A DNA stretch of 64,000 bases. Origin: Candidatus Firestoneibacteriota bacterium. GTDB taxonomy: Bacteria > Oederibacteriota > D2-FULL-39-29. The DNA lies in the NCBI GenBank assembly GCA_903928075.1, contig CAIYPD010000012.1, forward strand, positions 1-64,000. Reading direction: 5' to 3'. The translations under genes were made by a program, and so were the position numbers. Positions 1 to 64,000 of the stretch are shown piece after piece (the first letter of the stretch is position 1; each line of letters begins with the position of its first letter). The notes below the pieces were generated by a model, which had not been told where the DNA came from, searched no databases, and was given only the letters and a program-made list of their open reading frames with translations.

Positions 1-518
1 ATCTTTATCTGCATTATATCGGCAATCTCTTTTAATTTGAACCGTTGATAATGTCTGAACTCAAAAACCTGCCGCTCCCTAAAGGACAGCAGTTCAAGGC
101 TTTCCCGGACTTTCCTTTCGGTCTCTTTTGCGGCAAGCCTCTCTTCGGGTTTTTCTTTTTCATTTACTGCCAGTACAGTTTCCCGGTCTATTCCTTCGGA
201 ATTATTCCGCCCCGCTTTAAAAATAGAAAATGTCTCCTTAAACTTCTTTTTCCTTAGAGCATCAAGACAGATATTAACAAGTATTCTGTAGTACCAGGTG
301 TAAAATCTGGAGTTTCCTTTGAAGGTTTTTGCTTTTTTAAAAACCCGGAAGAAGGATTCCTGCACGGCATCCTTGGCTTCTTCTGAATCATGCAAGAGGC
401 CAAACGCCACAGAAAAAGCTCTCTCTTGATACTTCTCCACCAGAACCCGAAAAGCATCCTCGTCTCCGGACTTAAGACCTGCCACGAGTTTTATATCTTC
501 GTCCTGCGGGGTAATCAT
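1..518 (-). CDS. RNA polymerase sigma factor, ECF family (C-terminus off the window)
   Basis: A reading frame begins with ATG at 518 and stays open to the window edge (172 complete codons), so the C-terminus is missing. Sigma region 2 is clear: DAFRVLVEKYQERAF, then the core-binding AKDAVQESFFRVFKK and an RFYTWYYRILVN segment. Region 4 begins at LELLSFRERQVFEFRHY, the usual -35-reading helix-turn-helix. ECF factors direct RNA polymerase to stress or envelope promoters. It lies 56 bases downstream of the 22-residue-repeat gene on the same strand and has its own strong promoter. No anti-sigma gene is visible; it may lie beyond base 1. Confidence 0.9.
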   Translation of the reverse strand, partial: MITPQDEDIKLVAGLKSGDEDAFRVLVEKYQERAFSVAFGLLHDSEEAKDAVQESFFRVFKKAKTFKGNSRFYTWYYRILVNICLDALRKKKFKETFSIFKAGRNNSEGIDRETVLAVNEKEKPEERLAAKETERKVRESLELLSFRERQVFEFRHYQRFKLKEIADIMQIK

Positions 519-524
519 ACCAAG

Positions 525-553
525 ATTATAACCCGCTTTTTTAGCGAGTGCAA
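525..553 (-). promoter_or_regulatory. Promoter of the partial ECF sigma gene, predicted leaderless
   Basis: On the minus strand a -35 TTGCAC (548-553) and -10 TATAAT (525-530) are separated by exactly 17 bases. Seven bases past the -10 is the A of the ATG at 518, so the predicted transcript starts on the start codon. There is no Shine-Dalgarno sequence in front of this ATG. Confidence 0.6.
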
Positions 554-573
554 GGGTCAACAAAGTAATTTTC

Positions 574-1206
574 TCACCTATTATCCCGGCTATTATTTTC
601 TTTATTGCTCTTTTTATTTTCCTGATCCGCGGGCAATTCATTATTTTTAACTTTTAAATCATTAAGCCATTTTTTTCTTTTTTCCAGGAATGCCTTGAAT
701 TTCCCGGGATTTCTTTTTTTAAGTTCTTTTAATTTTTCTTTAAGCTTGTCTTTTATTTCCCTCCATTTTTCGGGATTATTGTTCTTAAAATGTTTTAGCC
801 TTTCTTGCATTCTCTTCATGAACCGGCCAAACGCCTCAGGATCCGATTCCCTGAGTTGTTTCAGGTGTTCGTGCCTCTTAGCAAGCATTTCTTTAAACTT
901 CGCAGGCTCTGCCCGCCTTAGCTCCTGAAAACGCTCACGCCCCCTTTCTAAAAGTTGTTTAAATTTTTCCGGATCGTTTTCTTTAAGATTCCTTAGTTTT
1001 TCCTTTAAATTACCTGCCAGTTCAGCGTATTTTTCCGGATTTTTCTCCTTTAGCTCTTTTAGTTTTTCCCTGTCAATATCAAGAATATTCGTGTTTTCTT
1101 TGACTTTTTCATTGTTTTCTCTTAAACTATCGGAAGAGTATATGAAGGAAGCCATAATAAATACAAATATGACCATTTTCAAAGATATTTTAGTAAGGTT
1201 TTTCAT
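574..1206 (-). CDS. Secreted or membrane-anchored protein made of six tandem 22-residue helical repeats
   Basis: Start chosen at ATG 1206, preceded by GGGGGAAGA; an upstream in-frame ATG at 1230 has no ribosome site. The 210-residue product begins with a short basic stretch and a hydrophobic helix (about residues 10-24), a signal peptide or anchor. From about residue 46 to 177 it consists of six 22-residue units of the form rExLKxLKExnPEKFxxxLek, each with Pro in the same place inside an N/D/E-P-E/A/G-K motif. This predicts helical hairpins broken at each NP/DP. The tail is Lys/Asn/Glu rich. I do not recognise a named family. The ECF sigma gene immediately downstream suggests a shared envelope role, which is inference. 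Confidence 0.75.
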   Translation of the reverse strand: MKNLTKISLKMVIFVFIMASFIYSSDSLRENNEKVKENTNILDIDREKLKELKEKNPEKYAELAGNLKEKLRNLKENDPEKFKQLLERGRERFQELRRAEPAKFKEMLAKRHEHLKQLRESDPEAFGRFMKRMQERLKHFKNNNPEKWREIKDKLKEKLKELKKRNPGKFKAFLEKRKKWLNDLKVKNNELPADQENKKSNKENNSRDNR

Positions 1207-1284
1207 TCTTCCCCCTGCCAAGAAACTCAATAAATAACAATTTCTTACTGCCCTTTCATTGTTGGACGCGTTTAAAAAGAAAAA

Positions 1285-1298
1285 TGTTTACATAAACA
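1285..1298. promoter_or_regulatory. Operator-like palindrome between divergent genes
   Basis: TGTTTA-CA-TAAACA, six-base arms around two central bases, sits between the repeat-protein gene (minus) and the ATP synthase operon (plus). It looks like a dimeric regulator site; the regulator is unknown and chance occurrence in AT-rich DNA cannot be excluded. Confidence 0.3.
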
Positions 1299-1335
1299 GA
1301 GTTTTTTAGCCTGACCGGCATTAAAATTCTTTAAT

Positions 1336-1364
1336 TTGAATTATTTATAATTTTCTGATACAAT
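1336..1364 (+). promoter_or_regulatory. Promoter of the ATP synthase operon, nearly leaderless
   Basis: -35 TTGAAT (1336-1341) and -10 TACAAT (1359-1364) with a 17-base spacer. The predicted start is about 1371, two bases before the atpZ ATG at 1373, leaving no room for a ribosome-binding site. Confidence 0.55.
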
Positions 1365-1372
1365 AAAATACA

Positions 1373-1576
1373 ATGAAAGATTTCAAGTGGAGTAATCTGG
1401 GTTTTGCTTCCGGTATGGGCTTTACTCTCGTTTTATCCACCTTTGCCGGGTTAGCCGGCGGATATTTTCTTGACAAATACCTCGAAAGTTCCCCTGTTTT
1501 TACGCTTATTTTTTTCGTAATCGGGACTGTTTCAGGATTCTACTATATAATAAAAGAAGCGGAGAAATTAAAATGA
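1373..1576 (+). CDS. atpZ: AtpZ-like F0F1 ATP synthase accessory protein
   Basis: A 67-residue protein with two hydrophobic helices around a glycine-rich turn (GLAGGYFLDKYL), the pattern of the 'ATPase gene 1' family that opens many bacterial atp operons. With AtpI it has been linked to c-ring assembly and to Mg2+/Ca2+ uptake. Here it is first in the operon and overlaps atpI by four bases (ATGA), indicating translational coupling. Length and position match the family. Confidence 0.8.
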   Translation: MKDFKWSNLGFASGMGFTLVLSTFAGLAGGYFLDKYLESSPVFTLIFFVIGTVSGFYYIIKEAEKLK

Positions 1577-1887
1577 ATTATGATGTACTACTTGCCGTTA
1601 GCGGCGCACTAGCAGGTTTTTTAGTAGGGATGGGCAATGCTTACCTACGAAAAGTAGCAGCAAAAAGATTACTCAAAACCGAAAAGAAAATGGCCGTCAC
1701 CCTGGTTTCGCTCTTTTCGTTAGCCAGGCTCGCTATTATTGCTCTAATAGTTTATAGCCTGTTTTTCTTAATAAAATCGAAAATTTTCGCAATCGGCGCC
1801 GTCGGGGGACTGGTTATCAATTCTTTTCTCACCACTTTTTACTATATTATAAAGAAGAAGTCGCTTAAAGAGCAAGAAAAGGTATAA
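1573..1887 (+). CDS. atpI: AtpI-like ATP synthase assembly protein
   Basis: A 104-residue protein with about four hydrophobic segments, fitting the ATP synthase protein I family (a chaperone for c-ring assembly). The call rests mostly on place: coupled by ATGA overlap to atpZ and one base before subunit a. The sequence itself is weakly conserved, as is usual for AtpI. Confidence 0.65.
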   Translation: MNYDVLLAVSGALAGFLVGMGNAYLRKVAAKRLLKTEKKMAVTLVSLFSLARLAIIALIVYSLFFLIKSKIFAIGAVGGLVINSFLTTFYYIIKKKSLKEQEKV

Positions 1888-1888
1888 A

Positions 1889-2626
1889 ATGGCAGAAGAA
1901 GAAGTATTAAAAGAAATAATTTTTATACATATTCCCGGGGTTCCGGAAGCGCTAACTATGTCGTGGATTGCAATGGGAATAATTATTGTAGTCGGGTTTC
2001 TTGGTTCTTATAGCATAAAAATGGCCCCCCGGGGCGCCCAGAACATGGTCGAATTTGGCATAGATTGGGTTACGGATAAAACTCGTGAATTTATGGGCGA
2101 GAAAGGCCCGGCCTTCCTTCCGCTATTTTTGACCCTCTTTTTATTTATTTTTGTTTCAAATCTGCTGGGACTAATTCCGGGATTTAAATCTCCCACGAGC
2201 AATATCAGCGTAAATCTGGCACTCGCCCTGATAATATTTTGCTCCACGCATTACTTCGGCATAAAAGAAAAAGGCGCTATTGGTTATTTTAAGCATTTCA
2301 TGGGCCCACCCTACTGGCTTGCGCCCCTATTTTTTATAATACATATAATAGGCGAATTGGTAAGGCCGGTATCGTTAACGCTCAGGCTTTTTTTTAATAT
2401 TCTGGCAAAAGAAATTCTGCTTACGCTCCTGGCAACTTTATTTTTTGCCTTTATGATGCTTGAAATGCCTAAGGCAATACAGTTCTTGCTGTTGACCGGG
2501 GATTTTCTTCTCCGTCCGGCCATTATTCTGCTTGGCGCTCTTGTAAGCTTTATCCAGGCATTGGTTTTCACTGCCTTATCTATGATTTATATAGGCAGTG
2601 CGGTCACGCGCGAAGAAGAACATTAA
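1889..2626 (+). CDS. atpB: ATP synthase F0 subunit a
   Basis: A 245-residue multi-spanning subunit forming the ion half-channels beside the c-ring. The essential Arg lies in SLTLRLFFNILAKE (R166); the usual motif is RLFGNM.AG, so the Gly-to-Phe and following changes are mildly divergent. The last helix carries the conserved Gln (SFIQALVFTALSMIYIG). Followed by 127 bases of repeat-bearing DNA before atpE. Confidence 0.95.
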   Translation: MAEEEVLKEIIFIHIPGVPEALTMSWIAMGIIIVVGFLGSYSIKMAPRGAQNMVEFGIDWVTDKTREFMGEKGPAFLPLFLTLFLFIFVSNLLGLIPGFKSPTSNISVNLALALIIFCSTHYFGIKEKGAIGYFKHFMGPPYWLAPLFFIIHIIGELVRPVSLTLRLFFNILAKEILLTLLATLFFAFMMLEMPKAIQFLLLTGDFLLRPAIILLGALVSFIQALVFTALSMIYIGSAVTREEEH

Positions 2627-2753
2627 AAGACAAGTACGAAGTATTACACTTTTGAGTTTTAAAAACAAGACCAAATTAATGTAAAACTTTGTACCTTGTA
2701 GTTTGTACTTTGTACTTAATTTCACGGGCTAAGAGCCCAAAGGGAGGGAATTT
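2627..2753 (+). repeat. atpB-atpE intergenic region with a dispersed short repeat
   Basis: The second half holds TTTGTACTTTGTACTT-type repeats (about 2685-2718), and an inverted partner (gacaagtacgaagtatt) begins at about 2629. The same arrangement recurs at 48165-48295 in front of gltX. Both copies end just upstream of a strong Shine-Dalgarno (here AAAGGGAGGG). An inverted REP-like element is the best description; no gene is seen. Confidence 0.45.
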
Positions 2754-3125
2754 ATGGGAGTTCTTGAAGTATCTATTCTTGTTGCAGGTATTGCTATGGC
2801 CGTGGGGTCTTTGATGACCGGTCTGGCACAGGGTCTCTCTGTAGCCAAAGCCATGGAAGGAATATCCAGACAGCCGGAAGCTGCAGGAAAAATACAGGGC
2901 GCACTTATAATAGGTCTCGCCTTTATCGAATCTATTGCTATTTATGTGCTGGCTATTGCAATCATCATCCTCTTTGCAAACCCGTTCACCTCGTCTACGG
3001 TAAGCGAACAGAAAGCAAAATCGGAAGTTGCAGTACTTAAACTTGAAATAGAAAAAATCAATCTCGAAAAAGAACTTACGGCCATGAAAGCCGGATCAGG
3101 AAAAGTAGAAGTCAAGAAAAAGTAA
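2754..3125 (+). CDS. atpE: ATP synthase F0 subunit c with long C-terminal extension
   Basis: Residues 1-78 are a standard two-helix c subunit: the polar loop RQPEAAGK is at about 39-46, and the ion-binding carboxylate is E59 in GLAFIES. Q26 and E59-S60 keep the 33-residue spacing of the Na+ ligands in Ilyobacter tartaricus (Q32, E65, S66), suggesting sodium coupling; the usual Thr after Ser is Ile here. Normal c subunits end at about NPF; this one runs on for 45 residues (79-123), with a Lys/Glu-rich coiled-coil-like stretch. The c-subunit C-terminus faces outside in known structures, so the extension would line the outer side of the ring. Confidence 0.93.
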
Positions 3126-3216
3126 TATTTACTGCCTCGGCCTAAACCTTAAGTGGCTTCTTTTGTAAGGAATTATATGGCAAGGGCCGGCAAAAACCAC
3201 TTTAAGAAGGCAAAAA

Positions 3217-3708
3217 ATGATAAACCTTAATGTTGACCTGGGAATACTTATCATCCAGGTAATAACCTTTTTGCTCGGGATGATTTTGATTTGGCAGGTA
3301 TTCTTAAAAAAGTTTTCAAAAAAACTTTCAGAACGCTCTGCGCACATTAAAGACACTCTGGACGAAATCGCCAAACAAAAAATAGAAGTAGAGGCGCTCA
3401 AAGCGGATTTCCAGAAACAGCTGGAAACCATAGATAAGAAGTTCCAGGATAAGATACGCGAGGCCACCAAAGAGGGCAGCGAAATTAAGAATGACCTCGT
3501 GCTTCGCGCCAGAGAAGAAGCAAAACTGCTTCTTGTGAAGACCGGCGAGAAACTGGAAATTGAAAAAGAAAAGATGCTCAAAGAGATGCGCATCGAAATA
3601 ACCAATCTCGCTCTCTCCATCGCAGAAAAGGTACTTAAGGAAAATGTCGGAAAGCAGCAGCAGGAAAAACTTGTCGCAGACCTGCTTAAGGAGCTTGAAA
3701 AGAAATAA
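3217..3708 (+). CDS. atpF: ATP synthase F0 subunit b
   Basis: 163 residues: one N-terminal membrane helix (LGILIIQVITFLLGMILIW) followed by a long charged helix typical of the peripheral stalk. Its stop codon shares a base with the atpH start. The 91-base gap after atpE contains AAGTGG and CCACTT arms 46 bases apart, possibly a loose hairpin. Confidence 0.93.
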   Translation: MINLNVDLGILIIQVITFLLGMILIWQVFLKKFSKKLSERSAHIKDTLDEIAKQKIEVEALKADFQKQLETIDKKFQDKIREATKEGSEIKNDLVLRAREEAKLLLVKTGEKLEIEKEKMLKEMRIEITNLALSIAEKVLKENVGKQQQEKLVADLLKELEKK

Positions 3709-4238
3709 TGCTTGTTAAAACTATCGGAAAAAAATATGCTTCCGCGCTTTTTGGCGTAGCCGGGGATTTAGAGCGTATTGATGAAATCAAAACTGCCCTG
3801 GAAACTTTCGCCGCCTGTATGAACAAAGAGGCTTTTGTCTCTTTTAAAAATCCCAAACTTTCCCTTGCCGTAAAACAGGCCGCTTTAAGAAAAAGCATTA
3901 ACGGAAAACTGCCGACAGAGCTTGTGGGTTTTTTGTGCCTGCTTATTGCGAAAAAACGTTTTGAGTTTTTACCGGAGATAGTCAAAGAATTCAATATACT
4001 CTATGATGAAAAGCACGGCCTTAAATCAGCAGTAGTAGTGAGTGCTTTCGAAGTAACAAAAACCCAGCAGGAACTGATTAAAAACACGCTTGAGAAAAGA
4101 TACAGCAGTAAATTTTTGGTGGATTTTTCTGTAGATGCATCCTTGCTTGGCGGCATAATTATCAACATAGGTAACGAGATGATAGACGGAAGTCTAAAAA
4201 ACCAGCTTGCAAAAATTAAAACAAGACTATTAAGTTAA
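3708..4238 (+). CDS. atpH: ATP synthase F1 subunit delta
   Basis: 176 residues, the usual length. The C-terminal signature is present as DASLLGGIIINIGNEMIDGSLKNQLAKIKTRL. It links the b stalk to the top of the alpha/beta hexamer. One-base overlap with atpF and a 15-base gap to atpA. Confidence 0.93.
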   Translation: MLVKTIGKKYASALFGVAGDLERIDEIKTALETFAACMNKEAFVSFKNPKLSLAVKQAALRKSINGKLPTELVGFLCLLIAKKRFEFLPEIVKEFNILYDEKHGLKSAVVVSAFEVTKTQQELIKNTLEKRYSSKFLVDFSVDASLLGGIIINIGNEMIDGSLKNQLAKIKTRLLS

Positions 4239-4253
4239 CCAAAAGGGGTCCTT

Positions 4254-5798
4254 ATGGCAAAAGATATTAAGACAAATCCTGAAGAAATAGCTTCAATATT
4301 AAAAGGGTTGATCTCTGATTTTGAGAGCAAGCTTGACCGGAAAAATACCGGCGTGGTGCTTCAAGTCGGCGACGGTATCTGCAGGGTATACGGCCTCGAC
4401 GAAGTCAGATATTTCGAACTGGTCGAATTTAAAGGCGGTATCTTCGGCATCGCATTAAATCTTGAAAGAGACAATGTCGGTATAGTTATCCTTGGCGACG
4501 ATAAAATGATAAAAGAAGGCGATGTCGTCAAGTGCACGGGCCGGGTAGTCGAAATCCCGACCGGTAAAGAACTCTGCGGAAGAGTAATTGACGCTCTGGG
4601 AAATCCTTTGGACGGCAAAGGGCCCATCCCGACAAAAAAAACCAGACCAATAGAAATGCGGGCGCCTTCGGTTATTGAAAGGGCACCGGTTAAAAACCCG
4701 CTACAAACCGGGATAAAAGCAATTGACTCCATGATTCCTATCGGACGGGGACAGCGGGAACTTATTATTGGGGACCGGCAAACAGGAAAGACCGCAATTG
4801 CTATTGATGCAATCATTAACCAGAAAAACAGCGATGTTATCTGTATTTATGTGGCTATCGGCCAAAAAAAATCTACCGTGGCCCAGGTAGTGGATGTCCT
4901 TGAAAAAAACGGCGCAATGGATCATACTATAGTAGTTTCTGCTACGGCTTCTGATCCTGCCTCCCTTCAATATATTGCACCTTATGCGGGCTGCTCCATA
5001 GGTGAGGAATTCAGAGATTCAGGTAAGCATGCACTTATAATATACGATGATCTTTCAAAACATGCGGTCGCGTACAGGGAAATCTCCCTTCTTCTTCGCA
5101 GACCTCCGGGCCGAGAAGCGTACCCCGGAGATATATTCTATCTCCATTCCCGTCTTCTTGAAAGAGCAGCGAAGATGAACGAGCAAAAGGGCGGCGGGAC
5201 TTTAACCGCACTGCCCATTATTGAAACCCAGGCGGGCGACATTTCGGCTTACATCCCGACTAATGTTATTTCTATAACAGACGGACAGATATATCTTGAA
5301 GGAAGTTTATTCTACTCCGGTATCCGCCCTGCCATAAATGCAGGTCTGTCGGTATCCCGCGTCGGCGGCTCGGCTCAAACCAAAGCCATGAAGAAAGTTG
5401 CCGGGGGTTTAAGAAATACTTTGAGCCAGTACTGGGAACTGGTTAACTTTGCCCAGTTTGGGGCCGAGCTGGACAAGTCTACACAATCCCAACTGTCCCG
5501 GGGACAGCGGCTGGTGGAAATCCTTAAACAAAACCAGTATGAACCGGTACAAATGGAAAGACAGGTTATGATACTTTTTGCCGTAACCAAAGGGCTCTTA
5601 GATGATTTCCCTGCAGATAAAATAAAGGCCTTTGAGACCGGATTCTACAAATTTGCCGACGAAAATCAGCATAAACTGGTCGCAGGAATAAGAGACACCC
5701 TGGACCTGGATGCCGGTGCCGCTGAAGCACTCGAAAAAACCATCATAAATTATAAAAAAATATTTTTAGCCAGCGAAAACGGCGCCCCGGAGGATTAA
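4254..5798 (+). CDS. atpA: ATP synthase F1 subunit alpha
   Basis: 514 residues, full length. The Walker A loop is [13 protein letters not shown], and [20 protein letters not shown] and [20 protein letters not shown] are conserved alpha-subunit blocks. Strong Shine-Dalgarno AAAGGGG. In most bacteria gamma, beta and epsilon genes follow; here a cyclic-nucleotide-binding protein begins on the very next base. Confidence 0.97.
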
Positions 5799-6314
5799 AT
5801 GCCTAAAATTTTTAAAACTATAAGAGATATTCTTGTCGGTGAAAAAACAGAAATTGTAAAAGTTCTTGAAAGAGTCCCCATCTTTGCCGGCTTAAGTCTT
5901 ATTGAACTTAAAAAAATAGAAATAATAACTCACGAACGCGAATATATGGACAACGAAATAATCTTCAACGAAAAAGAACCTGGTGCAGGAATGTATATAA
6001 TAAAATCCGGCAGTATTAAACTATCCAAGAAAGTTGACAACAAACAGGTCTTTCTTATGTCCATGACTGAAGGTGATTTTTTTGGAGAAATTGCGCTCTT
6101 AGATGAGTCCCCAAGATCGGCTACCGCAACTTCCGCCGGTAAGACAAAAATACTCGGCTTTTACAGACCCGATTTTCTTGACTTATTAAAAAGAGAACCG
6201 AAACTCGGCTCTAAAGTGCTTCTAAAACTCGCCCAGATGATTGCGGCAAGATTAAGAGAAACAACCGAAAGCAGAGTCAAAGGAACAGCTGATGGAAACG
6301 AGACAGAACCTTAA
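5799..6314 (+). CDS. Cyclic-nucleotide-binding domain protein without DNA-binding domain
   Basis: 171 residues holding one CRP-type cNMP-binding fold, with the phosphate-binding cassette FGEIALLDESPRSATA at about residues 95-110. The C-terminal part is a helix (KVLLKLAQMIAARLRETTES) and no helix-turn-helix follows, so it is probably not a transcription factor. It starts immediately after atpA and overlaps the next gene by 23 bases, so it is in the ATP synthase transcript. Ligand and partner are unknown. Confidence 0.85.
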   Translation: MPKIFKTIRDILVGEKTEIVKVLERVPIFAGLSLIELKKIEIITHEREYMDNEIIFNEKEPGAGMYIIKSGSIKLSKKVDNKQVFLMSMTEGDFFGEIALLDESPRSATATSAGKTKILGFYRPDFLDLLKREPKLGSKVLLKLAQMIAARLRETTESRVKGTADGNETEP

Positions 6315-7362
6315 GCTCTGGAACTGGCTAAAACTGGCCGGGATCTACGGAGTAATTCTTCTTGCTTTGTATATTTTCTATCTGGCACAGGATATTTTAA
6401 CCCCCTTTCTTGTGGCTTTTATTCTCGTTTATTTGCTTAACCCGTTGGTGGATAAAATTGAAGGCACCGGTATTCAAAGAAATTATGCGCTTTTGCTGAT
6501 ATTTTTAGGATTTGCCCTGGCTCTCGGTCTTGTTGTTCTCTTTTCTTTCGGAGCAATAAAAGACGAGTTTACCCTGCTCTCAAAACAGATACCTGAGTAC
6601 TTCAGTAAAATAAAGACCAGCCTTCTTGCTAATGCTTCCGCCCTGGAAGAAAAACTCCCTTATTTAAAAAAAGGAACTTTACAGGTTCTTTTAAATGAAA
6701 AATTTGCCGACATTCCTTCAGTGATCGGGCCAAGAATTCCCGGGCTGCTTATCTCGGCCGTCGGCCTGGTTACCAACACTTTGATAGTTTTATTTCTTAC
6801 TTTCTTTATCCTCAAAGACGGCCGGGGATTCAGAAAAAATATAATAAAAATAATTCCCAATAAATATTTCGAAACCGCGCTGTGTCTGCTTTATGAGATC
6901 AATGTTTCCGTGGGAAGCTATGTCCGCGGTCAAATTATTGATTGTACTATTGTCGCCATCTTGTCCGTAATCGGCCTTTATTTAATAGGGCTTAAATATG
7001 CTATTATGATAGGCATTATCTGCGGCATTATGAATATTATCCCTTATCTGGGTCCGATTGTCGGCATGATTCCTGGTATCTTTGTAGCTCTTGTCGACCA
7101 TCAATCCGGCGGAATGGCTGTCTCCGTAGTTGCGGTAATGATGGGCGTCCAGCTTATAGACAATGTTTTCGTTTCCCCCCTTGCCGTAGGTAAATCCGTC
7201 GACCTTCATCCTATAGCTGTGATTTTATCCGTTTCCGTAGGCGGGGCTATTTTAGGAATCTGGGGGATGCTACTGGCGGTCCCTATTTATTGCGCGCTCA
7301 AGGTAACTTTTCAGATTTTATATAAAGGAATAATTGAATACGAATCATGGGATGCAGCGTAG
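6292..7362 (+). CDS. AI-2E / PerM family transporter
   Basis: 356 residues with about eight hydrophobic segments and the family hallmark near the C-terminus (LGPIVGMIPGIFVAL, then VGKSVDLHPIAVILSVSVGG). Members export small molecules or act as Na+/H+ antiporters; substrate cannot be told from sequence. The start ATG at 6292 lies within the preceding gene with AAAGGA ahead of it, implying coupling. Last gene of the atp transcript. Confidence 0.88.
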   Translation: METRQNLKLWNWLKLAGIYGVILLALYIFYLAQDILTPFLVAFILVYLLNPLVDKIEGTGIQRNYALLLIFLGFALALGLVVLFSFGAIKDEFTLLSKQIPEYFSKIKTSLLANASALEEKLPYLKKGTLQVLLNEKFADIPSVIGPRIPGLLISAVGLVTNTLIVLFLTFFILKDGRGFRKNIIKIIPNKYFETALCLLYEINVSVGSYVRGQIIDCTIVAILSVIGLYLIGLKYAIMIGIICGIMNIIPYLGPIVGMIPGIFVALVDHQSGGMAVSVVAVMMGVQLIDNVFVSPLAVGKSVDLHPIAVILSVSVGGAILGIWGMLLAVPIYCALKVTFQILYKGIIEYESWDAA

Positions 7363-7396
7363 ACCAATAACTGATTGTCCGCCCTTGGCGAGATCT

Positions 7397-7417
7397 CTCC
7401 AAAGTAAAACTTTGGAG
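7397..7417. terminator. Hairpin between convergent genes
   Basis: CTCCAAAGT-aaa-ACTTTGGAG, a perfect nine-base stem with a three-base loop, between the ends of the permease (plus) and MFS (minus) genes. No clear T-run follows on either strand, so termination is uncertain. It sits beside a fragment (7378-7398) that recurs inverted near 14927-14949. Confidence 0.45.
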
Positions 7418-7450
7418 GACTAATGACTGATGACTAATAAAAGCAAAAAT

Positions 7451-8839
7451 TCACCCGCCTTTCATTTTGAATACTTCCAGGAGTTCAACGAAGCCTTCAA
7501 AGAAACCTTGAGGGAGTTTAGTGCCGACTATTTTTGCCACCTCACTTAACTTTCCTACTCTTGGTTCTTTTAATCTAAAAAGAAATATAACGGGAATAAA
7601 CCTCATAATAGCGCCGGCCACAAAAAGTATTTGAAACGCCCCCAGTGTGAAAATAAAAAATACTAATTCCTTTTTTCCTATAAGATCCAGAGTGTATCCG
7701 CCAAGAATCGGAGCAAAGCAGGTGGCGATAGTCACAACAAAGGTATTAAAGCTCAGATAAGCGAGTCTTTGCGCTTTGGGGGAGAGTTTTAGTATTATAT
7801 TAAACTGTGCGAGAGAAAGCCCTGCCCAGCAAACACCGGCGACAAACCAGATAATGGGAAGGACATAATAGTAGTTCCTGACCGAAAGCACCGCCCACAT
7901 GAACGGGGTAGAGGAAAGAATGAGTTCACAGACTATAAGTACCGGCTTATTCCCATGACGGTCGATAAGTCTTCCCCAAAAAGTCATCGTAGTCATACCA
8001 CAGACCGTCGCAATAGCGTTATAGAGAACCATTTCGGTGTAGTTAAGTTTAAGTTCACGAATCAGATACACATTTCCAAAGGCCCCGGAGTAAAGCATCC
8101 CGAAAGACCAGATAGCATTGAACCAGACCAGGTTCATAAAATTTTTATCTTTAAGTGTTTTTTTTATTTTACCTGTCACCTCAGCCAATATCGGACCGGT
8201 CGCTGTTTTCTTATTTATTTTTGGCGGCGGCAATTTTTTTAGATAGGCCGCACCCAGTACTGCTAAAAATCCCGAGAAGAGGAAAAGCACGCTGAAAGCG
8301 GCGTAAGGGTGGTCTTTTTTCCAGACATCCATGAATTGCGCGAATATTAAACCTCCAATCAGAACAATAAGAGACGCATACCTGTTCCTCCGGCTGAAGT
8401 AAAATCCTCTTTCTTTTTCCGGGATTATCTCAGCCATCCACCCCGGCCAGGAAAGGCCGATAATTACCATAAGCGCCGAGTAGACCGAAAAAATGATGAG
8501 AAATAAGGTCATTCCCGAGCGATTTCCAAGATAAAAGGCAACCATCGGGACAATGCACACAAACATCCATAAACCCCGCTGAATAAGCGCGGTAATTACG
8601 GTTATTTTTTTTTGATCAGGAAACTGCCCGATATAGTAAGAAAACACGGGAGCAAGAAGTGCCATAAAGACCGGAATAGAATTGGCAAACCCTATTTCGA
8701 CATTTGTAGCCTTTAGTAGTATAAAAAAAGCGGAAAGAAAAACACCATCCCTGACAACCAGCAGCCATTGGCTTACCCAGGCTTCTTTAATAAAATCACC
8801 GTAAAAGCTTTGTATTTTGGCTTTACTTTCATCTGGCAT
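7451..8839 (-). CDS. Major facilitator superfamily transporter
   Basis: 462 residues with about twelve membrane segments. Charged loops at the expected places include EIIPEKERGFYFSRRNRYAS after TM4-5 and a central FWGRLIDRHGNKPVLIV, the MFS motif A of the second half. Substrate unknown. It stands alone between convergent and divergent neighbours. Confidence 0.85.
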   Translation of the reverse strand: MPDESKAKIQSFYGDFIKEAWVSQWLLVVRDGVFLSAFFILLKATNVEIGFANSIPVFMALLAPVFSYYIGQFPDQKKITVITALIQRGLWMFVCIVPMVAFYLGNRSGMTLFLIIFSVYSALMVIIGLSWPGWMAEIIPEKERGFYFSRRNRYASLIVLIGGLIFAQFMDVWKKDHPYAAFSVLFLFSGFLAVLGAAYLKKLPPPKINKKTATGPILAEVTGKIKKTLKDKNFMNLVWFNAIWSFGMLYSGAFGNVYLIRELKLNYTEMVLYNAIATVCGMTTMTFWGRLIDRHGNKPVLIVCELILSSTPFMWAVLSVRNYYYVLPIIWFVAGVCWAGLSLAQFNIILKLSPKAQRLAYLSFNTFVVTIATCFAPILGGYTLDLIGKKELVFFIFTLGAFQILFVAGAIMRFIPVIFLFRLKEPRVGKLSEVAKIVGTKLPQGFFEGFVELLEVFKMKGG

Positions 8840-8885
8840 GTTCTATATTATCATATATAGCGTTTTGTTTTCAAATTTAAATGGT

Positions 8886-8914
8886 TTGACTTTTACGGTA
8901 TATTCTAATAGAAT
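8886..8914 (+). promoter_or_regulatory. Promoter upstream of the DUF948-like gene
   Basis: -35 TTGACT (8886-8891), 17-base spacer, -10 TAGAAT (8909-8914). It gives a leader of about 112 bases before the ATG at 9034. Confidence 0.6.
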
Positions 8915-9033
8915 ATTTTTAGGAATAAAGCCCATCAGAGAATTAACAGGCCGCAAAAAGGCCGTTGAATACGCTTGTAAAATATTATTTCAAAATAAAC
9001 AAAGATGTTCCCGGAACGGGACAAGGAGTTTAT

Positions 9034-9423
9034 ATGGACCCGGTTTTAAAGGTCTTTCTGGTTACCGGCACAGTATGCGTTATTCTGGTGACAATAGTTA
9101 TGATTCTTGTTTTAATACAGGTGCGGAAAGTAATAAAATCAATAAATAATATTTTGCTTAATTTCAATGACCTGGTCGGGAGAGTCAAGGAAAATGTCAC
9201 TGAGATTCTCGGGAAAGCAAAAGAAAATATCTCTAAGATTGGAAGCGTTATAACGACCGCAGAAGAAACGATAAAAAGCGTTAAAGTCTCCGTTGAAAAT
9301 ATTAAAAGCCCCTTTACAACTTTTCTCACCTTTCTGGGCAGTCTGCTGGCCCTGCTCTTAGAAAGATTTGGAAAATCTAAACAACCGGTCAAAAAAACTA
9401 AAAATGAGCAAAAGCCCAAATAG
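9034..9423 (+). CDS. Membrane-anchored helical protein, DUF948/YtxH-like
   Basis: Start at 9034, where AAGGAG stands at good distance; an earlier in-frame ATG (8965) lacks one. The 129-residue product has one N-terminal membrane helix (about 8-31), then a long amphipathic helix with NNILLNFNDLV, KENVTEILGKAKENI and VSVENIKSP, and a basic tail. This is the build of DUF948-type envelope-associated proteins, whose function is unsettled. A CBM9-like gene follows after 35 bases, probably co-transcribed. Confidence 0.7.
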   Translation: MDPVLKVFLVTGTVCVILVTIVMILVLIQVRKVIKSINNILLNFNDLVGRVKENVTEILGKAKENISKIGSVITTAEETIKSVKVSVENIKSPFTTFLTFLGSLLALLLERFGKSKQPVKKTKNEQKPK

Positions 9424-9458
9424 GCTCTTACCTGTCTTATGTTTAACCCGGAGTTTCT

Positions 9459-10091
9459 ATGCCTGACAAGTTATATATTTGTAAAAAAATAACCGGGCCG
9501 ATAAATATAAACGGAAAAGTAAACAAGCCCGTTTGGAGAAAAACTAAGGCTATTACTGATTTTGAGACACCCTGGCAAATCCCCAAAGACTTACGCCAAA
9601 AAACGGAATGCCGGTTGTGTTATGACGATAATTATTTATATGTCGGGTTTTTGGCCCACGATATAGATATCCGCTTCCTTGAACGCAAATACCGGGATAA
9701 TGTATGTCTGGATGATGTTGTAGAAATATTTATCAATCCTTTTCCAAAGGATATCGGCTACTACGGCTTTGAAGTAAACGCCGGCGGGTATTTCCTTGAT
9801 TACAAAATGGCTTTTTATAGAAGATACTTCTCTTTCTGGAGAGCGAGAGGTTTCAAAACAAAGACTTTTATAAAACAGGGCAAATTCTTTTCCTGTGAAA
9901 TGGCCATCCCCTTCGCCGCCCTCAAGCGCTATCCGAATAAAGGCGAGCTCTGGAAGATGGGCGTATACAGAATAGATTATAATATCGTAAAGGGTGTAAG
10001 AACCGAAGAATACCAGGTCTGGAAAAATAGTGGAAATAAAACCCCGGACTTCCATAGGGCAAAGTCTTTTGGGCTATTAAAGTTTCAATAA
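9459..10091 (+). CDS. Family 9 carbohydrate-binding-like (CBM9/DOMON) protein
   Basis: 210 residues, a single beta-sandwich domain: INGKVNKPVWRKTKAI at the start, CYDDNYLYVGFLAHD in the middle, DDVVEIFINPFP, and FSCEMAIPFAALKRYP near the end, all typical of CBM9-like 'carbohydrate-binding' proteins. There is no signal peptide and no fused catalytic domain, which is unusual. It may bind a sugar or serve a non-sugar role; I cannot tell. Confidence 0.75.
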   Translation: MPDKLYICKKITGPININGKVNKPVWRKTKAITDFETPWQIPKDLRQKTECRLCYDDNYLYVGFLAHDIDIRFLERKYRDNVCLDDVVEIFINPFPKDIGYYGFEVNAGGYFLDYKMAFYRRYFSFWRARGFKTKTFIKQGKFFSCEMAIPFAALKRYPNKGELWKMGVYRIDYNIVKGVRTEEYQVWKNSGNKTPDFHRAKSFGLLKFQ

Positions 10092-10182
10092 CTAAGATCA
10101 AAATTCTAAGCACTAAAATAGAGGATTATCAATATAAATTCAATGATTTTGTTTAGGATTTAGTATTTAGTTATTAGTGCTT
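10092..10182. repeat. Dispersed inverted-repeat element, copy 1 (about 91 bp)
   Basis: Its left end (10092-10117) is identical over 26 bases to 57923-57948. The right end carries the inverse motif (TTTTGTTTAGGATTTAG then TTAGTGCTT). Both copies lie directly after the 3' end of a minus-strand gene. The structure is that of a small REP or MITE-like element. Confidence 0.65.
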
Positions 10183-10185
10183 GCC

Positions 10186-12582
10186 CTATTGTAGGTACTT
10201 CCAGAACCCCTTATTCTTCTCATCTCTCACCCCGGAAAGCACGAGGTAGTCTCTTGCCCGGGTTACGGCGACATAAAATATTCTTTTTTCTTCTTCCTCT
10301 TCCTTTAAAGCAAGTTCAATATATTCCGGAATTTCTTCTCTTATTTCTTTATCCGGGCAGTAAAGTATGCCGGTTTTTTCCATTCTCTCGTTTATTCTTA
10401 TAGCATCACGGTTTTTTCTTACTTCTTCACCCATTCTGACAAAAAATACGACCGGAAACTCAAGCCCTTTGGCGGTGTGGACCGTCATAATCTTTACGGC
10501 ATTCGTATCTTCGGTGCTTAGATTGGCTTTGGGTTCTTCATCGGCATCAACTCTTTCTTCAAAATAGGCCCGGATGTCCTGCAGAGAGGCGCCCTTACTT
10601 TCAAAACCCTGAATTATTTCTATGAACTTTTTTATATTTGCAGCCCGCTGGGGCTCAAAAAAGGCTTTCCATCCTTCAGTTCTTTCCATAAAACTTTCCA
10701 GGATATGACTTAAAGGTTTTTCGTTAACCTGCATAATATGTTCGGACAGCACTTCTAATTTGCCGGAGTTTTTTATCTTCTCAAAGAGAAATGCTCCGTC
10801 TTTTGCTATAAACTCAAATATCTGATCTTCATTTTGCTTAAGCAGCGGACTTTTCAGCAAGAGGTAAACACTTAAATCATCAGACGGCTCAATAAGGGAG
10901 AATAACAGGGCGCGAAGAGTGATTACCTCGGGTTGCTGATAAAAACCCAAACCATTGATTACCACATAATCAATACTCGCCTTTGTAAAAGCTTCCTCGA
11001 ACTCGGTAAGATGGGTCCTTTTCCTGAGAAGGACTGCAATATCCGCCATGGTTATTTTTTCCGGGATTTCTTTTTTTTCTTTTCCTTTGCAAAATATTTC
11101 TTTTTTGCCCAAAAGTTCTTTTATACGCTTTGCCACGCTTGCGGCCTCTGCTTTACTGTCGTTTTCACCTTTAGGTATTTCGATGAGTTCAACTTTGCCG
11201 GAAACCTCTCTTTTTGGATCAAATTTTTCATACCGGGTTTTCCACTTTGGCCCGGTTACACCGCGGGTCATTATCCGGGAAAAGACACTGTTTACAAAGT
11301 TAATTATCTCTTTACCGCATCTGTAATTCTCGCTGACCTGGTGAAAAAGAAATGAGTCCCCGTGCCACTTCCTCATATCTCTTGATGCCGCATCAAAAAC
11401 CTCAACATTTGCGTTTCTAAAACCATATATTGATTGTTTTTCGTCTCCGACTATAAACATAGTTGGATTAATTCCGGAGTCCCGTTTACTTCCAAGGCCT
11501 GAATGCCATTCTTCGGTAAGCTTGTTAATAATTGACCACTGCAGGAAATTTGTATCCTGAAACTCATCAAGTAAAATATGGTCGGTCTGCTCATCAAACG
11601 CAAATAAAATATTATCCACCTCGGGATTGTTGTTCAACAGAGTATAGGTTATATATTCAAGATCATTAAAATCCAGCACATTAAGTTCTTCCTTCTTTGC
11701 AAAGTATAGTTCATTGCAAAAAATAAAAATGTCATAGAACATTATGAGTTCCCGGTTAAAAACCAGACGCTTGGCTTCTTTATAGAGTTTTAAAATACTT
11801 TCGTTTAGTATTTTATAAGTTTCTTTGTCTTTTGCGTCACTTTCTTTTGGAGGTTTCTTTCTTGCCGTGCCGGAGGTAGTAAGGAACAAGTATTTTTGAA
11901 AACCCAGGAGGCGGACAATTTTCTCCGGTTCGGGTTCGCCAAGAAGAGCCCCATAATGCTCCTTAAAATATTTCTGGTTGCTGATACCGGTTAGCGCGGC
12001 AGTTCTTGCTTTAGAAAAACCTGCCGTCCCCAGAAGCTCCGGTTTTCCGACAAGCGTGGAAGGCCTTAATTTAAATAGTCTTTCTACGGTTTCTTTCACC
12101 TGCCGCCAGCCGTATTTAGTGTTTAGCTCTGACATATTCTCACGAAGACCCGCCAGCCGGGTATTCTTTCCTTCTCCCGCTTCAATTATCGCAGTAAAGG
12201 AAGATGAGAGAACGGAATCTATTATGCCGGAATCCTTCGGGTCCACTATTTCAAAATTAGGATCAAGGTTAAGTTCAAAAGCAAATCTTTTTAACATAGA
12301 AAGACAGAAACTATGTATCGTGGAAATACGCATGAGGAATACTTTTTCTTTTATTTTATCATAGAGTTCAGGTTTTTCATTTTTAAGGATGCGCAATATG
12401 CGGTCTTTCATCTCTGCGGCCGCTTTTTCAGTAAATGTTATTGCCAGAATTCGCTCCGGGCTTACACCGGCAGATAGAAGAGCAATATAACGACGGGAGA
12501 GTTTCTCGGTCTTACCCGATCCGGCAGGAGCTGCGACGACGATGTTTTTAGTTATGTCGTAAATGACATTATCTGAAGGCAT
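10186..12582 (-). CDS. UvrD-family (AddA/RecB-like) helicase lacking a nuclease domain
   Basis: 798 residues. Superfamily 1 motifs in order: I APAGSGKTEKL (about 18), Ia ITFTEKAAAEMKDR, II LLDEFQDTNFLQW, III VGDEKQSIYGFRNA, V IMTVHTAKGLEFPVVF, VI FYVAVTRARDYLVLSG. The protein ends about 20 residues after motif VI, whereas AddA and RecB (about 1,100-1,250 residues) continue into a PD-(D/E)XK nuclease. No AddB, RecC or separate nuclease gene is nearby. Likely role: DNA unwinding in repair. Gene intact, not visibly truncated by frameshift. Confidence 0.88.
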   Translation of the reverse strand: MPSDNVIYDITKNIVVAAPAGSGKTEKLSRRYIALLSAGVSPERILAITFTEKAAAEMKDRILRILKNEKPELYDKIKEKVFLMRISTIHSFCLSMLKRFAFELNLDPNFEIVDPKDSGIIDSVLSSSFTAIIEAGEGKNTRLAGLRENMSELNTKYGWRQVKETVERLFKLRPSTLVGKPELLGTAGFSKARTAALTGISNQKYFKEHYGALLGEPEPEKIVRLLGFQKYLFLTTSGTARKKPPKESDAKDKETYKILNESILKLYKEAKRLVFNRELIMFYDIFIFCNELYFAKKEELNVLDFNDLEYITYTLLNNNPEVDNILFAFDEQTDHILLDEFQDTNFLQWSIINKLTEEWHSGLGSKRDSGINPTMFIVGDEKQSIYGFRNANVEVFDAASRDMRKWHGDSFLFHQVSENYRCGKEIINFVNSVFSRIMTRGVTGPKWKTRYEKFDPKREVSGKVELIEIPKGENDSKAEAASVAKRIKELLGKKEIFCKGKEKKEIPEKITMADIAVLLRKRTHLTEFEEAFTKASIDYVVINGLGFYQQPEVITLRALLFSLIEPSDDLSVYLLLKSPLLKQNEDQIFEFIAKDGAFLFEKIKNSGKLEVLSEHIMQVNEKPLSHILESFMERTEGWKAFFEPQRAANIKKFIEIIQGFESKGASLQDIRAYFEERVDADEEPKANLSTEDTNAVKIMTVHTAKGLEFPVVFFVRMGEEVRKNRDAIRINERMEKTGILYCPDKEIREEIPEYIELALKEEEEEKRIFYVAVTRARDYLVLSGVRDEKNKGFWKYLQ

Positions 12583-12620
12583 AGTATATTATACAATAAT
12601 TAAAACACAAATTACTCGAT

Positions 12621-13988
12621 TTAGTAAAATATATCTCTTTTCCCGTTCTTAATATCTTTAAGACCCGAGGTAACTTGTTCCAATGTAATCGGGTTTTTTA
12701 TTTGTTTCCTGTAGTGTTCTATTACTTTATAGCCGTCTTTCTTTAATTCCGGGGAAGCAAAATCTTCCAAATACTCAGCAAATGTCAGCAGTCCATTTTG
12801 ACGGCAGAATTTGTGAATTTCTCCGGGTTTTGACAGATACATAAAGTCCTCTCCTGTCCGGCCCAGCCTATAGCAAGCAGTACAGAAAGAAGGAAGAAAG
12901 CCGTCTTTCAGGGCATCTATAATTACCTCTTCAAGGCTTCTTGAATCATGAGAGGTAAACTGCACCGAGTCCGTTTGTTTGCCATAGCCCCCGGTGGAGG
13001 TAACTGAAGCTGCAGAGGTTTGAGAAATTCCTATTTTGAAGGCCTTTCTTCTTATCTCCGGGGTTTCACGGGTAGAAATTATCATTCCAGTATAGGGAAC
13101 GGCAAGGCGGAGTATAGCAATTATTTTTAGAAAGTCTTCATCCGAAACAGGATATTCCGGGGAATATTTAACAGTCGGGGCTTCACAAAGACGGGGCACG
13201 GATATAGTATGCGGACCAACCCCTCCGACTTTATCAAGATGCTCGGCATGAGCGATAAGACCGAGAACTTCAAACTTCCAGTCATAGAGCCCGAAAAGAA
13301 CCCCAAGCCCTCTATCGTCAATTCCCGCCTCAAGCGCCCGGTCATGGGCAGTCAACTGCCGGTCATAATCTCCCTTGGGCCCCTTGTGGAGTTTTTCATA
13401 AGTAGGCCTGTGGTAAGTTTCCTGAAATAGCTGGTAAGTTCCGATATTTGAAGACTTTATTTTTTTATAGTTTTCAACGGTAGTTGCGGCAATATTAATA
13501 TTTACTCTGCGGATGCTTCCTTTTTCTGTCTTAACTTTATATATCTCGTTTATAACCTCTACCACATATTCTATCGGATTCTCTTTTTTATCTTCGCCGA
13601 ACTCCAGGAGTACTCTTTTATGCCCCATGTTAATGAGAATCTTTACCTGCTCTCTTACCTGCTCCATTGTGAGCTTGCTTCTTTTTAAAGCTTTGTTGGT
13701 CTGATGAAAGTTACAATAAGCACAATCATTCACACAAAAGTCCGAAACATAAAGGGGGGCAAAAAAGACAAGCCTTTCACCGTAAATCTCTTCCTTTATT
13801 TTTGCGGCAGTATTAAACATTTCTTTAAGAAGTTTGGGATCCTTGAGATTAATAAGAATTCCAACCTCTTCCAGGTTCAAACCTTTCCGTTCTTTCGCTT
13901 TATTAATAACTTTTTGCACCGTCGCTGCATCTGATTCTTTTGTGTTTTCCAAAACTTTAAATATTCTTTTTTCATCAATGATACTCAT
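12621..13988 (-). CDS. hydG: [FeFe]-hydrogenase H-cluster maturase HydG (tyrosine lyase)
   Basis: A radical-SAM enzyme that splits tyrosine to make CO and CN- ligands for the H-cluster. The SAM cluster motif is CVNDCAYC (CX3CX2C). The C-terminal second-cluster motif is CTAC followed by a third Cys 22 residues on (CX2CX22C), which separates HydG from the otherwise similar ThiH. Start set at 13988: it follows GGAAGG and overlaps the upstream ThiF-like stop as ATGA. HydE and HydF are not in the window. The gene lies next to two hydrogenase operons, whose product it would mature. Confidence 0.93.
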   Translation of the reverse strand: MSIIDEKRIFKVLENTKESDAATVQKVINKAKERKGLNLEEVGILINLKDPKLLKEMFNTAAKIKEEIYGERLVFFAPLYVSDFCVNDCAYCNFHQTNKALKRSKLTMEQVREQVKILINMGHKRVLLEFGEDKKENPIEYVVEVINEIYKVKTEKGSIRRVNINIAATTVENYKKIKSSNIGTYQLFQETYHRPTYEKLHKGPKGDYDRQLTAHDRALEAGIDDRGLGVLFGLYDWKFEVLGLIAHAEHLDKVGGVGPHTISVPRLCEAPTVKYSPEYPVSDEDFLKIIAILRLAVPYTGMIISTRETPEIRRKAFKIGISQTSAASVTSTGGYGKQTDSVQFTSHDSRSLEEVIIDALKDGFLPSFCTACYRLGRTGEDFMYLSKPGEIHKFCRQNGLLTFAEYLEDFASPELKKDGYKVIEHYRKQIKNPITLEQVTSGLKDIKNGKRDIFY

Positions 13989-14725
13989 TGTTTTTCCTTC
14001 CCGCATATTCTGCAGAGTGGATCTTTTTTAAATACGACTTTCCGGAATTCCTGTTTTAATCCGTCCCAGGTCAAAAGCTCGCTGTTTAAATTCTTTCCGG
14101 TGCCGGTCAGATATTTTACCGCTTCCATTGCCTGTAAGGCTCCGACAACGCCCGGAGTTGCCCCAAGTACAGGGAATATTCCTTTTGCCGGTAAACCTTC
14201 AAAAATACAAGCCAGACAAAATGTTTTTCCCGGTCTAATGAGCGCAAGTTGGCCGAAATAACCATAAATGGCACCAAAAATTAGAGGCTTTTTCTTCGTA
14301 AAAGCATAGGCATTAAGAAGAAATCTGGTTTCAAAGTTATCGAGGCAGTCAAGCAGGATATCAGCTTTTTTTGCGTATTTATCTATATTTAAGGCTGTTA
14401 TTCTTTCTGTAACGGCTTCAACTTCAATATTACTGTTAAGCGCTTCCAGAGTAACTTTAGCCGAAAGAGCCTTGTTTTTCCCTAATCTTTTACTTCCATG
14501 TACTATCTGCCGGTTAAGATTTGAACGCTCTACTTTATCCGAGTCTGCAATAATTATACGCCCTATCCCGGCTGCTGCAAGATACAAAGCGGCAGAACTT
14601 CCAAGGCCTCCGGCTCCCACCATAAAAACTGTGGCTTTTTTAAGTCTTTTTTGTCCTGTTTCCCCGAAAAGCATTATTTGCCGTTTGTAGGTCTCTTTTT
14701 CAATTTTTGATAGATTCATCTTCAT
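13985..14725 (-). CDS. ThiF/MoeB/HesA-family adenylyltransferase
   Basis: About 246 residues. It has the E1-like nucleotide fold GAGGLGSSAALYLAAAGIG, the DSDKVERSNLNRQIVH segment, catalytic-type LLDCLDNFETRFLLN, and zinc-binding pairs CLAC and CRIC. Such enzymes adenylate the C-terminal Gly-Gly of ThiS/MoaD-like sulfur carriers. It is translationally coupled (ATGA) to hydG, not to thiS, thiG or moa genes. ATG is at 14725 with another at 14719; the promoter puts the RNA start at about 14724, so initiation may be leaderless or nearly so. Confidence 0.85.
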   Translation of the reverse strand: MKMNLSKIEKETYKRQIMLFGETGQKRLKKATVFMVGAGGLGSSAALYLAAAGIGRIIIADSDKVERSNLNRQIVHGSKRLGKNKALSAKVTLEALNSNIEVEAVTERITALNIDKYAKKADILLDCLDNFETRFLLNAYAFTKKKPLIFGAIYGYFGQLALIRPGKTFCLACIFEGLPAKGIFPVLGATPGVVGALQAMEAVKYLTGTGKNLNSELLTWDGLKQEFRKVVFKKDPLCRICGKEKQ

Positions 14726-14730
14726 TTCTT

Positions 14731-14760
14731 ATTATATAGATTTATGGGTAGATTTTTCAA
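14731..14760 (-). promoter_or_regulatory. Promoter of the thiF-like/hydG operon
   Basis: -35 TTTCAA on the plus strand (TTGAAA read on minus, 14755-14760), 18-base spacer, -10 TATAAT (14731-14736). The predicted start falls at the first ATG of the ThiF-like gene. Confidence 0.6.
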
Positions 14761-14824
14761 TGATAAATGTCATAGAAATAAAGGTCCATAAAAGTCTTTA
14801 AAGTCCACAATGTCCTATAATTGT

Positions 14825-14857
14825 AAAGGAAGGCAGGTATTTCTCCGGCCTTCCTTT
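14825..14857. terminator. Intrinsic terminator after hydrogenase operon 1
   Basis: Perfect ten-base arms AAAGGAAGGC and GCCTTCCTTT around 13 bases. On the minus strand it lies between the hydC1 stop and the thiF-like promoter; the T-run is longer on the plus strand. The rest of 14858-15000 holds a recurring fragment (see the 7378/14927 repeat) and no gene. Confidence 0.65.
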
Positions 14858-15000
14858 TTTTACCCGCCATTTGAGATCAAAAGTCGAGGTAACAGGCTGT
14901 CCACCATTCGATAATCAAACGGTGAGATCTCGACCTAAAAAGGCGGACTTAATGTCCATTATTTTAGTTTTTCAGCAGTCTGTTAGAAGTTACTTATTGG

Positions 15001-15534
15001 TTATTTGGTTTTCTTTTCTTGTTTTCTGAATTTTTCCAGTATTGCCGGAATCTTTTCCGGAACCAATCTTACAAATACTTCTTCGTTAACCTGAATCACC
15101 GGAGAAAGCCCGCAACAACCAAGGCACCTTGTAATACTCAGACCAAACAATCCGTCAGGAGTAACATCACCGAGTTTTATCTTGAGTTCTTCCTCAACCC
15201 GTTCAAGCAACCTTGCTCCGCCGGCCACATAACAAGCCGTGCCTTTACAAACAGAAATCTGGTATTTTGCTTTGGGTTTAAGCGAGAAAAAATTATAAAA
15301 TGTGGCCATACCATAAATATGCGCGGTAGGTACACCAAGACTCTCAGAAACAACATCCATGGCTTCCCTCGGTATATAACCGAAGATCTCCTGGACCTTA
15401 TGCAAGACGGTCATAAGCGCTCCCTGTTTATCATGCAGCAACTTATGTTCTTTAATAAACTCTTTTAGCTCTTTAATGCCGTCCTGTTTTTCTTTTTCTT
15501 TTAACTCAGGAGCACATGTACATGTATTATTCAT
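15001..15534 (-). CDS. hydC: NuoE-like [2Fe-2S] subunit of bifurcating hydrogenase 1
   Basis: 177 residues. N-terminal helical part, then a thioredoxin-like ferredoxin fold with ligands in CKGTACYVAGG and CLGCCGLSP, the C-X4-C ... C-X3-C pattern of NuoE/HndA. In HydABC complexes it relays electrons near the flavin subunit. Last gene of operon 1, 13 bases after hydA1 with GGGAGGAG ahead of the ATG. Confidence 0.92.
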   Translation of the reverse strand: MNNTCTCAPELKEKEKQDGIKELKEFIKEHKLLHDKQGALMTVLHKVQEIFGYIPREAMDVVSESLGVPTAHIYGMATFYNFFSLKPKAKYQISVCKGTACYVAGGARLLERVEEELKIKLGDVTPDGLFGLSITRCLGCCGLSPVIQVNEEVFVRLVPEKIPAILEKFRKQEKKTK

Positions 15535-15547
15535 CTTCTCTCCTCCC

Positions 15548-17335
15548 CTATCCGATATTCACGGTATCTCTGAGTTCTGAAGGCACGCCTTTCGGACATG
15601 CCGCGTGATAATGTGTATGAAGAAGCTTATGTGAAAGTTCTCCAAGCGGCTTTATCAAAAACTCTTTATAGATAGCCGTGATGAGCGGATTCTCGTGAGA
15701 TTTTCTTATTTTCTTTTCTTCGTCTATAGTGTAGAGTCCTGCAGACCTTTGAGAATAGAGATCCACATCCATAGCTTCCAGGTCTCCCTGCGGATAAATC
15801 TGCCCGCCGCCGCCGATACAGCCTCCGGGACAGGTCATTACTTCCACAAAATGATATTTTCGCTTACCTTCTTTTATTTCAGTAAGAAGTTTATGGACAT
15901 TTGCGAGGCCATTGACTATAGCAACATTAACCTTGGTGCCGGCGACATCAACGACGGCTTCCTTTATCCCCTTCAAGCCTCTTACATCCTTAAAATCTAC
16001 GGAAGGCAATGTCTTCTTGGTAATAACTTCATAAGCGGTACGAAGCGCTGCTTCCATAACTCCGCCGGTTACCCCAAAAATAGGCGCGGCCCCGGTAGAT
16101 TCTCCCATGGGCCCGTCGAACTGCCCGGGTTTAAGTTCACTAAACTTAATGCCCGCCTGTTTTATCATCTTGGCAAGTTCCCTTGTGGTAAGTACGACAT
16201 CAACATCCTGAAAGCCGCTCGATTTCATTTCCGGCCGGGCACATTCGTATTTTTTTGCCGTGCAGGGCATTATAGATACAGAAAATATTTTAGCCGGATC
16301 TATTCCCGCTTTCTTTGCGTAGAAAGTTTTTATAAGCGCTCCCATCATCTGCTGGGGAGATTTACAGGTAGAAACATTTTCTATGAACTCAGGATGGAAA
16401 GTTTCAAGATATTTTATCCAGCCCGGCGAGCAGGAGGTAAACATGGGCAGTTTTCCGCCTGTTGTCAGACGCTTTATAAACTCATGTCCTTCTTCAATAA
16501 TTGTAAGGTCCGCCGAGAACTGGGTATCAAAAACGACTTTAAAGCCCAGCATTCTAAGAGCTGCAACCATCTCGAAAGTTTTATCGGTGCCGGGAGCAAA
16601 ACCAAAGGCCTCCCCGACGGCAACCCTTACGGCCGGTGCAATCTGCACAATACATACTTTGTCGGGATTACTCAGGTTCTTGAAAGTTTCTTTTATTCCA
16701 TCTTTTTCCGTAAGCGCCGCAGTCGGGCAAACCAGCGTACACTGGCCGCAATTAATGCATACACTGTCTTTCATCTCCATATTATAGGCCGGGCCGACAT
16801 TTGTTTTATAACCCCGGGCAGAGATTGAAAGTGCATTAACACCCTGAATCTCTGCGCATACCCGGACGCATTTTCCGCAAAGTATACATTTGTCGGAATC
16901 CCTGACTATGGAGCAGGAAGAACTGTCTATGTCAAAGTGCTTTCTCTCTCCGGCATAAAGATATTCCTCAACCCCGAGAGTCGTCGCTAACTGTTGCAGT
17001 TCGCAGTTATTATTCCTCTCGCAAATCTGGCATTCCTTCGGATGATTGTCCAGAATCAGTTCGACTATATTCCTTCTCGCTTCCCTTATGGCAGGTGTAT
17101 TAGTTTTTACATTCATACCTTCAAAGACTGTTGTGACACACGAGGCCGGGAAGTTTTTAGCACCGTCTATTTCAACAACGCAAACCCGGCAGGCCCCGAC
17201 ACTTGAGAGCCTTGGATGATAGCACAGTCTCGGAATATGTATTCCTATCGAATCTGCGGCCTGCATTACCGTAGAATCTTCGGAAACTTTTGCCGCAATC
17301 CCGTCTATTTTAAGGTTCACCATTTTCTTTTCCAT
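15548..17335 (-). CDS. hydA: [FeFe]-hydrogenase catalytic subunit 1 (HydA, multimeric NADH-linked type)
   Basis: Start at 17335, nine bases after AGGAGG; ATG 17359 is inside the upstream gene. 595 residues: NuoG-like [2Fe-2S] (CYHPRLSSVGACRVC), His-ligated cluster (HPKECQICERNNNC), two [4Fe-4S] (CILCGKCVRVC, CINCGQCTLVCP), then the H-cluster domain. H-cluster motifs: TSCSPGW, MPCTAKK and EVMTCPGGCIGGGGQ. The first has Ser where the paralog at 21534 has Cys (TSCCPAW); this is an accepted variant of the family pattern as I recall it. Catalyses H2/proton interconversion in the cytoplasm. Confidence 0.95.
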   Translation of the reverse strand: MEKKMVNLKIDGIAAKVSEDSTVMQAADSIGIHIPRLCYHPRLSSVGACRVCVVEIDGAKNFPASCVTTVFEGMNVKTNTPAIREARRNIVELILDNHPKECQICERNNNCELQQLATTLGVEEYLYAGERKHFDIDSSSCSIVRDSDKCILCGKCVRVCAEIQGVNALSISARGYKTNVGPAYNMEMKDSVCINCGQCTLVCPTAALTEKDGIKETFKNLSNPDKVCIVQIAPAVRVAVGEAFGFAPGTDKTFEMVAALRMLGFKVVFDTQFSADLTIIEEGHEFIKRLTTGGKLPMFTSCSPGWIKYLETFHPEFIENVSTCKSPQQMMGALIKTFYAKKAGIDPAKIFSVSIMPCTAKKYECARPEMKSSGFQDVDVVLTTRELAKMIKQAGIKFSELKPGQFDGPMGESTGAAPIFGVTGGVMEAALRTAYEVITKKTLPSVDFKDVRGLKGIKEAVVDVAGTKVNVAIVNGLANVHKLLTEIKEGKRKYHFVEVMTCPGGCIGGGGQIYPQGDLEAMDVDLYSQRSAGLYTIDEEKKIRKSHENPLITAIYKEFLIKPLGELSHKLLHTHYHAACPKGVPSELRDTVNIG

Positions 17336-17336
17336 G

Positions 17337-20300
17337 TTATTCCGCCTCCTTCTTATCACAGCGCAAACAACGATCGCATTCTTCCATCGCCTGGCTCTTA
17401 GTGTACCCGAGATCTACTTCGGTAAACGCCTGTAAACGCTTTTCCATGCTAAGTTTTATGTGTTTTATTCTATGCTTTTCTTTAACCTCTTTTGTCGGAT
17501 CCAGATAAGGTACTGTTTTTCTCTCACCCTTTACAACATACCTGTCTTTAGCCAGCTCCTCGCCTCTTACGCCGCTCAAGTACCTGTCTATGGAGATGGC
17601 AGCTTTTTCGCCATCCGCGACAGATTCAATAACGGTACCACCGCCGGTCACAACATCGCCGCCGGCAAAAACCCAGGGAATATTTGTACTTAAAGTTCTT
17701 TTATCCACCGCAACGGTATCCCAATCCGTCATAATAAGTTTATCTTTAGAAAGTTCCGCGCAATTAGGTTTGCCTCCTATGGCACTGATAACAATATCCA
17801 CAGGTAGGATAAACTTTTCATCGGTCGGCACCGGTTTTCTTCTGCCGGTAGAATCAAATTCCCCGGATTTAGTATGTAAGCATTCCAGTTCAACTATCTT
17901 GCCGTAAGAGCCTCTTATATTGTTGGGGACCAGGAGGAAATGGAGTTTTGCCCCTTCCTTCTCGCATTCTTCCACCTCTTCAGGTAGAGCAGGCATGTCC
18001 GCCCGGTGTCTTCTATATATTACATGTACTTCGGAAGCACCCAGTCTAAGACAGGTCCGGGCAACATCCATAGCCGCATTACCCCCGCCAATCACCGCAA
18101 CCCGTTGGCCCGTTACAGGAAGATTATGTTCTGCATCTATCACTATAGAATAAACACCTTTTATTTTCTTTATCTTCTCTGTATTATAATTCTTCAGGAA
18201 AGACAAAGACCCCATAAAGCCTAAAAGATCTGTGCCATGTATTCTTAACGGCACTTCTTTCCAGGCGCCAATACCCAAAAACACTGCCTCAAAACCCTTA
18301 TCTTTTAAATCTTTTAACGAGATATCCCGGCCAAAATACACGCCTGTTTTAATCTTAACACCGGCAGAGATAAGTCTCTTTATATCTCTTTCAACAATAT
18401 CTTTTGGAAGACGATACTCAGGAATACCCAAAGAAAGCATACCGCCGGCAATTTTTTCAGATTCATAAACCGTCACTTGATAGCCTTTTTTTACAAGATG
18501 ATACGCACAGGAAAGACCCGAAGGTCCGCTTCCAATAACCGCAACCAGGGACTTGTTGAGCTTTCCTTTGAACTTATCCATTCTAATATCTCTGTCTCCG
18601 GAGGTGTAATCTGCCGCAAATCTTTTCAGCATCATAATGGAAATTGGGTTTTCCATCTTGCCTCTCCTGCAATTAGTCTCACAGGGGTGATGACAGACGC
18701 GGCCGCAAACTGAAGGCAAAGGATTTCTCTTTAAAATAAGTTCAATACTTTCCTTAAACCTATTCTCATGAATGTGCCCGATGAAACCGGGGATATCAAT
18801 ATTTACCGGACAGGTGTGCTGACAGGGCGAAACGAAAAGCTCTCCACAAACAGCTGATTTACATTTTCGCTCTCTGATGTGGGATTCATATTCCTCGCGG
18901 AAATATTTTATTGTAGAAAGCACGGGATTAGGAGCTGTCTGACCCAAGCCACAAAGCGCGGTTTTCTTTATACTGTTGCCAAGTTTCTCCAGTTTCTCCA
19001 GGTCGCCTTCTTTTCCTTTTCCGCCGGAGATTCTTTCTAGTATCTCAAGCATCCGCTTCGTACCTTCGCGACAGGGAGTACACTTGCCGCAGGATTCATC
19101 CTGGGTAAATTCTAAAAAGAACTTCGCAACATCCACCATGCAGTCCTTTTCGTCCATAATTATTAAGCCACCCGAGCCCATGATAGAACCGGCGGAGATT
19201 AAGGAGTCATAATCTATGGGAGTGTTTAGAAACTGTGTGGGAAGACAGCCGCCGGAAGGGCCTCCCGTCTGAGCTGCCTTAAATTTTGCTTCGGTCTTGG
19301 TACCGCCGCCAATATCAAAAATTACCTCTCCAAGCGTTGTTCCCATAGGAACTTCTACCAACCCTGTATTCTTAATCTTACCGGCAAGCGCAAATACCTT
19401 AGTACCTTTAGATTTTTCCGTACCGATAGAGGAAAAGAATTCCCATCCGTCAAGAATGATTAGAGGAATATTGGCCCAGGTCTCAACATTATTAATAAGC
19501 GTCGGGCAGCCCCAAAGACCTTTCACTGAGGGATAAGGAGGCCTGGTAATAGGCATACCTCTCATTCCCTGGATAGAGTTAATCAAGGCAGTTTCCTCGC
19601 CGCAAACAAAAGCCCCGGCGCCAAGCACAATATCTATATCAAAAGAAAAATCGGTTCCTATAATATTCTTCCCGAGCAGGTTCTTTTTCCTGGCAATTTC
19701 AATAGCAATTTTCAACCTTTTAACAGCAAGAGGATACTCCGCACGGATATAGACTATACCAATATTTGACCCGACAGCATAACCGCCTATAGTCATGGCC
19801 TCTATCAGACTAAACGGATCACCTTCTATCATACTCCGGTCCATAAACGCACCCGGATCCCCTTCATCGGCGTTACAGATAACATATTTTACCGGAGCAT
19901 TCTGTGCGGCAACGAAGCCCCACTTTGTACCTGTTTTAAAACCGCCGCCCCCGCGACCCCGGAGGCCGGACTTTGTAATATCTTCAATTACTGTCTCCGG
20001 CTTGTAAGCCGTCAGAACTTTTGCAAGAGCTTCATAACCCCTAACGCAAAGATAATCATCTAAAGATTCCGGATCTATGGCTCCGCAATTTCTCAAGGCC
20101 ATCCGCTTCTGTTTGGAGAATTCTTCCAAATCCCCGAAAATATAGGAAGAACGGTTAGTTAAGAACTCATGGCCAAAATCCGCAGGCGCCGGAAGAATTT
20201 TACTTTCCCTTTCTACTTTTTTCTTGGCATACTCTGCTATTATTTTCTTTATTTTTTTCTCGTCAACATTTTCATATTTCATTGTTTTTTTGCCCGGCAC

Positions 20301-20543
20301 AAATACTTCAAGAGTGGGCTCAACATGACACCTGCCGGCACAGCCCTTTTCACTGATATAGACACCCCTGAGTTTTCTTTTTTTTATCTCTTCCTGAAGG
20401 GCATTAAGGACCTTTTTCGACCCCGCGGCTATTTCGCAGGTTGACATGCCAACGCTAAATCTTATGTTCGCATTCCATTTTGGGATATTGCTCTTTATTG
20501 CTTTTTGTTTCATACTTTTTATCTTCTCAAGCGCACTGCTCAT
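17337..20543 (-). CDS. hydB: Hydrogenase flavin subunit HydB fused to a GltD/NfnB-like NADPH oxidoreductase
   Basis: 1,068 residues in three parts. About 25-110: thioredoxin-like [2Fe-2S] domain (C36, C68, C72). About 145-560: NuoF core with FMN/NADH glycine loop GRGGGGFKTGTKW and [4Fe-4S] ligands C485, C488, C491, C531. About 561-1062: complete GltD-like module with eight cluster cysteines (C561 to C625), FAD loop VIGSGPSGLS at about 669, NAD(P) loop VIGGGNAAMD at about 818, and YRRHRADMPA, the NADPH-type sequence of GltD/NfnB. Usual HydB is about 550-630 residues. The frame is continuous, with no stop or shift at the junction. The fusion suggests the complex handles NADPH as well as NADH. 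First hydrogenase gene after rex. Confidence 0.93.
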   Translation of the reverse strand: MSSALEKIKSMKQKAIKSNIPKWNANIRFSVGMSTCEIAAGSKKVLNALQEEIKKRKLRGVYISEKGCAGRCHVEPTLEVFVPGKKTMKYENVDEKKIKKIIAEYAKKKVERESKILPAPADFGHEFLTNRSSYIFGDLEEFSKQKRMALRNCGAIDPESLDDYLCVRGYEALAKVLTAYKPETVIEDITKSGLRGRGGGGFKTGTKWGFVAAQNAPVKYVICNADEGDPGAFMDRSMIEGDPFSLIEAMTIGGYAVGSNIGIVYIRAEYPLAVKRLKIAIEIARKKNLLGKNIIGTDFSFDIDIVLGAGAFVCGEETALINSIQGMRGMPITRPPYPSVKGLWGCPTLINNVETWANIPLIILDGWEFFSSIGTEKSKGTKVFALAGKIKNTGLVEVPMGTTLGEVIFDIGGGTKTEAKFKAAQTGGPSGGCLPTQFLNTPIDYDSLISAGSIMGSGGLIIMDEKDCMVDVAKFFLEFTQDESCGKCTPCREGTKRMLEILERISGGKGKEGDLEKLEKLGNSIKKTALCGLGQTAPNPVLSTIKYFREEYESHIRERKCKSAVCGELFVSPCQHTCPVNIDIPGFIGHIHENRFKESIELILKRNPLPSVCGRVCHHPCETNCRRGKMENPISIMMLKRFAADYTSGDRDIRMDKFKGKLNKSLVAVIGSGPSGLSCAYHLVKKGYQVTVYESEKIAGGMLSLGIPEYRLPKDIVERDIKRLISAGVKIKTGVYFGRDISLKDLKDKGFEAVFLGIGAWKEVPLRIHGTDLLGFMGSLSFLKNYNTEKIKKIKGVYSIVIDAEHNLPVTGQRVAVIGGGNAAMDVARTCLRLGASEVHVIYRRHRADMPALPEEVEECEKEGAKLHFLLVPNNIRGSYGKIVELECLHTKSGEFDSTGRRKPVPTDEKFILPVDIVISAIGGKPNCAELSKDKLIMTDWDTVAVDKRTLSTNIPWVFAGGDVVTGGGTVIESVADGEKAAISIDRYLSGVRGEELAKDRYVVKGERKTVPYLDPTKEVKEKHRIKHIKLSMEKRLQAFTEVDLGYTKSQAMEECDRCLRCDKKEAE

Positions 20544-20634
20544 TTTCAGCTCCTTCTTCCGATTTTTTTGCGGAAAAGAAATATTTTATCTGATATTTAT
20601 TTGTAAATTTCACTAACGATAGCGATAAAATAAA

Positions 20635-20651
20635 CGGAAAATATTTTTCCG
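20635..20651 (-). terminator. Weak terminator or attenuator after rex
   Basis: Minus-strand CGGAAAA-ata-TTTTCCG followed by TTTATTTT, a few bases past the rex stop. It separates rex from hydB1 and may allow partial read-through; no separate strong promoter for hydB1 is visible in the 113-base gap. Confidence 0.45.
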
Positions 20652-20656
20652 GGCAC

Positions 20657-21307
20657 TCATGCACCATGCTCATTTTTCTGTTTTTCGCCGCGGTGCCTCG
20701 CATTAACATAATAGATAACATTCTCAAGTTCTATCGCCAGACTTACATTATTTACAACCACCTTTTCCGGCACTCTTAGAGTGACCGGAGCAAAATTAAG
20801 AATTCCTTTTATACCCGCAGAGACCAGAATCTCGCTTACCTCCTGGGCAACCGTCGCAGGGACCGCAAGTATGGCGACTTTAACCTTGTTGATCTTGACA
20901 TACTCAAAGACATCTTTTATATTATGTATCTGGATATTGTTTACTTTGCCCTGCTTGGCCGGATCGGCATCAAATGCGGCAACGATATTTATATCTTCTT
21001 TCTCAAAACCACGGTATCTTGCAAGCGCGCTTCCAAGGTTACCGGCACCTACCATTATAACTTTCTGGATTTCGTCTTTACCAAGAATATAATTTATCTT
21101 CTCGATAAGATTATCGATGATATACCCGCCTTTCTTGTTCCCTGAGATTCCAAAGAGCGAAAAATCTTTCCTTACCTGGACCGCCGTAACAGCGGTTGCC
21201 TCGCCAAGATTGTCAGAAAATATCTTAACATAGCCAAGTTCCTTAAGATCTTTGAGCGTCCGTCTGTAACGACACAACCTTTGTATGCAGTTTCTAGATT
21301 CCGACAT
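20657..21307 (-). CDS. rex: Redox-sensing transcriptional repressor Rex
   Basis: 216 residues. N-terminal winged helix (SESRNCIQRLCRYRRTLKDL... TAVQVRKDFSLFG), then a Rossmann domain with VIMVGAGNLGSALARYRGF and AVPATVAQEVSEILVSAGIKGILNFAPV, both diagnostic of Rex. Rex leaves DNA when NADH/NAD+ rises, de-repressing fermentative genes. It lies between two hydrogenase operons, and Rex-box-like sites occur at the operon 2 promoter. Probably co-transcribed with operon 1. Confidence 0.95.
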   Translation of the reverse strand: MSESRNCIQRLCRYRRTLKDLKELGYVKIFSDNLGEATAVTAVQVRKDFSLFGISGNKKGGYIIDNLIEKINYILGKDEIQKVIMVGAGNLGSALARYRGFEKEDINIVAAFDADPAKQGKVNNIQIHNIKDVFEYVKINKVKVAILAVPATVAQEVSEILVSAGIKGILNFAPVTLRVPEKVVVNNVSLAIELENVIYYVNARHRGEKQKNEHGA

Positions 21308-21320
21308 ATTGCACCACCTT

Positions 21321-21335
21321 TCACATTATATGTGA
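21321..21335. promoter_or_regulatory. Palindrome over the rex -10 element
   Basis: TCACAT-tat-ATGTGA, perfect six-base arms, overlaps the TATAAT of the rex promoter and sits 14 bases ahead of the start codon. It uses Rex-type half-site letters in inverted order, so it may bind another regulator or Rex in a non-standard way. Autoregulation is an inference. Confidence 0.5.
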
Positions 21336-21353
21336 TTTTATATTGCGCGTCAA
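21325..21353 (-). promoter_or_regulatory. rex promoter
   Basis: Minus strand -35 TTGACG (21348-21353), 17-base spacer, -10 TATAAT (21325-21330); AAAGGTGG serves as ribosome site before the ATG at 21307. Confidence 0.7.
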
Positions 21354-21432
21354 TAATAATGTGTCATTTGGCATATAAAGGCTTTGACGCTATCCAGATT
21401 TTACATTGTTATTCAATGTTTATTTTAACATA

Positions 21433-21450
21433 TTGCTCTATATGTCACAA
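21433..21450. promoter_or_regulatory. Imperfect Rex-box-like site upstream of rex
   Basis: TTGCTC-tatatg-TCACAA. The right half is a perfect Rex half-site (TTGTGA on minus) and the left keeps four of six bases, with the six-base spacing of Rex boxes. It is about 80 bases upstream of the rex promoter. Confidence 0.35.
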
Positions 21451-21478
21451 TATATATCTTTAGGCAAGGATATAATAA

Positions 21479-21524
21479 AAAAGGCGAACTATGTGTACTA
21501 TATTTCACATAATATTCGCCTTTT
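21479..21524 (-). terminator. Intrinsic terminator of hydrogenase operon 2
   Basis: Perfect ten-base outer stem AAAAGGCGAA / TTCGCCTTTT with an inner TATGTG / CACATA stem, followed on the minus strand by TTTTTTATT. It begins ten bases after the hydA2 stop. Confidence 0.8.
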
Positions 21525-21533
21525 CCTTTATTC

Positions 21534-23285
21534 CTATCTTATGTAAATCGGCCTTGCTTTATATTCGGTATGGCAGAGCTTGTGTGATTTTTCTCCCAAT
21601 GGTTTACCCAGGAAATCCTTATAAAGTTTTTTCACATAAGGATTTTTGTGTGAACATCGAAGTTCTTTATCCTTATCATCCTGATAAATTGCTGAGCTCC
21701 TCTTTAAACGAAGCGCATCCGTGACATTATACGGCTGACCACCGCCGCCTACACACCCGCCGGGACAAGCCATAACTTCAATAAAATGATAGGGTAGTTC
21801 TTTCCCCTCTTTTTTTGCCTGCCTGACCCTGTTAAGGACCTCTTCTACATGAGAGAGCCCGTGAGCTACCGCTATTCTTATCTTTGTTCCTTTAATATCT
21901 ATCTCTGCTTCTTTAATACTTTCAAGACCTCTTGTTTTTATAAAATTAACATCTTCAAGTTCCTTCCCGGTTACTATATTGTAGGCTGTTCTAAGCGCAG
22001 CTTCCATGACTCCGCCGGTTGCTCCAAAAATAACGCCGGCGCCAGAGTATTCTCCAAGCAGGCCATCAGCTTCCTCATCAGGAAGATTCAAAAAATCTAT
22101 CCCTGCTTGTTTTATCATGCGTGAAAGTTCGCGGGTGGTAATGGTAACATCGATGTCCTGAAAGCCCGAAGCAAACATTTCACCCGATCTCGTTATTTCA
22201 TATTTCTTGGCAGTGCAGGGCATGATTGAGACCATGTAGATCTTGGCCGGATCTATACCGTTCTTTTCGGCGTAATAGGTCTTTGAAAGCGTTCCAACAA
22301 TTTCATGCGGAGACTTGCAGGTAGAAAAGTGATTGATCATATCCGAATGGAATTTCTCCATAAAGTCAACCCAGGCAGGACAACAGGAGGTTATAAGCGG
22401 CAGTTCCCCTTTGTTATGCAACAACCGTTCAACAAATTCTCCGGCTTCCTCCATTATAGTGACATCCGCACCGAAGTTAGTATCAAAGACGGCTTTGAAA
22501 CCCATTCTTCTAAATAGAGCGTAAAGTTTCTTTGTTAGATTTTTACCCACTACACCAAAAGCCTCGCCTATAGCCACCCGGACTGCGGGTGCGATTTGAA
22601 TAACGCAGTATTTATCCGCGTTTTTAAGCGCCTCCCAAACCAGGCGGGTATCATCTTTTTCAAATATTGCACCGGTAGGACAATGCGCAGAACATTGGCC
22701 GCATTTCACGCAGGGAGATTCCGAAAGTTTAATGTCTCCGGCCGGCGAGATCCTGGTATCCATCCCGCGCTGAAGGAAGGACAGCGCCCAAACATCCTGG
22801 CCTTTTTGGCAAACTTCTATGCATCTTCCGCATAATATACATTTTGTAGGATCAAGAACTATAGTCCCGGTGGTGGAATCCTGAGGAATATCTCTTAAAA
22901 ATTTCTTAAAAACATCTTCCCTGATACCAAAATCCGAAGCCATACTCTGCAGTTCGCAATTACTATTCCTGCCGCATTTAAGACAATCATTCGGATGATT
23001 GGAAAGTATCAGTTCAAGAACCGTTTTTCTTACTTCTACAATATCCGGGTCATTGGTGGTTATTTCCATCTTGTCTTCTATCGGTGTACAGCAGGCCCGG
23101 AACATCTTGTTGGAACCTTTTACTTTTACAATGCAAAGACCACAGGCCGCCGAAGGCGGCAGGTCTGGATGCTTGCAAAGTGTCGGTATTTTAATCTGAA
23201 CCTTTTTGGCTGCCTCCATAACGGTGGTCCCTTCTTTTACTTCCACCGTGATACCATTAATTTTAGCTTCTATCATTTTATACAT
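21534..23285 (-). CDS. hydA: [FeFe]-hydrogenase catalytic subunit 2 (HydA, multimeric type)
   Basis: 583 residues, same domain order as hydA1: [2Fe-2S] (CKHPDLPPSAACGLC), His-ligated cluster (HPNDCLKCGRNSNC), two [4Fe-4S] (CILCGRCIEVC, CVKCGQCSAHCP), H-cluster domain with TSCCPAW, MPCTAKK and EVMACPGGCVGGGGQ. All canonical H-cluster ligands are present. AAGGAG precedes the ATG. Last gene of operon 2, directly behind hydB2. Confidence 0.95.
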   Translation of the reverse strand: MYKMIEAKINGITVEVKEGTTVMEAAKKVQIKIPTLCKHPDLPPSAACGLCIVKVKGSNKMFRACCTPIEDKMEITTNDPDIVEVRKTVLELILSNHPNDCLKCGRNSNCELQSMASDFGIREDVFKKFLRDIPQDSTTGTIVLDPTKCILCGRCIEVCQKGQDVWALSFLQRGMDTRISPAGDIKLSESPCVKCGQCSAHCPTGAIFEKDDTRLVWEALKNADKYCVIQIAPAVRVAIGEAFGVVGKNLTKKLYALFRRMGFKAVFDTNFGADVTIMEEAGEFVERLLHNKGELPLITSCCPAWVDFMEKFHSDMINHFSTCKSPHEIVGTLSKTYYAEKNGIDPAKIYMVSIMPCTAKKYEITRSGEMFASGFQDIDVTITTRELSRMIKQAGIDFLNLPDEEADGLLGEYSGAGVIFGATGGVMEAALRTAYNIVTGKELEDVNFIKTRGLESIKEAEIDIKGTKIRIAVAHGLSHVEEVLNRVRQAKKEGKELPYHFIEVMACPGGCVGGGGQPYNVTDALRLKRSSAIYQDDKDKELRCSHKNPYVKKLYKDFLGKPLGEKSHKLCHTEYKARPIYIR

Positions 23286-23290
23286 TTGTC

Positions 23291-25033
23291 CTACTCCTTA
23301 GTTACAGCTTTAAATTTACAAACATCAAAGCAAAGGCCGCATTTTACACACTTAATCGGATCTATAACATACCCGGCTTCACGGCTTCCCAGAATGGCAG
23401 CCGACGGGCAATTTTTAAAACAGAGCCCGCATTTCTTGCACTTTGGAGGAAGTATCTTGAAATAGATAAGGGCTTTACACTTCCCGGCCGGACACTTTTT
23501 TTCAATAATGTGCTTTTTGTATTCCTCTTCAAAATACCTGATGGTTGAAAACACCGGATTGGAAGCCGATTGCCCGAGACCGCAGAGCGAAGCTTTCTGC
23601 ATAGCATAGGAGATCTTTTTTAATTTATCCAGATCTTCCATCTCCCCTTTTCCCTCTGAAATTTTTTCAAGGAGATGAAGAAGCTGGTAGCCGCCTAAAC
23701 GACAGGGCGCGCATTTTCCGCATGACTCATCAACACAGAACTTAAGGTAAAACTTTGCAAGGTCGACGAGACAGTCAGTTTCATCAATAGCGATCATTCC
23801 ACCTGAACCCATAATAGATCCAAGTTTGCCGAGATTTTCATAGTCTACCGGAGTATCCAGAAATTCCTGAGGAATAACCCCGCCGGAAGGCCCGCCTGTT
23901 TGGACAGCTTTGATTGATCTGTTATTAAGTATTCCACCGCCTATATCAAAAATAATTTCCCGGATAGTTATCCCCATAGGGACTTCAACCAGGCCGGAAT
24001 TTTTTACTTTTCCGGTAAGAGCAAATACTTTTGTACCTTTGCTTTTTTCAGTACCGATAGAAGCAAATTTTGCGCCCCCGCCAAAAATCAGCTGTGGAAT
24101 GTTGGCAAGCGTCTCAACATTATTAATGATAGTTGGTTTTTCCCACAAACCCTTTACCGAGGGATAGGGCGGCCTTGGATGAGGTGTACCTCTTTTACCT
24201 TCTATGGAAGCAATCAGCGCCGTTTCCTCCCCGCAGACAAAAGCTCCGGCTCCAAGCCTGATTTCAAGTTCAAAACTATAATTGCTGCCGAGTATATTAT
24301 TTCCGAGAAGTCCTGCTTCTACAGCCTGATCTATGGCTTTCTGGACCCTTTCAACAGCAAGAGGATATTCAGCTCTTATATAAAAATACCCTTTCGATGA
24401 GCCTATAGTATAGCCCGCAATTATCATTCCTTCCAAAACGGAATGCGGATCACCTTCCAGAACGCTTCGATCCATGTAGGCCCCGGGATCACCTTCGTCA
24501 CCATTACAGATAACATATTTTTCCGGGGAATTCATACCGCGGGCGAAATTCCATTTCATCCAGGTAGGATAACCAGCGCCGCCCCTGCCGCGAAGCCCGC
24601 TTTTTTTGAGTTCTTCTACCACCTGCTCCGGTTTCATTTCTAAAAGAACCTTAGCCAGGGCTTTATACCCTCCGGCGGCCAAATAATCCTCAAGGCTTTC
24701 CGGATCAATATACCCGCAGTTTTTAAGAACTGCCCTCATTTGTTTGGATTTTTTCTCATAAAGCGATTCTTTTATTACTTTATTGCCTTTTATGGTTTCT
24801 TCTATTATTTTTTTTACATCGGTGTTCTTCAGGCCGGTGTAAACTATATTTTCCGGCAAAATCTTCACCGCCACGCCTTTCTCATATAAACCCATGTCGG
24901 CAATTCTTACAACCGAGGCTTGCTCAATTAGATTGGTGTCTCTCAACTCATTTGAGAAGAGAGTGTAAAAATCATTAACGCGATCCTGCTGGGTAGAATC
25001 GGTATCCTTAAGATATATTATTTTCTTTTGCAT
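23291..25033 (-). CDS. hydB: NuoF-like flavin subunit of hydrogenase 2 (HydB)
   Basis: 580 residues. NuoF core with [13 protein letters not shown] (FMN/NADH), [13 protein letters not shown] plus CGLGQ ([4Fe-4S]), and a C-terminal pair of ferredoxin motifs [12 protein letters not shown] and [11 protein letters not shown]. The first hundred or so residues look like the thioredoxin-like domain of HydB but contain no cysteine at all before the LKNCG at the core boundary, so that domain cannot hold its [2Fe-2S] cluster. The separate [2Fe-2S] protein gene just upstream may replace it. NADH oxidation site of the complex. Confidence 0.94.
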
Positions 25034-25047
25034 GGCCTATGTCCTTT

Positions 25048-25392
25048 TTAGTTAATTTCGAAGATATAATCATGGAGAAGTTTTTTATTCCTCACATGAC
25101 GCTCAAGAATAGTAATAGCGACATCTTTGTTAACCCGCCCATAGAGAACTTTTGGCAGGCCTTCCACATTCACTTCCACCAGCGGTTCAACAGAACAGGC
25201 ACCCTGACAACCGCATTTTCTGATATCAATTTCAATATTCCGTTTTTTAGCTTCTTCTATAAGAGTGGCGTATACTTCATCGGCTCCGGCGGCAACACCG
25301 CAGGTGCTCATTCCAACCTTGATCCAGCTTTTCCCCAGATCCTTCTTTAAAGGATCTATTTTCTCTATATCTTCTTTTGTTATTTTTTTCAT
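25048..25392 (-). CDS. Small [2Fe-2S] thioredoxin-like ferredoxin (HndB-like)
   Basis: 114 residues with SWIKVGMSTCGVAAGADEVY and RKCGCQGACSVEP, the same cysteine frame as the N-terminal domain of hydB1 (STCEIAAG... GCAGRCHVEP). It is a free-standing version of the domain that hydB2 has lost the ligands for. Three bases after hydC2, 14 before hydB2, so one operon. Confidence 0.88.
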   Translation of the reverse strand: MKKITKEDIEKIDPLKKDLGKSWIKVGMSTCGVAAGADEVYATLIEEAKKRNIEIDIRKCGCQGACSVEPLVEVNVEGLPKVLYGRVNKDVAITILERHVRNKKLLHDYIFEIN

Positions 25393-25395
25393 ATA

Positions 25396-25872
25396 TTATT
25401 CCTCTTCCTTGACATACTTGGATAAAATATCCGCGACCTCATTCTTCTTAACTTTTCCATAGACTTTTTCGTCTATCATCATTACCGGCGCCAACCCGCA
25501 GCAGCCCAGACACCGGACAACATCGAAATGAAACATCGAGTCCTTTGTGGTCTGCCCTTCTTTGATATGCAAAATTTTCTCTACCTCTTCAATTAATGAG
25601 GAAGCATCTCTTAAATAACAAGCTGTTCCCATACACACAGAGACATTGTGTTTTCCCGGTGGTTCAAGTTTAAAATAATTGTAAAAGGTAATTACTTCAT
25701 AGATCCTTGCCAGAGGCACATCAAGAAGCCGGGAAAGTTTAAGAGAGGTGTCTCTGGGTACATAGCCATAAATGTTCTCTATGCTATGAAGAATCATTAT
25801 CAGGTTACCTTTCTTACTTTTCCACTTCTTGACAAGCCCTTCTAAATCTGCCTGCAGCCTATCTTTTTTCAT
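25396..25872 (-). CDS. hydC: NuoE-like [2Fe-2S] subunit of hydrogenase 2
   Basis: 158 residues. NuoE pattern with helical N-terminus and ligands in CMGTACYLRD and CLGCCGLAP. First gene of operon 2. Its start is 19 bases from a strong Rex-box-like operator. Paralogous to hydC1 with the same core blocks (YGYVPRD, YEVITFYNYF). Confidence 0.92.
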   Translation of the reverse strand: MKKDRLQADLEGLVKKWKSKKGNLIMILHSIENIYGYVPRDTSLKLSRLLDVPLARIYEVITFYNYFKLEPPGKHNVSVCMGTACYLRDASSLIEEVEKILHIKEGQTTKDSMFHFDVVRCLGCCGLAPVMMIDEKVYGKVKKNEVADILSKYVKEEE

Positions 25873-25890
25873 TTTCTTTGCCCATCCTTT

Positions 25891-25908
25891 ATGTGACGAT
25901 TTTCACAA
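25891..25908. promoter_or_regulatory. Rex-box-like operator O1 at the hydrogenase 2 start site
   Basis: ATGTGA-cgattt-TCACAA: read on the minus strand TTGTGA-n6-TCACAT, matching the Rex consensus (TTGTGA-n6-TCACAA) in 11 of 12 fixed bases. It touches the -10 and covers the predicted transcription start, an ideal place for repression. Confidence 0.75.
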
Positions 25909-25936
25909 ATATAGCACAATTATGCGTCAATTGCAA
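25908..25936 (-). promoter_or_regulatory. Promoter of hydrogenase operon 2
   Basis: Minus strand -35 TTGCAA (25931-25936), 17-base spacer, -10 TATATT (25908-25913). Start predicted at about 25901, inside operator O1. Confidence 0.6.
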
Positions 25937-25982
25937 GTATAATGTTTTTATCGCTTGATTTATCTTTGTGTTTGGGTGGCTT

Positions 25983-26002
25983 AATGTGACTAATATCACA
26001 TT
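25983..26002. promoter_or_regulatory. Rex-box-like operator O2 upstream of hydrogenase operon 2
   Basis: AATGTGA-ctaata-TCACATT, perfect seven-base arms with the six-base Rex spacing. It overlaps the pabBC stop codon, 93 bases centre-to-centre from O1, close to nine helical turns, so looping between the two is possible. Confidence 0.65.
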
Positions 26003-27807
26003 TTGTATTTTATATCAACCTCTACGATGCCGCAAACAGAATTTACCAGCAATATCCGGTCGGCTTCTTTAAGGTCTTTTAATTTAAGCACGCACTCCGT
26101 TGCTTTTTTTTCTTTGAGCAGGTACTCCCGAAAAACGCCCGGTAAAAGCCCCGAATTTAACGCCGGAGTATAATACTTTCCTTCCTTCATAATAAAAATA
26201 TTTGTTATGGCGCCTTCCGTAATTTCTTCTCTTTCATTCAAAAATATTACATCAAAAATACTCTTACCGTCTATTTTTCTTCTTTCTTCTTCATAGAGGA
26301 TTCTCCTGGTAGTTTTATGGAATAAAAACCTGTCTTTACTGTTAACCCTTTTTACGGAAAGCACGGCCTGCCATTTAGCAGAGTTTTTGAGGAAATATTC
26401 GCTTTTTGAGAGCTCAATACTTCCGTTTTTTGATAAAAGGAGTCTGAGCTTGTATTTTTTATTTTTTTGAAATCTTTTTTCTAAACTCCGGAGCTTCTTG
26501 CAAATTGTGTTGACATCCAATCTGAAGTCAAAATATTTTGCGGACCTTTCCAGCCGCCTAAGGTGCCCGTTCAATAAAAAATATTTTTTATCCCAAAGCA
26601 TGGTTTCAATTATTCTAAATTCTTCAGTCTTTTCCGTGAGAAATCTTGCTTTTAAAAGAGCTTCTTCATATTCTTCTTTTACTTTTGAATCAAAGACAAT
26701 CCCGCTGCCTATCCCCAGCTCCCCTGTTTTGCCTTTTAAGAGAATTGTTCTGATCGGGATAGAGAATACGGCATTCCGGTTTGGCGAAATAAAACCAAGT
26801 GCCCCGCAGTATAATTTACGGTTTTCTTTCTCAAGTTCTCTTATAATTTGCATAGCTCTGATCTTCGGTGTTCCGGTTATGGATCCTCCGGGAAAGATGT
26901 TTTTAAATATCTCCAGCCAGGATATTTTGTTTTTTAACCGGCCCCTGACAGTACTTATCATTTGAAGCAGTGTGTTATATTTTATTACCTCATATATTTT
27001 TGAGGTAGAGATACTTCCGGTTCTGCAGATTCTGCCGAGATCATTCCTGATCAAGTCAGTTATCATGATATTTTCTGCCCGGTTCTTGCTGCTTCTTGAA
27101 AGCTCCTTCATTTTAGCGGCATCTTCTAAAAAATTCCTGCCGCGCTCCATTGTCCCTTTCATGGGTTTTGATTCTATCAGGCCTTTTTTCACGGAAAAAA
27201 AGAGTTCAGGTGAGAGCGAGAGTACGGTCTTGTTTTTTAAATTTAAAAATGCGGAGTAGGGCACCGCCTGTTTTTCCGTTAAACTGCGATAAAACGCGAA
27301 CGAATCCCCGGAAAAAGCAAAATTCAACTTGCCGGTATAGTTAATCTGATAAACATCCCCGTTTATAATATATTTTTTTATCTTTTCAAGGTTGTCTTTG
27401 TATTGCTGAAAAGGAACATTAAATTTAAGATTGCTGACCTTAAAAGAGTTGCCTTGCCTATTAAGACGGTATTTAGAAGACTTTAGTATTGCGGGTTTTT
27501 TAAAAGCATAAAGTTCCAGCAAAGGAAATTTATATTTTTTTGCAAAGAGCGCCGGGAAAGAATCTTTTTCAAAACTGTAGCCCAGCTCATAAGACAAATA
27601 ACCTGCGATCCAGTAACCTTTACCAAGAAATTTTTCAATCTCTTCAAGCGCTTTTTCGGCGCCGGGACCATCATAAGCTATAAGAGTTTTAACCGGTTCT
27701 TTAAAAAGGTAGGAGTGTTTGTTCTGTTTGTCCTGACGACAACTTTCAAAAAGCATTTTAATCTGATATTTTTTGGGTTTAATTTTAACCATCTTTTTCA
27801 TTGTCAT
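25996..27807 (-). CDS. pabB: Bifunctional aminodeoxychorismate synthase component I / 4-amino-4-deoxychorismate lyase
   Basis: 603 residues. About 1-390: chorismate-binding PabB, with catalytic Lys in KPMKGTMERG, ENIMITDLIRNDLGRIC, and PGGSITGTPKIRAMQII. About 395-603: PLP-dependent aminotransferase class IV (PabC-like), with FLNEREEITEGAITNIFI and SGLLPGVFREYLL. Together they make p-aminobenzoate for folate from chorismate; the glutaminase PabA must be elsewhere. Several close ATGs (27807, 27801, 27792) make the exact start uncertain. Confidence 0.92.
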   Translation of the reverse strand: MTMKKMVKIKPKKYQIKMLFESCRQDKQNKHSYLFKEPVKTLIAYDGPGAEKALEEIEKFLGKGYWIAGYLSYELGYSFEKDSFPALFAKKYKFPLLELYAFKKPAILKSSKYRLNRQGNSFKVSNLKFNVPFQQYKDNLEKIKKYIINGDVYQINYTGKLNFAFSGDSFAFYRSLTEKQAVPYSAFLNLKNKTVLSLSPELFFSVKKGLIESKPMKGTMERGRNFLEDAAKMKELSRSSKNRAENIMITDLIRNDLGRICRTGSISTSKIYEVIKYNTLLQMISTVRGRLKNKISWLEIFKNIFPGGSITGTPKIRAMQIIRELEKENRKLYCGALGFISPNRNAVFSIPIRTILLKGKTGELGIGSGIVFDSKVKEEYEEALLKARFLTEKTEEFRIIETMLWDKKYFLLNGHLRRLERSAKYFDFRLDVNTICKKLRSLEKRFQKNKKYKLRLLLSKNGSIELSKSEYFLKNSAKWQAVLSVKRVNSKDRFLFHKTTRRILYEEERRKIDGKSIFDVIFLNEREEITEGAITNIFIMKEGKYYTPALNSGLLPGVFREYLLKEKKATECVLKLKDLKEADRILLVNSVCGIVEVDIKYKM

Positions 27808-27939
27808 ATAAGTGTTCCCATAAGGGAGTTTTTTGGGATAACAGAGCGCCTTTTTGCCTTGATCTTAACTATTAGTAAAATGCAAATCAACTTTCTCGAA
27901 TAATTCAAGCCAAAAAAAGACAAAAGTGCTCGACGGACC

Positions 27940-27968
27940 ATTATAACCATATTCGCTGAAAATTTCAA
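27940..27968 (-). promoter_or_regulatory. pabBC promoter
   Basis: Minus strand -35 TTGAAA (27963-27968), 17-base spacer, -10 TATAAT (27940-27945). It gives a leader of about 125 bases with a TCCCA...TGGGA hairpin just ahead of the start codons. Nothing else is seen in 27808-28030 apart from a GGGC/GCCC hairpin at about 28003. Confidence 0.65.
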
Positions 27969-28030
27969 GCTTTTGACACTTTTCGAACTTTTCAGAACGA
28001 GGGCAAGAATAAAGCCCTGAAAGATAAAAA

Positions 28031-28052
28031 GGCACCGAAAGTTTTCGGTGCC
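28031..28052 (-). terminator. Terminator after tRNA-fMet
   Basis: GGCACCGAAA-nn-TTTCGGTGCC, ten-base perfect stem, then five T on the minus strand. Ten bases past the tRNA 3' end. Confidence 0.85.
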
Positions 28053-28062
28053 CTGAATTTGC

Positions 28063-28138
28063 TGGTTGCGGGGGACCGATTCGAACGGTCGACCTTCGGG
28101 TTATGAGCCCGACGAGCTTCCAGCTGCTCCACCCCGCG
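28063..28138 (-). tRNA. Initiator tRNA-fMet (anticodon CAT)
   Basis: 76 bases with encoded CCA. Initiator features are visible: an unpaired C1-A72 at the acceptor end (CGCGGGG ... CCCCGCA), three G-C pairs closing the anticodon stem (GGGCTCATAACCC), and a GTTCGAATC T-loop. Forms the start of every protein with formyl-Met. Own promoter and terminator, so a single-gene transcript. Confidence 0.96.
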
Positions 28139-28166
28139 ATATTTAATTGTTTTCTAATGAATTTTG

Positions 28167-28195
28167 ATTATACAGGGTATTTTTGCGTTTTTCAA
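28167..28195 (-). promoter_or_regulatory. tRNA-fMet promoter
   Basis: Minus strand -35 TTGAAA (28190-28195), 17-base spacer, -10 TATAAT (28167-28172), 28 bases ahead of the mature 5' end. The stretch 28201-28335 holds only a GTTTCAA/TTGAAAC hairpin (28285-28302). Confidence 0.75.
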
Positions 28196-28335
28196 TACAA
28201 ATCTGACATACAAATCTGAATAGAAGAACAGAAGGGCAGCAAAAACTAAAAGCAAGAGATTTTACGCGCTCATTATTTAAAATTGTTTCAAGCTTTTGAA
28301 ACACGCTACTCGCAATCCGTGACCCGCAACATTTA

Positions 28336-28926
28336 TTAAAACCTATACCTTACCACCGGTTTACCCTTGATTCCAAATTTAGAAAGCATATCTGCTAAAA
28401 GTTCCGTAGGCAGTCCAACAATATTAGTTCTGGATCCGTTAAGCACGGTTAAATATTTATCATCTTCCTGTATTCCATACCCGCCCGCTTTATCCAGATT
28501 TTTTTTCGCCAAATATTCTATTTCCCCGGCAGACAATTTCTTCATTCTAATTTTTGAGACACAGGCCCGGACCAGGGCTCTTCCCGAAGGAAGCTCCAAT
28601 ACCGCAACAGCGGTCCAAACGGATTGATTTGTACCGCTTAAGGTTCTCAGCATTTTTTTGGCTCTGGTAATACTAACCGGCTTTCCATATATCACACCTT
28701 TTACAACAACAACCGTATCGGCAGAAACAATTATGGCTGAACCGAGCTGTTTTGAAACTGCCAGAGCTTTTTGAAGCGCTACTCTTTTAAGAACTTTAAC
28801 AAGAAATTTCTTGCCCATGCTTTCGTCAATTTCCGGAGGTATTACCGTGAAATTCTTCAAACCCATTCTTTTTAGAAGCTCTTTCCTTCTAGGAGACGCT
28901 GAAGCAAGGATAATGGTTTTTTTCAT
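28336..28926 (-). CDS. maf: Maf-like nucleoside triphosphate pyrophosphatase
   Basis: 196 residues with the Maf signature LASASPRRKELLKRMGL at the start, SADTVVVVKG (catalytic Asp) and GKPVSITRAKKMLRTLSG. The enzyme removes non-canonical nucleotides such as dTTP/UTP analogues. A TAGAAT -10-like box ends six bases before the ATG, so the transcript could be leaderless, but the -35 is poor. Confidence 0.92.
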   Translation of the reverse strand: MKKTIILASASPRRKELLKRMGLKNFTVIPPEIDESMGKKFLVKVLKRVALQKALAVSKQLGSAIIVSADTVVVVKGVIYGKPVSITRAKKMLRTLSGTNQSVWTAVAVLELPSGRALVRACVSKIRMKKLSAGEIEYLAKKNLDKAGGYGIQEDDKYLTVLNGSRTNIVGLPTELLADMLSKFGIKGKPVVRYRF

Positions 28927-29037
28927 GGTGGTATTCTACCATATTATATATTAAAAAGTAATTGAGAATTCCGCATATATTATGCTAAAATCATCACAGG
29001 CTATTTTTCGGCTCGAAATATTTACTCAAGGAAACTT

Positions 29038-30894
29038 ATGCTAAAAAAATCAATATTTTACTTTTTGATGGACCTTCTCCTGGTAAATCTCTCTCTTTTT
29101 CTTGCTTTTATCATTAGATTTGAAAACGGAATACCTAAAGAATACACTGTCCACCTCTTCTTAATTTTTATTTTTGCTGCTTTAGCCCGACTTGCCGTAC
29201 TCATTGGTTTTCGGGTTTACAATATTATCTGGAAGTACTCCGGCTTAACGGATATACTCCATTTAATAGGCGCAATCTTTTTTGGCTCCGCCATTTTTGT
29301 TACCGCTGTTTTCTTTAACCGTAACCTTTCCTTTCCCAGAGCCGTTCTTTTAATAGATTTTTTCCTGTGTATATTTTTTCTTCTCGGGTACAGGATTTTT
29401 CCGGCCATAAGGCCGCATTTAAGCCTTTTAAATCAGGCAAGGAAGGGGAAAAAAACTCTGATTATAGGTGCGGGTGAGGCCGGGACGCTGGTCGTCCGGG
29501 ATATGAAAAAAAATAACAATTCCGGCTATGCGCCTGTCGGTTTTATTGATGATGATAAAGCAAAAATAGGCAGCAAGATTAACGGGCTTGAGGTGCTTGG
29601 CGGAATTACCGAAATAAAGGAATTAGTTAAAGAGTTAAAAATAGAACAAATAGTTATCGCCATCCCTTCCGCTTCACCTGCTATCATTAAGAATCTTGTA
29701 ACTATATGCTCTTCTCTTACTTCACAGGGAGTTCGTTATAAGATAATTCCCGGCTTCAAAGAAATTATTGACGGCGATGTTTCCATAAATCATATCCGGG
29801 AGGTGGAATTAGAGGATCTCCTCGGACGCGAACCGGCAATTCAAGACACTGAGAGTATTTCTCATTATATAAAAGGAAAAACAGTCCTGATAACCGGCGC
29901 AGGCGGGTCCATTGGGTCAGAACTTACCCGGCAAACTCTTCTTTTTAAACCAAAAACTGTTGTTCTGGTCGGGCAGGGAGAAAACTCCATTTACCTGATG
30001 GAGATGGAGCTCAACAAACTTCATCCCAACAGAAAACCTTTTAAAATAATCCCTATTATTGCGGATGTTAAAGAAAAAAACAAGATGGAATATATTTTCA
30101 AGCTCTACTCGCCAAATGTGGTTTTCCATGCCGCTGCCTACAAACATGTGCCGTTAATGGAGCACAATCCTGAAGAGGCCATAAAAAACAATATCGGCGG
30201 AACAACTAATATGGCCGAACTCTCCATAAAATATGGTGTTGAAAAATTTGTTATGGTCTCTACCGATAAAGCCGTAAATCCCACAAGTATAATGGGGGCA
30301 ACAAAAAGAATTGCGGAACTGGCTATACAGGGTTTTTCCACCAAGCAAAACAAAACAAAATTTTTAACTGTCCGGTTTGGTAATGTCCTGGGCAGCCGGG
30401 GCAGTGTCGTCCCGCTTTTTAAAAAACAAATTGCCGCGGGCGGTCCGGTTACGGTTACGCATCCTGATGTAGTCCGCTTCTTTATGACCATAGAAGAAGC
30501 AGCTCAACTGGTTGTTCAAGCCGGAAGTATGGGTACGCGCGGCGAGGTATTTGTTCTGGACATGGGCAAACCTGTCAAAATAGTAGATTTGGCAAGAGAC
30601 TTAATACAGCTTTCAGGCTATACCCCGGAGATCGATATTAAAATAGAGTTTGTAGGCTTGCGGCCCGGGGAAAAACTTTACGAGGAAATTATGACCAGAG
30701 AAGAAGGAATTACTTCTTCGTCTCATAGAAAAATATTTATCGCCAAGCCGGAGGTTTTTAACCCCAAAAAGCTCAATGCGGTTATAAAAACCCTTTTAAA
30801 TATTGCAGAATCGCAGAATTTTAATAGAAAAACAGCAGAAAAACTTATAAATACACTAGTGCCTTCCTTCAAACCGGCTGGAGGTAAAAAATGA
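29038..30894 (+). CDS. Membrane-bound nucleotide-sugar 4,6-dehydratase (PglF/CapD/WbpM family)
   Basis: 618 residues. Four N-terminal membrane helices (about 1-125), a CoA-binding-like Rossmann domain (TLIIGAGEAGTLVVRDM), then the SDR catalytic domain with LITGAGGSIGSELTRQ, VSTDKAVNPTSIMGATKR and VRFGNVLGSRGSVVPLF. It converts UDP-GlcNAc to a 4-keto-6-deoxy sugar at the inner membrane. Overlaps the aminotransferase by four bases. First gene of a glycan precursor operon. Confidence 0.93.
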   Translation: MLKKSIFYFLMDLLLVNLSLFLAFIIRFENGIPKEYTVHLFLIFIFAALARLAVLIGFRVYNIIWKYSGLTDILHLIGAIFFGSAIFVTAVFFNRNLSFPRAVLLIDFFLCIFFLLGYRIFPAIRPHLSLLNQARKGKKTLIIGAGEAGTLVVRDMKKNNNSGYAPVGFIDDDKAKIGSKINGLEVLGGITEIKELVKELKIEQIVIAIPSASPAIIKNLVTICSSLTSQGVRYKIIPGFKEIIDGDVSINHIREVELEDLLGREPAIQDTESISHYIKGKTVLITGAGGSIGSELTRQTLLFKPKTVVLVGQGENSIYLMEMELNKLHPNRKPFKIIPIIADVKEKNKMEYIFKLYSPNVVFHAAAYKHVPLMEHNPEEAIKNNIGGTTNMAELSIKYGVEKFVMVSTDKAVNPTSIMGATKRIAELAIQGFSTKQNKTKFLTVRFGNVLGSRGSVVPLFKKQIAAGGPVTVTHPDVVRFFMTIEEAAQLVVQAGSMGTRGEVFVLDMGKPVKIVDLARDLIQLSGYTPEIDIKIEFVGLRPGEKLYEEIMTREEGITSSSHRKIFIAKPEVFNPKKLNAVIKTLLNIAESQNFNRKTAEKLINTLVPSFKPAGGKK

Positions 30895-32072
30895 AAGCAC
30901 GATCCTCATTTTTACCCTTTGCTCTGCCCTTTATAACAAAAGATGAAATCAATAGTGTGGTCGAGACACTAAAGAGCGGCTGGCTGACAACCGGGCCCAA
31001 GACCAAACTTTTTGAAAAAAAATTTGCCGGATATGTCGGAAGCAAACAGGCGGTGGCTTTAAATTCGGCAACCGGGGGCCTCTTTCTTTCCCTGGCAGCT
31101 GCCGATATAAAAAAAGGCGACAATATAATTACTTCTCCCTACACCTTCTGTGCCACTTACAATGTAATACTCGAGAATAATGCTAATCTGATATTTGCAG
31201 ATATAAAGGAAGAGGATTACAATATTGACCCCGTAGAGATAGAAAAGAAATCAAAAAATAGAAAGATAAAAGTTCTCCTGCCGGTTCATTTTGGCGGCCT
31301 GCCCTGTGATATGGAAGAGATTCTCTTCCTGGCAAAAAAGAAAAAAGCGCTGGTCATAGAAGATGCAGCGCACGCGCTCTCGGCCAGATACAAAGGCAAA
31401 CAGATAGGCGATATTTCAGGCTGTGCCGGCGATGCTACGGTCTTCTCTTTTTATGCCACTAAGAATATTACAACAGGAGAAGGCGGTATGGTTACCACAA
31501 GGTCCAAAAAACTCCGGGACCTTATAGCTATTCTTTCTCTGCATGGCATCAGCAAAGATGCCTGGAAAAGATACACGGCAGCGGGAAACTGGCATTACGA
31601 TGTAATTCATGCCGGATATAAATATAACATGATGGATTTGCAGGCTGCACTGGGGCTGGAGCAGCTAAAAAAAGCGGAATACCTGCTAAAATTGCGGGAA
31701 AATATTGCCGCCGCATATTCAAGAGAGCTTAAAAATATTGACGGAATTTCTATTCCCTTCACCTTTAAAGATAAAAAGAGTGCCTGGCACCTTTATGTTA
31801 TCCGCGTTGATGATAAAATTTTAAAAATTAACAGAGATGTCTTCATAGAAAAACTAAGAGAAGCCAACATCGGAACCAGTGTGCATTTTATCCCGGCGCA
31901 TCTTCATCCTTACTATAAAAAGAGGTTTGGCTTTAAGCCGTCTGACTTTCCCGTAGCCACGAAACTTTACAACCAGAGCTTATCACTTCCTATTTATCCA
32001 AAAATGCAGCTTAGAGATGTGCGCTATGTCTCCGATAAAGTTAAAGAAATAGCAAATAAATATAAAAGGTAA
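30891..32072 (+). CDS. DegT/DnrJ/EryC1/StrS-family sugar aminotransferase (PglE-like)
   Basis: 393 residues. PLP-binding Lys in FSFYATKNITTGEGGMV, preceded by VIEDAAHALSARYKGKQIG; ends with SLPIYPKM. It transfers an amino group to the keto sugar made by the preceding dehydratase. ATGA overlap on one side, one-base gap to the sugar transferase. Confidence 0.92.
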   Translation: MKARSSFLPFALPFITKDEINSVVETLKSGWLTTGPKTKLFEKKFAGYVGSKQAVALNSATGGLFLSLAAADIKKGDNIITSPYTFCATYNVILENNANLIFADIKEEDYNIDPVEIEKKSKNRKIKVLLPVHFGGLPCDMEEILFLAKKKKALVIEDAAHALSARYKGKQIGDISGCAGDATVFSFYATKNITTGEGGMVTTRSKKLRDLIAILSLHGISKDAWKRYTAAGNWHYDVIHAGYKYNMMDLQAALGLEQLKKAEYLLKLRENIAAAYSRELKNIDGISIPFTFKDKKSAWHLYVIRVDDKILKINRDVFIEKLREANIGTSVHFIPAHLHPYYKKRFGFKPSDFPVATKLYNQSLSLPIYPKMQLRDVRYVSDKVKEIANKYKR

Positions 32073-32073
32073 A

Positions 32074-32631
32074 ATGCTAAAACGAATTTTCGATATTCAC
32101 TTTTCACTGCTCCTGCTTTTTATTTTTCTGCCTTTACTTATCCTGATAAGTCTGTTAATAAAATTTACTTCCCGGGGGCCGGTAATATTCAGGCATAAAA
32201 GAGTCGGCAGGAACGGCACAGAAATTTATATTTACAAGTTCAGAACTATGGTAGAAAACGCCGAAAAAATCGGGGCCGGGCTTACCGAAAAAAACGATAA
32301 AAGAATAACTCCTTTGGGTGCCTTTTTGAGAAGAACCAGTCTGGATGAGTTCCCTCAATTTATCAATATATTAAAAGGAGAAATGAGTATCGTCGGTCCG
32401 AGGCCGGAAATACACGAAATTGTCAAAAACTATACTTCGTTCCAAAAACAGGTGCTAACGGCAAGGCCCGGACTCTCCGGCTTCCCCCAAATAAACGGCA
32501 GGGCCGAACTGGCTATACCAAAGAAGTTAAGGCTTGATGTCTATTATGTTAAACATATGAGTTTTTGCTTTGACATTTATATTATATTTAAAACAATTTT
32601 CGTTATTTTATCGGGAAAAGGTGCTTTTTAA
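32074..32631 (+). CDS. Monotopic phosphoglycosyl transferase (PglC/WcaJ-type)
   Basis: 185 residues: N-terminal re-entrant helix (LLLLFIFLPLLILISLLI), VIFRHKRVGRNG, KFRTM, the Asp-Glu catalytic pair in RRTSLDEFPQFINILKGEMSIVGPRPE and ARPGLSGFPQINGR. It loads the first phosphosugar on undecaprenyl phosphate. The short length (no N-terminal four-helix domain) matches PglC rather than WcaJ. Confidence 0.93.
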   Translation: MLKRIFDIHFSLLLLFIFLPLLILISLLIKFTSRGPVIFRHKRVGRNGTEIYIYKFRTMVENAEKIGAGLTEKNDKRITPLGAFLRRTSLDEFPQFINILKGEMSIVGPRPEIHEIVKNYTSFQKQVLTARPGLSGFPQINGRAELAIPKKLRLDVYYVKHMSFCFDIYIIFKTIFVILSGKGAF

Positions 32632-34019
32632 TGCAAATTAAATTCGGAACCGACGGCTGGAGGGCAAAAATAGCGGAAGATTTCACGTTTTCAAATTTAA
32701 AAGTAGTCGCCCAGGCCACAGCCGATTACTTTAAGACAGTTGCGGGGAGAAATAAAAAGGCCATAGTAGGTTATGATCTTAGATTTTTCTCGGAAAAATA
32801 TGCCTCTCTCGTTGCGGATATACTGGCTTCGAACGGATTTTCTGTTATCCTTGCCAAAAAAGCGGTAACCACGCCGACCGTTTCTTTTACCGTCGTAAAA
32901 GAAAAGGCTTTTTTTGGCGTAATGATCACTTCTTCTCATAACCCTTACGAATATAACGGTTTTAAAATTAAGACCTTCAACGGAGCCTCGGCGGCAAAAA
33001 AAGAGACAAGCGGGGTTGAGGCGATGCTCTTTAAAAATCCCGTAAAAGAGGGACTCCGATCCTATAAAACAAGAGACCTGATCGACCCCTATCTTTCCTT
33101 TATAAAAACTTTTGTAAATATGAAGAGGATTAATAAATGCAGCTTCAAGGTCGTTATAGAGCCTATGTACGGATCTTCCCAGGGCCTCCTGCTCAAAATA
33201 TTAAAAGATTCAAAACTAAAACTATTTCCGCTGCACCACTTTCGAGATGCAATGTTCGGCGGAATAAAGCCCGAACCTCTTGACTTCCTTTTAACGGAAG
33301 CAAAGATTGCGATAAAAAAAGAAAGAGCCGCCATCGCTTTGGTTACAGACGGAGACGGAGACAGGTTTGCGATAATTGACGATAAAAGCATATTTTATTC
33401 GACCCAGCATCTAATGCCTTTACTTTTAGAGCATTTGCTTTTCAATAAACACCTGCGGGGCGGCGTGGTGATAACTACCGCTACCACTTCGTGCGCGGAA
33501 ATTATAGCCAGGCGCAACGGTTTAAAAAGGTTTTATACACCTATAGGTTTTAAAAATATAGCAAACCTGATGTTGAAAAATGATATTCTGATTGGTGCAG
33601 AAGAAAGCGGCGGAATGGGGATAAAAGGCTATCTACCTGAACGGGACGGGATACTCCTTGGTTTGATGCTTCTGGAGATGCTGGCGGAAACGGGCAAAAA
33701 ACCCAGCGAGCTTTTGAAAGAACTTGAAAATAAATACGGCAGGTTCTGCTATGACCGTATTGATGTTAAATATCCACCCGAACAAAAAAACATCATATTT
33801 AACCGTATCGAAGCATTTAATCCTGAAAAACTCTTTGGGAAAACAGTACGGTCCATAAGCAGGGACGATGGAATAAAATACACAATGGAAGATGCTTCCT
33901 GGCTGGTACTCAGGCAATCCGGAACCGAACCGATACTTAGAATCTACGCTGAGGCCTCTAAGCCGGAGACCGTTACAAAGTATCTTAATTTTGGAAGAGA
34001 TCTGGCCTTAAAGGACTAA
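32631..34019 (+). CDS. Phosphoglucomutase/phosphomannomutase family protein
   Basis: 462 residues, alpha-D-phosphohexomutase fold. Phospho-Ser loop TSSHNPYEYNG, metal loop DGDGDRFAI, sugar-binding GAEESGGMGIKGYLPERDG and phosphate-binding RQSGTEPILRIYAEA. It interconverts hexose 1- and 6-phosphates and supplies the glycan operon. One-base overlap with the preceding gene; its end overlaps the convergent exonuclease by four bases. Confidence 0.92.
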   Translation: MQIKFGTDGWRAKIAEDFTFSNLKVVAQATADYFKTVAGRNKKAIVGYDLRFFSEKYASLVADILASNGFSVILAKKAVTTPTVSFTVVKEKAFFGVMITSSHNPYEYNGFKIKTFNGASAAKKETSGVEAMLFKNPVKEGLRSYKTRDLIDPYLSFIKTFVNMKRINKCSFKVVIEPMYGSSQGLLLKILKDSKLKLFPLHHFRDAMFGGIKPEPLDFLLTEAKIAIKKERAAIALVTDGDGDRFAIIDDKSIFYSTQHLMPLLLEHLLFNKHLRGGVVITTATTSCAEIIARRNGLKRFYTPIGFKNIANLMLKNDILIGAEESGGMGIKGYLPERDGILLGLMLLEMLAETGKKPSELLKELENKYGRFCYDRIDVKYPPEQKNIIFNRIEAFNPEKLFGKTVRSISRDDGIKYTMEDASWLVLRQSGTEPILRIYAEASKPETVTKYLNFGRDLALKD

Positions 34020-34594
34020 ATAACATTAATGTCCTTTTTTTCCTTATCTTCAATAATTTTCTTAAGAAGTTTTGCCGTAGCAATCACATCACTAAGTGCT
34101 CTGTGTTCGTTTTTTGCTTCCATTTTAAAATGCCGCCTTAAATCTGTCAGTTTAAAAGAAGGCAAAGACAAATGCTTATACATTTCTCTGGCAAGGTGAA
34201 GAGTATCCCGTGTGTGGTTTGCCGGAGCAGGTTTTCCCATTTTTTTTACTTTTTCCCTTAAAAAACCCATATCAAAAGCGAGATTATGCCCGACAATTAC
34301 CCCGTCGGCTATGAAATCAATGAATTCCGCATAGATTTGTTCAAATTTTGACTTATCTTTAACCATTTCATCAGTTATATTGTTGACCGCAGAAGCTCCG
34401 GGGGAAATAGACCGGCAGGGATTTACAAGTTTATTGTAATGCTTTTCAACATCAATATAGCCGTTTAGAAGTTTAACTGCAGCCACTTCACAGATCTCAT
34501 CACCATACCTTGCGCTTAAACCTGTTGTTTCAAAGTCAATAATAACAAAGGTGGTGTCCTTAATAGGTATGAGGTTTTTTTCAGTTTTTTTAAT
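34016..34594 (-). CDS. DnaQ-like DEDDh 3'-5' exonuclease, apparent AUU start codon
   Basis: The frame opens after a TAA at about 34620 and has no ATG, GTG or TTG before the Exo I motif FVIIDFETTGLS; the first GTG (34486) is past this essential motif. ATT at 34594 has AGGA eight bases ahead and gives a 192-residue protein: Exo I D20/E22, Exo II HNLAFDMGFLREK, Exo III EHRALSDVIATAK. Starting at ATT is therefore the likely reading, as in infC. Alternatives: start at ATA, or a sequencing error. Role: proofreading-type or repair exonuclease. Confidence 0.82.
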   Translation of the reverse strand: MKKTEKNLIPIKDTTFVIIDFETTGLSARYGDEICEVAAVKLLNGYIDVEKHYNKLVNPCRSISPGASAVNNITDEMVKDKSKFEQIYAEFIDFIADGVIVGHNLAFDMGFLREKVKKMGKPAPANHTRDTLHLAREMYKHLSLPSFKLTDLRRHFKMEAKNEHRALSDVIATAKLLKKIIEDKEKKDINVI

Positions 34595-34631
34595 ATTTCT
34601 TTTCCTGTTTTTATATTATTTTTTGATAATT

Positions 34632-35051
34632 TCAGTCAGAGATATTTATTTTTTCCGACCGGCTATGCTTCTTATTTGAGTTTAACTTTTTTTCCCGTAA
34701 AATATTTTCTTTTGCTCTTCTGTTTCTTCTCTTTTTTTGTTTTCTAATTTTGTAAGCCAATTTTGATTCTTCAGAAAGTTTGCCGAGTATTTTTGCCTCA
34801 ATTTTACTTACAAGTATTTTTCTCGCAAAATATCTGTTCTTTATCTGAGACCTTTCTTTCTGACATTTTACTTCAATCCCTGTCGGCAGGTGCTTCAAAT
34901 AGACGCAGGTCTCGACCTTATTAACATTTTGCCCGCCGGGCCCGCCGGAACGGAGAAATTTCTCTATAAGCTCATTCTCCTTAATCCCGTACTTTGCCAT
35001 CCTGGCTTCCAGCGCCGACCGCTTCTCTATGCTTACACCAAAATCATTCAT
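34632..35051 (-). CDS. GGQ-domain ribosome-rescue/release-factor-like protein (ArfB/C12orf65-like)
   Basis: 139 residues: a lone RF-1 catalytic domain, [25 protein letters not shown], with the peptidyl-tRNA-hydrolysing GGQ. It has no codon-recognition domain and has a strongly basic tail ([22 protein letters not shown]) that in ArfB enters the empty mRNA channel. It probably releases stalled ribosomes. The exonuclease frame opens just downstream on the same strand. Confidence 0.88.
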
Positions 35052-35127
35052 TTTTTATAGGTAGTTTTAAGAACTATGTTGTATTATACAGATTTGCGAA
35101 TATTTTACCATTAATATTTGCTTTTTT

Positions 35128-35967
35128 TTATTGCAGGCTTATCCCTTCTGCCTTCGCTTTCGACCTAAAAAATTCGGCCGCTTTTAAATATTCCCGCTCG
35201 TTTGGCAGATGTTCCAATAGAACCGGAAGATTCCGGTCAGAAAGCCCGTCAATCTCTTTGAGGTAAACCCGGTAATCAAGGTTTCCCAGCCCGGGTCTCA
35301 CTTCATCAAGATGTGTCGTTAGATTCTCCTGGAGTTTAATGTCCTTTGCATGACAACTTTTAATATATTTACCGAGCTTTTTTACAAATGTTTTTATTAT
35401 TTCCGCGTTTTTAAAGTATTTTTCCGGGCTGTTTATCATATTTACCGGATCAAAATGTACCGCAAACTGCTTTCTATCTATTGCCTTTATCAGGTCCAAA
35501 TAAACCTCCGGAGAATTCGGGTACATCCAGGGCATCGTTTCCAAAGCATAAAAAGTTCTTTTCGGCTTAACCGCATCTATAATACAACGGACCTTAGCAA
35601 CAATCATTTCAAAAGTTTCAGTAGTAAGATCCAGGCTGCTTGGACCGTCCCATTTGACCCCTCTTGAGCCGGCAATATTCACACAGCACCTCGCGCCCAC
35701 GGCCTCGGCAAGGGCAAGTGATTTTTTACAGTGAAGAAGCGCGGTCTTAGCCGTTTTTTTATCCGGACTCAAGGGATTTGACCAGGCTCCAACTTCCGCT
35801 ATCACTACATCGTTTTTCAAAGAGGCTTGTTCGTAAGATTGAATTGTCTTGGAATCTGTGTCAGTTTTCAAAGGACAGAAGGCAGCTGAATAGCCGGAGG
35901 CTTTTACAGCCGCAACCCACTCTTTTGCATCGTTACATTTTTTAAAAACCGGACCGCCAAAGCGCAT
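35128..35967 (-). CDS. Sugar phosphate isomerase/epimerase (xylose-isomerase-like TIM barrel)
   Basis: 279 residues. Metal-ligand type residues at the ends of strands: ALETMPWMY, FAVHFDPVNMI, IKSCHAKDIKL and PVLLEHLPN. This is the AP-endonuclease-2/xylose-isomerase-like family that includes myo-inositol and sugar epimerases. Substrate unknown. It stands alone, 51 bases from the amidotransferase gene. Confidence 0.82.
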   Translation of the reverse strand: MRFGGPVFKKCNDAKEWVAAVKASGYSAAFCPLKTDTDSKTIQSYEQASLKNDVVIAEVGAWSNPLSPDKKTAKTALLHCKKSLALAEAVGARCCVNIAGSRGVKWDGPSSLDLTTETFEMIVAKVRCIIDAVKPKRTFYALETMPWMYPNSPEVYLDLIKAIDRKQFAVHFDPVNMINSPEKYFKNAEIIKTFVKKLGKYIKSCHAKDIKLQENLTTHLDEVRPGLGNLDYRVYLKEIDGLSDRNLPVLLEHLPNEREYLKAAEFFRSKAKAEGISLQ

Positions 35968-36018
35968 AAATTCTCTCCGTTTAACTTAAATGTATTTATC
36001 TTTTGGACTATTTAATTT

Positions 36019-36705
36019 TTATAATATTTTAAGTAAATTTGAATAAATAATGTGCGCGCGCCGCTCGTATTCTACTTTATTTTTATATGATTCCAGTATT
36101 ATATTCTTACTTTCGGCAGCACCCAGTTCCCCTTTTAGCCAGTTTTCTATCATAGCCGGAGTTGCTTCAATATGGAACTGTAAACCGTAGGCGTTTTTTC
36201 CGTACTTGAAGGCCTGATTAATAGTATTAGTTGAATCGGAAAGGAGTATTCCATTATTCGGTACTGTAAACATATCTTCGTGCCATTGAAAAACAGAATA
36301 TGTTTTTGGCACATTCCGGAAAAGTATATCTTCCTGCCCTCTCTCTGTAAGCCTTACCTCATGCCATCCTATCTCTTTAACCGGAGCTTTTATAACTTTT
36401 GCACCAAGGGCTTTTGCCAGAAGCTGCGCTCCCAGGCAAACCCCGAGATAGGGGATTTCTTCATTCAGTATTTCTTTGATAAAGGTATTTTCTGCTTTCA
36501 AGAATGTATATTTTTCTTCATCATAAACACTCATCGGCCCGCCCATTATAACTACCAGCTTAAATTCTTTAATATTTGCGGGAAAACGACGGGTTTTTTC
36601 CAACTCAAGAACTACAGGCACATACCCCCGACCCTTATAGAAGGTTTCCAGCGTACCTGCTCCCTCACTTTCTATATGTTTTACTATTAAGATTTTATTA
36701 TACAT
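36019..36705 (-). CDS. Class I glutamine amidotransferase (GMP-synthase-like)
   Basis: 228 residues. Nucleophile elbow GVCLGAQLLAKALGA, catalytic His in YGLQFHIEAT, and oxyanion-type MGGPMSVYDEE near residue 55. Stand-alone relatives include gamma-glutamyl-polyamine or peptide hydrolases and GuaA-like proteins of unknown target. It starts three bases after the HEAT/anti-sigma gene, so probably the last gene of the sigma operon. Confidence 0.85.
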   Translation of the reverse strand: MYNKILIVKHIESEGAGTLETFYKGRGYVPVVLELEKTRRFPANIKEFKLVVIMGGPMSVYDEEKYTFLKAENTFIKEILNEEIPYLGVCLGAQLLAKALGAKVIKAPVKEIGWHEVRLTERGQEDILFRNVPKTYSVFQWHEDMFTVPNNGILLSDSTNTINQAFKYGKNAYGLQFHIEATPAMIENWLKGELGAAESKNIILESYKNKVEYERRAHIIYSNLLKIL

Positions 36706-36708
36706 AAT

Positions 36709-38673
36709 TTACTCTGTTATTTTTTTTATTGCCTCTTCTGCGGCTTCAGCCACGCGGGAATCGGAATCCTTAAGGCCTTCATAAAGAACTGTCAGGAATA
36801 TTTTATTATTTAAGCGCTCAAAAGCTTCCATTGCCGCCTTGCGAATTAAAGGGTTTTGGTCTTTAGCTGCGGAGAAAATGACGGGAACAACCGCTTTTTC
36901 TTTCATTTTACTCAGAGCCGAAACTTCTATAGCGCTCAGCATGAACCTGAAATCCTGTTTGTTGATAACTTTTAGTATCTCCTCTAAGGTTTCTTTCAAA
37001 AATTTATTTCCGTCTTTTGCCGACACCTCATAAACTTTTTGTTTAAGGGCAGGAGTTGCTCCCAGAGCTCTGGAATATGCTATCAAGGCCGCAACTTTAG
37101 ACAGACGCTCTGGATCATCTATAGATTTTAAAAGCAACTCTATCTGCTTATCGCGGTCCGCCCTGTAATATCCGGGAAGCAGATAACCGAGAGCCCGTAT
37201 AGCAGGAAACCTGAGCTCTTTATTCCCCGGTTGAGAAAGAAGGGCGGTTATCTCCGGTACGGCTTCGGAGAAATTAATATTAACCAGCGTCTGAATAACT
37301 CTTTTTCGGATATTGTCATCCCTGTCTTTCAGCAAAGACAATAAAGCCGGAAATGTTTTTGGGTTTTTTATCCTTTCCAGAGCGAGAATGGCATACCATT
37401 TCACATTATTGTCGGGATTCGCGAGGTTTTTAGAAATATTCTCGGAAACCGAAAAATTGCCTATTTTTCTTGCAAGTTTTAAAGCGTTAATTCTGGCATT
37501 CAGGTCGGTACTGTCAAGCTCTTTTAAAAGTTCCGGCAGGCCTGAGACTTGCTCTCCGAGGCTCTGTAAAGCCAGCGCGACATTTATTCTTACTTCAACA
37601 TCTTTATCTTCCCGCATCCATTTAAGACGGTCCCGAGCTTCCATTGCTTTTAATTTTCCGAGATCTAGGACTGCTTCAGCCCGTACAAACTTATCTTTAT
37701 CCCGTAAGATTTTGACCAAAGGTTTTATAGCTTCTTTACCAAAAGCGCAAAGTGCGGCGGCGGCTTCCATTCTTACGCGCGGGTCCAAATCCTCAAGCAT
37801 CGAACTAACATTCTGCATATCCTGTTTGCCTCTTAATTCAAAAATCGTTCTTATGGCCTGGATTCTAACCTGGTTTTCCTGATTTTTAAGCGCCTCAGTT
37901 ATACCGAGCGTTGTCATAAACTTGCTATTTTGAGAGACAATTGCAATGTTCCCTTTGGTAATAAGTGCTTTTTCTGTTTTTCCTTTTACCGCAACACTGC
38001 CTTCTACAACACTCACCAGGGTGTTTAGTTTGTTTGCTGACACAAAAAGAACCGTACCCAGAATACCTATCTCTGCATTGGCCGTCTTAATTTTAAATTC
38101 CTGGCCGGGATACTTCCGGATTTCCGCTTTTAAATCACCTTCAAGAAAACAGGACTTATCTTTCTCTTTAAAAGCCTCAATTCTCAGTTTTGCTCTTTTA
38201 GAAACGGTGAATTTGCTTCCATCGTTCAACAGCACCTCAACTTCTGCTTCCCCCGCAGAAATAATATCTCCCGTCTTTACTTCCACAGCGCGGCCTTCCT
38301 CGTCACCCGCTTCTTTTGCAGATCCAATAATTACCGGCAAGGAAAAATAATATACCAAAAGAGCTAGGCCTAGAACTATAATAAAGGTTAAACCCGTGGC
38401 GGCAGGATTTAAAAAAGAAGGAATAAATGACGGGCCTGTTTTTTTTCCGCTATTTTTGACGGTGTTTATAACATTTTCTTCAAATGAAGATGAAGAGCCT
38501 GGTATTTTCCACTTCGAGAGAATCTCGTTCATCTTTTCATATTCCCTGAAAAACCAGACGCAATCCGGGCATTCTTTCAGATGGGTCTCAACATTTTCCC
38601 TGGCTTGATTTGAAAGTACTTCTTCAAAATAGCCTTCCGCAATATCTCTTATTTTTTCACAATGCTTTTCCAT
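36709..38673 (-). CDS. Zinc-finger anti-sigma factor fused to FecR domain and HEAT repeats
   Basis: 654 residues. 1-60: anti-sigma zinc finger with H31, C35, C38 (HLKECPDC). About 86-115: one membrane helix. About 125-260: FecR-type domain (VEVKTGDIISAGEAEVEVLLNDGSKF, AEIGILGTVLFVSANKLNTLVSVVEGSVAVKG). About 270-654: ten or so HEAT/PBS-lyase-type repeats (DPRVRMEAAAALCAFG, DKFVRAEAVLDLGKL). The N-terminus would hold the sigma factor in the cytoplasm and the rest lie in the periplasm. Overlaps the sigma gene by 17 bases. Confidence 0.88.
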   Translation of the reverse strand: MEKHCEKIRDIAEGYFEEVLSNQARENVETHLKECPDCVWFFREYEKMNEILSKWKIPGSSSSFEENVINTVKNSGKKTGPSFIPSFLNPAATGLTFIIVLGLALLVYYFSLPVIIGSAKEAGDEEGRAVEVKTGDIISAGEAEVEVLLNDGSKFTVSKRAKLRIEAFKEKDKSCFLEGDLKAEIRKYPGQEFKIKTANAEIGILGTVLFVSANKLNTLVSVVEGSVAVKGKTEKALITKGNIAIVSQNSKFMTTLGITEALKNQENQVRIQAIRTIFELRGKQDMQNVSSMLEDLDPRVRMEAAAALCAFGKEAIKPLVKILRDKDKFVRAEAVLDLGKLKAMEARDRLKWMREDKDVEVRINVALALQSLGEQVSGLPELLKELDSTDLNARINALKLARKIGNFSVSENISKNLANPDNNVKWYAILALERIKNPKTFPALLSLLKDRDDNIRKRVIQTLVNINFSEAVPEITALLSQPGNKELRFPAIRALGYLLPGYYRADRDKQIELLLKSIDDPERLSKVAALIAYSRALGATPALKQKVYEVSAKDGNKFLKETLEEILKVINKQDFRFMLSAIEVSALSKMKEKAVVPVIFSAAKDQNPLIRKAAMEAFERLNNKIFLTVLYEGLKDSDSRVAEAAEEAIKKITE

Positions 38674-39229
38674 GATCCTCTTTAAGATAGGGCCAAAGAA
38701 GGTCTTTTAGCTTTACCTTGGCCTTATTGAATTTATTTTTAACATCGCTTACCGGAAGATTTAGAAACGCGCCCGCTTCTTCGTAGGAAAAGCCCTCGAA
38801 GTCTTTTAAAATAATTATTATTCTCTGGTCATCCGGCAGGGTCTCTATACATTTCTCAAATCTCTGCAACAACTCTCCGGCAAGAGCGTCATTTTCAATA
38901 TCTTCGACCTGTTCGAAACTGGTATAGTCCCTATCATGGTCTGCTTCCAGCCTCTTAATTCTCAACTCGTTAAAACAATAATTTCTGACAATTGTGTGAA
39001 CACAAATTGAGAATTTTGCGCCCTTGTCGGGATCATAGGACCTTATAAAATTAAATATTTTAACAAAAATATCAGTTGCCATATTTTCCAGTTCTTCGGG
39101 ATATTTGCCTGCAAGGAACCTGAAAAGCAAAGAGAAGACAAATTTCTGATAACACCCCACAACAACCCTGAACGACTCGGCATCGCCCCTTTTTATTCTA
39201 ATCAATATGTCTTTGCTTATTTCTTCCAT
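38657..39229 (-). CDS. RNA polymerase sigma factor, ECF family
   Basis: 190 residues. Region 2: ESFRVVVGCYQKFVFSLLFR ... LENMATDIFVKIFNFI and KFSICVHTIVRNYCFNELR. Region 4: ETLPDDQRIIIILKDFEGFSYEEAGAFLNLPVSDVKNKFNKA. It is the first gene of the operon, overlapping its anti-sigma partner. ECF factors usually activate their own promoter; the -35/-10 here look house-keeping-like instead. Confidence 0.93.
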   Translation of the reverse strand: MEEISKDILIRIKRGDAESFRVVVGCYQKFVFSLLFRFLAGKYPEELENMATDIFVKIFNFIRSYDPDKGAKFSICVHTIVRNYCFNELRIKRLEADHDRDYTSFEQVEDIENDALAGELLQRFEKCIETLPDDQRIIIILKDFEGFSYEEAGAFLNLPVSDVKNKFNKAKVKLKDLLWPYLKEDHGKAL

Positions 39230-39275
39230 ATTTTTTGGCCGTTTTTACAAAAAAACTCTATTTCCTGCATATTTC

Positions 39276-39305
39276 ATTCTACCAGATAGATGAAGTCTTT
39301 ATCAA
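39276..39305 (-). promoter_or_regulatory. Promoter of the ECF sigma operon
   Basis: Minus strand -35 TTGATA (39300-39305), 18-base spacer, -10 TAGAAT (39276-39281); about 40 bases of leader. Confidence 0.55.
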
Positions 39306-39330
39306 CACTCGATTTATGATACAACAAAAA

Positions 39331-39356
39331 AGCCCTGCGCAATTATGCGCAAGGCT
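39331..39356 (-). terminator. Terminator after the fucI-like gene
   Basis: Minus strand AGCCTTGCGCA-taat-TGCGCAGGGCT with one G-T wobble, followed by six T. Closes the LacI/GH172/GH116/FucI operon. Confidence 0.85.
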
Positions 39357-39383
39357 TCAGTGCTTTTTAATAACCTTAATCTT

Positions 39384-41096
39384 CTACTTCCTCAGCATTA
39401 TCTTTGCATTATTTTCTCCGCCGTTAATAATATAGAGAAGCGGAACCGGTCTGTCTGTTCCTTCAATAAACGAAGGGCGCGCCATCCAGGGCGCTCCTGA
39501 GAGCACATTGTTTAAATCCATCCAGTACTGGAGCCGGGCAGGCTTTAAACCCCAGGTCATGTGGAAATGATTTGCCGGAGCATATTGTTTATACTCGATC
39601 ATTGAAGCGTACTTCGGCACCACAAAGGTGTGAGGCCAGGTGGCATTGGAGGTACTTGCGACCGCTTTCGCGACCTTCTCCGGCAATTCCGCCGTTGTTG
39701 CTTCATCCCAAACCATGGTGAACATATTTGAAAGGGAAGAGTAGGCAAGCCGCCCGGCAATCCCCTCTATCCCGCCGGGGCTGGTAAAGGTTACAGAATT
39801 TCCCATTCCCGGGAAATACCCCTCATCCGCAAGCGGGAAGGTTACCTTGGACATTATTTCTTTTACGGAAGAGCCGGGCTTTGCCGCCCAGTCAAAAGAT
39901 GCGCTTCCGGAATTATCACCATCGACAAAACCTTTCTTAATCCAGGTCTCGTTCTCTTTTACTCCCTTAATCCCAAGCTTCTTAAGCAAGGCCTTGACTT
40001 CCCAGGCTTCCCAAACTTTTCTAAAATCCATGAAAAGCGGCGGGTTGCCCCCAGAAAGATGGGTGAAAAACAGCATGGTAAGAAGCCCCTGTCCGTCAGC
40101 TTCGGTTGCAAAAGGCAGCGGTTGCTTTTTCCCGTTGTGGTCAAAGGTGGAATTAAAAAGGGATTCCATTATATCGGCAACGGGCAAGGGGATGCCTCTC
40201 TTGTCTGACCCCCACTCAAGTTGACTCATAAAACCGCCCCCTACCGCATTAAGGTCCTTTAGGAGATCCCGGGTGATGAGATACATCGCCAGCGATTTTT
40301 CAAAGCGCTCCTCGTCCATCTTCCCTTTTAATTCTATTCTTTTCTCACAGTAGGACATGAGCCAGGCTTTAAGTTCTTTAAGCTCTTTTTTATTATAGGC
40401 TTCCTTTCTCAGCATGTCGGCAAGAAGTTTCATATCCAGCCTGGTAAGTTCTATCCCGAAAATATTTCTGGTAGGAAGAATGTGGGCAAGGGCTGTTTCC
40501 ATCCCCATGGAATCATGACCTAATAGAACGGCGCGTTTTCCTTTCAATAACTGGGTCGTAACCGCAGCATAACACCAGTCCACAAGGTCTTCGGCGGTCT
40601 TTTCGGTCATTTCCGGCATAAGCCCCGTATCCGGCCAGGTGCCGACTACAAGATGAACCAGCCTTCCAAATTGAGAGATAGCGCCGGATGCGGCATGCGC
40701 GAAAACTACTCCCGGCTTCGGCCCGGAATTTCCGCAGACCAGACAAAGAGGTGTATCTTTAGGAAACTGCTGAAGAAGTGAAATAAGAGATAATTGAGGG
40801 AAGGCCCAGGTATCCGGCGCGCAGACAAGAATGTTTACCCCCTTTGACTTAAGTTGTTTTGCCACTATATCCGCCTGTTTTTCCCCATCCACAAGAATAT
40901 CAGAATATACAACATCCGCCGCTTCCCCTCTAGCAAGTTTTACTCCGGCGGTAATTCTTTCTGCTACCAGGCCAATAATATTCTTGGCTCTTTCTCTTGA
41001 AGCCGCGTCAATTCTCGGATCCCCGGTTGCAAAGACTCCTATCACAGGATTTACCGGGTACGAAATTTCAGCATTTATCTTTACTGGCTTTTTCAT
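39384..41096 (-). CDS. L-fucose/D-arabinose isomerase family protein
   Basis: 570 residues, near the length of FucI. The active-site region PFATEADGQGLLTMLFFTHLSGGNPPLFMDFRKVW aligns with the E. coli FucI block holding catalytic Glu and Asp; the late His is in ANHFHMTWGLKP. The enzyme interconverts L-fucose/L-fuculose or D-arabinose/D-ribulose. It is the last gene of an operon with two glycosidases. AAGGAG precedes the start. Confidence 0.82.
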   Translation of the reverse strand: MKKPVKINAEISYPVNPVIGVFATGDPRIDAASRERAKNIIGLVAERITAGVKLARGEAADVVYSDILVDGEKQADIVAKQLKSKGVNILVCAPDTWAFPQLSLISLLQQFPKDTPLCLVCGNSGPKPGVVFAHAASGAISQFGRLVHLVVGTWPDTGLMPEMTEKTAEDLVDWCYAAVTTQLLKGKRAVLLGHDSMGMETALAHILPTRNIFGIELTRLDMKLLADMLRKEAYNKKELKELKAWLMSYCEKRIELKGKMDEERFEKSLAMYLITRDLLKDLNAVGGGFMSQLEWGSDKRGIPLPVADIMESLFNSTFDHNGKKQPLPFATEADGQGLLTMLFFTHLSGGNPPLFMDFRKVWEAWEVKALLKKLGIKGVKENETWIKKGFVDGDNSGSASFDWAAKPGSSVKEIMSKVTFPLADEGYFPGMGNSVTFTSPGGIEGIAGRLAYSSLSNMFTMVWDEATTAELPEKVAKAVASTSNATWPHTFVVPKYASMIEYKQYAPANHFHMTWGLKPARLQYWMDLNNVLSGAPWMARPSFIEGTDRPVPLLYIINGGENNAKIMLRK

Positions 41097-41112
41097 ATAG
41101 CACTCCTTGTGT

Positions 41113-43722
41113 CTAACTAAAAATTTTAATATTTTCTCCGGCGTTTATTATTACCGGTTTTTTGAAAATAAGTCCGTCTCTATTTGAAACTTTATACCTT
41201 TTCTTCCCTTCAGCAACAGTAACCTCCTTTTGTTTTAAGCGTCCTAATCTTAGCAGTTTTAATTCCAGTTTCCCGCCAAGAACCGTAAGTTCTGCAGCAC
41301 TTTTTTTAATTTTTACTGTCCCCCAGGCACCCTCTACGGACCAGAAACATTTAAAGCAGCCTTTGACTTTAATTTTCGGGGCAAAGCCCAGCATCCCGTT
41401 GCGCATATCATATTCAAAGCCTGAAAGTGCAGGCAATAGAGAGTAGGAGGCCATCGAACGGGCATAATTAGAACCGCATTCAAATTCGTTCCAGGGATTC
41501 CTCTTTTTTCCATCATACCTGTCGCGGAGAGCCTTCGTTATCTCCAGGCCTTCTTTTACGAGTCCTTCCTGTATCATATGAGAAGCGACGGCATATTCAC
41601 AACCGTGAAAGGTCTCTTCGGCATAGGGCGCCGGCACAAACGGTTTTCTTTTACCTTTTGGATATTCAGCTATTACCGTGCCGGCTTCGTCATTTAAGCA
41701 GTATAAACGGCAAGGGTTAACAAAATCTCTCATGGACTTCTTAAAGTTATATTTATAAATAGAAGCGAGAGCTTTTTTTACCTGTTCTTTGTCAAATATA
41801 CTGCCGAGTCCGCAAAGGTTCGCATGCCACTCTGCCGCCACCTGATCAATACCGCAGCCTTCCCCTATCTGATACTTTATTTCCTTGTGCTCGTCATCCC
41901 AGTAGGCTTTGAGCGTGCCCGTTCCTATTAAAGTTTTTTCTTTACCCGAAAACTTATCCAGTATCTTTCTGTCGTTAAGATTAATATTTTGCTGATAATA
42001 CTCTCCGTTAAAAAGATATTTATCGGCATAAGCCCTGCCTTTCTCAAAAAGCCCAAGATATTCTGCCGCCGCGCGATAATCACCGAAGTACGCCGCCATT
42101 TCAGAGCCGGCTTTTAACGCCGCGAGGTAAAATCCCGAAAGCCAGGAATTAGGTCCGAAGAGTTCCATATCCAGAGTATGATGCTGCCTGCCCTCCAGTA
42201 TTCCGTCCTTGTCTTCGTCCCATTTGTCTTCGTTTGTTTTTGCCCAGGCAAATTCAATAGCTTTTTTTATTGCCGGCCAGTGACCCTTCAACCATTTATC
42301 ATCACCGGATATCTTCCAATCGCGGTATATCTTAATAACATCGCCAAACTGTCCGTCGGCACAAGGCCGAAAAAGCCCTCTTTTACTTCCGAGCGGGAGC
42401 TTTATGCGAAAGACCAGACCGCCGTCCTCTCTTTGATTATATTTGAAGTTAAGGTCCCGCATCGACCTTTCCAGTCCGGGAAACAGAAAGGGAAGTGCAT
42501 AAGCATAGTTCCATACATGCGTGCAGGAACCCTCACAGCAGCCCTCAGACGCATGACAGCCTTCAAAACTGTAGAAAGAGCCGTCCGGCAGACGGAGACA
42601 GGTCGCCGATTTCAGTATAGATATATTGGCTGAAACAGCATCAAGAACCGGTCCGGGAAGAGTTGAAGAAAAGAGAGCTTCTTTATATATCTTAGTTTGA
42701 CCAGAAAGCCGTTTCCACTCCTTCAGAGAGTAAAGCGCAGAAGCTTTAGCGTCTTTAAAGATTGAGGCATAATAATTCTTCCAGATTATAGGTTTTGCCG
42801 GTTTACAATTTCCTTTGCAAGCACAGTCCGGCTTGTCCCAGTAGTTCTCACGGTTAGGGTAGTTCCAGCTGATGATAAATTTTATAGTTTTCTTTTCTCC
42901 GGATTTAATACTTACCTTTCCTGCCAAAGTCGCATGATCTTCGGCTTTACACTTTTTTTCAACAGGATATATTCTGTTTTTTAACGGCCCAAAACTTGAA
43001 AAATCTTTCCAGAAAATTGTCAGATTGTCGAACCAGGTGCCCCGGTACCAATATTCCTGCCGGGAGACTTTCTTCGCGTCCGACGCAATACAAAGCTCAC
43101 CAAAATTAACATCTGTTTTTTTTAGTCCGTTTGAGCCGGCAGTTACAGTTGAAAACCCGTTTGTTTTTGAAAATCTATTTTGCGCGGCGCCGTATTTTGA
43201 CTGAGGATTCTTTATGGTTCCGGCAATTGTATAAGATATAGTATTTCCGGTATTATTCGTAATTTCAAACTCAAAAAAAGCAGAAGGAATTGAAGAATCT
43301 TTGCTGTTTGAGGGGATAAGCGGATTAAAGGCCGTTAGTTTTAATTTCCCGGGAAATTTAGAGCCAAAATATTCCAGAGTTGCAAAAGGATATTCACCGT
43401 TAAAAATGAGTTCCTCGAAATGAGGCAGGCCCGCCATAGTCATTCTTGCAGGGCCAAAACCTATACCCTGAAAATTTGTGCTGCCTTCGCCCTGGTACGG
43501 AGCGCTTAGATCGCTGTTTAGAACCCTTGCATCTAAAACCTTGCCGCGGGCCTCCGCTTTGACGGCAAAGTGGCTGAAACCATTCATACTTCCTCTTGCG
43601 GGCCTGTTAAATATTTCCCAATCAAGGAGCCGCCCGTTTCCGGCCAAGCCAATAGATCCCGAACCTATCCCGCCAAGCGGAAAAGATATCTGTGAAAGAT
43701 ATTCCTTTTTATACAACGCCAT
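41113..43722 (-). CDS. GH116-family glycoside hydrolase (GBA2/DUF608-like)
   Basis: 869 residues, no signal peptide. N-terminal beta-sandwich (FPLGGIGSGSIGLAGNGRLLDWEIFNRP, diagnostic of GBA2_N) and C-terminal alpha-barrel with GSCTHVWNYAYALPFLFPGLERSMRD, and HTLDMELFGPNSWLSGFYLAALKA, which carries the acid/base-type Asp. I could not place the nucleophile Glu with confidence: the segment after HVWNY has Ala, where I recall some members with Glu. Known activities: beta-glucosidase, beta-xylosidase, glucosylceramidase. Probably cytoplasmic. Confidence 0.85.
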   Translation of the reverse strand: MALYKKEYLSQISFPLGGIGSGSIGLAGNGRLLDWEIFNRPARGSMNGFSHFAVKAEARGKVLDARVLNSDLSAPYQGEGSTNFQGIGFGPARMTMAGLPHFEELIFNGEYPFATLEYFGSKFPGKLKLTAFNPLIPSNSKDSSIPSAFFEFEITNNTGNTISYTIAGTIKNPQSKYGAAQNRFSKTNGFSTVTAGSNGLKKTDVNFGELCIASDAKKVSRQEYWYRGTWFDNLTIFWKDFSSFGPLKNRIYPVEKKCKAEDHATLAGKVSIKSGEKKTIKFIISWNYPNRENYWDKPDCACKGNCKPAKPIIWKNYYASIFKDAKASALYSLKEWKRLSGQTKIYKEALFSSTLPGPVLDAVSANISILKSATCLRLPDGSFYSFEGCHASEGCCEGSCTHVWNYAYALPFLFPGLERSMRDLNFKYNQREDGGLVFRIKLPLGSKRGLFRPCADGQFGDVIKIYRDWKISGDDKWLKGHWPAIKKAIEFAWAKTNEDKWDEDKDGILEGRQHHTLDMELFGPNSWLSGFYLAALKAGSEMAAYFGDYRAAAEYLGLFEKGRAYADKYLFNGEYYQQNINLNDRKILDKFSGKEKTLIGTGTLKAYWDDEHKEIKYQIGEGCGIDQVAAEWHANLCGLGSIFDKEQVKKALASIYKYNFKKSMRDFVNPCRLYCLNDEAGTVIAEYPKGKRKPFVPAPYAEETFHGCEYAVASHMIQEGLVKEGLEITKALRDRYDGKKRNPWNEFECGSNYARSMASYSLLPALSGFEYDMRNGMLGFAPKIKVKGCFKCFWSVEGAWGTVKIKKSAAELTVLGGKLELKLLRLGRLKQKEVTVAEGKKRYKVSNRDGLIFKKPVIINAGENIKIFS

Positions 43723-43855
43723 GAAAATCCCGCCCCCTTAATATTTTTTCCCGAATAAAGCCGGAAAGCTGTATATCAATGTTTTATATTTTATATAATA
43801 TACCATGCGCAGAGCATTACAAACATTACAAACTTTAAGAACCTTATAAACTATC

Positions 43856-44974
43856 TTATATTATTTCTAATTCATCCTTCTTTGGCAGCGGCTCAAGTTT
43901 CGCCGAAGGCAGCGTCTGATACCAGAACGCAACCGAAGAAATATCGTCCTGTAACGGCAGATACCGCCCGTCATTTCTCCAGCCCAGAGCCTGGATGGTA
44001 ATCTTTAATTCTTTTTCAAAACGGATAGGGTCCATAATATGCCAGCGGTACATAGAAAATCTCTCCACAACTTGATTAAGCTTATCGGGTTTGTGCAGGG
44101 CCACTCCGGAATAAGGCGTTGTGAATTCGACATATTCCTTCTTCTCGTCGTGCACAAAACCATAGGAACCGCAGAAGTAATCCTCTGTCCCGGTCCCGCA
44201 GATAGTCGGAAACTCTTTATCTCCGTCCAGGAAAAACTTTATCTCACCCTCGCCCCACCAGCCGTTATTGTTAAGACCCCAGAACATATAGGTGCCGACA
44301 TAATGGCCTTTGCCTTTTACCCCGTCAAGAATGGTATAAACATCTTTATAGGGCAGGGGATTGGCCCGCCGGAACTGCGCATGAAAATATCCGGCATCCT
44401 CAGGAACCGCTGTAAGAGTATAATCTATCTGATAGTAAAGTGTAAACCCGCCCTCATTGCCCCCTTCCTTATATATCTTTTTTCTATCAACATCGGTATT
44501 TTCCACGGTTATCCTGCAACTCTTTTTAAATGGCATCTCCCAGTAAGAGTTAAGCCCGCTTGTCGGATTGACGCAAACAGGAAGAGAGGAGATTTGCCTG
44601 TATTTGCCCATAGGATTACAAAAAAAATCTCCGATGGGACACTCAACAGAAGGGTTTTTCTGCCCGTCCCAGTATATTCGAAGTATCGCAAACCGCCAGT
44701 GATTAAGCACCGGCGTGAGCCAGATATGCTGCACTGCTCCCGGTCCTTTAATATCTGCCAGGGTTACAGTCTCCCCTGCTTTAATCCTTATATAAGGAGA
44801 GACTTTCCAGCCCTGCCCGAGCCCTCTCGCCGCCAGCTTCGCCGTTCCTTCCGTTGACATTCCGCCTTTTCCCTTTGCGCCGTCAAAATTTTCCGGACTT
44901 ATTGACCTGGTCTTGGCATCCGAAAGCCTTGAAAGATTTCCCAGGTTCATACCCAAGCCGTTGAATTTCTCCAT
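43856..44974 (-). CDS. GH172/DUF2961-family glycoside hydrolase
   Basis: 372 residues. It carries the family core IKGPGAVQHIWLT, FFCNPMGKYRQISSLPVCVNP (usual GMNSYW block as GLNSYWEMPF), EGEIKFFLDGD and GTGTEDYFCGSYGF, where the Glu is a known catalytic residue. Characterised GH172 enzymes act on D-arabinofuranosides or D-fructofuranosides. No signal peptide. AGGAGG before the ATG, 11 bases after lacI. The 133-base gap to GH116 has no visible promoter. Confidence 0.85.
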   Translation of the reverse strand: MEKFNGLGMNLGNLSRLSDAKTRSISPENFDGAKGKGGMSTEGTAKLAARGLGQGWKVSPYIRIKAGETVTLADIKGPGAVQHIWLTPVLNHWRFAILRIYWDGQKNPSVECPIGDFFCNPMGKYRQISSLPVCVNPTSGLNSYWEMPFKKSCRITVENTDVDRKKIYKEGGNEGGFTLYYQIDYTLTAVPEDAGYFHAQFRRANPLPYKDVYTILDGVKGKGHYVGTYMFWGLNNNGWWGEGEIKFFLDGDKEFPTICGTGTEDYFCGSYGFVHDEKKEYVEFTTPYSGVALHKPDKLNQVVERFSMYRWHIMDPIRFEKELKITIQALGWRNDGRYLPLQDDISSVAFWYQTLPSAKLEPLPKKDELEII

Positions 44975-44985
44975 TTTAACTCCTC

Positions 44986-46002
44986 CTATTCTTTCACTGA
45001 AAGTATTTGTATGGAACTTCTTTCTACCATTTTTACGGGAATTATTACTTTCTCTTCTTTTCCGCCGCCGATTATTTTCAAGATAATTTCCGCCGCTTTT
45101 TCACCGATATTTTTGGCATTCTGGTTTACACTGGTTATGGCGGGTTCTCCGTACCTGGAGAGGTCGGTCTCATCAAACTCAAGCAGAGAGATATCCGCGG
45201 GGATATTAAGCCCATTTTTTCTTATAGAAAGAACCGCTCCCAAACCTAAAAAATTATTAGCCGCAAATACCGCAGTAGGCTTGTTTTTTAGTTTCAAAAA
45301 TAATTCCATACCCTTTTCCCCTGACTCCCGGTCAAATCCCAGATTTAACTCCAGCTCCGGGAAATATTTAATCTTATTTTCGCTCAAAGCATCATAATAA
45401 CCTTTTTTGCGGTCCCGGTTACTGCTTGAATCTTCCCGCCCTCCGAGAAAGCCTATCCGTCTGTGCCCTCTTTCAATAAAATATTGGACGGCCTGTTTTG
45501 CGCCGTTATAATTATCGCTCACTACATAACTGCAATTAAGGCCCCGCACATACCTGTCAATAAATACAAAAGGAAATTCTTTTTTGTTCAACCTCGCAAA
45601 ATTGCCGTCTTCAAACCCCGAAGGACAAATAATCATCCCTTCCACTCTTTTGGCAAGCAGAAGATTTATGCATTTAGCTTCAGTGTCCAGTTGTTCGTCG
45701 GTATTGCATAATATCATGAGATAATTTTTCGCATCAAGATACTTTTCTGCGCTTCTTGCGATTTCCGCAAAAAACGGGTTGGTAATATCCGGAACAATTA
45801 CTCCTATGGTTTTGGTCTTTCTTGATTGGAGGCTCTTTGCCAGGTCATCCGGCTGAAAATCTTGGGCACGGGAAATACGCAATACTTTTTCGGCGGTTTT
45901 TGAGCTTATCCGTATTTTCTTATAATTGCCGGATAAGACCCGCGAGACCGTAGTCCTGGAAACCCCGGCCAGTTCAGCTATATCTTTCATTGTAGTTTTC
46001 AT
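44986..46002 (-). CDS. LacI-family transcriptional regulator
   Basis: 338 residues. HTH TMKDIAELAGVSRTTVSRVLSGN, hinge PDDLAKSLQSRKTKTIGVIVPDI, then a periplasmic-binding-protein-like sugar sensor. First gene of the sugar operon. A perfect operator-like palindrome covers its own transcription start, so autoregulation of the whole operon is likely. Confidence 0.93.
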   Translation of the reverse strand: MKTTMKDIAELAGVSRTTVSRVLSGNYKKIRISSKTAEKVLRISRAQDFQPDDLAKSLQSRKTKTIGVIVPDITNPFFAEIARSAEKYLDAKNYLMILCNTDEQLDTEAKCINLLLAKRVEGMIICPSGFEDGNFARLNKKEFPFVFIDRYVRGLNCSYVVSDNYNGAKQAVQYFIERGHRRIGFLGGREDSSSNRDRKKGYYDALSENKIKYFPELELNLGFDRESGEKGMELFLKLKNKPTAVFAANNFLGLGAVLSIRKNGLNIPADISLLEFDETDLSRYGEPAITSVNQNAKNIGEKAAEIILKIIGGGKEEKVIIPVKMVERSSIQILSVKE

Positions 46003-46008
46003 AATTAT

Positions 46009-46026
46009 TGCTCACTCGCATGAGCA
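46009..46026. promoter_or_regulatory. LacI-type operator
   Basis: TGCTCA-ctcgca-TGAGCA, perfect six-base arms, placed between the -10 and the lacI start codon. Symmetric half-sites facing a central CG-containing core are typical for LacI-family sites. Confidence 0.75.
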
Positions 46027-46031
46027 TTAGT

Positions 46032-46060
46032 ATTTTATAACAGAATTCCAAAATAGTCAA
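46032..46060 (-). promoter_or_regulatory. Promoter of the lacI/GH172/GH116/fucI operon
   Basis: Minus strand -35 TTGACT (46055-46060), 17-base spacer, -10 TAAAAT (46032-46037). Confidence 0.7.
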
Positions 46061-46232
46061 TCTTCTTTGTTCTGCTTTTCAAATACTATGAAATACCTTA
46101 AAGATAAAGCCTGTTTGATGACATCCGCAGCATACAATCCTGCTTATCCCTGTTTTTTTCATACTTAAAGCGTAGAAATATGGTAAAATGTTTCTGCTTT
46201 AATAGTAAAAGTAAATACTACACGGAGCTACC

Positions 46233-47411
46233 ATGAAAGGCAGATTTCTCGGCAGAATAGAGTTCGAAAAAGAAGAATCCGGATTTTTGGCATCCTATGC
46301 GATGAAAAGCAAGGACTCTGCCGGCAGGGAGAACCTCGAAGAGGAGCATAATTTAAGGTCCTGCTTTCAAAGGGATAGGGATAGAATTGTTCACTGCAAT
46401 GCTTTTCGGCGCATGGAATACAAAACACAGGTATTTGTTATACATGAGGGAGATTATTACAGGACCCGGCTTACCCATACAATGGAAGTCGCTCAAATCG
46501 CCAGGTCTTTGGCAAGAAACTTACGGTTAAATGAAGATCTTACCGAAGCCATAGCTCTTGCCCACGATTTAGGTCATACACCTTTTGGCCATTCCGGCGA
46601 AGAAGTTTTAAACAGGCTAATGAAAAACCATGGCGGGTTTGAGCATAACCAGCAGAGTCTAAGAATTGTACGCAAACTTGAAAAACGTTACCCGGGATTT
46701 AGCGGTTTAAATCTCACGGCTGAAGTCCTGGAAGGCCTGGACAAGCATAATACCGAATATGACAAATCCTCTTCCACCGGTTCGTTCGGTACGCTTGAAG
46801 CGCAGATTGTAAATCTCTCTGACGAAATAGCTTACCATACTCATGATCTGGATGACGGAATTAAATCAAAATTAATCAGTCTGGAGGATTTGACAGACAT
46901 AAAAATCTGCAGGGAAGTGCTCGAACGCATCGGTAACGGCAACAAGGACGAGGTTGAAGTTAAAAGATATCAGATGGTCAAATTTCTTATCAACGGCTTC
47001 TGCAAGGACTTGATAGAGCAAGCGCTTATTAATATAGACAAAATAAATATAAAGAGCGTAGGAGATGTAAGAAAGGCAAAATCAAAAATAATTACCTTCA
47101 CAAAAAAAATGGAAGCAAAAAAAACCGAGTTGAGAAATTTCTTATATGCCCGTCTCTACAAACATTTCAAAGTCGTTAGAATGGAAGTTAAATACCAGAC
47201 TATTCTTGAGCAATTATTTGATAAATATACAAAATATTTTGAACATAATCCTGCTAAGAAAAAATACAGTATGCTGCCGCAGGACATTAGAAGCAAAGTT
47301 GACAAACAGGATGATATGTATAGAGTGGTCTGCGACCATATTGCCAGTATGACCGACAGTTACGCTCTGGAAGAATATAAAAAATTGTTTGACCCTGATG
47401 AAAAAGTCTAA
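46233..47411 (+). CDS. dgt: dGTP triphosphohydrolase-like HD protein
   Basis: 392 residues. HD motif residues RRMEYKTQVF, RTRLTHTMEVAQIAR, ALAHDLGHTPFGHSGE and the late Asp in VNLSDEIAYHTHDLDDG. It splits dNTPs into nucleoside and triphosphate. GGAG lies at the start. The N-terminal 30 residues (SFLASYAMKSKDSAGR) match the usual 'LAPYA..S..S.GR' of bacterial dGTPases. Confidence 0.93.
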   Translation: MKGRFLGRIEFEKEESGFLASYAMKSKDSAGRENLEEEHNLRSCFQRDRDRIVHCNAFRRMEYKTQVFVIHEGDYYRTRLTHTMEVAQIARSLARNLRLNEDLTEAIALAHDLGHTPFGHSGEEVLNRLMKNHGGFEHNQQSLRIVRKLEKRYPGFSGLNLTAEVLEGLDKHNTEYDKSSSTGSFGTLEAQIVNLSDEIAYHTHDLDDGIKSKLISLEDLTDIKICREVLERIGNGNKDEVEVKRYQMVKFLINGFCKDLIEQALINIDKINIKSVGDVRKAKSKIITFTKKMEAKKTELRNFLYARLYKHFKVVRMEVKYQTILEQLFDKYTKYFEHNPAKKKYSMLPQDIRSKVDKQDDMYRVVCDHIASMTDSYALEEYKKLFDPDEKV

Positions 47412-47490
47412 GGGAATCCGGGAGAGTTGAGCGAAGTCTAAATATCTATCCATATCCTTCGCGAAATCCGCCTGGGCGGAAAGGAGAAAT

Positions 47491-48156
47491 ATGCTAACAG
47501 TGGTAACCGCGGAAATAACGGCTGAAACAGGAGTCAGCACAGGACTGATAGGAAAAATAATAGGTATTCTTGCAGGATTTATTGTTTCGGCAATCTCCAC
47601 TATGGGCTACTCGGGAATAGTCCTTATGATGGCAATAGAATCTGCCTGCATACCGCTTCCATCAGAAATAATAATGCCCTTTTCCGGCTACCTTGTAGCA
47701 AAAGGTCAATTTACCCTCTTTTGGGTTTCTTTTGCAGGCGCACTCGGCTGCCTGGTCGGCTCCATTCCCACCTATTATGTCGGGCTTTTCGGAGGCCGGC
47801 CGCTCCTTGAAAAATACGGGAAATATGTACTTATTTCAAAACACGATATGGAGGTTGCCGACAAGTTTTTTGCAAAATACGGCGACCTGGCAACCTTTAT
47901 AAGCAGGCTTCTTCCTGTTGTTCGAACCTTCATCTCTCTTCCTTCCGGAATTGCCAAAACCAACTTCCCGAAGTTCTGCCTCTATACTTTCCTGGGCTCC
48001 TTTGTCTGGTGCTGGTTCTTAGCCTGGGTAGGCTTAAAAATGGGCGAAAACTGGAACACCCTGGGAGTCTATTTTCATAAGTTTGACGCAGTAATCGGTA
48101 TCTTACTTCTTGCCGGAGCAATTTGGTACATCCGCAGGCATCTTAAACAGAAATAG
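47491..48156 (+). CDS. DedA-family membrane protein
   Basis: 221 residues with about five membrane segments. Conserved ESACIPLPSEIIMPFSGYL and ISRLLPVVRTFISLPSGIAKTNFPKF are DedA hallmarks. The family includes undecaprenyl-phosphate and phosphatidylethanolamine flippases. AAAGGAG precedes the ATG. Separated from dgt by 79 bases containing no clear terminator. Confidence 0.9.
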   Translation: MLTVVTAEITAETGVSTGLIGKIIGILAGFIVSAISTMGYSGIVLMMAIESACIPLPSEIIMPFSGYLVAKGQFTLFWVSFAGALGCLVGSIPTYYVGLFGGRPLLEKYGKYVLISKHDMEVADKFFAKYGDLATFISRLLPVVRTFISLPSGIAKTNFPKFCLYTFLGSFVWCWFLAWVGLKMGENWNTLGVYFHKFDAVIGILLLAGAIWYIRRHLKQK

Positions 48157-48312
48157 CAAGTATTTACAAATGACAAAGTACAATATATGATAAGCAGTTA
48201 TAAGCTATCGCTGATATATATTAAATACATTTTTGGAAGGCGGAGTATTTTCCGCCAACATTATTTTGTACTTTGTCCTTCGTACTTTGTACTTATCTTT
48301 TAGGAGGGTTTT
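48157..48312 (+). repeat. dedA-gltX gap with dispersed GTACTTTGTACTT repeat
   Basis: Contains gacaaagtacaat (about 48170) and, inverted, TTGTACTTTGTCCTTCGTACTTTGTACTT-like sequence (about 48266-48294), the same arrangement as ahead of atpE. A GGCGGA/TCCGCC hairpin (about 48239-48256) may terminate dedA. AGGAGG for gltX follows. Confidence 0.45.
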
Positions 48313-49704
48313 GTGGTTACAGTAAGATTTGCGCCTTCCCCTACGGGAAATCTTCATATAGGCGGGGCAAGGACAGCTCTTTTTAATTATCTTTTCGCAA
48401 AAAATCAAAAAGGCAAGCTTATCCTGAGAATTGAGGATACCGATAAAGAAAGATCAAAAAAAGAATACGAAGAAAATATTTTTGCCTCTATGAAGTGGCT
48501 GGGGTTGGAATGGGATGAAGTGTACAGACAGTCAGAACGGATGGAGATTTACAAAGAATACGCAAAAAAAATGGAAACCTCCGGCCACACCTACAGATGC
48601 TACTGCACCAAAGAAGAATTGGACCAAAAAAGAAAAATCTACGAAAAATTGAAAAAGCCTTATAAATATGACGGCACCTGCAGAAAGCTGCCCGCAGAAG
48701 ATCTTTCAAAAAAAGAAAATGAAGGCAGGCCCTATGTAGTCCGCTTTAAGATGCCGCTTACCGGTCAAACCATCTTAAATGATCTGGTAAGAGGGAAAAT
48801 AACCTTTGAAAACACCGAACTTGACGATATTATTATCTCGCGCACCGACGGCATACCCACCTATAATTTTTGTGTGGTTGTAGATGACGCCTTAATGCAA
48901 GTCACCCACATTATACGCGGGGAAGACCATATCAGCAACACCCCGAGACAGATTCAGCTCTATACGGCTATGGGTTTTAAACTCCCTGAGTTTGCGCACA
49001 TTCCCTTAATTCTCGCAAGCGATAAATCCCGGCTCTCCAAACGCGCAGGAGCAGCAGCGGTTACGGAATACAAGGAGGAAGGCTACCTGCCTATAGCCAT
49101 AGTAAATTTTCTTGCCTTACTGGGCTGTTCTTACAGCGCTACCGAAGAAATATTTCCTTTAAGTGAGATTATTAACCGCTTTGCTTTAAAGAATGTTAAC
49201 AAAAGCCCTGCCATCTTTGATTTTACAAAACTTGATTACTTAAACGGCTATTACATCCGGCAAAAAACCGAAGCGGAGATTGCCGTCCTGGTGAGGCCCT
49301 TCCTTCTTAATGCCGGAATAACTCCGGATGAGTCACTGCTGTTAAAAGTGGTTAAACTCGAGAAGGAACGCCTTAAAAAGCTAACGGATATTACGGATGC
49401 AAAGTATTTCTTTACAGAGGTCACCGAATACGACACCGCCGGCATGGAAAAGCATTTTAAAGACCCCTTAAAGATTGAACTCTTTAAGAAGTTCCGAGGG
49501 GAAATTGCAGGGATAGATTTTAAAACGGTAGAACTGGAAGCCTTTACAAGAAGCTTTGCCGAAAAAAACGGGAAAAAACTCGGAGAACTCGTCCATCCGG
49601 TCCGGCTTGCACTGACGGGAAAACTTATCTCACCGGGACTCTTTGAAGTAATGGAAGTGCTCGGGAAGGATGTTTGTCTGAAAAGATTGGGAAAAATAGT
49701 GTAA
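48313..49704 (+). CDS. gltX: Glutamyl-tRNA synthetase
   Basis: 463 residues from a GTG start placed after AGGAGG. HIGH motif FAPSPTGNLHIGGARTALFN, KMSKS-type loop SDKSRLSKRAGAAAV. Class I synthetase charging tRNA-Glu (and tRNA-Gln in organisms with the GatCAB pathway). Discontinuous Zn-site-like cysteines CYC occur at about residue 97-99. Confidence 0.96.
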   Translation: MVTVRFAPSPTGNLHIGGARTALFNYLFAKNQKGKLILRIEDTDKERSKKEYEENIFASMKWLGLEWDEVYRQSERMEIYKEYAKKMETSGHTYRCYCTKEELDQKRKIYEKLKKPYKYDGTCRKLPAEDLSKKENEGRPYVVRFKMPLTGQTILNDLVRGKITFENTELDDIIISRTDGIPTYNFCVVVDDALMQVTHIIRGEDHISNTPRQIQLYTAMGFKLPEFAHIPLILASDKSRLSKRAGAAAVTEYKEEGYLPIAIVNFLALLGCSYSATEEIFPLSEIINRFALKNVNKSPAIFDFTKLDYLNGYYIRQKTEAEIAVLVRPFLLNAGITPDESLLLKVVKLEKERLKKLTDITDAKYFFTEVTEYDTAGMEKHFKDPLKIELFKKFRGEIAGIDFKTVELEAFTRSFAEKNGKKLGELVHPVRLALTGKLISPGLFEVMEVLGKDVCLKRLGKIV

Positions 49705-49762
49705 TTTTGGGTTTTTTACCAGGCTTATGCCGGTGTTAAAATTATATATTGTTTTACGCTTT

Positions 49763-49829
49763 GGTTGTCTTCACCCGACTTCGTCGGTGCTAACATTATT
49801 ATAGTCTTACACTAAGGTCGTTAGAAAAA
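49763..49829. repeat. 67-bp dispersed repeat, copy A
   Basis: Matches 54025-54091 over the same 67-base length, ending in TTAGAAAAA directly before a terminator hairpin. Holds the stem CACCCGACTTCGTCGGTG. A more degenerate unit precedes it (about 49725-49762), giving an approximately 53-base tandem period. Confidence 0.65.
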
Positions 49830-49831
49830 GA

Positions 49832-49863
49832 AAAGCCCGGCTGAAATTAATCAACCGGGCTTT
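49832..49863 (-). terminator. Terminator of the cold shock gene
   Basis: AAAGCCCGG ... CCGGGCTTT, nine-base stem. On the minus strand it is followed by TTTTCTTTTT. It may also stop gltX read-through on the plus strand. Confidence 0.75.
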
Positions 49864-49876
49864 AAGTTTTTGAAGT

Positions 49877-50077
49877 TTAGAGTTTCACTACTTTAGTAGC
49901 TTGCTCGCCTTTAGGGCCGTTTTCGATCTCGAATTCGACTTCCTGGCCTTCACTTAAGGTTTTGAATCCATCTCCCTGAATCGCAGTGTGATGTACGAAT
50001 ACATCCTTACCGGACTCCGGGGTAATGAAACCATAACCCTTCTGGTCGTTAAACCATTTCACTTTTCCCTTCGCCAT
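49877..50077 (-). CDS. csp: Cold shock protein (CspA family)
   Basis: 66 residues. RNP1-type KGYGFITPE and RNP2-type DVFVHHTAI with KWFNDQ at the start: the standard single-domain nucleic-acid chaperone. A long structured leader and strong promoter are typical of this family. Confidence 0.97.
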
Positions 50078-50128
50078 TTCCTATATCACTTCCTTTTGTG
50101 TTAGATTGTACAAACAAGAAAACCGCCC

Positions 50129-50144
50129 GGAGAAAATTTTCTCC
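50129..50144 (-). promoter_or_regulatory. Palindrome in the csp mRNA leader
   Basis: GGAGAAAATTTTCTCC, a perfect 16-base palindrome, flanked by CCGC and GCGG arms (50123-50126 and 50147-50150). Lies in the roughly 96-base leader. Cold shock leaders often fold differently with temperature; a switch here is inference. Confidence 0.5.
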
Positions 50145-50179
50145 TTGCGGTCGAAAATTGTTCTTTGCTGTACTAAGTT

Positions 50180-50208
50180 ATTATACACTATATATTCTAA
50201 TTTTGCAA
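50180..50208 (-). promoter_or_regulatory. csp promoter
   Basis: Minus strand -35 TTGCAA (50203-50208), 17-base spacer, -10 TATAAT (50180-50185). The rest of the 348-base gap (50209-50366) shows no gene or clear signal. Confidence 0.7.
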
Positions 50209-50366
50209 CCCCCCTCAATTATTTTTAGCCCTATAAACGCTGAAAATTCATCAAAAACACCATTAGTAGTGCTATTTTAATGCCATATATCAAGCGGTGG
50301 TATGACGATTTATTTGATTATTTTCAGATAAAACACACTTTTCGCCATTTAATTTTAAAAAGTTAA

Positions 50367-50393
50367 AGGCGCGGGACTTTTTTTCCCGCGCCT
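50367..50393 (-). terminator. Terminator of the SPFH/NfeD operon
   Basis: AGGCGCGGGA ... TCCCGCGCCT, ten-base perfect stem, then TTAACTTTTT on the minus strand. Confidence 0.8.
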
Positions 50394-50425
50394 GAAAACT
50401 TTTCTTTCACGCGCATAAGAATTAC

Positions 50426-51316
50426 TTAAGTCTTTTTAGTTAACGCTTCCTGAATATTGCTCACAAAGGGCTTAAGCATTGAGGTAAACTCCATCGGAAA
50501 AATATACTTCGTCGAAGGCGAAGCCCCGAGGGCCTTTAGTGTCTCCAGATACTGCAAACCCATAGTCTTTTCATCAATATGTTTAGCGGCCCCAAAGATA
50601 CTCTCAAGTGCCTTGGCGTAACCTTCGGCTTTCAGAATCTGCGACTGTCTTTCACCTTCAGCCCGAAGTATTGCAGACTGCTTTTCACCCTCGGCGATAG
50701 TAACCGCGGCTGATTTTGTTCCATCCGCTTCGGTTACTACTGCTCTTCTGTGCCTTTCTGCTGCCATCTGCTTGGTCATGGCCGACTGCACCTCTGTCGG
50801 AGGTAGAATTTCGCGAATTTCTACGGAAGTTACTTTTCCTCCCCATCTGCCGGTAACTTCATCTAATTTAGTTCTAAGAATGACATTTATTTGCTCTCTT
50901 TTGGAAAGAACTTCATCAAGCGCCATATCACCCACGACCGCTCTTAAGGTTGTTGTGGCTATACCTTGCAGGGCTCCCGCAAAATTCCGCACCTGAATAA
51001 CAGAAAGCGCCGGATCAACAACCTTCCAGTAAATTAAGAAGTCCACGGAAACCGGGGCATTATCCTTGGTTATGCAGGTCTGCTCTGGGATTTCAAGGAA
51101 GGATTCCCTAAGATCCACCCAGACAATCTGGTCAATAATCGGCCAGACAAAAGTGATCCCGGGGCCCAGTACGCCCTCGTGCGCATTGTGTTTTCCAAGC
51201 CGGAAACGCACCAGCCTTTGATACTCTCTTACTATCTTTATTGCATTAAATACAACTATTGCGAAAAATATTAACACTCCCGCAAAAACTATTCCTATAC
51301 CTGAGCCCGTACCCAT
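50426..51316 (-). CDS. SPFH/band 7 stomatin-like protein (QmcA-like)
   Basis: 296 residues: N-terminal membrane helix, SPFH domain (EGVLGPGITFVWPIIDQIVWVDLRE, VDFLIYWKVVDPALSVIQV, TTLRAVVGDMALDEVLSKRE), then an Ala/Glu-rich coiled coil (AEGEKQSAILRAEGERQSQILKAEG). Forms oligomers on membrane microdomains. Paired with NfeD 31 bases upstream, the usual partner. Confidence 0.93.
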   Translation of the reverse strand: MGTGSGIGIVFAGVLIFFAIVVFNAIKIVREYQRLVRFRLGKHNAHEGVLGPGITFVWPIIDQIVWVDLRESFLEIPEQTCITKDNAPVSVDFLIYWKVVDPALSVIQVRNFAGALQGIATTTLRAVVGDMALDEVLSKREQINVILRTKLDEVTGRWGGKVTSVEIREILPPTEVQSAMTKQMAAERHRRAVVTEADGTKSAAVTIAEGEKQSAILRAEGERQSQILKAEGYAKALESIFGAAKHIDEKTMGLQYLETLKALGASPSTKYIFPMEFTSMLKPFVSNIQEALTKKT

Positions 51317-51347
51317 ATTGTTCCTCCTTTTAGAGCATTAAAACCTT

Positions 51348-51632
51348 TTAAGTAATTTTTTCTACAACTAATTTTGCGCTGTCAACAGCAATAACTTTAA
51401 CTTTGGCACCTTCTTCAATTACGGATTCATCTTTACTTTTGGCCGTGTAGTCTTCATGATTAACATAGACAATTCCTTCAGGCTCGAGTCTTTTTGTCAC
51501 TTTACCGGTCAGGCCAATAAGCCCTTCCGCCCCGCTTACAACTTTGTCTTTCATAGCCCGGATACCAAGAATAAAAAGAAATATAACAACAACCAGACTA
51601 CCTATCACAGTTATCGCAATTGTAAGATTCAT
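51348..51632 (-). CDS. NfeD-like protein
   Basis: 94 residues: one membrane helix and an OB-fold (GLIGLTGKVTKRLEPEGIVYVNHEDYTAKS ... GAKVKVIAVDSAKLVVEKI). This is the short NfeD form lacking the serine protease domain, typically encoded beside a stomatin-like gene and acting with it. Confidence 0.9.
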   Translation of the reverse strand: MNLTIAITVIGSLVVVIFLFILGIRAMKDKVVSGAEGLIGLTGKVTKRLEPEGIVYVNHEDYTAKSKDESVIEEGAKVKVIAVDSAKLVVEKIT

Positions 51633-51709
51633 TCAGGTTCACCTCTGTTTTATTTATCAAAACTACACCACAATTTTAACATATTCATCTTTGAAAACGA
51701 TATTTAATT

Positions 51710-52360
51710 TTAGCGGCAAATATCTTCAAACCCTTTTTTTCTAAGCAAGCAGGACTCGCAAATACCGCAAGGGGTTTTCCCTCCCTGATAACAAGACCAG
51801 GTAAAATGATAAGGCACTCCAAGCTTTTTGCCAAGCCTGATAATCTTTGCCTTGGTCAGCTTAATCAAAGGCGTTTCTATTTTTAGTTTTTTTCCTGAGA
51901 CCCCGCTCTTTGTTCCAAGATTTACGGCCTTTTCATAGGCTTTTATGTAGTCGGGCCGGCAGTCCGGATAACCGCTGTAGTCTAAAGCGTTTGCGCCGAT
52001 AAATATCTTTCTTGCCCCAATGGACTCCGCATATGAGGCGGCAAAACTTAAAAATATTGTATTTCTCGCGGGTACATAAGTTGCCGGAATTTTTTTTCCG
52101 ATATTACGGGTATTTGCCGGAATTTTAACCGTCGTATCGGTTAAAGCACTCTTAGACCAGGGTAATAAAATCTTTACCGTTGTATACTCACATTTATTAA
52201 GTTTAGCCAGTTTAGCCGCGGCTTTTAATTCTTTCTTATGCCGCTGGCCATAATCAAACAGCAGGCAATAGCAGTCGTACCCTTTTGCTTTTGCGTAGTA
52301 GAGGGTAGTTGTGGAATCCAAACCGCCGGAAAGAAGTATTACCGCTTTTTTAGCCGCCAT
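51710..52360 (-). CDS. queC: 7-cyano-7-deazaguanine synthase QueC
   Basis: 216 residues. PP-loop SGGLDSTTTLYYAKAKGY, FIGANALDYSGYPDCRPDY, and zinc ligands in SCYQGGKTPCGICESC. It makes preQ0 for queuosine. Overlaps recO by 11 bases. QueD/E/F are not in the window. Confidence 0.96.
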   Translation of the reverse strand: MAAKKAVILLSGGLDSTTTLYYAKAKGYDCYCLLFDYGQRHKKELKAAAKLAKLNKCEYTTVKILLPWSKSALTDTTVKIPANTRNIGKKIPATYVPARNTIFLSFAASYAESIGARKIFIGANALDYSGYPDCRPDYIKAYEKAVNLGTKSGVSGKKLKIETPLIKLTKAKIIRLGKKLGVPYHFTWSCYQGGKTPCGICESCLLRKKGFEDICR

Positions 52361-53114
52361 AATTTCTGATACTCTCCATGACTTTTAAACTTTTTAACTT
52401 AAGCTCAAAGTTATACTCAAGAAAATGCTCCACTATCTTTTCTATCTCCATATGTGAATTATCCTCTATCTTAAGGTTCGTCAGTGCGTCAAAATTCTTT
52501 CTTTGCATCAGGTCCATCAGCTTCAAGGTGTTATTATAGACTTCCACCGTTGAAATTCCGTTGGAACAGTCCTCGCAGACCACACCGCCGTGTTTGGGGC
52601 TGACAGCCATTCTTCGGTTTTGAACCAGTCCATTGCCGCAGGAGGCACACAAATTAAGCGCGATTTTAAAACCGGTCTGGGTAAGGAACTTTACCATAAA
52701 CATTGAGAATATCCTGCTCTCATTTTCTTCCGAATTTATTTTAGAAAGGGTATTAAAAAAAAGTTCATAAAGAGAGCGGCTCTTTTCCCCGAACGGGACA
52801 AAAGTATTAATAAAATCGGAGACGGCGGAAGCATAAGTATATTTTTTGACATTCTTTGAAATATTTTTAAAATGGGTTTCAATTTCTGTTTGCGTAAGAA
52901 GATAAAGGTCTTTGTTTTGCTGTTTATATAAAAAGAGTTTTGTTTCTGTAAAAAGCTCTATCGTCGAGCCAAACCGGCTCTTAATTTTACTGGCGCCCTT
53001 AGCAACCGCGTGAATTTTACCGAAACCCCGGGTATAAACGGTAAGATGCTTATTGCCCTCACCGTAACTCCTCACCTTAATAATTATGCCGGTCGTCTTG
53101 TGATATGGGATCAT
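52350..53114 (-). CDS. recO: DNA repair protein RecO
   Basis: 254 residues. N-terminal OB-fold (TTGIIIKVRSYGEGNKHLTVYTRGFGKIHAVAKGA) and a zinc motif CASCGNG ... CEDC. RecO loads RecA onto SSB-coated gaps with RecR. Upstream partner of queC by overlap. Confidence 0.94.
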   Translation of the reverse strand: MIPYHKTTGIIIKVRSYGEGNKHLTVYTRGFGKIHAVAKGASKIKSRFGSTIELFTETKLFLYKQQNKDLYLLTQTEIETHFKNISKNVKKYTYASAVSDFINTFVPFGEKSRSLYELFFNTLSKINSEENESRIFSMFMVKFLTQTGFKIALNLCASCGNGLVQNRRMAVSPKHGGVVCEDCSNGISTVEVYNNTLKLMDLMQRKNFDALTNLKIEDNSHMEIEKIVEHFLEYNFELKLKSLKVMESIRNYGG

Positions 53115-53201
53115 AGATTATTGACTATTATACCTTATACACAATTAATTCGGTATTATTTCGTTATACCGAAAATATCCCGCCCCTAAGGACGCAAAAG
53201 T

Positions 53202-53864
53202 TTACTTTATAGGTTCAGCCGGAGTGGTAGGCAACTCCAAAGGAAGTTTACCGGGTTTTAACTCCGGGGAGGCTTGAGCAGGCGAAATATTGAAGTTATA
53301 ACACAGCGAAAATACGAGATACGGGGAAAAAGTCGAGGGGAAACGGTAATAAAAATAATCAGTATTAGCAAAATCATAGAAAATATAATTTTTATAAGGA
53401 TAAGTAGTGAAGCCTGCGCCCAGGTCCACCCACCAGCCGGAGGCAATATTAGCTCTTACACCTGCTGCAATACCGTTATGGATTTGGCCTATAAAACTCA
53501 TAGTTTCCGAGAGTTTGGTTTCAAGGCTGGCAAATACAAAATACGGGAAGGGATTTATTCCGATAGTGAGTTCGCCCGGCTCTATTTTTTTGGTCCAAAC
53601 CGCGTAAGGATAGAGACCGTAAACAAAAGAAGCCCCCAGCGAGAGTTTGCCGCCCTCGAAGTCCTTTGAGAGCTGGTATTTAATGCCGTGCACGCCGATC
53701 TCAAGCTCCTCCGTAATACTCAGGTCCAGATAGATTATTCCGGCAGAAAGTGTATTTTTAGGAAGGACATTTGCGGTAGGCACCGAAAGAAGCCAGGTAG
53801 GTTCGTTCCCTTCCGCAAATACCATTCCGGTTAAGAGCATACAAAAAAGGATAGTTTTTTTCAT
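53202..53864 (-). CDS. Secreted beta-barrel-like protein of unknown function
   Basis: Start at 53864, with AAGG ahead and a signal peptide right after (MKKTILFCMLLTGMVFAEG, cleavage after about residue 18). 220 residues of alternating, aromatic-rich strands (GGKLSLGASFVYGLYPYAVW, GWWVDLGAGFTTYPYKNYIFYDF, SPYLVFSLCYNF), ending in a Pro-rich tail. This looks like an outer-membrane barrel; the family is not recognised. An 87-base gap separates it from recO. Confidence 0.65.
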   Translation of the reverse strand: MKKTILFCMLLTGMVFAEGNEPTWLLSVPTANVLPKNTLSAGIIYLDLSITEELEIGVHGIKYQLSKDFEGGKLSLGASFVYGLYPYAVWTKKIEPGELTIGINPFPYFVFASLETKLSETMSFIGQIHNGIAAGVRANIASGWWVDLGAGFTTYPYKNYIFYDFANTDYFYYRFPSTFSPYLVFSLCYNFNISPAQASPELKPGKLPLELPTTPAEPIK

Positions 53865-54024
53865 TATTTTGCCTTGTTTTTTCACCGTATCACAATAATC
53901 TTGCCTTAAGGTAGCTTTCACACGGCTGCGCCGGTGTTAATCTCGCTATGTCAACCACTGTTGACATCTATATATAATTCCTCTCGAGAAAAGCTTCGCT
54001 TACAACATCATCATTTTACACTAT

Positions 54025-54091
54025 GGTCGTCTTCACCCGGCTACGCCGGTGCTAACATTATCATAATTTTACACTTTGGTCGTTAGAAAAA
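54025..54091. repeat. 67-bp dispersed repeat, copy B
   Basis: Partner of 49763-49829. The stem here is CACCCGGCTACGCCGGTG: compared with copy A a G-C pair has become A-T, a compensatory change that keeps the hairpin. Degenerate partial units lie at about 53930-53945 and 53990-54024. The region 53865-54130 holds nothing else but the ppdK terminator. Confidence 0.65.
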
Positions 54092-54092
54092 A

Positions 54093-54119
54093 GGGCGCCC
54101 GCTTTTTAAGCGGGCGCCC
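54093..54119 (-). terminator. ppdK terminator
   Basis: GGGCGCCCGCTT-ttt-AAGCGGGCGCCC, twelve-base perfect stem, followed by six T on the minus strand. Confidence 0.9.
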
Positions 54120-54130
54120 AGCTATTCAAC

Positions 54131-56863
54131 TTACTTTTTCCTTGTCTCTACCACTACCCGGGCAGTAGACAACCTGGCTATTGGCACTCTGAAAGGAGAG
54201 CAGGAAACATAATTCATGCCCTTCTTGTAACAGAATGCTATAGAATCAGGATCGCCGCCGTGTTCACCGCATATACCTATCTTGAGTTTTTTGTTGGTCT
54301 TTCTGCCTCTTTCTATACCTATAGAAATCAGCTCTCCAACGCCTTCCTCATCAATAGATTGGAACGGGTCGCAGGGAAGGATCTTCTTTTCCAGATAATC
54401 CGGGAGGAAACCGCCGATATCATCTCTGGAGAAGCCAAAGCTCATCTGGGTTAAATCGTTGGTTCCGAAGGAGAAGAACTCCGCCGTCTGGGCAATCTTG
54501 CCTGCAACCAGCGCGGCTCTCGGTATTTCTATCATAGTACCGATTAATAGCGGTACTTTCTTCCCAAACTTTTTGTTAATTTCTTCGTGCACTTTTCTGA
54601 TAATCACTATCTGGTCATTTATTTCTTCGACCGTGCAGACCACAGGAATCATGATTTCGGGAGACGCTTTTTTGCCTTCCTTAATCAATTCTGCGGCTGC
54701 TTCGATTATCGCTCTTGCCTGCATCTCCGTGACTTCAGGATAGGTAACACCCAAACGGACACCTCTGTGTCCCATCATAGGATTACTTTCCCGAAGCGCG
54801 CTGGCGCGTTTTGCAAGATTGTTCATGTCTATCTTAAGCGAATCCGCAAGTTCTTTAAGTTTACTTTCTTCGTGCGGCACAAACTCATGAAGCGGCGGAT
54901 CAATAAGCCTGATAGTTACCGGCAGGCCGTCCATCGCATTCAAAGTCGCTTTGATATCTGACTTCATATAAGGGAAGAGCTCGCTCAAGGCGGTCTTTCT
55001 TTCCTCAAGAGTATTGGACATAATCATCTTGCGGAGCAAAAAGAGCGACTGATCCGAACCTTCGCCGTAGAACATATGCTCGATTCTGAATAAACCTATG
55101 CCTTCGGCGCCAAAGAATCTGGCTTTTGCCGCGTCTTTGGGTGTATCGGCATTGGTTCTGATTCCCATAGTCCTTACTTTATCGCAAATCTTAAGGAAGT
55201 CCGCCAGAACGGTGCCCTCTTCACTGGCATCAACCATTCCGAGTTTACCTTCATAGATTGCGCCCTTAGTCCCGTTGAGCGTTATCCAGTCGCCTTCTTT
55301 AAGTTCTTTTCCGCCGATTACAACAGTCTTCTTGGAAAGCTCAATGTGTACATCAGCGCAGCCGACGATACAGCATTTGCCCCAACCACGCGCCACAAGC
55401 GCCGCATGTGAGGTCATTCCGCCTCGGGCTGTAAGTATGGCTTCTGCCGCTCTCATACCTTCAATATCTTCGGGATTGGTTTCTTCCCTGACAAGAATTA
55501 CTTTTTTGCCTTTATTGAACCATTCCACGGCGTCGTTTGCCGTGAATACGATCTGGCCGGTTGCTCCGCCCGGACCTGCAGGCAGACCCTTGGCAAGGGG
55601 TTTGGTTATTTTTTCTGCTTTAGGATCGACTATCGGATGCAGGAGTTCATCTAACTGCGCAGGAGTAACCCGCATAACTGCTTCATCCGTGGTAATAAGT
55701 TTTTCCTTATACATATCCGTCGCCATTCTTACCGCGGCAGGGCCGTTTCTCTTACCGATACGGCACTGAAGCATATACAGAGTGCCTTTCTCGATAGTAA
55801 ATTCTATATCCTGCATATCTCTGTAATGTTTTTCCAAACGAGCCTGGAAGGAGAAAAGCTCCTTGTAAATTTTAGGCATACACTTTTCGAGTGTTACCAG
55901 TTCCATATTGTGTTCTGATTGCGAGGCCGCGCTAATAGGCGCAGGAGTTCTGGTTCCCGCAACAACATCTTCGCCCTGGGCGTTTACGAGATATTCGCCG
56001 TAGAAGCGGGGATCCCCGTTGCCCGGGTTTCTTGTAAAGGCCACGCCCGTCGCCGAGTCGTCACCCATATTTCCGAATACCATGGTCTGAACATTAACTG
56101 CCGTTCCCCATTCGTCCGGAATTTTTTCTATTCTTCTGTAAGAAATAGCGCGCTTCCCGTTCCAGGAAGAAAATACGGCGCTGATTCCGCCCCACATCTG
56201 TTCCATATGCTCATCCGGGAAAGGTTTGCCGAGTACTTCTTTTACCTTGGCCCTAAAGGTTTCGCAAAGTTCTTTTAAATCTGCCGCATCAAGCTCCGTA
56301 TCAAGTTTAACGCCTTTCTTTTTCTTCATAGCCGCCATAATGTGTTCAAGCTGCTTTCTTATACCCTGGTCTTCTTTGGGTTCGATGCCTGCGGCTTTTT
56401 CCATAACCACATCCGAGTACATCATAATAAGACGCCTGTAGGCATCATAGACGAATCTTTCATTACCGCCGGTCTGCTTGATCATACCGGGGATGGTTTT
56501 GCTGGTAAGACCGACATTAAGCACCGTCTCCATCATGCCGGGCATGGATTTCCTGGCGCCGGACCTGACGGAAAAGAGCAGGGGATCTTTCGGATCGCCG
56601 AACTTTTTGCGCATAATCTTTTCAACTTTTTTTATTGCCGCATCTACCTGAAGCCCGACTTCTTTCGGGTATTTCTTTTTATTCGCGTAGAAAACCGAGC
56701 AGACTTCTGTAGTCAGCGTAAAGCCCGGGGGTACCGGAAGCTTTAACCTGGGATGCCCCGCCATTTCGGCAAGGTTAGCACCTTTGCCGCCGAGAAGATT
56801 TTTCATCTTCTCATTTCCGTCGGCTTTTCCGCCGCCGAATGAGTACACAAACTTCTTAGCCAT
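54131..56863 (-). CDS. ppdK: Pyruvate, phosphate dikinase
   Basis: 910 residues, full length. N-terminal ATP-grasp (GGKGANLAEMA, FSVRSGARKSMPGMMETVLNVG), phosphohistidine domain GGMTSHAALVARGWGKCCIVG, C-terminal PEP/pyruvate barrel (MGHRGVRLGVTYPE, FFSFGTNDLTQMSFGFSRDD, GICGEHGGDP). Reversibly converts pyruvate, ATP and Pi to PEP, AMP and PPi; in anaerobes often glycolytic as well as gluconeogenic. AAGGAGG before the ATG. Confidence 0.97.
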   Translation of the reverse strand: MAKKFVYSFGGGKADGNEKMKNLLGGKGANLAEMAGHPRLKLPVPPGFTLTTEVCSVFYANKKKYPKEVGLQVDAAIKKVEKIMRKKFGDPKDPLLFSVRSGARKSMPGMMETVLNVGLTSKTIPGMIKQTGGNERFVYDAYRRLIMMYSDVVMEKAAGIEPKEDQGIRKQLEHIMAAMKKKKGVKLDTELDAADLKELCETFRAKVKEVLGKPFPDEHMEQMWGGISAVFSSWNGKRAISYRRIEKIPDEWGTAVNVQTMVFGNMGDDSATGVAFTRNPGNGDPRFYGEYLVNAQGEDVVAGTRTPAPISAASQSEHNMELVTLEKCMPKIYKELFSFQARLEKHYRDMQDIEFTIEKGTLYMLQCRIGKRNGPAAVRMATDMYKEKLITTDEAVMRVTPAQLDELLHPIVDPKAEKITKPLAKGLPAGPGGATGQIVFTANDAVEWFNKGKKVILVREETNPEDIEGMRAAEAILTARGGMTSHAALVARGWGKCCIVGCADVHIELSKKTVVIGGKELKEGDWITLNGTKGAIYEGKLGMVDASEEGTVLADFLKICDKVRTMGIRTNADTPKDAAKARFFGAEGIGLFRIEHMFYGEGSDQSLFLLRKMIMSNTLEERKTALSELFPYMKSDIKATLNAMDGLPVTIRLIDPPLHEFVPHEESKLKELADSLKIDMNNLAKRASALRESNPMMGHRGVRLGVTYPEVTEMQARAIIEAAAELIKEGKKASPEIMIPVVCTVEEINDQIVIIRKVHEEINKKFGKKVPLLIGTMIEIPRAALVAGKIAQTAEFFSFGTNDLTQMSFGFSRDDIGGFLPDYLEKKILPCDPFQSIDEEGVGELISIGIERGRKTNKKLKIGICGEHGGDPDSIAFCYKKGMNYVSCSPFRVPIARLSTARVVVETRKK

Positions 56864-56937
56864 AATAACTCCTCCTTATAAAATAATTACTTTTTCCTGT
56901 TTTTACCCGGGAATAATAAGAGAAAAACAACAGAGCA

Positions 56938-56967
56938 ATAATACCATAAAAAAGGTGGGTTTTTCAA
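56938..56967 (-). promoter_or_regulatory. ppdK promoter
   Basis: Minus strand -35 TTGAAA (56962-56967), 18-base spacer, -10 TATTAT (56938-56943), leaving a leader of about 70 bases. Confidence 0.55.
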
Positions 56968-57034
56968 TTAAAAAGAAAGGTAGATCCAAGCAACTAAATG
57001 TTAATACGCATTACAAAATAAGGCTTTCGTAGCT

Positions 57035-57790
57035 TTACAGACCCAAGTTATCGGGTGTTTTTGGCTCCTCTGCCTTTGCCTGCCCGGAAGGATTTTGCGC
57101 CACCGATTCCAGGGAAGGTATGGAATCACAAACAGGCCCATCTTCGCTAATAGGGCTATCGGTGTTTACTTTGTGTTCATTGTCGTAATCGTTTAGCAGT
57201 TTTCTATATATATGGATAACCGCAAAAGAAAGTACTATTCCTGCCGGAATAATACCAATACAACAGCAGAGAAAACCTAAGATTACTACGCCTAAAGAAA
57301 CAAACCAGAATAGAAAGAGATTCATTTTATGCCCATAGGTAATTTTGCCGCTTTTTCTTATGGCTTCCATCGGCTTCATATTTTTATCAATAACCAGATA
57401 CGGCGCGTATTGATATTTAAGACCCCAAACTATACCCGGAACTATAAAAAGTATTAATCCGCCGATCGTTATCAAAGCCACGAGGCCACTACAGGCGAGG
57501 TAATTAAAGTAGCGGTCATAGTTTGTAAACAGTTCCGAGATTTCAGCTGTTTCCCCGTCGTAGAGTTTAAGAAATATTTTTATCAGGCCTATTACCAGAA
57601 GGAAAGACAATAAGTAACTTATAATCATTATATTAAAACTTAATACCCCGTTCTCTATGCCATTCTCAAGAAATCCTATCCCGAAGGTGATACCAAAATA
57701 AACAGCATAGACAATTACGGCAAAGCCCAGGTGCTTTTTCATTAACTCCCACCCGGTATTTATGGCTTCTTTTTTGGAGAAGATATGCAT
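57035..57790 (-). CDS. Polytopic membrane protein (DUF975-like)
   Basis: Start at 57790 (MHIFSKKEAI) after GGGAGGTAG; an upstream ATG lacks this. 251 residues with about five or six hydrophobic segments, an LILFIVPGIVWGLKYQYAPYLVID block characteristic of DUF975/GDPD-membrane-like proteins, a KPMEAIRKS helix, and a Pro/Glu-rich cytoplasmic tail. Function unknown. Confidence 0.72.
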   Translation of the reverse strand: MHIFSKKEAINTGWELMKKHLGFAVIVYAVYFGITFGIGFLENGIENGVLSFNIMIISYLLSFLLVIGLIKIFLKLYDGETAEISELFTNYDRYFNYLACSGLVALITIGGLILFIVPGIVWGLKYQYAPYLVIDKNMKPMEAIRKSGKITYGHKMNLFLFWFVSLGVVILGFLCCCIGIIPAGIVLSFAVIHIYRKLLNDYDNEHKVNTDSPISEDGPVCDSIPSLESVAQNPSGQAKAEEPKTPDNLGL

Positions 57791-57922
57791 TGGCTCTACC
57801 TCCCGAGGACTTAATAAAAGGATTATAACACACTGTTTCATAAATACCAATAGGAATAGGCTGCATGAAGGAACAATATCCCTGGTAAGGAAAAATAAGT
57901 TAGGCGAGAACTATCTTAAATT

Positions 57923-58004
57923 CTAAGATCAAAATTCTAAGCACTAAACAAGAACTTAATATAAGCACAACGCTTTTGTTTAGAATTAAGTGCTTTGACC
58001 TTAG
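57923..58004. repeat. Dispersed inverted-repeat element, copy 2 (about 82 bp)
   Basis: First 26 bases identical to 10092-10117. Its other end (TTTAGAATTAAGTGCTTTGA then CCTTAG) is an imperfect inverse of the first. Ends four bases before the pckG stop. Rest of 57791-57922 shows no gene. Confidence 0.65.
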
Positions 58005-58007
58005 GTA

Positions 58008-59789
58008 TTATTTTTGGTATTCCTTTAATAGTGCCTCATATTCCTGTTTCAATTCTGCCGGCATCTTACTACCGAAAGTTTTATAATGTTCTTCGATACT
58101 TTTTAATTCTTCGCCCCATTCCTTTATATTCACGCCGAAGAGTTTTTCCATATCAGAAGCAGGAACATCTTTCAAGCCGGCGGTATCAAAACCTTTAACC
58201 GTAGGGACATTGCCTATCGGGGTTTCCACCGCTTCGCCTTTCCAGATTACTCTTTCCATAATCCATTTAATAACCCGGATATTCTCGCCAAAACCGGGCC
58301 ACATGAACTTCCCCTCTTCGTTAACTCTAAACCAGTTAACAAAAAATATATTTGGCGCGTTTTTCATCTTCTTGCCGATATTTAGCCAGTGTCTGAAGTA
58401 ATCGCCCATATTATAGCCGCAGAAAGGAAGCATCGCCATAGGATCGCGTCTGAGGACACCCGAAGCATGAATAGCCGCGGCAGTAGTTTCCGAACCCATA
58501 ATCGAACCGGAAAACACGCCGTGCTGCCAGGATTTGCTTTCATAAACCAGAGGCAGAAGCGAACTTCTCCTGCCGCCAAATATAATAGCCGAAATAGGCA
58601 CGCCTTTTGGACTATCAAATTCTTTAGAGAGGGTTTCGCAGTTATTAATAGAAACGGTAAACCGGGAATTAGCGTGGGCGGCTTTTTCTTTGCCGTCATA
58701 AGTTTTGCCCTGCCAGTCTTTCATATTTTTAGGAGCCTCGCTCATGCCCTCCCACCACGGTTCATTTTTATCGGTGTCAAGGCCCACATTGGTATAAAGG
58801 GTGGGATAAAACTTATTGGCTTTTAAAGTTTTCATCATATTAGGATTGGTATTCATTGAAGTACCTGAAGCAACACCGAAGAAGCCGAATTCCGGATTGA
58901 TAGCGTAGAGCCGGCCGTCCTCGCCTATATTCATCCAGGCAATATCATCGCCCAGAGTCCAGATTTTGTAGCCCGGGATAGTCGGCTGCATCATCGCCAG
59001 GTTCGTCTTACCGCAAGCCGAAGGCAGCGCCGCTGCGACATAAATAATTTTCCCCTTGGGATCTTCAATACCCATAATTATCATATGCTCTGCAAGCCAG
59101 CCCTCTTTAAGGCCGAGACAGGAAGCTATCCTGAGAGAAAAACATTTCTTGCCCAAAAGTGCGTTGCCGCCGTAGCCCGAACCAAAAGACATTACCAGGC
59201 CCTCGTCAGGAAAGTGCATAACAAATCTTCTTGCGGGATCTAATTCCCCGACAGAGTGAATGCCTTTAACAAATTTATCGGTGTTACCTATTTTTTTTAT
59301 AACAATATTTGAAAGCCGGGTCATAATTCTCATGCTGACCGCGACATAAGTGGAGTCGGTTATTTGAACACACGCTTTCGCGTAGGGTGAGTCGGGATGC
59401 CCCATCATATAGGGAAGGACATACATCGTCCGGCCCTTCATACAGCCCGAATACAGGGTATTCATTTTGGCTTTTGCTTCTTTAGGGTCCATCCAGTTAT
59501 TATTCGGCCCCGCCGTTTCTTTATCGGCATGACAGACAAAGGTAAGGTTCTCGGAACGGGCGACATCATTGGGATGGCTTCTGTGCAGGTAACTGTCGGG
59601 ATAAGTGCTTTTATTTAGTTCGTGAAAAACCGGATTACCGTTAAGTTTTTCTTTTTCTATGCCGATTTTAATAAGCTCTCTGGCCTCTTTTTCCGAACCG
59701 TCGCACCAGTGAATTTTATCGGGTTTTGTAAGTAATGCTATCTCTTCCACCCATTTTTCAAGAAATGTCGCCAAGGTATTTTCCTCCAT
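58008..59789 (-). CDS. pckG: Phosphoenolpyruvate carboxykinase (GTP)
   Basis: 593 residues. GTP-type signatures: P-loop PSACGKTNLAMMQP with the reactive Cys, GDDIAWMNIGEDGRLYAINPEFGFFGVA and FGGRRSSLLPLVYES. Interconverts oxaloacetate and PEP; with ppdK and the carbonic-anhydrase-like gene it fits a C3/C4 node. Start note: ATG 59789 itself opens ATGGAGG; an in-frame TTG 15 bases on (59774) sits eight bases after that GGAGG and could be the true start. Confidence 0.96.
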   Translation of the reverse strand: MEENTLATFLEKWVEEIALLTKPDKIHWCDGSEKEARELIKIGIEKEKLNGNPVFHELNKSTYPDSYLHRSHPNDVARSENLTFVCHADKETAGPNNNWMDPKEAKAKMNTLYSGCMKGRTMYVLPYMMGHPDSPYAKACVQITDSTYVAVSMRIMTRLSNIVIKKIGNTDKFVKGIHSVGELDPARRFVMHFPDEGLVMSFGSGYGGNALLGKKCFSLRIASCLGLKEGWLAEHMIIMGIEDPKGKIIYVAAALPSACGKTNLAMMQPTIPGYKIWTLGDDIAWMNIGEDGRLYAINPEFGFFGVASGTSMNTNPNMMKTLKANKFYPTLYTNVGLDTDKNEPWWEGMSEAPKNMKDWQGKTYDGKEKAAHANSRFTVSINNCETLSKEFDSPKGVPISAIIFGGRRSSLLPLVYESKSWQHGVFSGSIMGSETTAAAIHASGVLRRDPMAMLPFCGYNMGDYFRHWLNIGKKMKNAPNIFFVNWFRVNEEGKFMWPGFGENIRVIKWIMERVIWKGEAVETPIGNVPTVKGFDTAGLKDVPASDMEKLFGVNIKEWGEELKSIEEHYKTFGSKMPAELKQEYEALLKEYQK

Positions 59790-59828
59790 TTTATAATGAA
59801 AACCGGCACTTTTTCTTATCGGTAAAGT

Positions 59829-59857
59829 ATTTTACAGGCTATTGCTCTTATTGTCAA
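59829..59857 (-). promoter_or_regulatory. pckG promoter
   Basis: Minus strand -35 TTGACA (59852-59857), 17-base spacer, -10 TAAAAT (59829-59834). Confidence 0.75.
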
Positions 59858-59874
59858 CATTTTGTTAAACCGGC

Positions 59875-60441
59875 TCAATAGTGATGCAGCTGGGTCTTTG
59901 CGGTCTTGATTTTTTTTCCTTTATACGCCTTAATAAGGTATTTATTTACCTTAACAATTTGTTTGGAAAACTTTTTCTCTTTAATATTGGTCCGGGCAAG
60001 AATCAACGCCGCATTTTTAAAATCCATATTACTGCAAGCCGGGACAGTGCGCCCGCCGGGAATATTCACGCCTTCGATGTGGCACATATTTTTAACTACT
60101 GCCTTACTGCCGATATTTGAATCAAAGATAATGGACCTGAAGCCCACAAAAACATCACTGCCGATAACGCTGGGGCCGTGAATTATACAGCCGTGAGTAA
60201 GGGAAGTATTCCGCCCTACTTTGACTTTGGTGTTTGTAAGCGCATGAATAATTACCCCATCCTGAATATTACAGCCCTTTTCAATGATAACCTTACTGCC
60301 GGGCTCGTCCGCTCTTAAGACCGTATGCGGGCCGACAAAAACATTCTCGCCGATAATGACATTTCCCATTACATGCGCCGTCGGGCTCAAATAGGCTGAT
60401 TTTGCCACTTTTGGTGAACTAATCTTTGCCCCGGTTTTCAT
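59875..60441 (-). CDS. Gamma-carbonic-anhydrase-like hexapeptide protein
   Basis: Start at 60441 right after GGGAGGAG; an upstream in-frame ATG (60474) would translate the attenuator hairpin. 188 residues of left-handed beta-helix repeats (VIGENVFVGPHTVL, VIIEKGCNIQDGVIIHA, VKVGRNTSLTHGCIIHGPSVIGSDVFVGF). Three His in VIIHA and THGCIIH match the Zn/Fe ligands of gamma carbonic anhydrases (CamH/Cam). It would supply bicarbonate or CO2 around PckG. Confidence 0.87.
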   Translation of the reverse strand: MKTGAKISSPKVAKSAYLSPTAHVMGNVIIGENVFVGPHTVLRADEPGSKVIIEKGCNIQDGVIIHALTNTKVKVGRNTSLTHGCIIHGPSVIGSDVFVGFRSIIFDSNIGSKAVVKNMCHIEGVNIPGGRTVPACSNMDFKNAALILARTNIKEKKFSKQIVKVNKYLIKAYKGKKIKTAKTQLHHY

Positions 60442-60454
60442 AACTCCTCCCATA

Positions 60455-60493
60455 AAAAGAAAAACCAACTTCACTCTTTTTGAGTAAAATTGG
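60455..60493 (-). terminator. Attenuator-like hairpin in the leader of the carbonic-anhydrase-like gene
   Basis: Minus strand CCAATTTTACTC-aaaaa-GAGTGAAGTTGG, a 12-pair stem including two G-U wobbles that exist only in the minus-strand RNA, followed by TTTTTCTTTTT. It sits between a consensus promoter and the Shine-Dalgarno, so it would stop transcription early. An upstream hairpin (gCGGaaGCGC ... GCGCagCCG, about 60502-60526) precedes it. Confidence 0.65.
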
Positions 60494-60544
60494 CTTATCG
60501 TCCGGCTGCGCTATGTTGCGCTTCCGTCAAATCTTCCGTCGGTA

Positions 60545-60573
60545 ATTATACACAATCACCCGCAATATGTCAA
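60545..60573 (-). promoter_or_regulatory. Consensus promoter of the carbonic-anhydrase-like gene
   Basis: Minus strand TTGACA (60568-60573), 17 bases, TATAAT (60545-60550), with TGTG before the -10. A perfect sigma-70 consensus, five bases after the DUF2294 stop. It gives a leader of about 95-100 bases. Confidence 0.85.
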
Positions 60574-60578
60574 TTATT

Positions 60579-60926
60579 TCATTCATACTTTTTTTTCAAG
60601 GTAAAAACTATCACTCTTTCACCGGTCTTCGTTGAAACATCGGTATGGAGACTCAATATTTTTATTCCGGTTATCTCAAATATCATATTCGCAAGCAGAG
60701 TTTTTCCTTCCTCTATAAGCAGAGCCCTGGTTTTTTTAATAAGCTCGGCGCCGTCTTTAGTTTTGGTAAGCTGTTCTTCAGCAGGCGTCAAAACACCTTT
60801 TAAGCGCACGACAACAAGGTCTTCAATAATAAAAGTCCTGGTTTCGACTGGCCCGCGCCCCATATAATCCTTTTCAAATTTAATTATAGCTTCCGATATT
60901 TTTGCTTCTATCTGTCCTTTTGTCAT
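60579..60926 (-). CDS. DUF2294-family protein
   Basis: 115 residues. Conserved features: EAIIKFEKDYMGRGPVETRTFIIEDLVVVRLKGVLTPAE and ITGIKILSLHTDVSTKTGERVIVFTL match DUF2294. Function is not established. 18 bases after the HEPN gene. Confidence 0.8.
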   Translation of the reverse strand: MTKGQIEAKISEAIIKFEKDYMGRGPVETRTFIIEDLVVVRLKGVLTPAEEQLTKTKDGAELIKKTRALLIEEGKTLLANMIFEITGIKILSLHTDVSTKTGERVIVFTLKKKYE

Positions 60927-60944
60927 TATTGTTTTACCCCCTAT

Positions 60945-61352
60945 TTATTCAGGTATTCTTTCTTTCAGCCAGGAAAAAAACCGGTCAGCGTGTTTAAAGA
61001 GCTCCAGCGCCTGTTTTTCCGTAACAAGCACATCAAGATACTCTACGGCGGTCTTTTCACTTAAGACCGCGTCGGCGTGTTTTATGGCTTGTTTTGAATC
61101 CGTTCCGCCGGCCTGGGAAAGAAGCCTGACAGCATCGCTGTGCCTTTCAGAGGAACTTCTCTCGCCAAGTTTAAAGACTAAAAAAGCATCTACTCCGGAG
61201 ATGACGCAATGTATAGAAGCCAAAGCAGAAGCTTCGTAGTTCAATTCTTTAATACTGCTTCCTGCGGCTTTATAAAAACTTTCTGCCTTTTTAAAATAAT
61301 TGCGGTATAGTTTCCGTTCGACCTTCTTTGTTTTTGTCTTTTCTGCCGTCAT
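60945..61352 (-). CDS. HEPN-domain protein (HepT-like)
   Basis: 135 residues, all helical. The Rx4-6H signature of HEPN RNases appears as RSSSERH in LVFKLGERSSSERHSDAVRLLSQAG. Overlaps the MNT nucleotidyltransferase gene by four bases. In HepT/MntA pairs the HEPN protein is the toxin and MNT adenylylates it. Confidence 0.78.
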   Translation of the reverse strand: MTAEKTKTKKVERKLYRNYFKKAESFYKAAGSSIKELNYEASALASIHCVISGVDAFLVFKLGERSSSERHSDAVRLLSQAGGTDSKQAIKHADAVLSEKTAVEYLDVLVTEKQALELFKHADRFFSWLKERIPE

Positions 61353-61963
61353 TTATGAATTACACTCCCTATGGGTTTTCCCGACAATAACTTGCCGTCT
61401 TCTATTGCTTTAACTATGCCCTTAGAACTGCTTTTTTCCTTTTTGTATTCTGAAACGGTCAAAATAAGCGGATCCAGGCGGTTGCCTGTTGAGACCGCAA
61501 AATCTTCCGCAAGATCTGAAAGTTTTTCCTTTAACTCTGCCTTTGTCTGTGCATCTTTTGTAAGAAAAAAGACATCTACATCGCTATCCGGTCTTTCTGT
61601 CCCTCCCTTTACGCTTCCATATAAGACAACCGAAAGCGCCTTCTTTGCCGCAGTTTCTAATTTTCCTGTAATTATCTTTTTAGCCAGGTCTTTTTCCTCA
61701 AGGACAAGAGGTTTTAATATCCTTTTCACCAGCTCATGTTTCTGGTTTATCTTAAAAAGATTGGCTCTGCCCGCCTGTCTTCTTATTACGATGCCCTGCT
61801 TTACCAGCCCCTCAAGTATCCTGTGCGCCTGCATTAAGGATATTCCGGTATTCTTTGATGTTTCCCTGCCGGTCTGCTCAGTTTCATATAATATCATATA
61901 CCGTATCAGCTTAATGGAAAGAGGGGTTTTTATTATTTCATAAACTGCATTATTGTATATCAT
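61349..61963 (-). CDS. MNT nucleotidyltransferase with N-terminal winged helix
   Basis: 204 residues. 1-90: winged helix (ETSKNTGISLMQAHRILEGLVKQGIVIRRQAGRANLF). 110-200: MNT domain with GSVKGGTERPDSDVDVF, an exact GSx10DxD active site. Likely the antitoxin-type partner of the HEPN gene and, through its DNA-binding domain, the repressor of its own promoter, where a perfect palindrome lies. Confidence 0.83.
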   Translation of the reverse strand: MIYNNAVYEIIKTPLSIKLIRYMILYETEQTGRETSKNTGISLMQAHRILEGLVKQGIVIRRQAGRANLFKINQKHELVKRILKPLVLEEKDLAKKIITGKLETAAKKALSVVLYGSVKGGTERPDSDVDVFFLTKDAQTKAELKEKLSDLAEDFAVSTGNRLDPLILTVSEYKKEKSSSKGIVKAIEDGKLLSGKPIGSVIHK

Positions 61964-61984
61964 ATTCTCCTATGTATCATATAT

Positions 61985-61998
61985 GGTACATATGTACC
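61985..61998. promoter_or_regulatory. Operator palindrome of the MNT/HEPN operon
   Basis: GGTACATATGTACC, 14-base perfect palindrome, directly downstream of the -10 at the predicted transcription start. GTATCATATATG next to it may be a weaker half. Confidence 0.65.
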
Positions 61999-62002
61999 TT
62001 AT

Positions 62003-62031
62003 AGTATACACATTGCGGGGTGTTTTGTCAA
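62003..62031 (-). promoter_or_regulatory. Promoter of the MNT/HEPN operon
   Basis: Minus strand TTGACA (62026-62031), 17-base spacer, TATACT (62003-62008). Confidence 0.75.
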
Positions 62032-62135
62032 GGAAAACAGGCCGCCAGCCTATAATATCCATAAGGTTTATAAGGTTTTTAAAGTAAAGCCGTGATTTAA
62101 CAATATTTTGAGGGAGTTTTATAACTTTCATCCTA

Positions 62136-62861
62136 TCAATATTTTATCTTTATCAAACATAGCCCTTTTGCGGGAGCTACTACCGGGCTTATGCCTGTGG
62201 TGCCTTTAAATATTTCTTTGGTTATTTTTGGATCCAGGCGGCCGCCGCCTATACGGATAAGAAAGCCCGAAAGCATCCGGACCTGCCTTCTAAGAAAGGA
62301 CCTGGCAGTAAAATCAAGATAGACCATATCTTTCTTCTTCGTAATTTTAATTGACTTAAGAGTCCGTATGGTTTTGACCCGTTCTTCGTCGGCGGAGAAG
62401 ACCCTGAAGTCTTTCGTTCCGGTGAGATATTTTACGGCTTCTCTCATTTTCTTTATATCAAGTTTAAAACTGCAATTTGTATTATAATTATTAAGAAAAA
62501 CATCCCTTTCTTTATTTTGTCTCACGGTATAACGGTAGGTCTTTTGTTTGGCCGAGAACCTGGCGCTAAAAGTTTTCCCTGCCTTCTCAAGTTTACTTAT
62601 GTAAATATCTTCCGGGAGAAGCGAATTTAAAGAGTTTTTTAACCGTGGAAGCGGCAGCCGGCCGGAGTAATCAAAATTTGCAACCTGGCCCTTCGCATGC
62701 ACCCCCGCATCCGTTCGGGAAGCCCCGCTGATTAAAATTTCCTTGTCAGCAATCCGGGAGAGAGCTTTCTCTATTTCCCCCTGCACCGTCTTCTTGTCAG
62801 GAAGTCTCTGCCAGCCCGAATAATTCGTCCCGTCATATGCAATGGTAAGTTTGATATTCAT
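62136..62861 (-). CDS. truA: tRNA pseudouridine(38-40) synthase TruA
   Basis: 241 residues. Catalytic Asp in SGASRTDAGVHAKGQVA, start AYDGTNYSGWQ, and ARSFLRRQVRMLSGFLIRIG. Modifies the anticodon stem-loop of many tRNAs. 104 bases separate its end from the TTGACA of the MNT/HEPN promoter. Confidence 0.96.
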   Translation of the reverse strand: MNIKLTIAYDGTNYSGWQRLPDKKTVQGEIEKALSRIADKEILISGASRTDAGVHAKGQVANFDYSGRLPLPRLKNSLNSLLPEDIYISKLEKAGKTFSARFSAKQKTYRYTVRQNKERDVFLNNYNTNCSFKLDIKKMREAVKYLTGTKDFRVFSADEERVKTIRTLKSIKITKKKDMVYLDFTARSFLRRQVRMLSGFLIRIGGGRLDPKITKEIFKGTTGISPVVAPAKGLCLIKIKY

Positions 62862-63000
62862 AGTTCATTTTAGCACATTAAAATATTACAGTCCATAAAA
62901 CTTGTAGAACAAGGCGCTTTTTGCGCCATAAACCCTGCTTATTAGAAAACTCCCCGCCTCAAAACTTCGACCGACATGATTAAAGACAACTGAAAATGAA

Positions 63001-63027
63001 AACGGCGGGATTTTTTCTCCCGCCGTT
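63001..63027 (-). terminator. asd terminator
   Basis: AACGGCGGGA ... TCCCGCCGTT, ten-base stem; on the minus strand followed by TTCATTTTC. Lies 32 bases after the asd stop. Confidence 0.75.
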
Positions 63028-63058
63028 AACCTAAATCTATTTTCCATTGTCTATTGTT

Positions 63059-64000
63059 CTATTTTCTACTCAGGTATCCTTCCGCTTTTAATAACTCGGC
63101 AATTAATACCGCTCCACCTGCCGCGCCTCTTACGGTATTGTGGGAGAGAGAAACAAACTTGTAATCATAAATATGATCTTCTCTCAAGCGCCCCACGGTC
63201 ACACCCATGCCGTTCTCGATATCTCTTTCTGATTTGGTCTGCGGCCGGTTATCTTCCTCAAAGTATTTGATAAACTGTTTTGGCGCGCTCGGAAGATTAA
63301 GTTTCTGGGGTTTCCCTTTAAACTCTTTCCAGCGGGCAAGTATGACTTCCTTTGACGGTTTCTTCTCAAAGCTCACAAAAGCTGCGGCCATATGCCCGTC
63401 GGTCACCGGTACTCTGATACACTGAGCTGTAATAGCCGGTTTAACCGCCGGAATTATTTTTCCGCCTTCTACTTTTCCCCAGACTTTTAGCGGTTCTTTC
63501 TCGCTCTTCTCTTCCTCGCCGCCGATGTACGGAATAACATTATCTACCATCTCAGGCCAGGTCTCAAAGGTCTTGCCGGCGCCTGAAATAGCCTGATAGG
63601 TGCAGACCACCAGCTCTTTGGGTCCAAAATCAAGCAGCGGATGCAAAGCAGGAACATAACTTTGTATCGAACAGTTTGGTTTCACTACAATAAACCCGGT
63701 TTTTGTACCGAGGCGTTTTTTCTGGCTTGCAAGCACCTGCAAATGCAGATCGTTTAATTCGGGAAGGAGCATCGGCACATCTTCCGTCCACCTGTGCGCG
63801 GAATTATTTGAAACTACAGGAAGCTCCGCTTTAGCATAGGTTTCTTCAAGCGCTTTTATCTCGTCCTTTTTCATATCAACGGCCGAGAAGATAAAATCAA
63901 CAGTCGCCGCAACCTCTGCTACTGCCGAGGCGTTTAAAACTTTCAATTTTGCTATTTTTTCCGGAATAGGCGTTTTCATTGCCCATCTTCCCGCTACCGA
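63059..64000 (-). CDS. asd: Aspartate-semialdehyde dehydrogenase, N-terminus off the window
   Basis: 314 codons visible; the frame is open to base 64000 and enters as SVAGRWAMKTP, so the ATG at 63979 is internal and the NADP-binding start (about 40-50 residues) lies outside. Active-site Cys in VVKPNCSIQSYVPALHPL, catalytic His region in RVPVTDGHMAAAFVSF. The sequence follows the archaeal/fungal branch of Asd. Makes aspartate semialdehyde for Lys, Met and Thr. Confidence 0.94.
   Translation of the reverse strand, partial: SVAGRWAMKTPIPEKIAKLKVLNASAVAEVAATVDFIFSAVDMKKDEIKALEETYAKAELPVVSNNSAHRWTEDVPMLLPELNDLHLQVLASQKKRLGTKTGFIVVKPNCSIQSYVPALHPLLDFGPKELVVCTYQAISGAGKTFETWPEMVDNVIPYIGGEEEKSEKEPLKVWGKVEGGKIIPAVKPAITAQCIRVPVTDGHMAAAFVSFEKKPSKEVILARWKEFKGKPQKLNLPSAPKQFIKYFEEDNRPQTKSERDIENGMGVTVGRLREDHIYDYKFVSLSHNTVRGAAGGAVLIAELLKAEGYLSRK

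Follow-up and report, generated by a model that had tools for sequence, protein, structure and literature searches.

In the rotor ring of F-type ATP synthases, both ends of each c subunit lie outside and the RQP loop lies in the cytoplasm, a topology that is established for the family, and ions pass between the ring and subunit a. The factors that set the number of c subunits per ring, and hence the ion cost of ATP, are a long-standing question. The c subunit is also among the best-studied clients of YidC. In the solved rings 2wie, 6fkf, and 1yce, each chain forms a two-helix hairpin with an RQPE loop, carries the ion-binding Glu on helix 2, and reaches an ANPF end; the chains then stop at NPF or within about ten residues. 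The AtpE protein encoded in the window analyzed here, a stretch of DNA of 64,000 nucleotides whose nearest named genomes are those of Candidatus Firestonebacteria, shares all of these elements and is 47% identical to both 2wie and 6fkf over 76-78 columns, but it continues for 45 more residues, which are predicted to form a third helix.

Two described systems resemble this arrangement in part. At the mouth of the bovine mitochondrial c8 ring, subunit e likewise contributes an additional C-terminal segment on the outer side; however, it is a single tail that originates from a non-rotor subunit, whereas AtpE would supply one tail per rotor subunit (PMC7519299). In alpha-helical barrels, as in the AtpE tail, heptad repeats form two seams per helix, which in the barrels face two neighbors; Type-2 barrels contain 5-7 helices with seams at a/e and d/g, whereas the seams of the AtpE tail are located at a/d and b/f, and a barrel is hypothetical here (PMC6175849). 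What appears to be new is an extra conserved helix on every subunit of the ring, which should point outward and which is absent from the solved rings and from the about 200 other bacterial c subunits compared here. On sequence grounds, tailed AtpE can be regarded as a known protein in a variant specific to its lineage, for which a structural role is plausible. Our preferred reading, to which we assign a probability of roughly 0.45, is that the tails form a crown of parallel helices, one per c subunit, that ties the ring together from the periplasmic side. If a ring does carry its own oligomerizing helices outside the membrane, the c number becomes testable by cutting or swapping the tails.

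The c subunit core and its C-terminal extension

The match of AtpE to PF00137 covers residues 9-72 and scores 52 bits against a curated cut-off of 24. Residues 6-78 align without gaps to the plant and cyanobacterial solved c rings, through the common ANPF, and the hairpin in the AlphaFold2 model has the same fold as the c rings in the PDB. The polar loop of the hairpin (R39-Q40-P41-E42) and the carboxylate E59 in helix 2 are invariant across the tailed set. The gene is located between atpB and atpF of the atp operon and is thus encoded with other F-type subunits (atpB, atpF, atpH, and atpA are adjacent; atpG, atpD, and atpC lie elsewhere). Following N76-P77-F78, the 45-residue tail continues in frame; it is rich in Lys and Glu and net positive (10 Lys versus 7 Glu). 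On our best reading, AtpE of the tailed order is a normal F-type rotor-ring subunit that carries one more helix, about 30 residues long, at its C-terminus (Table 1).

Table 1. Positions of atpE, its parts, and the neighboring atp genes in the window
Feature	Position	Strand	Basis
atpB, subunit a	1889..2626	+	PF00119, 6e-57
atpE, ATP synthase subunit c with C-terminal tail (123 aa)	2754..3125	+	ORF and translation; PF00137, 8.7e-14; homologues
c-subunit core, ordinary two-helix, residues 1-78, ANPF end, ion-binding Glu = residue 59	2754..2987	+	Alignment to solved c rings; AlphaFold2 helices 3-39 and 41-75
Short linker, residues 79-83	2988..3002	+	AlphaFold2 helix break at 76-79
Predicted tail helix, residues 84-111, two hydrophobic seams (a/d, b/f)	3003..3086	+	AlphaFold2 helix; periodicity; conservation
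Lys-rich end, residues 112-123, weakly conserved, probably disordered	3087..3122	+	pLDDT <50 at 116-123; 19% identity between families
atpF, subunit b	3217..3708	+	PF00430, 4.4e-16
atpH, subunit delta	3708..4238	+	PF00213, 4.5e-43
atpA, subunit alpha	4254..5798	+	TIGR00962, 4.9e-241

The outer helix of the Burkholderia N-type ring has a kink where it meets the periplasmic surface; the kink lies at a Phe located 15 residues past the ion-binding Glu (PMC5376962). By residue count, the counterpart of this Phe in the window AtpE is F74. Because the topology of c subunits is established, the part of AtpE past F74, including the tail, should be located on the outer (periplasmic) face. The Na+ ligand set of Ilyobacter comprises Gln32, Glu65, and Ser66 together with Tyr70 (PMC2359735); the window AtpE carries this set as Q26, E59, S60, and Y64, and these residues are shared by the eight tailed proteins and by the majority of the phylum. 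Na+ coupling is possible but does not track with the tail, since many relatives that have no tail carry this ligand set too.

Conservation and distribution of the tail

A c-subunit match was obtained in 43 of the 45 genomes of the phylum. The tail is present in eight genomes of the window's order (G000 and G003-G009), which represent two families, f1 and f2, and in each of them it comprises 45-46 residues after NPF; for the seven genomes other than that of the window, identity is 57-86%. Every genome of the order in which atpE was found is tailed, a statement that excludes G010 (family f1), where atpG was found and atpE was not, perhaps owing to an assembly gap. For the less diverged pairs, to which the calculation was limited because dS of the tail is mostly saturated between the families, dN/dS of the tail is 0.126 (window-L081), 0.035 (L082-L083), 0.051 (L084-L085), and 0.143 (L085-L086), and that of the core in the same pairs is 0.02-0.03. 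These low values indicate that the tail stretch is translated and constrained by purifying selection.

The initial annotation had described a 45-residue tail after NPF, had pointed to an assembly error at about position 2990 as one of two dangers to this claim, and had proposed a search for other AtpE proteins of more than 115 residues. That search yielded tails of 45-46 amino acids in seven more genomes of the same order; since the tail recurs in frame in all of these and its dN/dS is low, a frameshift, an assembly error, or an artefact of annotation around position 2990 is ruled out for all practical purposes, and the original description of the tail stands.

Eight tail residues (E91, L95, L97, E98, E100, K101, L104, and E105) are invariant in f1 and f2, and identity between the two families amounts to 55% in the heptad core (residues 88-108) and to 19% in the last 12 residues. 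This conservation bears on a scenario, the other danger named in the initial annotation, in which the tail is made and then cleaved, so that the mature ring would consist of the ordinary core alone. The calculated mass of the c subunit is 12,769 Da with the tail (12,797 Da when formylated) and about 7.9 kDa if the tail is removed. The linker and the Lys-rich end could indeed serve as cut sites; nevertheless, it is the sequence of the tail, beyond its length, that is conserved across the two families, and cleavage appears very improbable.

The other members of the phylum whose sequences were read have c subunits that end about 25 residues past the ion-binding Glu. These proteins, which belong to other families, resemble AtpE in the core and mostly in the Q/E/S/Y residues of the ion site; however, they bear an N-terminal extension that resembles a signal peptide (as judged by eye) and have no tail, whereas tailed AtpE shows the reverse. 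In a set of 208 distinct c ORFs (the tailed ones included), drawn from the same phylum and from loci labeled Desulfobacterota, Bacillota, Armatimonadota or Zipacnadia, Margulisbacteria, Pseudomonadota, and others, the untailed ORFs, about 200 in number, extend at most 21 residues past the position of F78; the earlier remark had been that c subunits usually stop soon after helix 2. When a profile that covers the tail was run against about 530 genomes from five further phyla, no match listed continued into the tail without a stop; one of these scans listed its best matches only. Moreover, none of the solved c chains matched beyond query residue 84, and a fold comparison against the PDB returned ordinary c subunits only, over about 66-79 columns; by sequence and by fold, the solved c chains thus offer no precedent, in agreement with the initial statement that no well-studied ring is known to have such a tail. 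Compared with Pfam on its own, the tail matched nothing above threshold, Trypco2 (E = 0.02) being the one weaker match, and searches of the open-licence PMC literature turned up no bacterial c subunit described as having a long helix at its C-terminus. Within the genomes surveyed, the tail appears to be confined to the window's order; unrelated long tails may occur elsewhere.

The length of the tail and the N-terminus of the tailed proteins are central to the main rival of the crown, which concerns biogenesis. According to this explanation, the 45-46 residues would hold helix 2 on the ribosome for co-translational insertion by Sec and for export of the tail, replacing the usual post-translational YidC route, and would thereby compensate for the missing N-terminal signal peptide that sister families carry. 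A membrane helix gets to the translocon only once about 45 further residues have been synthesized, and because YidC has to handle them, C-tails destined for export are as a rule short and hydrophobic (PMC11589881). The AtpE tail, which represents a natural exception to such C-tails among YidC clients, just meets the limit of about 45 residues in every tailed genome, and the signal-like N-terminus of the sister families is absent from the tailed proteins. However, a pure spacer needs neither invariant heptad residues nor the two-faced pattern described below, and ordinary c subunits that have neither a tail nor a signal peptide insert unaided. We regard this explanation as unlikely, although the tail length also suits it, and both roles can coexist.

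Predicted structure and helical pattern

In the AlphaFold2 model of the window AtpE monomer, the two core helices (Table 1) are followed by a third helix at residues 80-117; pLDDT by block is 78-89 over residues 71-110 and falls below 50 from residue 116. A third helix (residues 80-114) is also predicted for the f2 protein of L003. A heptad explains 61% of the variance in hydropathy of residues 84-112 (permutation p = 0.0013), which bears out the heptad-like character originally ascribed to the tail. The second helical harmonic is significant (p = 5e-5 for the mean profile, 0.003 for f1, and 0.006 for f2), whereas the first is not (p = 0.58-0.94 in single sequences); therefore, the tail helix has two opposite hydrophobic faces. 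A GCN4 control gave the reverse pattern, with a first harmonic at p = 0.009 and no second, and among four segments of the window's own AtpF, two displayed the first harmonic without the second and two displayed neither. The two hydrophobic faces on one helix that were looked for as the mark of a helical barrel or crown are thus found in the tail, with a second-harmonic strength that went unmatched in a control set of 74 charged segments, free of Gly and of inner Pro, taken from the window's other proteins. As the periodicity statistics were picked after the sequence had been seen, the p-values are optimistic.

The a/d seam consists of residues 94, 97, 101 (a Lys), 104, 108, and 111, and the b/f seam of residues 88, 92, 95, 99, and 102; positions c, e, and g are mostly charged. 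In f2, the second face is weaker (N99, K102). The earlier description of the tail as coiled-coil-like can be kept insofar as a helix is predicted and a heptad pattern is present, but not in the sense of a one-seam coiled coil. A leucine zipper was rejected because the first harmonic is not significant, unlike that of GCN4. An amphipathic beta strand (period 2.0-2.2) did not reach significance either, and AlphaFold2 predicts a helix. Such a pair of opposite faces would favor packing between two neighbors over simple dimers.

A possible crown on the periplasmic side of the ring

As every c subunit would contribute one tail, the tail helices could line up in parallel to form a crown, in which each helix would pack against both neighbors through its two hydrophobic faces and which would rotate together with the c ring. 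Such a crown could act as a clasp that stabilizes or sets ring assembly, and it may fix the size of the ring. We count in its favor the tail length of 45-46 amino acids, the low dN/dS, the third helix predicted in both families, the heptad pattern with its two faces, the difference in identity between the heptad core and the last residues, and the angle between the seams; if 3.5 residues per turn are assumed, this angle is about 155 degrees, close to the interior angle expected for a ring of 14-15 members. We count against it the weaker second face in f2, the post hoc choice of tests, and the seam angle of 173 degrees obtained at 3.6 residues per turn, a value that is uninformative on ring size. 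It is also conceivable that the tail could pack on something besides the neighboring tails.

In a more far-reaching version, which we consider unlikely, the c ring of Firestonebacteria would bear a barrel in the periplasm that turns with it, built of parallel helices contributed singly by the subunits; the barrel would determine the ring stoichiometry and give the rotor's outer mouth its shape. In such a barrel, Glu 91, 98, and 105 would form three stacked invariant rings on one side. If true, the barrel would represent a structural class of rotor ring unseen before.

The exposure of two hydrophobic faces, together with the Lys-rich end and the net positive charge, would also suit a tail that binds a periplasmic partner (a protein, peptidoglycan, or lipid head groups) and in this way places or brakes the rotor. 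A fixed partner, however, cannot hold a rotating ring during work. Moreover, the secreted K/E-repeat protein encoded next to the operon is absent from f2, where the tail is kept, and the subunit a sequences of the tailed genomes lack a common insertion. Docking seems unlikely.

Returning to the crown, the initial annotation had allowed for a gate at the outer face as an alternative to it. This idea finds no support because the ion path runs along the interface of the ring and subunit a; when subunit a was compared among the tailed genomes, no common periplasmic insertion was found, a loop insertion occurring in genus g2 only.

Genomic context

In addition to the genes listed in Table 1, the atp operon holds a gene for an ATPase_gene1 protein and one for a 104-amino-acid membrane protein without a family match. 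The operon is split: one part is located at 1373-5798 of the window and the other, which comprises atpG, atpD, and a short atpC-like ORF, on a second contig (G000:C66:23449-24291) behind guaA; the names guaA and atpC were assigned from sequence, with no family search behind them. In all tailed genomes, atpE and atpG are found on separate contigs, whereas they lie within about 4 kb of each other in many other members of the phylum. In both tailed families, atpA is directly followed, at the usual place of atpG, by a gene for a protein with a cNMP-binding domain (5799-6314 in the window). In the window, an AI-2E-type transporter is encoded behind it.

On the other side of the operon, in f1 only, the reverse strand encodes a secreted-looking protein with K/E-rich repeats of about 24 residues (574-1230), which is adjoined by an ECF-sigma-like frame on the same strand (1-522). 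As an obligate partner of the tail, the K/E-repeat protein was rejected, given that it occurs in f1 genomes and is absent in f2. Within subunit a (1889-2626), the motif RLFGN is changed to RLFFN (G to F) in f1 only, and f2 keeps RLFGN.

An RNA hairpin was sought between atpE and atpF, and none was indicated (z = +0.3). The stretch between atpB and atpE contains head-to-tail 7-base repeats of the TTTGTAC type (2629-2717), which recur at 48265-48294, and it folds better than shuffled sequences (z = -2.7).

Follow-up and report, generated by a model that had tools for sequence, protein, structure and literature searches.

A HydB-GltD fusion subunit in an [FeFe] hydrogenase operon, with a predicted NADP(H) module in the position of the ferredoxin bridge

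The stretch of DNA that was analysed (the window, 64,000 nucleotides) carries a run of hydrogenase genes on the minus strand, in the order hydC2, a Trx subunit, hydB2, hydA2, rex, a fused HydB-GltD gene, hydA1, hydC1, a thiF-like gene and hydG. The fused gene (17337–20543) begins with ATG and encodes 1068 amino acids with no internal stop. A preliminary description of this DNA had reported the frame, giving no strand, as a continuous 1,068-residue joining of HydB and GltD with hydA1 and hydC1 directly behind it. Both statements are borne out: the frame (which lies on the minus strand) is free of stops and matches Pfam domains of both halves, and the ATG of hydA1 (at 17335) is one base beyond its stop codon, with the ribosome site AAGGAGG lying within the final codons of the fusion. 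The hydA1 gene (15548–17335, minus strand) encodes a catalytic [FeFe] hydrogenase subunit, group A6-like, which scores 873.7 bits with NF040763 against a cut-off of 765. Its H-cluster motifs are L1 TSCSPGW and L2 MPCTAKKYE, with L3 also present; HydA1 is complete. A doubt that arose from the sequence of L1 was dropped, since A. woodii HydA1 carries the identical TSCSPGW. The hydC1 gene (15001–15534, minus strand) encodes a [2Fe-2S] NuoE-like subunit (PF01257, 4.6e-49).

Upstream of the fusion is rex (20657–21307, minus strand), for the repressor that senses NADH/NAD+, and next door is a canonical hydrogenase comprising hydC2, the Trx subunit, hydB2 and hydA2 (21534–25872, minus strand), of which hydB2 retains the C-terminal ferredoxin dicluster. 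A search for Rex operators gave one site with two mismatches at 25891–25908, ahead of hydC2; the number of operator-like sites within the window is no higher than expected by chance. On the other side lies a hydG-like H-cluster maturase gene (12621–14006, minus strand) with radical SAM and BATS domains, while hydE and hydF are present in the genome away from the fusion locus. The genome also encodes NfnAB, Rnf and a multi-subunit cluster resembling pyruvate:ferredoxin oxidoreductase. A search of a plasmid collection returned no match.

The domains of the fused subunit can be followed along the chain (all coordinates on the minus strand). At the N-terminus is a thioredoxin-like domain (residues ~27–106; 20226–20465) recognized by alignment with the N-termini of HydB and StnB, and containing Cys36, Cys68 and Cys72. 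This is followed by the NuoF/HydB core that should bind FMN and NAD (residues ~140–470; 19134–20126; Complex1_51K, 5.7e-41; structure matches 7q4v_B, 9bov_B and 8oh5_B), and by the NADH_4Fe-4S domain (18879–19133; PF10589, 3.5e-36) with the B1/N3 cluster ligands C485, C488, C491 and C531. The ligands of the hinge, which would hold zinc or the B2 cluster, are C468, H555, C561 and C566 (18846–19142). Beyond these lies a [4Fe-4S] domain of GltD type (residues ~569–650; 18594–18839), identified by Fer4_20 and by alignment with StnC and NfnL, with C574, C578, C617, C621, C625 and K640. The GltD-type Rossmann domains for FAD and NADP(H) (residues ~660–992; 17568–18566; PF07992, 1.5e-29; matches 5jca_L, 9bov_A and 8oh5_C) come next, and the chain ends with a permuted segment containing C1059 and C1062 (17355–17447), a second domain match, to residues 7–46 of 5jca_L. 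The Pfam bounds are 189–360 for Complex1_51K, 471–555 for NADH_4Fe-4S, 562–647 for Fer4_20 and 667–976 for Pyr_redox_2. The FAD loop (GSGPSG), the NAD(P) loop (GGGNAA) and the sequence YRRHRADMPA are all found in the fusion, as had been noted.

An AlphaFold2 model of the fusion calculated from 20 sequences has a mean pLDDT of 83.9 and a pTM of 0.81. Its NuoF half matches StnB-type chains with a TM score to the target of up to 0.96, and its GltD half matches chains of StnC and NfnL. Among the structure matches no single solved chain spans both halves, the best TM score to the query being 0.49.

Alignment with unfused HydB subunits locates the junction closely. The B1 and hinge ligands are retained, and the sequences diverge right after C561/C566, where the unfused HydB runs into a 2x[4Fe-4S] ferredoxin-like domain and the fusion into GltD. 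Both sets of ligands are invariant across 48 aligned fusions, among which the FMN- and NAD-binding residues are also conserved. The C-terminal B3/B4 dicluster is present in 25 of 28 unfused HydB matches and in none of the 48 fusions. The ligand set of the hinge is known to be three cysteines and a histidine (PMC8880783, PMC9499530). In the HydABC of T. maritima the C-terminal domain is a mobile 'bridge' hinged at the zinc; a bridge of this kind is common to all characterised bifurcating [FeFe] hydrogenases, and is regarded as the ferredoxin site (PMC9499530, PMC10482914). The same C-terminal 2x[4Fe-4S] domain is part of the invariant six-cluster core of BfuBC (PMC9304861). Judged from the alignments, the fusion is a swap of the ferredoxin bridge of HydB for a GltD module of StnC type, made exactly at the zinc hinge.

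Eight cluster cysteines had previously been counted in the GltD module. Seven of these are conserved (574, 578, 617, 621, 625, 1059 and 1062), but C613 is not conserved across the fusions and the eighth ligand position is occupied by Lys640. The module aligns with StnC (9bov_A, 8oh5_C) through to the C-terminus, and its final 40 residues align with the N-terminus of NfnL; the terminal pair of cysteines thus lies at the C-terminus of the fusion because the domain is circularly permuted with respect to NfnB. Lys640 aligns with Lys170 of StnC, an unusual ligand of the FAD-proximal cluster that is strictly conserved in StnC, whereas NfnB has glutamate at this position. In a second group of fusions the position is taken by histidine. 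A motif of NADP type resembling YRRxxxxMPA occurs in all 48 aligned fusions. Since the FAD of StnC is reported to be non-bifurcating, we read the module as a dock for NADP(H), which by analogy should itself be non-bifurcating. The module is StnC-like (Lys) and not NfnB-like (Glu), and the suggestion of a merged transhydrogenase finds no support.

A full-length open frame for the fusion is present in 15 of the 45 genomes of the host phylum (the present one included), and a scan of GTDB species genomes revealed at least ~40 contigs with fusions from more than 10 other phyla, some of them ended by contig edges. These include Omnitrophota, Bacillota, Actinomycetota, Chloroflexota, Thermodesulfobacteriota, Spirochaetota, Planctomycetota, Acidobacteriota, Bacteroidota and Balneolota, and at least ~35 of the fusions are full-length or nearly so and open across the junction. 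The chance that two neighbouring genes have been joined by a lost stop codon or a chimeric contig is negligible against 14 other host-phylum fusions and at least ~40 from other phyla with a common junction and open frames, and the idea of a sequencing error hiding a stop was dropped in the face of at least ~50 independent intact examples. The closest pairs of fusions differ with dN ~0.08 at saturated or nearly saturated synonymous sites, the junction included, a pattern indicating that the fusion is under strong purifying selection. The expected pairing of NuoF and GltD in one chain beside hydA is most often what is found. In the host phylum the fusion adjoins an [FeFe] hydA wherever the contig permits a check, with the exception of one locus (L033), a complex I operon in which it stands in for nuoF, flanked by nuoE and nuoG. 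In other phyla an [FeFe] hydA lies downstream in at least 12 loci among the matches listed; two loci (L063 and L065) have the large subunit of a [NiFe] hydrogenase near the fusion, and further loci have short NuoG-like subunits. In a tree of NuoF sequences fused and unfused forms are interleaved, with 6–7 changes of label; for one clade the AU test is borderline (p 0.05). The GltD tree is compatible with one origin of the fusion. A description of a NuoF-GltD fusion with [FeFe] hydrogenase was not found in the open literature searched. The architecture is widespread and not unique, and is commoner than the open literature searched acknowledges.

The closest relative to have been characterised is almost certainly an enzyme of Moorella thermoacetica. 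Rosenbaum and Muller are said to have described in 2024 a hexameric NADP+-reducing [FeFe] hydrogenase, HydABCDEF, from this organism. In the genome of strain DSM 21394 only two proteins contain the NuoF core, a canonical HydB and a NuoF-GltD fusion of 1011 amino acids that is 55% identical to the present protein over residues 39–1066. Six adjacent genes there encode a DRTGG protein, HydC, a HATPase, Trx, the fusion and HydA. According to published reports, the soluble hydrogenases of M. thermoacetica are two, i.e. a bifurcating HydABC and a six-gene NADP+-reducing enzyme, and the purified NADP+-reducing hydrogenase transfers electrons from H2 to NADP+ at 8.3 U/mg and yields no H2 from NADPH (PMC13391211, PMC13040438, PMC11328732). 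From the gene inventory of DSM 21394, set beside these reports, the 1011-residue fusion very probably belongs to the purified enzyme.

From the observed fusion, its conservation, the parts lost and kept and the operon, we infer cofactors, electron route, reaction and direction as follows. The HydA1-fusion-HydC1 complex would be an [FeFe] hydrogenase linked to NADP(H), with the fused protein as the subunit through which electrons leave and NADP(H) in the seat of ferredoxin; we place the probability of this at about 0.7. It would have originated from a HydB of bifurcating type whose mobile ferredoxin-reducing bridge was exchanged at the zinc hinge for a StnC-type GltD. Electrons of H2 would pass reversibly between the H-cluster and the Fe-S chain of HydA1, then to B1 and the FMN in the HydB core together with HydC1, and from there through the pair of [4Fe-4S] clusters in the GltD module and its FAD to NADP(H). 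The net reaction would be H2 + NADP+ <-> NADPH + H+. At the retained FMN site NAD(H) might act as a second partner of higher potential, or the site might be bypassed; the coupled form of the reaction would be 2 H2 + NAD+ + NADP+ <-> NADH + NADPH + 2 H+. The adjacent canonical HydABC and the genomic NfnAB already cover exchange between ferredoxin and NADH and between ferredoxin and NADPH, and this was counted in favour of an NADP(H)-linked enzyme.

Of the two versions, the bypassed transfer from H2 to NADP+ is favoured by the Moorella assay, and coupling of NAD+ with NADP+ by the conserved FMN and NAD residues. The former would have GltD linked directly to a B1-type cluster and HydA1, with the FMN/NAD site left as a relic or a regulatory element, and is a reasonable possibility that falls short of even odds. 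The Moorella hydrogenase is assayed with H2 and NADP+ alone, and SfrB-like relatives consist of an NADH_4Fe-4S piece and GltD with no FMN domain (one of these, L085, adjoins an [FeFe] hydA); a GltD/B1 unit can therefore exist without FMN. Against this, conservation of the FMN and NAD residues in the fusions is unexpected for a relic. Somewhat more tentatively, the FMN of the HydB core could split the electrons of H2 between NAD+ at high potential and NADP+ at low potential (the latter reached through the hinged GltD), i.e. a bifurcation free of ferredoxin. If so, NADP+/NADPH would play the role of ferredoxin as low-potential partner of the HydBC core.

The direction of the reaction might instead be reversed, so that NADPH and NADH are confurcated in fermentation and the enzyme is an outlet that evolves H2; this is compatible with the coupled version, and we regard it as doubtful to a similar degree. 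Fermentation-type genes are present (the canonical HydABC, Rnf and the pyruvate:ferredoxin oxidoreductase-like cluster), and rex is adjacent. With a potential of about -370 to -380 mV (PMC13040438, PMC9304861), NADPH can reach protons at low H2. By contrast NADPH gave no H2 with the purified Moorella enzyme, for which no addition of NADH is reported.

An enzyme of four substrates (H2, NAD(H), NADP(H) and ferredoxin), as proposed in the preliminary description, appears improbable. The GltD [4Fe-4S] clusters of NfnAB form its ferredoxin branch, and ferredoxin might similarly act on those of the fusion, which moreover keeps the FMN core of HydB. However, the ferredoxin-like B3/B4 domain is missing from every aligned fusion, the ligand at the proximal cluster is the lysine of StnC (with its non-bifurcating FAD) and not the glutamate of NfnB, the operon has no NfnA-like partner, and the GltD clusters may be unexposed if they form the link to HydB. 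What we retain from that proposal, as the best reading, is a link of H2 to NADP(H). The ferredoxin arm finds no support, since the C-terminal 2x[4Fe-4S] domain, the putative site for ferredoxin in HydABC and Stn, is missing.

The mechanism by which a single FMN lets HydBC bifurcate is debated, as is the question of whether the bridge domain is required for bifurcation itself or just for transfer to ferredoxin. In the fusions the bridge has been exchanged naturally, at its hinge, for a predicted NADP(H) module; they occur in dozens of lineages, and their partners include [FeFe] and [NiFe] hydrogenases and complex I. Both the fused and the canonical enzyme are encoded in the same operon region here, and their comparison would test the role of the bridge. 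For annotation, the fusion marks those 'bifurcating hydrogenases' that are better modelled as linked to NADP.

The fusion shares with the HydABC/Bfu enzymes of T. maritima, A. woodii and T. kivui the FMN core, the ligands of B1 and of the zinc/B2 hinge, a NuoE-like HydC partner and a HydA with H-cluster motifs; it differs in having GltD in place of their C-terminal B3/B4 ferredoxin domain. The Stn/Nfn-Bfu complexes (Sporomusa ovata, Caldicellulosiruptor, T. sibiricus) contain the same kinds of module and provide the nearest solved structures, the GltD half resembling 9bov_A/8oh5_C and the NuoF half 9bov_B/8oh5_B, with lysine at the C7 ligand position (StnC K170 = K640). The comparison with Stn drawn earlier holds to this extent, but there GltD is within the NuoG-like (BfuA) subunit on the input side, while in the fusion it is on the NuoF subunit on the output side; the equivalent of BfuA at the present locus is HydA1. 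StnB also retains its ferredoxin domain, and Stn has no H-cluster. NfnAB (NfnSL) has in common the GltD fold, FAD, NADP(H) and two [4Fe-4S] clusters, and is distinguished by its PyrK-like NfnA, absent from the present operon, and by the glutamate and the unpermuted order of its GltD. SfrB-type proteins (in the neighbourhood of NCBIfam PRK12771) also join an NADH_4Fe-4S piece to a permuted GltD, but lack the NuoF core that binds FMN and NAD. The Moorella enzyme is like the present one in bringing together a NuoF-GltD fusion, HydA and HydC in one operon. It differs in having a separate Trx protein, where the present locus has no separate Trx gene ahead of the fusion, and in its HATPase and DRTGG genes, in place of which we find rex, thiF-like and hydG; the NuoF halves of the two fusions also lie in separate regions of the NuoF tree. 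An enzyme of the fusion's kind has very probably already been purified, from Moorella.

The NuoF-GltD fusion is also found with partners other than [FeFe] hydrogenase. At locus L033 (G021:C151, 7332-13661) it takes the place of nuoF in a complex I operon, the gene order being nuoE, fusion, nuoG and then the membrane subunits. The fusion standing in for nuoF suggests an NADPH-linked complex I. In two Balneolales loci, L063 (4594-9735) and L065, the fusion occurs together with a short NuoG-like subunit and the large subunit of a [NiFe] hydrogenase. Since both loci combine the two, the module also serves NiFe hydrogenases.

In a Pelobacter locus (L085, 5707-9760) the [FeFe] HydA is preceded directly upstream by an SfrB-like protein, comprising the NuoF cluster domain and GltD with the FMN domain absent; this pair is possibly an FMN-free NADPH hydrogenase. 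In an Atribacteria locus (L088, 4720-7720) two adjacent frames encode the NuoF half and the GltD half, followed by HydC, HydB and HydA. The separate halves are either a split version or a frameshift.

Within the window, a ThiF/MoeB-like gene (13985-14725) is located directly between hydC1 and hydG; it is common to the clusters of the closest relatives (L028 and L029) and missing from that of the more distant L032. At 23291-25392, the N-terminal Trx domain of the canonical HydB2 has lost its cysteines, and these are present in the separate Trx-like gene ahead of hydB2. A Rex-like operator (25891-25908) with two mismatches to TTGTGAANNNNTTCACAA lies just upstream of hydC2; across the whole window the number of Rex-like sites shows no excess over chance.

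Elsewhere in the same genome (L040, contig C42, 6892-10873), HydC, Trx, NuoF and the Fd dicluster are combined in a single 793-aa chain. Next to it comes a [2Fe-2S]-GltD protein of 532 aa, whose Rossmann part is highly divergent. These two proteins are a reduced Stn-like pair.
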